From Acropora yongei (Eukaryota; Cnidaria; Anthozoa; Scleractinia; Acroporidae): a DNA stretch of 10,000 nucleotides. The notes below the pieces were generated by a model. It had not been told where the DNA came from. It saw only the letters and a list, made by a program, of their open reading frames with translations, and did no database searches. Below, in pieces: positions 1-10,000 of the stretch (position 1 is the stretch's first letter; every line of letters begins with the position of its first letter). The translations under genes and the position numbers were made by a program. The DNA lies in assembly GCA_014634225.1 (NCBI GenBank), contig BLFN01000150.1, positions 1,532,217-1,542,216 on the forward strand, given 5' to 3'.

Positions 1-39
1 ACGAGCGGTACCGATTTAACAATCGCAAACAGGAGCCCG

Positions 40-480
40 GTGAGAACATCGCAAAGCAAGGCTGTCACAGCTAGCGCGCGAATAGATGACGGAATTGATC
101 AATATAAAATTAGTACTGAGAACATCGCAGCAAACAAAGCCCTTGTCCACTTGTACGTCAACCGACGACAGCCGGGAAATGAAATCCGTTTTCATGTGGA
201 CACTGGATCCAAATGCGATCTATTACCGTTGAAAGAGTACAAATCCATCACTGGAGACAATACTGTTTAGCGCATAAAGAAATGTAATAAATCAATCGTT
301 TCATACACTGGTGAACGAAAACAAATTGCTGGAAAGGTACGCCTCCCAGTCTGGCACAAGGGCATGCAGAAGAAAACTCTGACTTTCAATGTCGTTAGGG
401 GTGATTATCAGCCTGTCCTGTCGCTTAACACAAGTATTATGCTTGGAATTGCCACACCAGCCGATTGTGACGTATTATAT
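40..480 (+). pseudogene. Gypsy-type retrotransposon protease (degraded)
   Basis: This is a relic of the retroviral-type aspartic protease of a Gypsy/Ty3 pol polyprotein, which would cleave the Gag-Pol precursor. The frame from 40 contains the catalytic Asp-Thr-Gly-Ser at 199-210, in the context FHVDTGSKCDLLP. It stops at 268-270. The second half of the fold continues downstream in another frame, from about 292, through KVRLPVWHKG to PVLSLNTSIMLGI near 412-450. That last segment matches the 'LG.N...LGL' strand and helix ending these proteases. Stops at 268-270 and 292 interrupt the domain. The usual motif is DTGA or DTGS, so the active site itself is intact. The parts are seen directly; assignment to Gypsy rather than another LTR clade rests on the reverse transcriptase downstream. 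Confidence 0.8.
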
Positions 481-499
481 CGCTCGCGATATCGCCTCC

Positions 500-1074
500 A
501 AGCAGTAACACGATCCTTGAAGAATACAAAGATGTGTTTGAGGGTCTTGAGGAACTTCCAGGCGAATACAGGATCACCATGGATGAGAGTGAGAAACCGA
601 AGACGAGTTCCCGTGGCAGTTCGTCCCAGAAACAAGGAAAAATGAGACGAATTAGTGCAGCGAAACATCATCACACCAGTGACCGAGCCAACAGAATGGG
701 GGTCAAGTATGCTAGCATTAATCAAGCGGAACAAAATTCGAGTTTGTCTAGACCCAAGGGATTTAAACGAAGCCATCAAAAGAGAGCACTTTCAGATGCC
801 TCCAACAGAGGAAATTGCTACTCGACTTGATAGAGCGAAGTTGTTTATAGTAGTTGACGCAAAAAACGGATTCTGGCAAAAGAAGCTAGACCGAGCGTCC
901 AGTAACAAAACTACCTTTACCAACTCACTCCCGAGAGACTCATACCAGAGAGACTCATACCAGACCCCCGTAAGATTGAAGCGATTTTCTTCTTAGCTAG
1001 AAGACGTCGCCGCCATTAAGCGTTTTCTAGGAATGGTGAACTACCTCTCAACGTTCATGCCGCATCTGAGCGAT
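500..1074 (+). pseudogene. Gypsy-type reverse transcriptase, internally deleted
   Basis: This continues the same + strand pol relic. The pre-RT linker (EEYKDVFEGLEELPGEY, about 516-567) is followed in other frames by RRVPVAVRPR and then VTEPTEWGSS (about 679-708). Next come the fingers (KIRVCLDPRDLNEAIK, about 733-780) and palm motif A (VVDAKNGFWQ, about 850-880), whose Asp is one of the catalytic metal ligands. Homology stops near 930. It resumes at PDPRKIEAI (about 960) and, in another frame, at the thumb segment DVAAIKRFLGMVNYL (1003-1047), ending near 1074. The palm segment with the YxDD catalytic pair is absent, so this copy cannot encode an active polymerase. A perfect 15-bp duplication lies at the deletion site. 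At least three frame changes are needed. Confidence 0.85.
934..963 (+). repeat. Perfect 15-bp tandem duplication at the RT deletion point
   Basis: The unit AGAGACTCATACCAG occurs twice in direct succession, at 934-948 and 949-963. It sits where the reverse transcriptase homology jumps from the palm to the thumb, so it may be a scar of the deletion. Because 15 is a multiple of three it does not change frame. Confidence 0.9.
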
Positions 1075-1079
1075 TCGCA

Positions 1080-1147
1080 AATAACAAGAGTCGATTAAGA
1101 ATGTGACACAATATCACAATCCGGTATCGTTATATCTCCCTTTTCTT
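1080..1147 (-). other. Possible Gypsy polypurine tract and start of 3' LTR
   Basis: Read on the - strand, the purine-rich AAGAAAAGGGAGATA (1147-1133) lies just after the end of the integrase reading frame. It is followed by TAACGATACCGG and a stretch containing GTGATATTGTGTCACAT. Many Gypsy elements have a purine run ending close to a TG... LTR start, and this arrangement looks like a decayed version. The segment ends where the + strand reverse transcriptase begins (about 1075-1080), so at most about 60 bp of LTR remain. No second LTR was identified in the window. The call is an inference from position and composition only. Confidence 0.4.
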
Positions 1148-1177
1148 AAAGTCAAGTATTCAAGACTGACATAGTCA

Positions 1178-1555
1178 CTGTGCCACGCTGGTGGCTAAGA
1201 GTGCTAATAGAGGATCTTGCTTGTCTGCTCGTGCTTTCTTCAGCGACGCTTTGCAAAATTTGACAGAATTCTCAGCTTTCCTATTAGACTGAGGATACCG
1301 CGGGCTGGAGGTCTTGTGCTCAAATCCCTAATTCAGAAGGGCTGAATTGTGTCCCATTATCTGTAACAAGCACTTCTGCAATGCCATGCGGGAAACTGGA
1401 CTTTAAATGCGTGGATCACGCTTGCCGATGTGCTTCGTTTAAGTTCCTGTCCCTCGAAATAGTTTGATAGTTTTGTGATCCAAGCTCGAATACATCCACC
1501 GATTCCAATGTGTGACCTGTGATTTCTTTGAGCATCTCAGCCCGCAGCAACTGTA
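1178..1555 (-). pseudogene. Gypsy integrase fragment (HHCC edge and catalytic core)
   Basis: On the - strand this starts with LLRAEMLKEITGHT (about 1549-1508), the first helix of the integrase zinc-binding region, then jumps into core sequence. STSASVIHAFKVQF is followed by AEVLVTDNGTQFS, with the second catalytic Asp codon at 1361-1359. A stop follows at the end of SELGI. A clean frame of 48 codons then runs 1321-1178, with HKTSSPRYPQSN and the catalytic Glu in RKAENSVKF, then KKARADKQDPLLALL. Most of the zinc-binding half, and the carboxy-terminal domain expected after LLALLA, are missing. The fragment is broken by stops and frame changes. It is opposite in orientation to the reverse transcriptase at 500-1074. 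Confidence 0.8.
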
Positions 1556-1559
1556 TGTA

Positions 1560-1599
1560 CGATGGCCCACAAGAGACACGCTGCAAACAAAAAAGAATC
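1560..1599 (+). repeat. Left terminal inverted repeat
   Basis: The end begins CGATGGCCCACAAGAGACAC and runs straight into the 20-bp array. It matches the reverse complement of 3754-3792, with mismatches at positions 8, 11 and 15 of the first 24 bases. Similarity beyond that includes an A-run followed by TCGCTG in both copies. Confidence 0.65.
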
Positions 1600-1720
1600 G
1601 CTGCAAGCAAAAAAAACGCGCTGCAAACAGAAAAGGGACGCTGCAACCAAAAAGCGAAAGCTGCAAGCAAAAAAGGAAGTCTGCAAACAAAAAACGAACG
1701 CTGCAAACAAAAACACAAAC
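1581..1720 (+). repeat. Minisatellite: 7 copies of an exact 20-bp period
   Basis: Units begin with CTGCAA at 1581, 1601, 1621, 1641, 1661, 1681 and 1701, spaced exactly 20 bp with no indels. The consensus is roughly CTGCAAACAAAAAACGAACG. Substitutions concentrate in the second half of the unit. Because 20 is not a multiple of three, and the unit contains no stop triplet on either strand, all six frames stay open across the array. The long Lys/Gln/Asn-rich and Phe/Cys/Leu-rich open frames here are therefore artefacts of the repeat. Each unit has one A-run, so A-runs recur every 20 bp, close to two helical turns. Confidence 0.95.
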
Positions 1721-1975
1721 CCCAACACCGAGAACTCCATGCCCCACTCTTTACGTGTAGTGTATGGGTTCTTAAACGTCAAACAGCTTTTATGAACACT
1801 GAAGTCTTGTGAGAAGACTTGAAAGTCTACCCATTAATTTTGCAGATGTAATTATAAAAGCAGCACTTTCTCCTCGGTTATTTTAAGACCCTCGGTGGTG
1901 GTCCGACCCGAGTTCGAACCCACAACCTCTTACAATATAGTGTGATACTCAATCAACTGAACCGATCTTTGGATC
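1720..1975 (-). mobile_element. tRNA-derived SINE
   Basis: On the - strand a tRNA-like head contains an A-box-like segment TTCAGTTGATTGAG (1961-1948) and a B-box GGTTCGAACTC (1920-1910), spaced as in an RNA polymerase III promoter. The T-stem no longer pairs, so this is not a functional tRNA. A non-tRNA body follows, including GAGGAGAAAGTGCTGC and a segment at 1780-1720. That segment is 49/61 identical to 4316-4376 on the + strand, which shows the body is dispersed. The body ends directly against the 20-bp array. I remember similar head-plus-body sequences from coral genomes but have not checked this. Confidence 0.7.
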
Positions 1976-2252
1976 ACCTTGACTCAGCCTCTACCCAAGC
2001 AAATCATCGACAAGGTTTCCAACAAGGGCACTTTTAAACGCTGATGTGAGATGCTGGGTTGCACTCTGCAAGCACAGCAGCAGTGATGGTCCACGTCCTT
2101 TGCAGACAACCGAATAATAAGAGAAAGAAGGACAATTTGAGGTGCTTTAATACGTAAATCAAACAAGAGATCGCACTTACTTCACTTACCTTATATCCGT
2201 GAAAAACAAAATGTACTTTGTGGCATCAAATAAAATGTTGAACACAAGATTA

Positions 2253-2372
2253 TTCCTCTCCGTAATCAGGCAAATCGACGTCACTTTCATCACTGCTGTT
2301 CTTTTTCAAGAACATCTGTTGTCTTGCTGAGGGAACGTCGGTCTTTTCGTCAACGAGACCTACCGCCAAGGG
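2253..2372 (-). CDS. Possible carboxy-terminal exon, unrecognised protein
   Basis: Forty codons are open on the - strand between an upstream TGA (2375-2373) and a TAA at 2252-2250. The peptide passes from VDEKTDVPSARQQMFLKK to a Ser/Asp/Glu-rich acidic end, SSDESDVDLPDYGEE. Acidic, low-complexity ends of this sort are common at protein termini, and the codons look used. A possible acceptor AG lies near 2362 (GGCGGTAG before GTCTCG), with a weak pyrimidine tract. It lies inside the 1560-3792 element and could be the end of its transposase, or part of an unrelated host gene. A consensus splice donor AAG/GTAAGT lies further on at 2192-2184 and would belong to the 3' untranslated part if used. 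No family was recognised. Confidence 0.25.
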
Positions 2373-2375
2373 TCA

Positions 2376-3249
2376 GTTAGCAAACGTGTGGGGTCGATTC
2401 GCCAACGTCCGAAAGTTACTGTGTTCAAGGCTAAAGTGATAAAAGGTTGTCGGTTGTGTGTATGACGACTGCAAAGTCAACAGACGATTCAGACCAAAAA
2501 AATTCAGACGAAAGAAAATTTTCGGAGAAAGGGGTTCGCCTTATAGCCGAGAGTTTAAGTAATTTTTTTTCTCAACTGTTTCCCCTTTGATTGTTGACAA
2601 CTGTAAGCGGTTGTTTCTAAATAAATAAATAATACATAAATCTGGTAACATTCATTTTAAATTTTTTCGTTTTCTCGTCTTGTTAGGACCAATTAGTATT
2701 AACGTTTGCCCAGAATCGCAAATTGTTGACATTCCATAAAACGCTCTTCATTGTGTTTTTTTCATGGTGTGATTTTATTGACTGCCACGATAATTCATTT
2801 ATTACCTGTAACTTTCAACACGTTTCCTGGTGTGAGCGCTTTCTTGAATGGACGCTCTGGTAACTTTTATCTGCTAATCACATTGCTGTGATTTCGATCC
2901 GTCCTGAAATTGAGCACTGCATTAAAAAGGACCGTGATTTCTTGTTAATCTCCCCCCACTTGACTTCTCCGAATACTCTCGCAATTCGAAACATCATTAG
3001 AAATTGGAAGCTTCTATTTTATCTCCAGTACCGAAGAAATAACGCCAAGAAGCACTATCATGTGGTGGCTGAAACAGGTGGCAACACCGATGTTGTCAGA
3101 CAGGCATCACAAGGGACCAGTACAGGGCTAAAGTCCGATCAGGAAAGGAGGTTGTTCCCATCTATCTCCTTAATACATGCTCTCACCTAAACGGCCCAGC
3201 TCGCGCGCAATAAACTTTACTTCTAATTTATTGTTGTAGTTATTGTAAA
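2376..3249. other. No recognisable gene; AT-rich interior of the 1560-3792 element
   Basis: The stretch is AT-rich and includes an AAATAAATAAATAAT run near 2619-2633, with polyadenylation-like hexamers on the + strand. An open frame at 2888-3190 (+) has no recognisable motif. Nothing resembling a DDE transposase could be assembled on either strand. Confidence 0.5.
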
Positions 3250-3416
3250 GCCGCTGTTACACGTTGAAACTTTTAGCTGAAACTTGTATGCAACGGCGTT
3301 GGGAGACATGTTTCAGGAGGCGTTGCACTGTGTAACATGGTCGGTTTCGTGAAACTTTTTGAACTTCCGTTTTGAACTTTTATAAGTTCCTCATGGTATC
3401 GTTGCAGTGTAAGCGG
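3250..3416. mobile_element. MITE-like short inverted-repeat element
   Basis: About 165 bp begins GCCGCTGTTACACGTTG and ends GTTGCAGTGTAAGCGG. These are imperfect inverted repeats sharing the TTACAC/GTGTAA block and a GCGG end. Internally it repeats related blocks such as GTTGCACTGTGTAACAT (3323-3339) and several GAAACTT or CAACGG variants, giving self-complementarity. No coding capacity is present. I recall a frequent coral element with this 'tgttacac...gttgcaactt' pattern; this is memory only. No clear target-site duplication is visible. Confidence 0.55.
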
Positions 3417-3753
3417 ATCCTTTTTTTCGCTCTCCTAGAAGACTTACTAACAAACCTGGAGGTTCGTTCCTTCCCTTTGCTTTCCCTATATTCCTCAAAG
3501 GTGAGAGGAGCGGTCTGATGTCGTTTCCTTTCTGAAGGTTCCACTTCTTATTGAGCAACATATGATGGATCTTCGTCTTTTACACTTATCGCAATTCCCC
3601 AGACTTGACAAAATTTCGCCGCTTTGGCTAACCGCCACAACTCTCACCGCACCAAACATGCCGAACACAAAGAGCACATTACGTGGGAACGTTCGGGAGC
3701 GCAGAAACAGGTCACTCCCACGTACGGTGCGCGCACATAATGTCTGTTACAGC

Positions 3754-3792
3754 GAACCTTTTTGCGAGCAGCGTGTCCCTTATGCGCCATCG
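3754..3792 (-). repeat. Right terminal inverted repeat
   Basis: Read on the - strand it begins CGATGGCGCATAAGGGACAC, then ACGCTGCTCGCAAAAAGG and TCGCTG. It carries one diverged copy of the CTGC(N)CAAAAA motif that is repeated seven times at the left end. This suggests the left array grew from a subterminal motif of the element. Confidence 0.65.
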
Positions 3793-4060
3793 TTCAAATG
3801 AGGTACAACCAAACGTTCTCCGCGATAGACCACTCCACTATCTTCAACTAGATTGCTCCAACTGTCATAGTTGGGTACAAGCATTGCGGGGCAATCTTTT
3901 CGAGACAATGGCCATCCCTTGCATGGCGTATAGCACTAATGAGTAGCTGCCACTCTGGGTCACACTCTGTGACTCGTTTGAATTCTTGCAGTCGTGTGGG
4001 CGACACCGAAAGTCGATCTTCATGATGAACTTCTCGTAAGGCGCGTACTTCACTACTACT
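3793..4060 (-). pseudogene. Gypsy RNase H-integrase linker and integrase amino-terminal region
   Basis: On the - strand this follows the RNase H relic. The peptide RLQEFKRVTECDPEWQLLI (about 3978-3922) matches the linker after the 'LSRAY' end of RNase H in Gypsy elements. After a one- or two-base frame change it continues WPLSRKDCPAMLVPNYDSW, then EDSGVVYRGERLVVP (about 3845-3802). That is the strand pair preceding the HHCC zinc-binding helices of integrase. Sequence homology ends at the inverted repeat at 3792 and resumes at 1549, so the zinc-binding region is split by the 1560-3792 insertion. The early part (4060-3980) is poorly conserved. Confidence 0.8.
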
Positions 4061-4084
4061 GTGTTTGGCGTCCTAGGTTGTCAG

Positions 4085-4312
4085 TCTGTAGGCCCGGCTC
4101 AAGGCGTCTGCGATAAACCAAAGTTGACCTTTCTTGTACAATCCAGGGAGTAATTTTGCAACGCCATGCGCATTCTTTGTAGTCGCTTAAGTGACTGATA
4201 TATTGGCTTCTGGAACACTGCTTGTAGCGGTTCATAGTCAGACTTGACGTGTGCGATCTCTCGGCCATATAAGTATTGGTCGAATTTATGACAAGACCAC
4301 ACAATGGCTAAA
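4085..4312 (-). pseudogene. Gypsy RNase H domain, 3' part
   Basis: Read on the - strand from 4312, HLAIVWSCHKFDQYLYGRE leads to VKSDYEPLQAVFQKP and KRLQRMRMALQNY. After a frame change comes KKGQLWFIADALSRAYRL (about 4136-4083). These match the carboxy half of the RNase H domain that removes template RNA during reverse transcription: the '(Y/H)GR...V.(S/T)DH.PL' strand, the 'RLQRM...L..Y' helix and the 'G....ADALSRAY' end. The amino half with the first catalytic Asp and Glu is missing. The domain is cut at 4312, where a truncated SINE begins. A stop follows shortly after ADALSRAY. Confidence 0.85.
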
Positions 4313-4315
4313 TGG

Positions 4316-4356
4316 GACGTCAAAGAACTCACACACTATTCGAAAAGAGAAGGGCA

Positions 4357-4376
<20 letters not shown>
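4316..4376 (+). mobile_element. 5'-truncated SINE copy
   Basis: This matches the body of the SINE at 1780-1720 (- strand) at 49 of 61 positions and lies in the opposite orientation. The tRNA-like head is absent, as expected for a copy truncated during reverse transcription. It starts within a few bases of the point where RNase H homology stops. The 3' limit is uncertain, and related sequence may extend to about 4400. Confidence 0.65.
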
Positions 4377-4387
<11 letters not shown>

Positions 4388-4558
4388 CAGCGTATGGGTG
4401 GGTAAAGAGAAGGTGATATGCCTCGCATGGGACTTAGTGTCCCGTTCGCATAACACCTTGCACTTCGGTGCAAAAGTTGCTGAAAAAAACTCAGATAAAC
4501 TCAACAGATTAAGAATCCTTACTGATGGGAGGCAGACTAGTTATCTATTGTAGATGAA

Positions 4559-4657
4559 ACCAAGGAGTTGAACTAGGGAGTAATGAAAAACAAATCCAGC
4601 CCATGGACCAAGCTTGGGAACAGTGAATCTCGATGCAGCACCCTAACCAGTTGGCTT
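4559..4657 (-). mobile_element. Second tRNA-like SINE fragment
   Basis: On the - strand AAGCCAACTGGTTAGGGTGCT-like sequence (4657-4637) resembles a tRNA D-arm and A-box. About 60 bp further is GCTGGATTTG, then TAGTTCAACTCCTTGG (about 4576-4561). The B-box region is worn and not clearly recognisable. I associate the pair of motifs with a coral SINE from memory. It differs from the SINE at 1720-1975. Confidence 0.45.
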
Positions 4658-4956
4658 AACAGCTGTGTCTCTCTTTCGCAGTCTCACTGAAGAGTGGATT
4701 GCTACTGTATGTTAGCCATTATGAAAGAGGTCTATGCCACTGTTCATGCTATTTTCCTTCGTGCTACGCATTATTGGCCCTTGGCGGTTGGGTAATGCAC
4801 AGAACAAATGACAAGAGAAACTAACTGCTAATAACAATTTTATTATAATGATAGTTTATATTACTAATTATTACCAGAAGCTGTCAAGTTCTGCCTTGGT
4901 TCAATCAAAGTGATAGTTATCTTTGTGATCTCTACTACATTTTAATAGTTTCCCAG

Positions 4957-5007
4957 GGTCTTTGCAAGTACTCAAATTTACTCCGGAGCTGAACTGATAC
5001 AAGCAAG
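4957..5007 (+). CDS. Exon A: start of SEA domain carboxy-terminal half
   Basis: This is a 51-bp exon with phase 2 at both ends. The acceptor is TTAATAGTTTCCCAG ending at 4956; the donor AAG/GTGAGC at 5008 is strong. It encodes VFASTQIYSGAELIQA plus the first two bases of an Arg codon completed by exon B. The pattern leading into 'GS' is that of the strand before the cleavage loop in SEA domains (compare '...F.GVEV..FR.GS'). Support is the two splice sites, the phase match and the family pattern; the exon is short, so it is less certain than exons B and C. Confidence 0.5.
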
Positions 5008-6302
5008 GTGAGCCGGCAAACAAATACAGGGTCCGTACTGGTCATGGAAATCCTGGAAAGTCATGGATTTCTAGTCTTGTAAATTCCAAGCCAGGAAATC
5101 CTGGAAAATGATGACAAGTCATGGAAAATCCTGGAAAATTAGCCCTATGCACTAACAAAATAACAAAATATCTTCATTTCGTATTCTGGAATGCATTCGT
5201 ACATTCAAGGAGACTGGATCCCATTGCCCCTAATTAATGATAATTATTACAGGATGGTGCTGGAAAAAGTCATGGAATTTTAATACACGAAAAGTCTACA
5301 AACCCTTGAAATACTGTCTTTATCATAATATTTGGTAGAGCAAAGAAGCTCTTGCACAGAATGTTCTTTGAAAAGATAGCTGGTTAGCAAAACAAAATTA
5401 ATGCTTTTAAAGTTTGCGTGTTACAGTGTCAATGAACCAGCTTTTTTAGCATGGTCGCTGATCAAAGGTAGTAAATATTGCTGACCTTTATTCAAATTCC
5501 TTGAGCCCTGGTAAAAGAAACAATAATTGTTTTCAAAAATTAATTGAAGTTTTTGACATTTATATTTTTAGTATCAATTTTCTGTTTTAGGTGGGGAAGC
5601 ATGATCTTTGATGTGGTCTTGAAGTTCAGCGCGGCAATTGCAGAGGATGATACTATTTCCATAATTCAAAAGGCTATTGTCGATGAAAAGCTTAGAGGAT
5701 TAAAAGCCGATACATTTTAATTATATTATTGGCATTCCACCCATCTTAGAAACGCGAAAAGTTAGCACTAAATCTGTACAAACTATAACCACAATGCCTA
5801 CCGGATCTACTCCAAAATCAGATGGTTTGTTTAAGTTTCGTATTGATTGTAATTGCATTGATATTAAAATTGATTGTTATTATGTGGCAGTTGCTGTAGT
5901 ACAGTAAGTTGGAAAGGCTGTGGCTGTTTGTTTATTATGGATAGCAAATTAATGAAATCTCAACACGTGACAGTTTTGTTAAACCCCACTAAACCCAAGG
6001 AGAACTATTTCATCTCTGTCGTTGCCGTAAAGAAGTCTGACTATAAACACCAGCCCTTTCCTAGGTGTATGAATTGGGTATTATTGGCCTAATGCTAGGG
6101 TTTGCCCTGTATTTGCAATGACATCCTGTCGAAAAACTCTCAGTAACATCATGATACAGAAACTGGAAGACGCCTCGGTTTTGTCGGCCATTTTTTCATT
6201 TGCTTTTATGGGTAATGTGGTATGGGTAATGTGGTATATTATACAACCATCCCCCGAAGGGGAGGTGAATAGTAGTGGATATATACCGAGACGCGAAGCG
6301 TG

Positions 6303-6382
<80 letters not shown>

Positions 6383-6437
6383 TGCTGTTTTAATTTCTTC
6401 CTCTGAAACTTTCGCGAAACGACGCGCTATTTTTCTT

Positions 6438-6472
<35 letters not shown>

Positions 6473-6473
6473 T

Positions 6474-6505
<32 letters not shown>

Positions 6506-7167
6506 GTGCTATCCACTGATTTGGTAAATACTAATGTTGATTATTTTTTTGTGTATAACTTATGCACAAACCAAAATCATAACACATATTAACAATGTCA
6601 GCCTCTTTAAATCTACCAATCAGCAGCAAGTGTCAATGCTTGTATGGTTGTTTTGTTGTCAATGAACACCATTCGCTGACTGGTAGATCACAATGCGGTT
6701 GTGGATACGTGACTATATTCCCATAACAAGTTAACAGGTACTGAGCTATGGTTATCTTTTGGTTCAAGATGCTTAGTTAGACTGCATTTCATGTGTCAAT
6801 ATTCAGGGTGCTGTGAGGCTTTATTATTTCAATATGGCTTTGTGAGTTAGTGGCTCATATGATGACATTGATTTTTATCATAGAGAAATCAATTAGAATA
6901 AAAATATATTGAATGTTTCTTTCGTACAATTTACAGTGAGCGACAGTCACACAGCTAGGAGAACATAAAATGTGTAATACAATACAAATCCTCCCCTTCT
7001 TTTCTTTGATTTCAGACCATACTTTGTTATTAGCTATCGGTTCTTCCATTGGGGCTGTAGTTCTGGTTGTTGTTGTTGGAGTTGTGATTTGGTGGGTGCC
7101 CAAGAGGGGAACTCCAGGAAATAAAACGCTTAAGATGACTGCAGGATACCCAGGCATATGCCACTGA
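4957..7167 (+). CDS. SEA-domain single-pass membrane protein (partial, three exons, frameshifted)
   Basis: Exons at 4957-5007, 5591-5824 and 7016-7167 join in matching splice phases (2, then 1). Together they encode the carboxy-terminal half of a SEA domain, a Thr/Ser-rich linker, one transmembrane helix and a 20-residue tail. This is the usual end of a mucin-like or adhesion-type cell-surface protein of type I topology. SEA domains often self-cleave at a Gly-Ser bond and stay attached non-covalently; exon B carries GSMIF at the matching place. Earlier exons are not seen and probably lie left of the window, beyond the transposon block. One extra T in a run of four at 5715-5718 puts a TAA in frame (5718-5720). 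One base fewer would keep the frame open to the exon end. The locus is therefore a recent pseudogene, a truncated allele or a sequence error. Confidence 0.6.
5022..5285 (+). repeat. Dispersed repeat with GTCATGGAAATCCTGGAAA motifs, in intron A-B
   Basis: GTCATGGAAATCCTGGAAA (5041-5059) is followed by GTCATGGATTT (5060-5070), AGGAAATCCTGGAAAATG (5093-5110) and GTCATGGAAAATCCTGGAAA (5118-5137). GTCATGGAATTTT recurs at 5269-5281. The motif is internally repetitive (TGGAAA steps) and resembles a repeat I remember as widespread in invertebrate genomes. It is non-coding. Limits are approximate. Confidence 0.6.
5591..5824 (+). CDS. Exon B: SEA domain end and Thr/Ser linker, with frameshift
   Basis: The acceptor TTTTCTGTTTTAG ends at 5590. 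Forty-two codons encode WGSMIFDVVLKFSAAI, then EDDTISIIQKAIVDEKLRGL. These fit the SEA strand after the Gly-Ser cleavage site (codons at 5595-5600), a helix, and the final '(G)KL..L.VD' turn. A TAA at 5718-5720 ends this frame. In the +1 frame from 5719, 34 codons are open: IIGIPPILETRKVSTKSV, then TITTMPTGSTPKS, a mucin-like linker. The donor ATG/GTTTGT at 5825 is weak but gives the phase needed by exon C. The frameshift lies in TTTT at 5715-5718. Confidence 0.6.
6207..6234 (+). repeat. 14-bp tandem duplication
   Basis: TATGGGTAATGTGG occurs twice in succession (6207-6220 and 6221-6234), followed by a further TAT. It lies just outside the hairpin at 6243-6349. Confidence 0.85.
6243..6349. 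repeat. Long imperfect hairpin
   Basis: The outer arms ACAACCATCCCCC (6243-6255) and GGGGGATAGTTGT (6337-6349) pair with one mismatch. Inside, GTGGATATATACC (6275-6287) pairs perfectly with GGTATATATCCAC (6305-6317). ACGC-GAA-GCGT (6291-6301) forms the apex. The stem is interrupted by small loops. It abuts the inverted-repeat element at 6351-6534, and the two may form one composite mobile unit, which I recall seeing together in coral sequence. Confidence 0.85.
6351..6534. mobile_element. MITE-like element with perfect 19-bp terminal inverted repeats
   Basis: TTAGTATTTACCAAATCAG (6351-6369) and CTGATTTGGTAAATACTAA (6516-6534) are exact reverse complements, enclosing 146 bp without coding capacity. 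The perfect match suggests recent insertion or conversion compared with the worn elements at the left. It lies in intron B-C of the SEA gene. No clean target duplication was identified: the left neighbour is the hairpin and the right is TGTTGATT. Confidence 0.8.
6611..6688. repeat. Short inverted repeat
   Basis: ATCTACCAATCAGC (6611-6624) and GCTGACTGGTAGAT (6675-6688) pair at 13 of 14 positions across a 50-bp spacer. It could be a short non-autonomous element or a chance fold. Confidence 0.6.
7016..7167 (+). CDS. Exon C: transmembrane helix and cytoplasmic tail
   Basis: A strong pyrimidine tract and acceptor (CTTCTTTTCTTTGATTTCAG, ending 7015) precede 49 full codons and a TGA at 7165-7167. 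The first two bases complete an Asp codon begun in exon B. The peptide is about 25 hydrophobic residues (LLLAIGSSIGAVVLVVVVG, then VVIWWV). A basic stop-transfer segment (PKRG) and a short tail ending GYPGICH follow. This is a typical last exon of a type I membrane protein. The Gly/Ser-containing start of the helix is common in cnidarian surface proteins. No convincing AATAAA signal was seen soon after; ATTAAA variants occur near 7470. Confidence 0.65.
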
Positions 7168-7529
7168 ATTTTTTCAGATCAGAATTTTACGAAAGTTAAA
7201 AAAAGTGACTTTTTGCTGCAGGCAAACTGGTGAAAGCATATAAGTTACGATATAGGCATTTACAGTACATTTGACAACCCTAATTGCCATAGGATGACTG
7301 CTATCATGGATATAAGAGCACTGATCATTTTCCACTTGTGTGTCCCAGGTTCATTAACCCATATGGTTGGTCTGTTGGTTGTTGGTCTTCTCTGCTACCT
7401 GAGTTCCTCTTAGGATATCCTGGTTTTCCACTCTATCAAAACCCAATACTTGATGTGATTTGACCAGATTAAAATTGATTAAATATTGTTGTTACCTTTC
7501 CAATCACTAGAGCACCAGCAGAGACTAAG
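7168..7529. other. No recognisable gene
   Basis: Non-coding, probably 3' flank or untranslated region of the SEA-domain gene. No open frame with recognisable content, no clear polyadenylation hexamer and no obvious repeat was seen. Confidence 0.5.
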
Positions 7530-8000
7530 TTTTTCATCATCATCGTTGTTAGAATCTCATCAATGCATGAAACAAGACGTTGGTGTTTTGTATCTATGTG
7601 TTTGTGTTGGCAATCCCTCGTAGCGAGTAAGGTGTCCACTTGGCAGTGATTGAATTAAATTAAATTAGATTAGTTTACATGAGTTCGCCAGTGACTATAC
7701 AGTCCGATTCGGGAAGAGAAAATTCTCTGACAGACTGGACACGTGAGTAGTAATGCCAGTAGAGGTTGGAACTGTCCTGGCATCTTGTTGTCTCTCTTTT
7801 CTCGCCAGGCGGAGTCTCTCACTGTGTTCCTTTGTCTGTTAATCACGGTCCGTCACACCTGTATGGATAGCACTTCTCCAGCTAGGCCGGTCATTGGCAA
7901 GTTGCTCCCAGTTCACGGGGTTGATATCGCACTGTTTCAGGTTGTGTTTAAGTCTATCCTCCTTTGTATCTATGATTATTTTATGAATGACCCTAAGTGA
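7530..8000 (-). mobile_element. Non-LTR retrotransposon (LINE) 3' end, degraded ORF2 terminus
   Basis: On the - strand, DRLKHNLKQCDINPVNWEQL then RPSWRSAIHTGV (about 7955-7860) matches the basic segment after the reverse transcriptase in many animal LINEs ('R.K..L..C.I....WE..A.DR..WR...'). A TAA follows at 7841-7839. RLRLARKERQQ follows in another frame. A third frame holds CPVCQRIFSSRIGLYSHWRT with one more His: a C2H2 zinc finger (C-x2-C-x12-H-x3-H) whose first Cys codon is 7741-7739. The stop is at 7672-7670. AT-rich and CTCGCTACGAGGG sequence leads to a (GAT)3 tail near 7543-7535. Such fingers probably help bind element RNA or DNA. It is 5'-truncated near 8000. The clade was not assigned. 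Confidence 0.75.
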
Positions 8001-8078
8001 TAGGTATGGCATTATTTATATTTTCATTGAAAATTTTGTACCGGAACAGTTGATTTGCCAGGAGTCAGATAATTCCTG

Positions 8079-8119
8079 CTTTTTTTTCGTTTGTTTGTTT
8101 GTTTTTTTGTGGGGGGGGG
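8079..8119 (+). repeat. Simple-sequence run: T-rich (GTTT)n and G9
   Basis: Poly-T, then CGTTTGTTTGTTTG, T7 and a run of nine G. Low-complexity, prone to length error in sequencing. Confidence 0.9.
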
Positions 8120-8823
8120 AGTGTTAAATGTGTTCATCCGCACATTGAAGTAAGGTACCATAGCGTTTAAGTCAATCTCATTCTCAGGGTCTCTCATCTC
8201 CCCTTTCTCTAGTAATATTCGTGTAAGAAGCCAAAGTTTTGTAGAAACAAAGACCTGTAAGCAAGAAACATAACAAAGCTAACATCTTGTGGTACCAATA
8301 TCAGGACAATCAAGCTATATAAACTCACTTGACTATGCCCTCATTGCTAGTGTAGAATTGAAGAATACGAAAATTCAGCCGTAATTCAAGATTTGTCAAA
8401 GTATATCTTTTGTTTTTAATCTTTAAGCTTGAGTTTAAAATTTTTGAGTGGTGCATTATGTTTTCTTGTACCCCCCACCCCTTTCCACATTGCCTAGATT
8501 CATGCTTGCTGCCAGGTAAACCTTTCTCTCACTTGCATATGTAGTTTGGGTAGTCCTCTGGTACAGTTAACAAAAGAGTGAGCAATAATTGTTATTGTTT
8601 TGACAGTTAATTACATCACTTTGCAACTTGTCATTGCAACAGTACTACAAGAACCCAAAGACCACTTTCTGTTTAGCTACAAACTCAGTGCTTGGGCAGG
8701 GTTCATCTTCATACCCAGACCGTAAATAGCCCAAGGTAACATGAAGCCTGAGCACCTTTGAAAAATAAGAAAATAAGAATACTTTACTAATAGTGCTTGG
8801 AAATTTGAACAACTTTTTGACTG
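8120..8823. other. No firm gene; one weak - strand open frame
   Basis: No domain was recognised. On the - strand, codons from about 8751 to a TAG near 8648 read RLHVTLGYLRSGYEDEP, then CPSTEFVAKQKVVFGFL. This has protein-like composition but no family match or clear splice sites. The rest is AT-rich with a C6-A-C4 run near 8471-8481. Confidence 0.4.
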
Positions 8824-8843
8824 TACGTTGCCATGGCAACGTA
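8824..8843. promoter_or_regulatory. Perfect palindrome containing an RFX X-box motif
   Basis: TACGTTGCCATGGCAACGTA is its own reverse complement. Its centre, GTTGCCATGGCAAC (8827-8840), is the full-strength form of the X-box bound by RFX transcription factors, which control ciliary genes in animals. The motif match is exact; that it works here is inferred. No ciliary gene was recognised within the window, so the target would lie in unrecognised sequence or beyond the right edge. Confidence 0.5.
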
Positions 8844-9116
8844 GACTCAACGTATGCTATCACCTGGCTGTACATTTGTCCGTCCGTAAAACATTTCCTG
8901 ACGTTCCAAGCGTTTTTGAGATTTTTCCTCTGTCACTCGTACGAGCCTCGACCTTTCTCTCCAGCAGGATGCGAGTACGTCATCTGGGTGATTGTGATAA
9001 ATCATATGAAAATGGATGTAATTGCTACACGGTCAATTGACGCGGTACGATTTTTTATCGCATGAAACAAGTTTGCGACACGCCTACGATATGACTTACG
9101 ATTCATCGATCGTCGC

Positions 9117-9144
9117 AGCATTTTAAAACATGTTTTAAAACGCT
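9117..9144. repeat. AT-rich palindrome
   Basis: TTTTAAAACATGTTTTAAAA (9121-9140) is a perfect 20-bp palindrome. It extends to 28 bp with one mismatched pair (9120/9141). Weaker symmetry continues outward, with GCTGCGACGATC on one arm facing GCTACAACATCT on the other. The differences are mostly G to A, as CpG decay would produce. It may be the centre of an old inverted-repeat element. Confidence 0.75.
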
Positions 9145-10000
9145 ACAACATCTTTCTTGAGGTACATTAGCGCACGATGCCAAAGTCGGCCCGTAAAAAG
9201 CTACGACATTTTTTATGACGTACACTACAATTGTAAGCGAGTAGATTTGATTCAAACGAAACAATTTTCCTTTCGTAGGCCTGTCGTAAGCATTCATGTG
9301 ACAAAACTCTCACTTTATCCATATATTGATGTAAATCGCCCTCAATTAAACGACATTATTTTGTTCTGTCAGCTGTACTCTTTATTCTACAATTGGGCCT
9401 TTTTTGCCTTTTTTGTTCAGCCATGAAAAAAAGCTTAAGTGAAAAAGTAGTGGCTTGAACATTTTTGGCGACAGAAGTAGAAGTAATTTTCGTGGTTTTG
9501 ACACTGATACGTTTCTATTATAATGAGCGATATCGATTCAAACTGTCATTAGTTTGCGTATGAGCCGGCTTTACTTGAAAATACTCCTTTGAAATGAATT
9601 TGCTTCGCGAAATGAAAAGTTGCCGTGATATCGTGAGATATGAGCATCGCCATCGGGGAGAAAAGCATTTTTGCATGGGGCACTACAAAATGTTAAACCA
9701 TTCAAGTACTAAACCTATCCGACGGAGCCTAACTCCGGTGAAGAGAGTGCTTGATCGCCTAAGCATTCGCAGATTCACAAACCTCAGCGTTCGACAAGGC
9801 TTGATACCCTGAACACGACGTCAACCATTCATGACACACATCAGCAGCTGAGTTTAAAAGTATAACAATTCTCCTACTCTGAGTATTACAAATAGTCTCC
9901 AAACCAGATACGGCCAACCCAGAGTATAGTAAAAAAAAGTGCACAGCCTGCAAAATACGTGCAACGTAGGCTCATGCACTTATTTTTGGAGCATGTAAAA
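9145..10000. other. No recognisable gene; one small basic open frame
   Basis: Nothing was identified with confidence. An ATG-started frame of 72 codons at 9594-9812 (+) encodes a basic peptide with RRSLTPVKRVLDRLSIRRF in its second half. No domain, signal peptide or homolog is recognised, and length alone does not prove coding. The rest is AT-rich, with several TACGA/TCGTA words around 9080-9290. Confidence 0.4.

What the first reader, a model, noticed from the sequence alone, without database searches (positions are those of the whole stretch)
4957..7167. Phase-consistent three-exon end of a SEA-domain membrane protein
Three short open segments lie between good acceptors and donors, share phases 2 and 1, and give a meaningful order: strand before the SEA cleavage site, GSMIF, helix and 'KL..L', Thr/Ser linker, transmembrane helix, basic stop-transfer, tail. 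Chance would not give this order. It is the only well-supported host gene here, and none of its exons is long enough to stand out by length. The putative self-cleavage Ser is present, but the following residues (MIF) differ from the common VVV.
Basis: partly seen in the sequence, partly recalled or inferred. Interest (0 to 1): 0.75.

Follow-up and report, generated by a model that had tools for sequence, protein, structure and literature searches.

The report
Decayed coral SEA-domain receptor fragment
This stretch of coral DNA is a broken, partial copy of the membrane-proximal part of a family of coral cell-surface receptors, many of which carry a tyrosine kinase inside the cell; the copy itself probably makes no working protein.

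The parts
4485..8031 (+). duplicated segment, introns included, shared with other loci of the same genome (outermost ends of the matches)
   Evidence: blastn pieces of 65-84% identity to loci on C334, C21, C350, C179, C248, C352 and C34
4949..5007 (+). exon A, second SEA exon (reader had 4957)
   Evidence: FPRVFASTQIYSGAELIQA(R)
5591..5824 (+). exon B, second half of the SEA domain and Thr/Ser linker, frame broken
5592..5594 (+). TGG (Trp) where 9 of 9 paralogous loci have Cys
5712..5723 (+). stretch with four extra bases against paralog C334; holds the in-frame TAA 5718-5720
7016..7134 (+). exon C, transmembrane exon; one base fewer than C334 and C21 at about 7110-7116
7135..7136 (+). AT where C334 and C21 read GT, the donor inferred from P0065 and P0067

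Best explanation
A decayed, partial duplicate (pseudogene fragment) of the membrane-proximal part of an acroporid-coral receptor gene: second and third SEA exons plus the transmembrane exon. Intact members have Ig domains, a SEA-fold domain, a Thr/Ser linker, one transmembrane helix and then a tyrosine kinase or a shorter tail. Shown: homology of exons and introns to paralogs, the broken frame, the changed donor position, no Ig or kinase match nearby. Inferred: segmental DNA duplication, that the breaks are real and not assembly errors, that no working product is made. For intact members I infer that the Ig part binds a ligand, the SEA module is a stalk that may cut itself at Gly-Ser, and the kinase signals.
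For: In-frame stop and phase remainder; split matches in two frames; four extra bases in B, one fewer in C, AT for GT; Cys to Trp; intron homology; nine other exon B copies without a stop in the matched part; no Ig, first-SEA or kinase match in 50 kb; P0065 matches elsewhere on the contig are not collinear with the window exons; P0065 and P0063 share the window's linker type.
Against: Splice sites of A and B are intact; exons are better conserved than introns against C334 (0.80-0.86 versus 0.76-0.78), and dN/dS is 0.72 and 0.50 rather than 1, so decay would be late or partial. The tblastn did not report the window's own exon C either, so it can miss short hydrophobic exons. One search scored 54 of 114 candidates. 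No reads or transcripts were seen.
Confidence: 0.85

Rival explanations
1. A functional receptor gene whose frame breaks are errors of the assembly, with its other exons far away.
For: Intact splice sites, dN/dS below 1; coral introns here can be long, e.g. 6.4 kb between A and B on C350.
Against: Several independent changes at once: +4, -1, GT to AT, Cys to Trp; no P0065 match upstream of the window on its contig.
Confidence: 0.08
2. A short stand-alone SEA membrane protein or mucin-like gene.
For: SEA, Thr/Ser linker and TM in order, as in the sea-anemone mucin1-like genes described in PMC9080433 (passages).
Against: Frame broken; closest full-length relatives are Ig receptors, P0065 with a kinase.
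Confidence: 0.03
3. A transcribed relic that yields a truncated soluble or regulatory product ending at TAA 5718.
For: Sites for A-B splicing are intact.
Against: No Ig or first-SEA exon found within about 25 kb upstream.
Confidence: 0.04

Closest known systems
Acropora muricata 'fibroblast growth factor receptor-like isoform X3' (P0065) and kin in Acropora and Montipora
   Same: Exon B tail plus C: 82% identity over 66 aa, same linker type; paralog C334 78% over 133 aa
   Different: P0065 has three Ig domains and a kinase and an open frame; the window has none of these
SEA domains of solved structures (mucin-16 1ivz and 7sa9; transmembrane protease 2e7v)
   Different: Sequence identity 11%; Pfam SEA below cut-off; a Cys pair (28 of 35) as a family trait; the model is of a relative, not of the window
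Receptor tyrosine kinases RET and FGFR
   Same: P0065 kinase region matches RET and FGFR1-3 chains (about 263-294 bits; an EGFR-named chain, 9p9u, is first with 306)
   Different: From memory, RET and FGFR have no SEA domain; no kinase in the window
Sea-anemone mucin1-like genes (PMC9080433, passages only)
   Same: SEA followed by a TM at the C-terminus
   Different: PTS-rich mucin regions instead of Ig domains; the word kinase does not occur in that text

Membership tests
SEA domain | SEA fold (beta-alpha-beta-beta-alpha-beta) in a family member | tested here: met
   P0042 model, core pLDDT 88-93; best VIA-align rows are SEA. Plain Foldseek ranks other ferredoxin-like folds first.
SEA domain | Score over the Pfam PF01390 cut-off of 26.4 bits | tested here: not met
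   Window A+B 12.4 bits; P0054 17.3 bits; 10 of 20 SEA pieces match at E up to 10, best 0.0016; the window is not among the 4 places of the genome search.
SEA domain | Gly-Ser at the turn between strands 2 and 3 | tested here: met
   Present in the window and in 29 of 35 proteins, but in only 3 of 9 paralogous loci.
SEA domain | Self-cleavage | not testable with these tools
   Needs expressed protein.
Ig-SEA receptor family of Acroporidae | Homologous SEA and TM exons | tested here: met
Ig-SEA receptor family of Acroporidae | Ig exons upstream, and kinase or tail exons downstream, in the same gene | tested here: not met
   No match in 50 kb; other C63 matches not collinear.
Pseudogene | Disrupted coding frame relative to paralogs | tested here: met
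Pseudogene | No functional transcript or protein | not testable with these tools
   No RNA data at hand.

The most novel reading that the evidence does not exclude
The window is debris of a birth-and-death receptor family, so far seen only in Acroporidae, in which one Ig ectodomain plus a SEA module that Pfam does not recognise is joined to interchangeable inner parts: a RET/FGFR-like kinase, or shorter tails of which a few carry ITIM-like tyrosine motifs. Such a set could work as paired activating and inhibitory receptors, for example in self or partner recognition, with the SEA module able to release the ectodomain.
Probability: 0.15. Interest if true: 0.7.

Novelty: new variant of a known kind. 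Interest (0 to 1): 0.38.

Why it matters
The copy itself is ordinary gene debris and a warning against calling a gene from exon order alone. The family behind it matters more: coral proteins now named 'fibroblast growth factor receptor 3-like' and the like carry an unannotated SEA-fold domain next to the membrane, an arrangement described in none of the papers that my seven searches listed and that I looked into, and kinase and non-kinase forms share that ectodomain. If the SEA site is cut, these receptors could shed their ectodomain, which is testable.

Tried and rejected
Pfam SEA: no hit over the cut-off on window pieces, none at all on five typed pieces and composites of paralog exons, one sub-threshold hit among six relatives, not among the 25 of 73 families shown for 35 relatives, sub-threshold in 10 of 20 SEA pieces. 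I did not take this as absence because fold and paralogs agree. PDB sequence searches with one SEA piece and with a 20-sequence profile gave no SEA entry. Plain Foldseek: best hit a seryl-tRNA synthetase, Nup54 at rank 28, Gpr126 at rank 50, no mucin SEA in the 50 shown. Rfam: nothing. The full-length P0065 model was poor (mean pLDDT 46.3; region 301-391 alone has the same order of strands and helices at moderate confidence), so I did not search with it. First-SEA exon: found in 3 of the 9 regions compared, the window's own among the 6 without; in C179 it holds a stop, so other copies are damaged too. ITIM-like pattern [ILVS]xYxx[ILV] in 3 of the 17 proteins without the GKGAFGQV string, which weakens the paired-receptor idea. 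Papers: seven searches listed none whose title, abstract start or passages describe this architecture; I read passages of PMC8662651, PMC12960093, PMC8764167, PMC6374515 and PMC9080433, no whole text; the library holds open-licence papers only.

Full report
What is there. The window lies in a 405 Mb, 365-contig genome at C63:1532217-1542216. Of 38 proteins found with the SEA region of relatives, 37 carry a source name and these 37 are from Acropora (27) or Montipora (10). The host is therefore very probably an acroporid coral; the species was not identified. That search needs shared five-residue words, so relatives outside Acroporidae may be missed.

Check of the observation. Reading on from A the protein is FPRVFASTQIYSGAELIQARWGSMIFDVVLKFSAAIAEDDTISIIQKAIVDEKLRGLKADTF and then TAA at 5718. 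The Thr/Ser linker and the phase-1 junction to C lie in another frame; the length of B leaves a remainder of one. Against paralog C334 the window has four extra bases there and, further on, three that keep the frame. P0065 matches the window in two pieces in two frames that meet at 5710/5714. With 58.2 bits against at most 25.8 in shuffles, homology is beyond chance.

More damage. P0065 and P0067 read ..(R/K)-E-N-T-K-G-M.. at this point, which fits a splice at AAAG|GTGACT in C21 and GCAG|GTGACT in C334; the window reads AAG|ATGACT. The donor is inferred from this alignment; P0062 and P0064 read on a little further there. The Cys before Gly-Ser is present in 9 of 9 paralogous loci and is Trp in the window. 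Six relatives used as tblastn queries found no Ig, first-SEA or kinase exon in 50 kb, about 25 kb upstream and 23 kb downstream; the same search did not report the window's own exon C, so it can miss short hydrophobic exons. On contig C63 the listed P0065 matches are the window pieces and, 220-310 kb downstream, an Ig exon (89% identity), a first-SEA exon, an Ig-like piece with a stop and two kinase-end pieces; none lies upstream of the window (54 of 114 candidates scored). That order cannot be one gene with the window exons in place.

Where it came from. Window 4485-8031 aligns in pieces, introns included, to several other loci, so it arose as a DNA copy and not from mRNA. Nine other copies of exon B were found, a lower bound, with no stop inside the matched part and frames that run on into the linker. 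The two C352 copies, 3.8 kb apart, fit the two SEA domains of A. palmata P0058. Paralog C334 has a kinase-end match 15.5 kb downstream on the same strand. Against C334, exons are 0.80-0.86 identical and introns 0.76-0.78; against C21, exons 0.77-0.82 and introns 0.69-0.75. dN/dS is 0.72 (window-C334), 0.50 (window-C21) and 0.54 (C334-C21) over 93 codons. This suggests past constraint and late decay; the counts are small.

Reading. Best supported: a decayed, partial duplicate of an Ig-SEA-TM receptor gene (0.85). How intact members work (ligand binding by Ig domains, SEA as a stalk that may cut itself, kinase or adaptor signalling) is inferred from known families and not tested here.

Noticed in passing
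window 6236-6535: About 300 bp repeat with inverted arms (6243-6294/6298-6349) inside the intron between B and C; 39 other places of 220 bp or more, 83-98% identical, in the genome (40 of 88 candidates scored): a young MITE-like element.
   Followed up: yes
window 5014-5308: About 295 bp present in the window but not in paralog C334, in the intron between A and B, full of CATGGAAATCCTGGAAA-like words; probably a coral repeat.
   Followed up: no
window 655-996: Fragment with a weak, sub-threshold reverse-transcriptase match (PF00078, E 0.0014, 18.8 of 29.6 bits), probably a retroelement remnant.
   Followed up: partly
window 1578-1713: Tandem repeat, period 20, about 6.8 copies.
   Followed up: no
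G000:C63:1758607-1759750: Ig exon 89% identical to P0065 followed 0.8 kb later by a first-SEA exon, with no exon B match listed near it: another partial copy or a gene with long introns.
   Followed up: no
L027 (C179:443600-453599): Another family copy whose first-SEA exon holds an in-frame TGA while its exon B is open.
   Followed up: no
P0058 (A. palmata, 645 aa): Family member with two SEA-like domains with an Ig domain between them; fits the tandem exon B copies on C352.
   Followed up: partly
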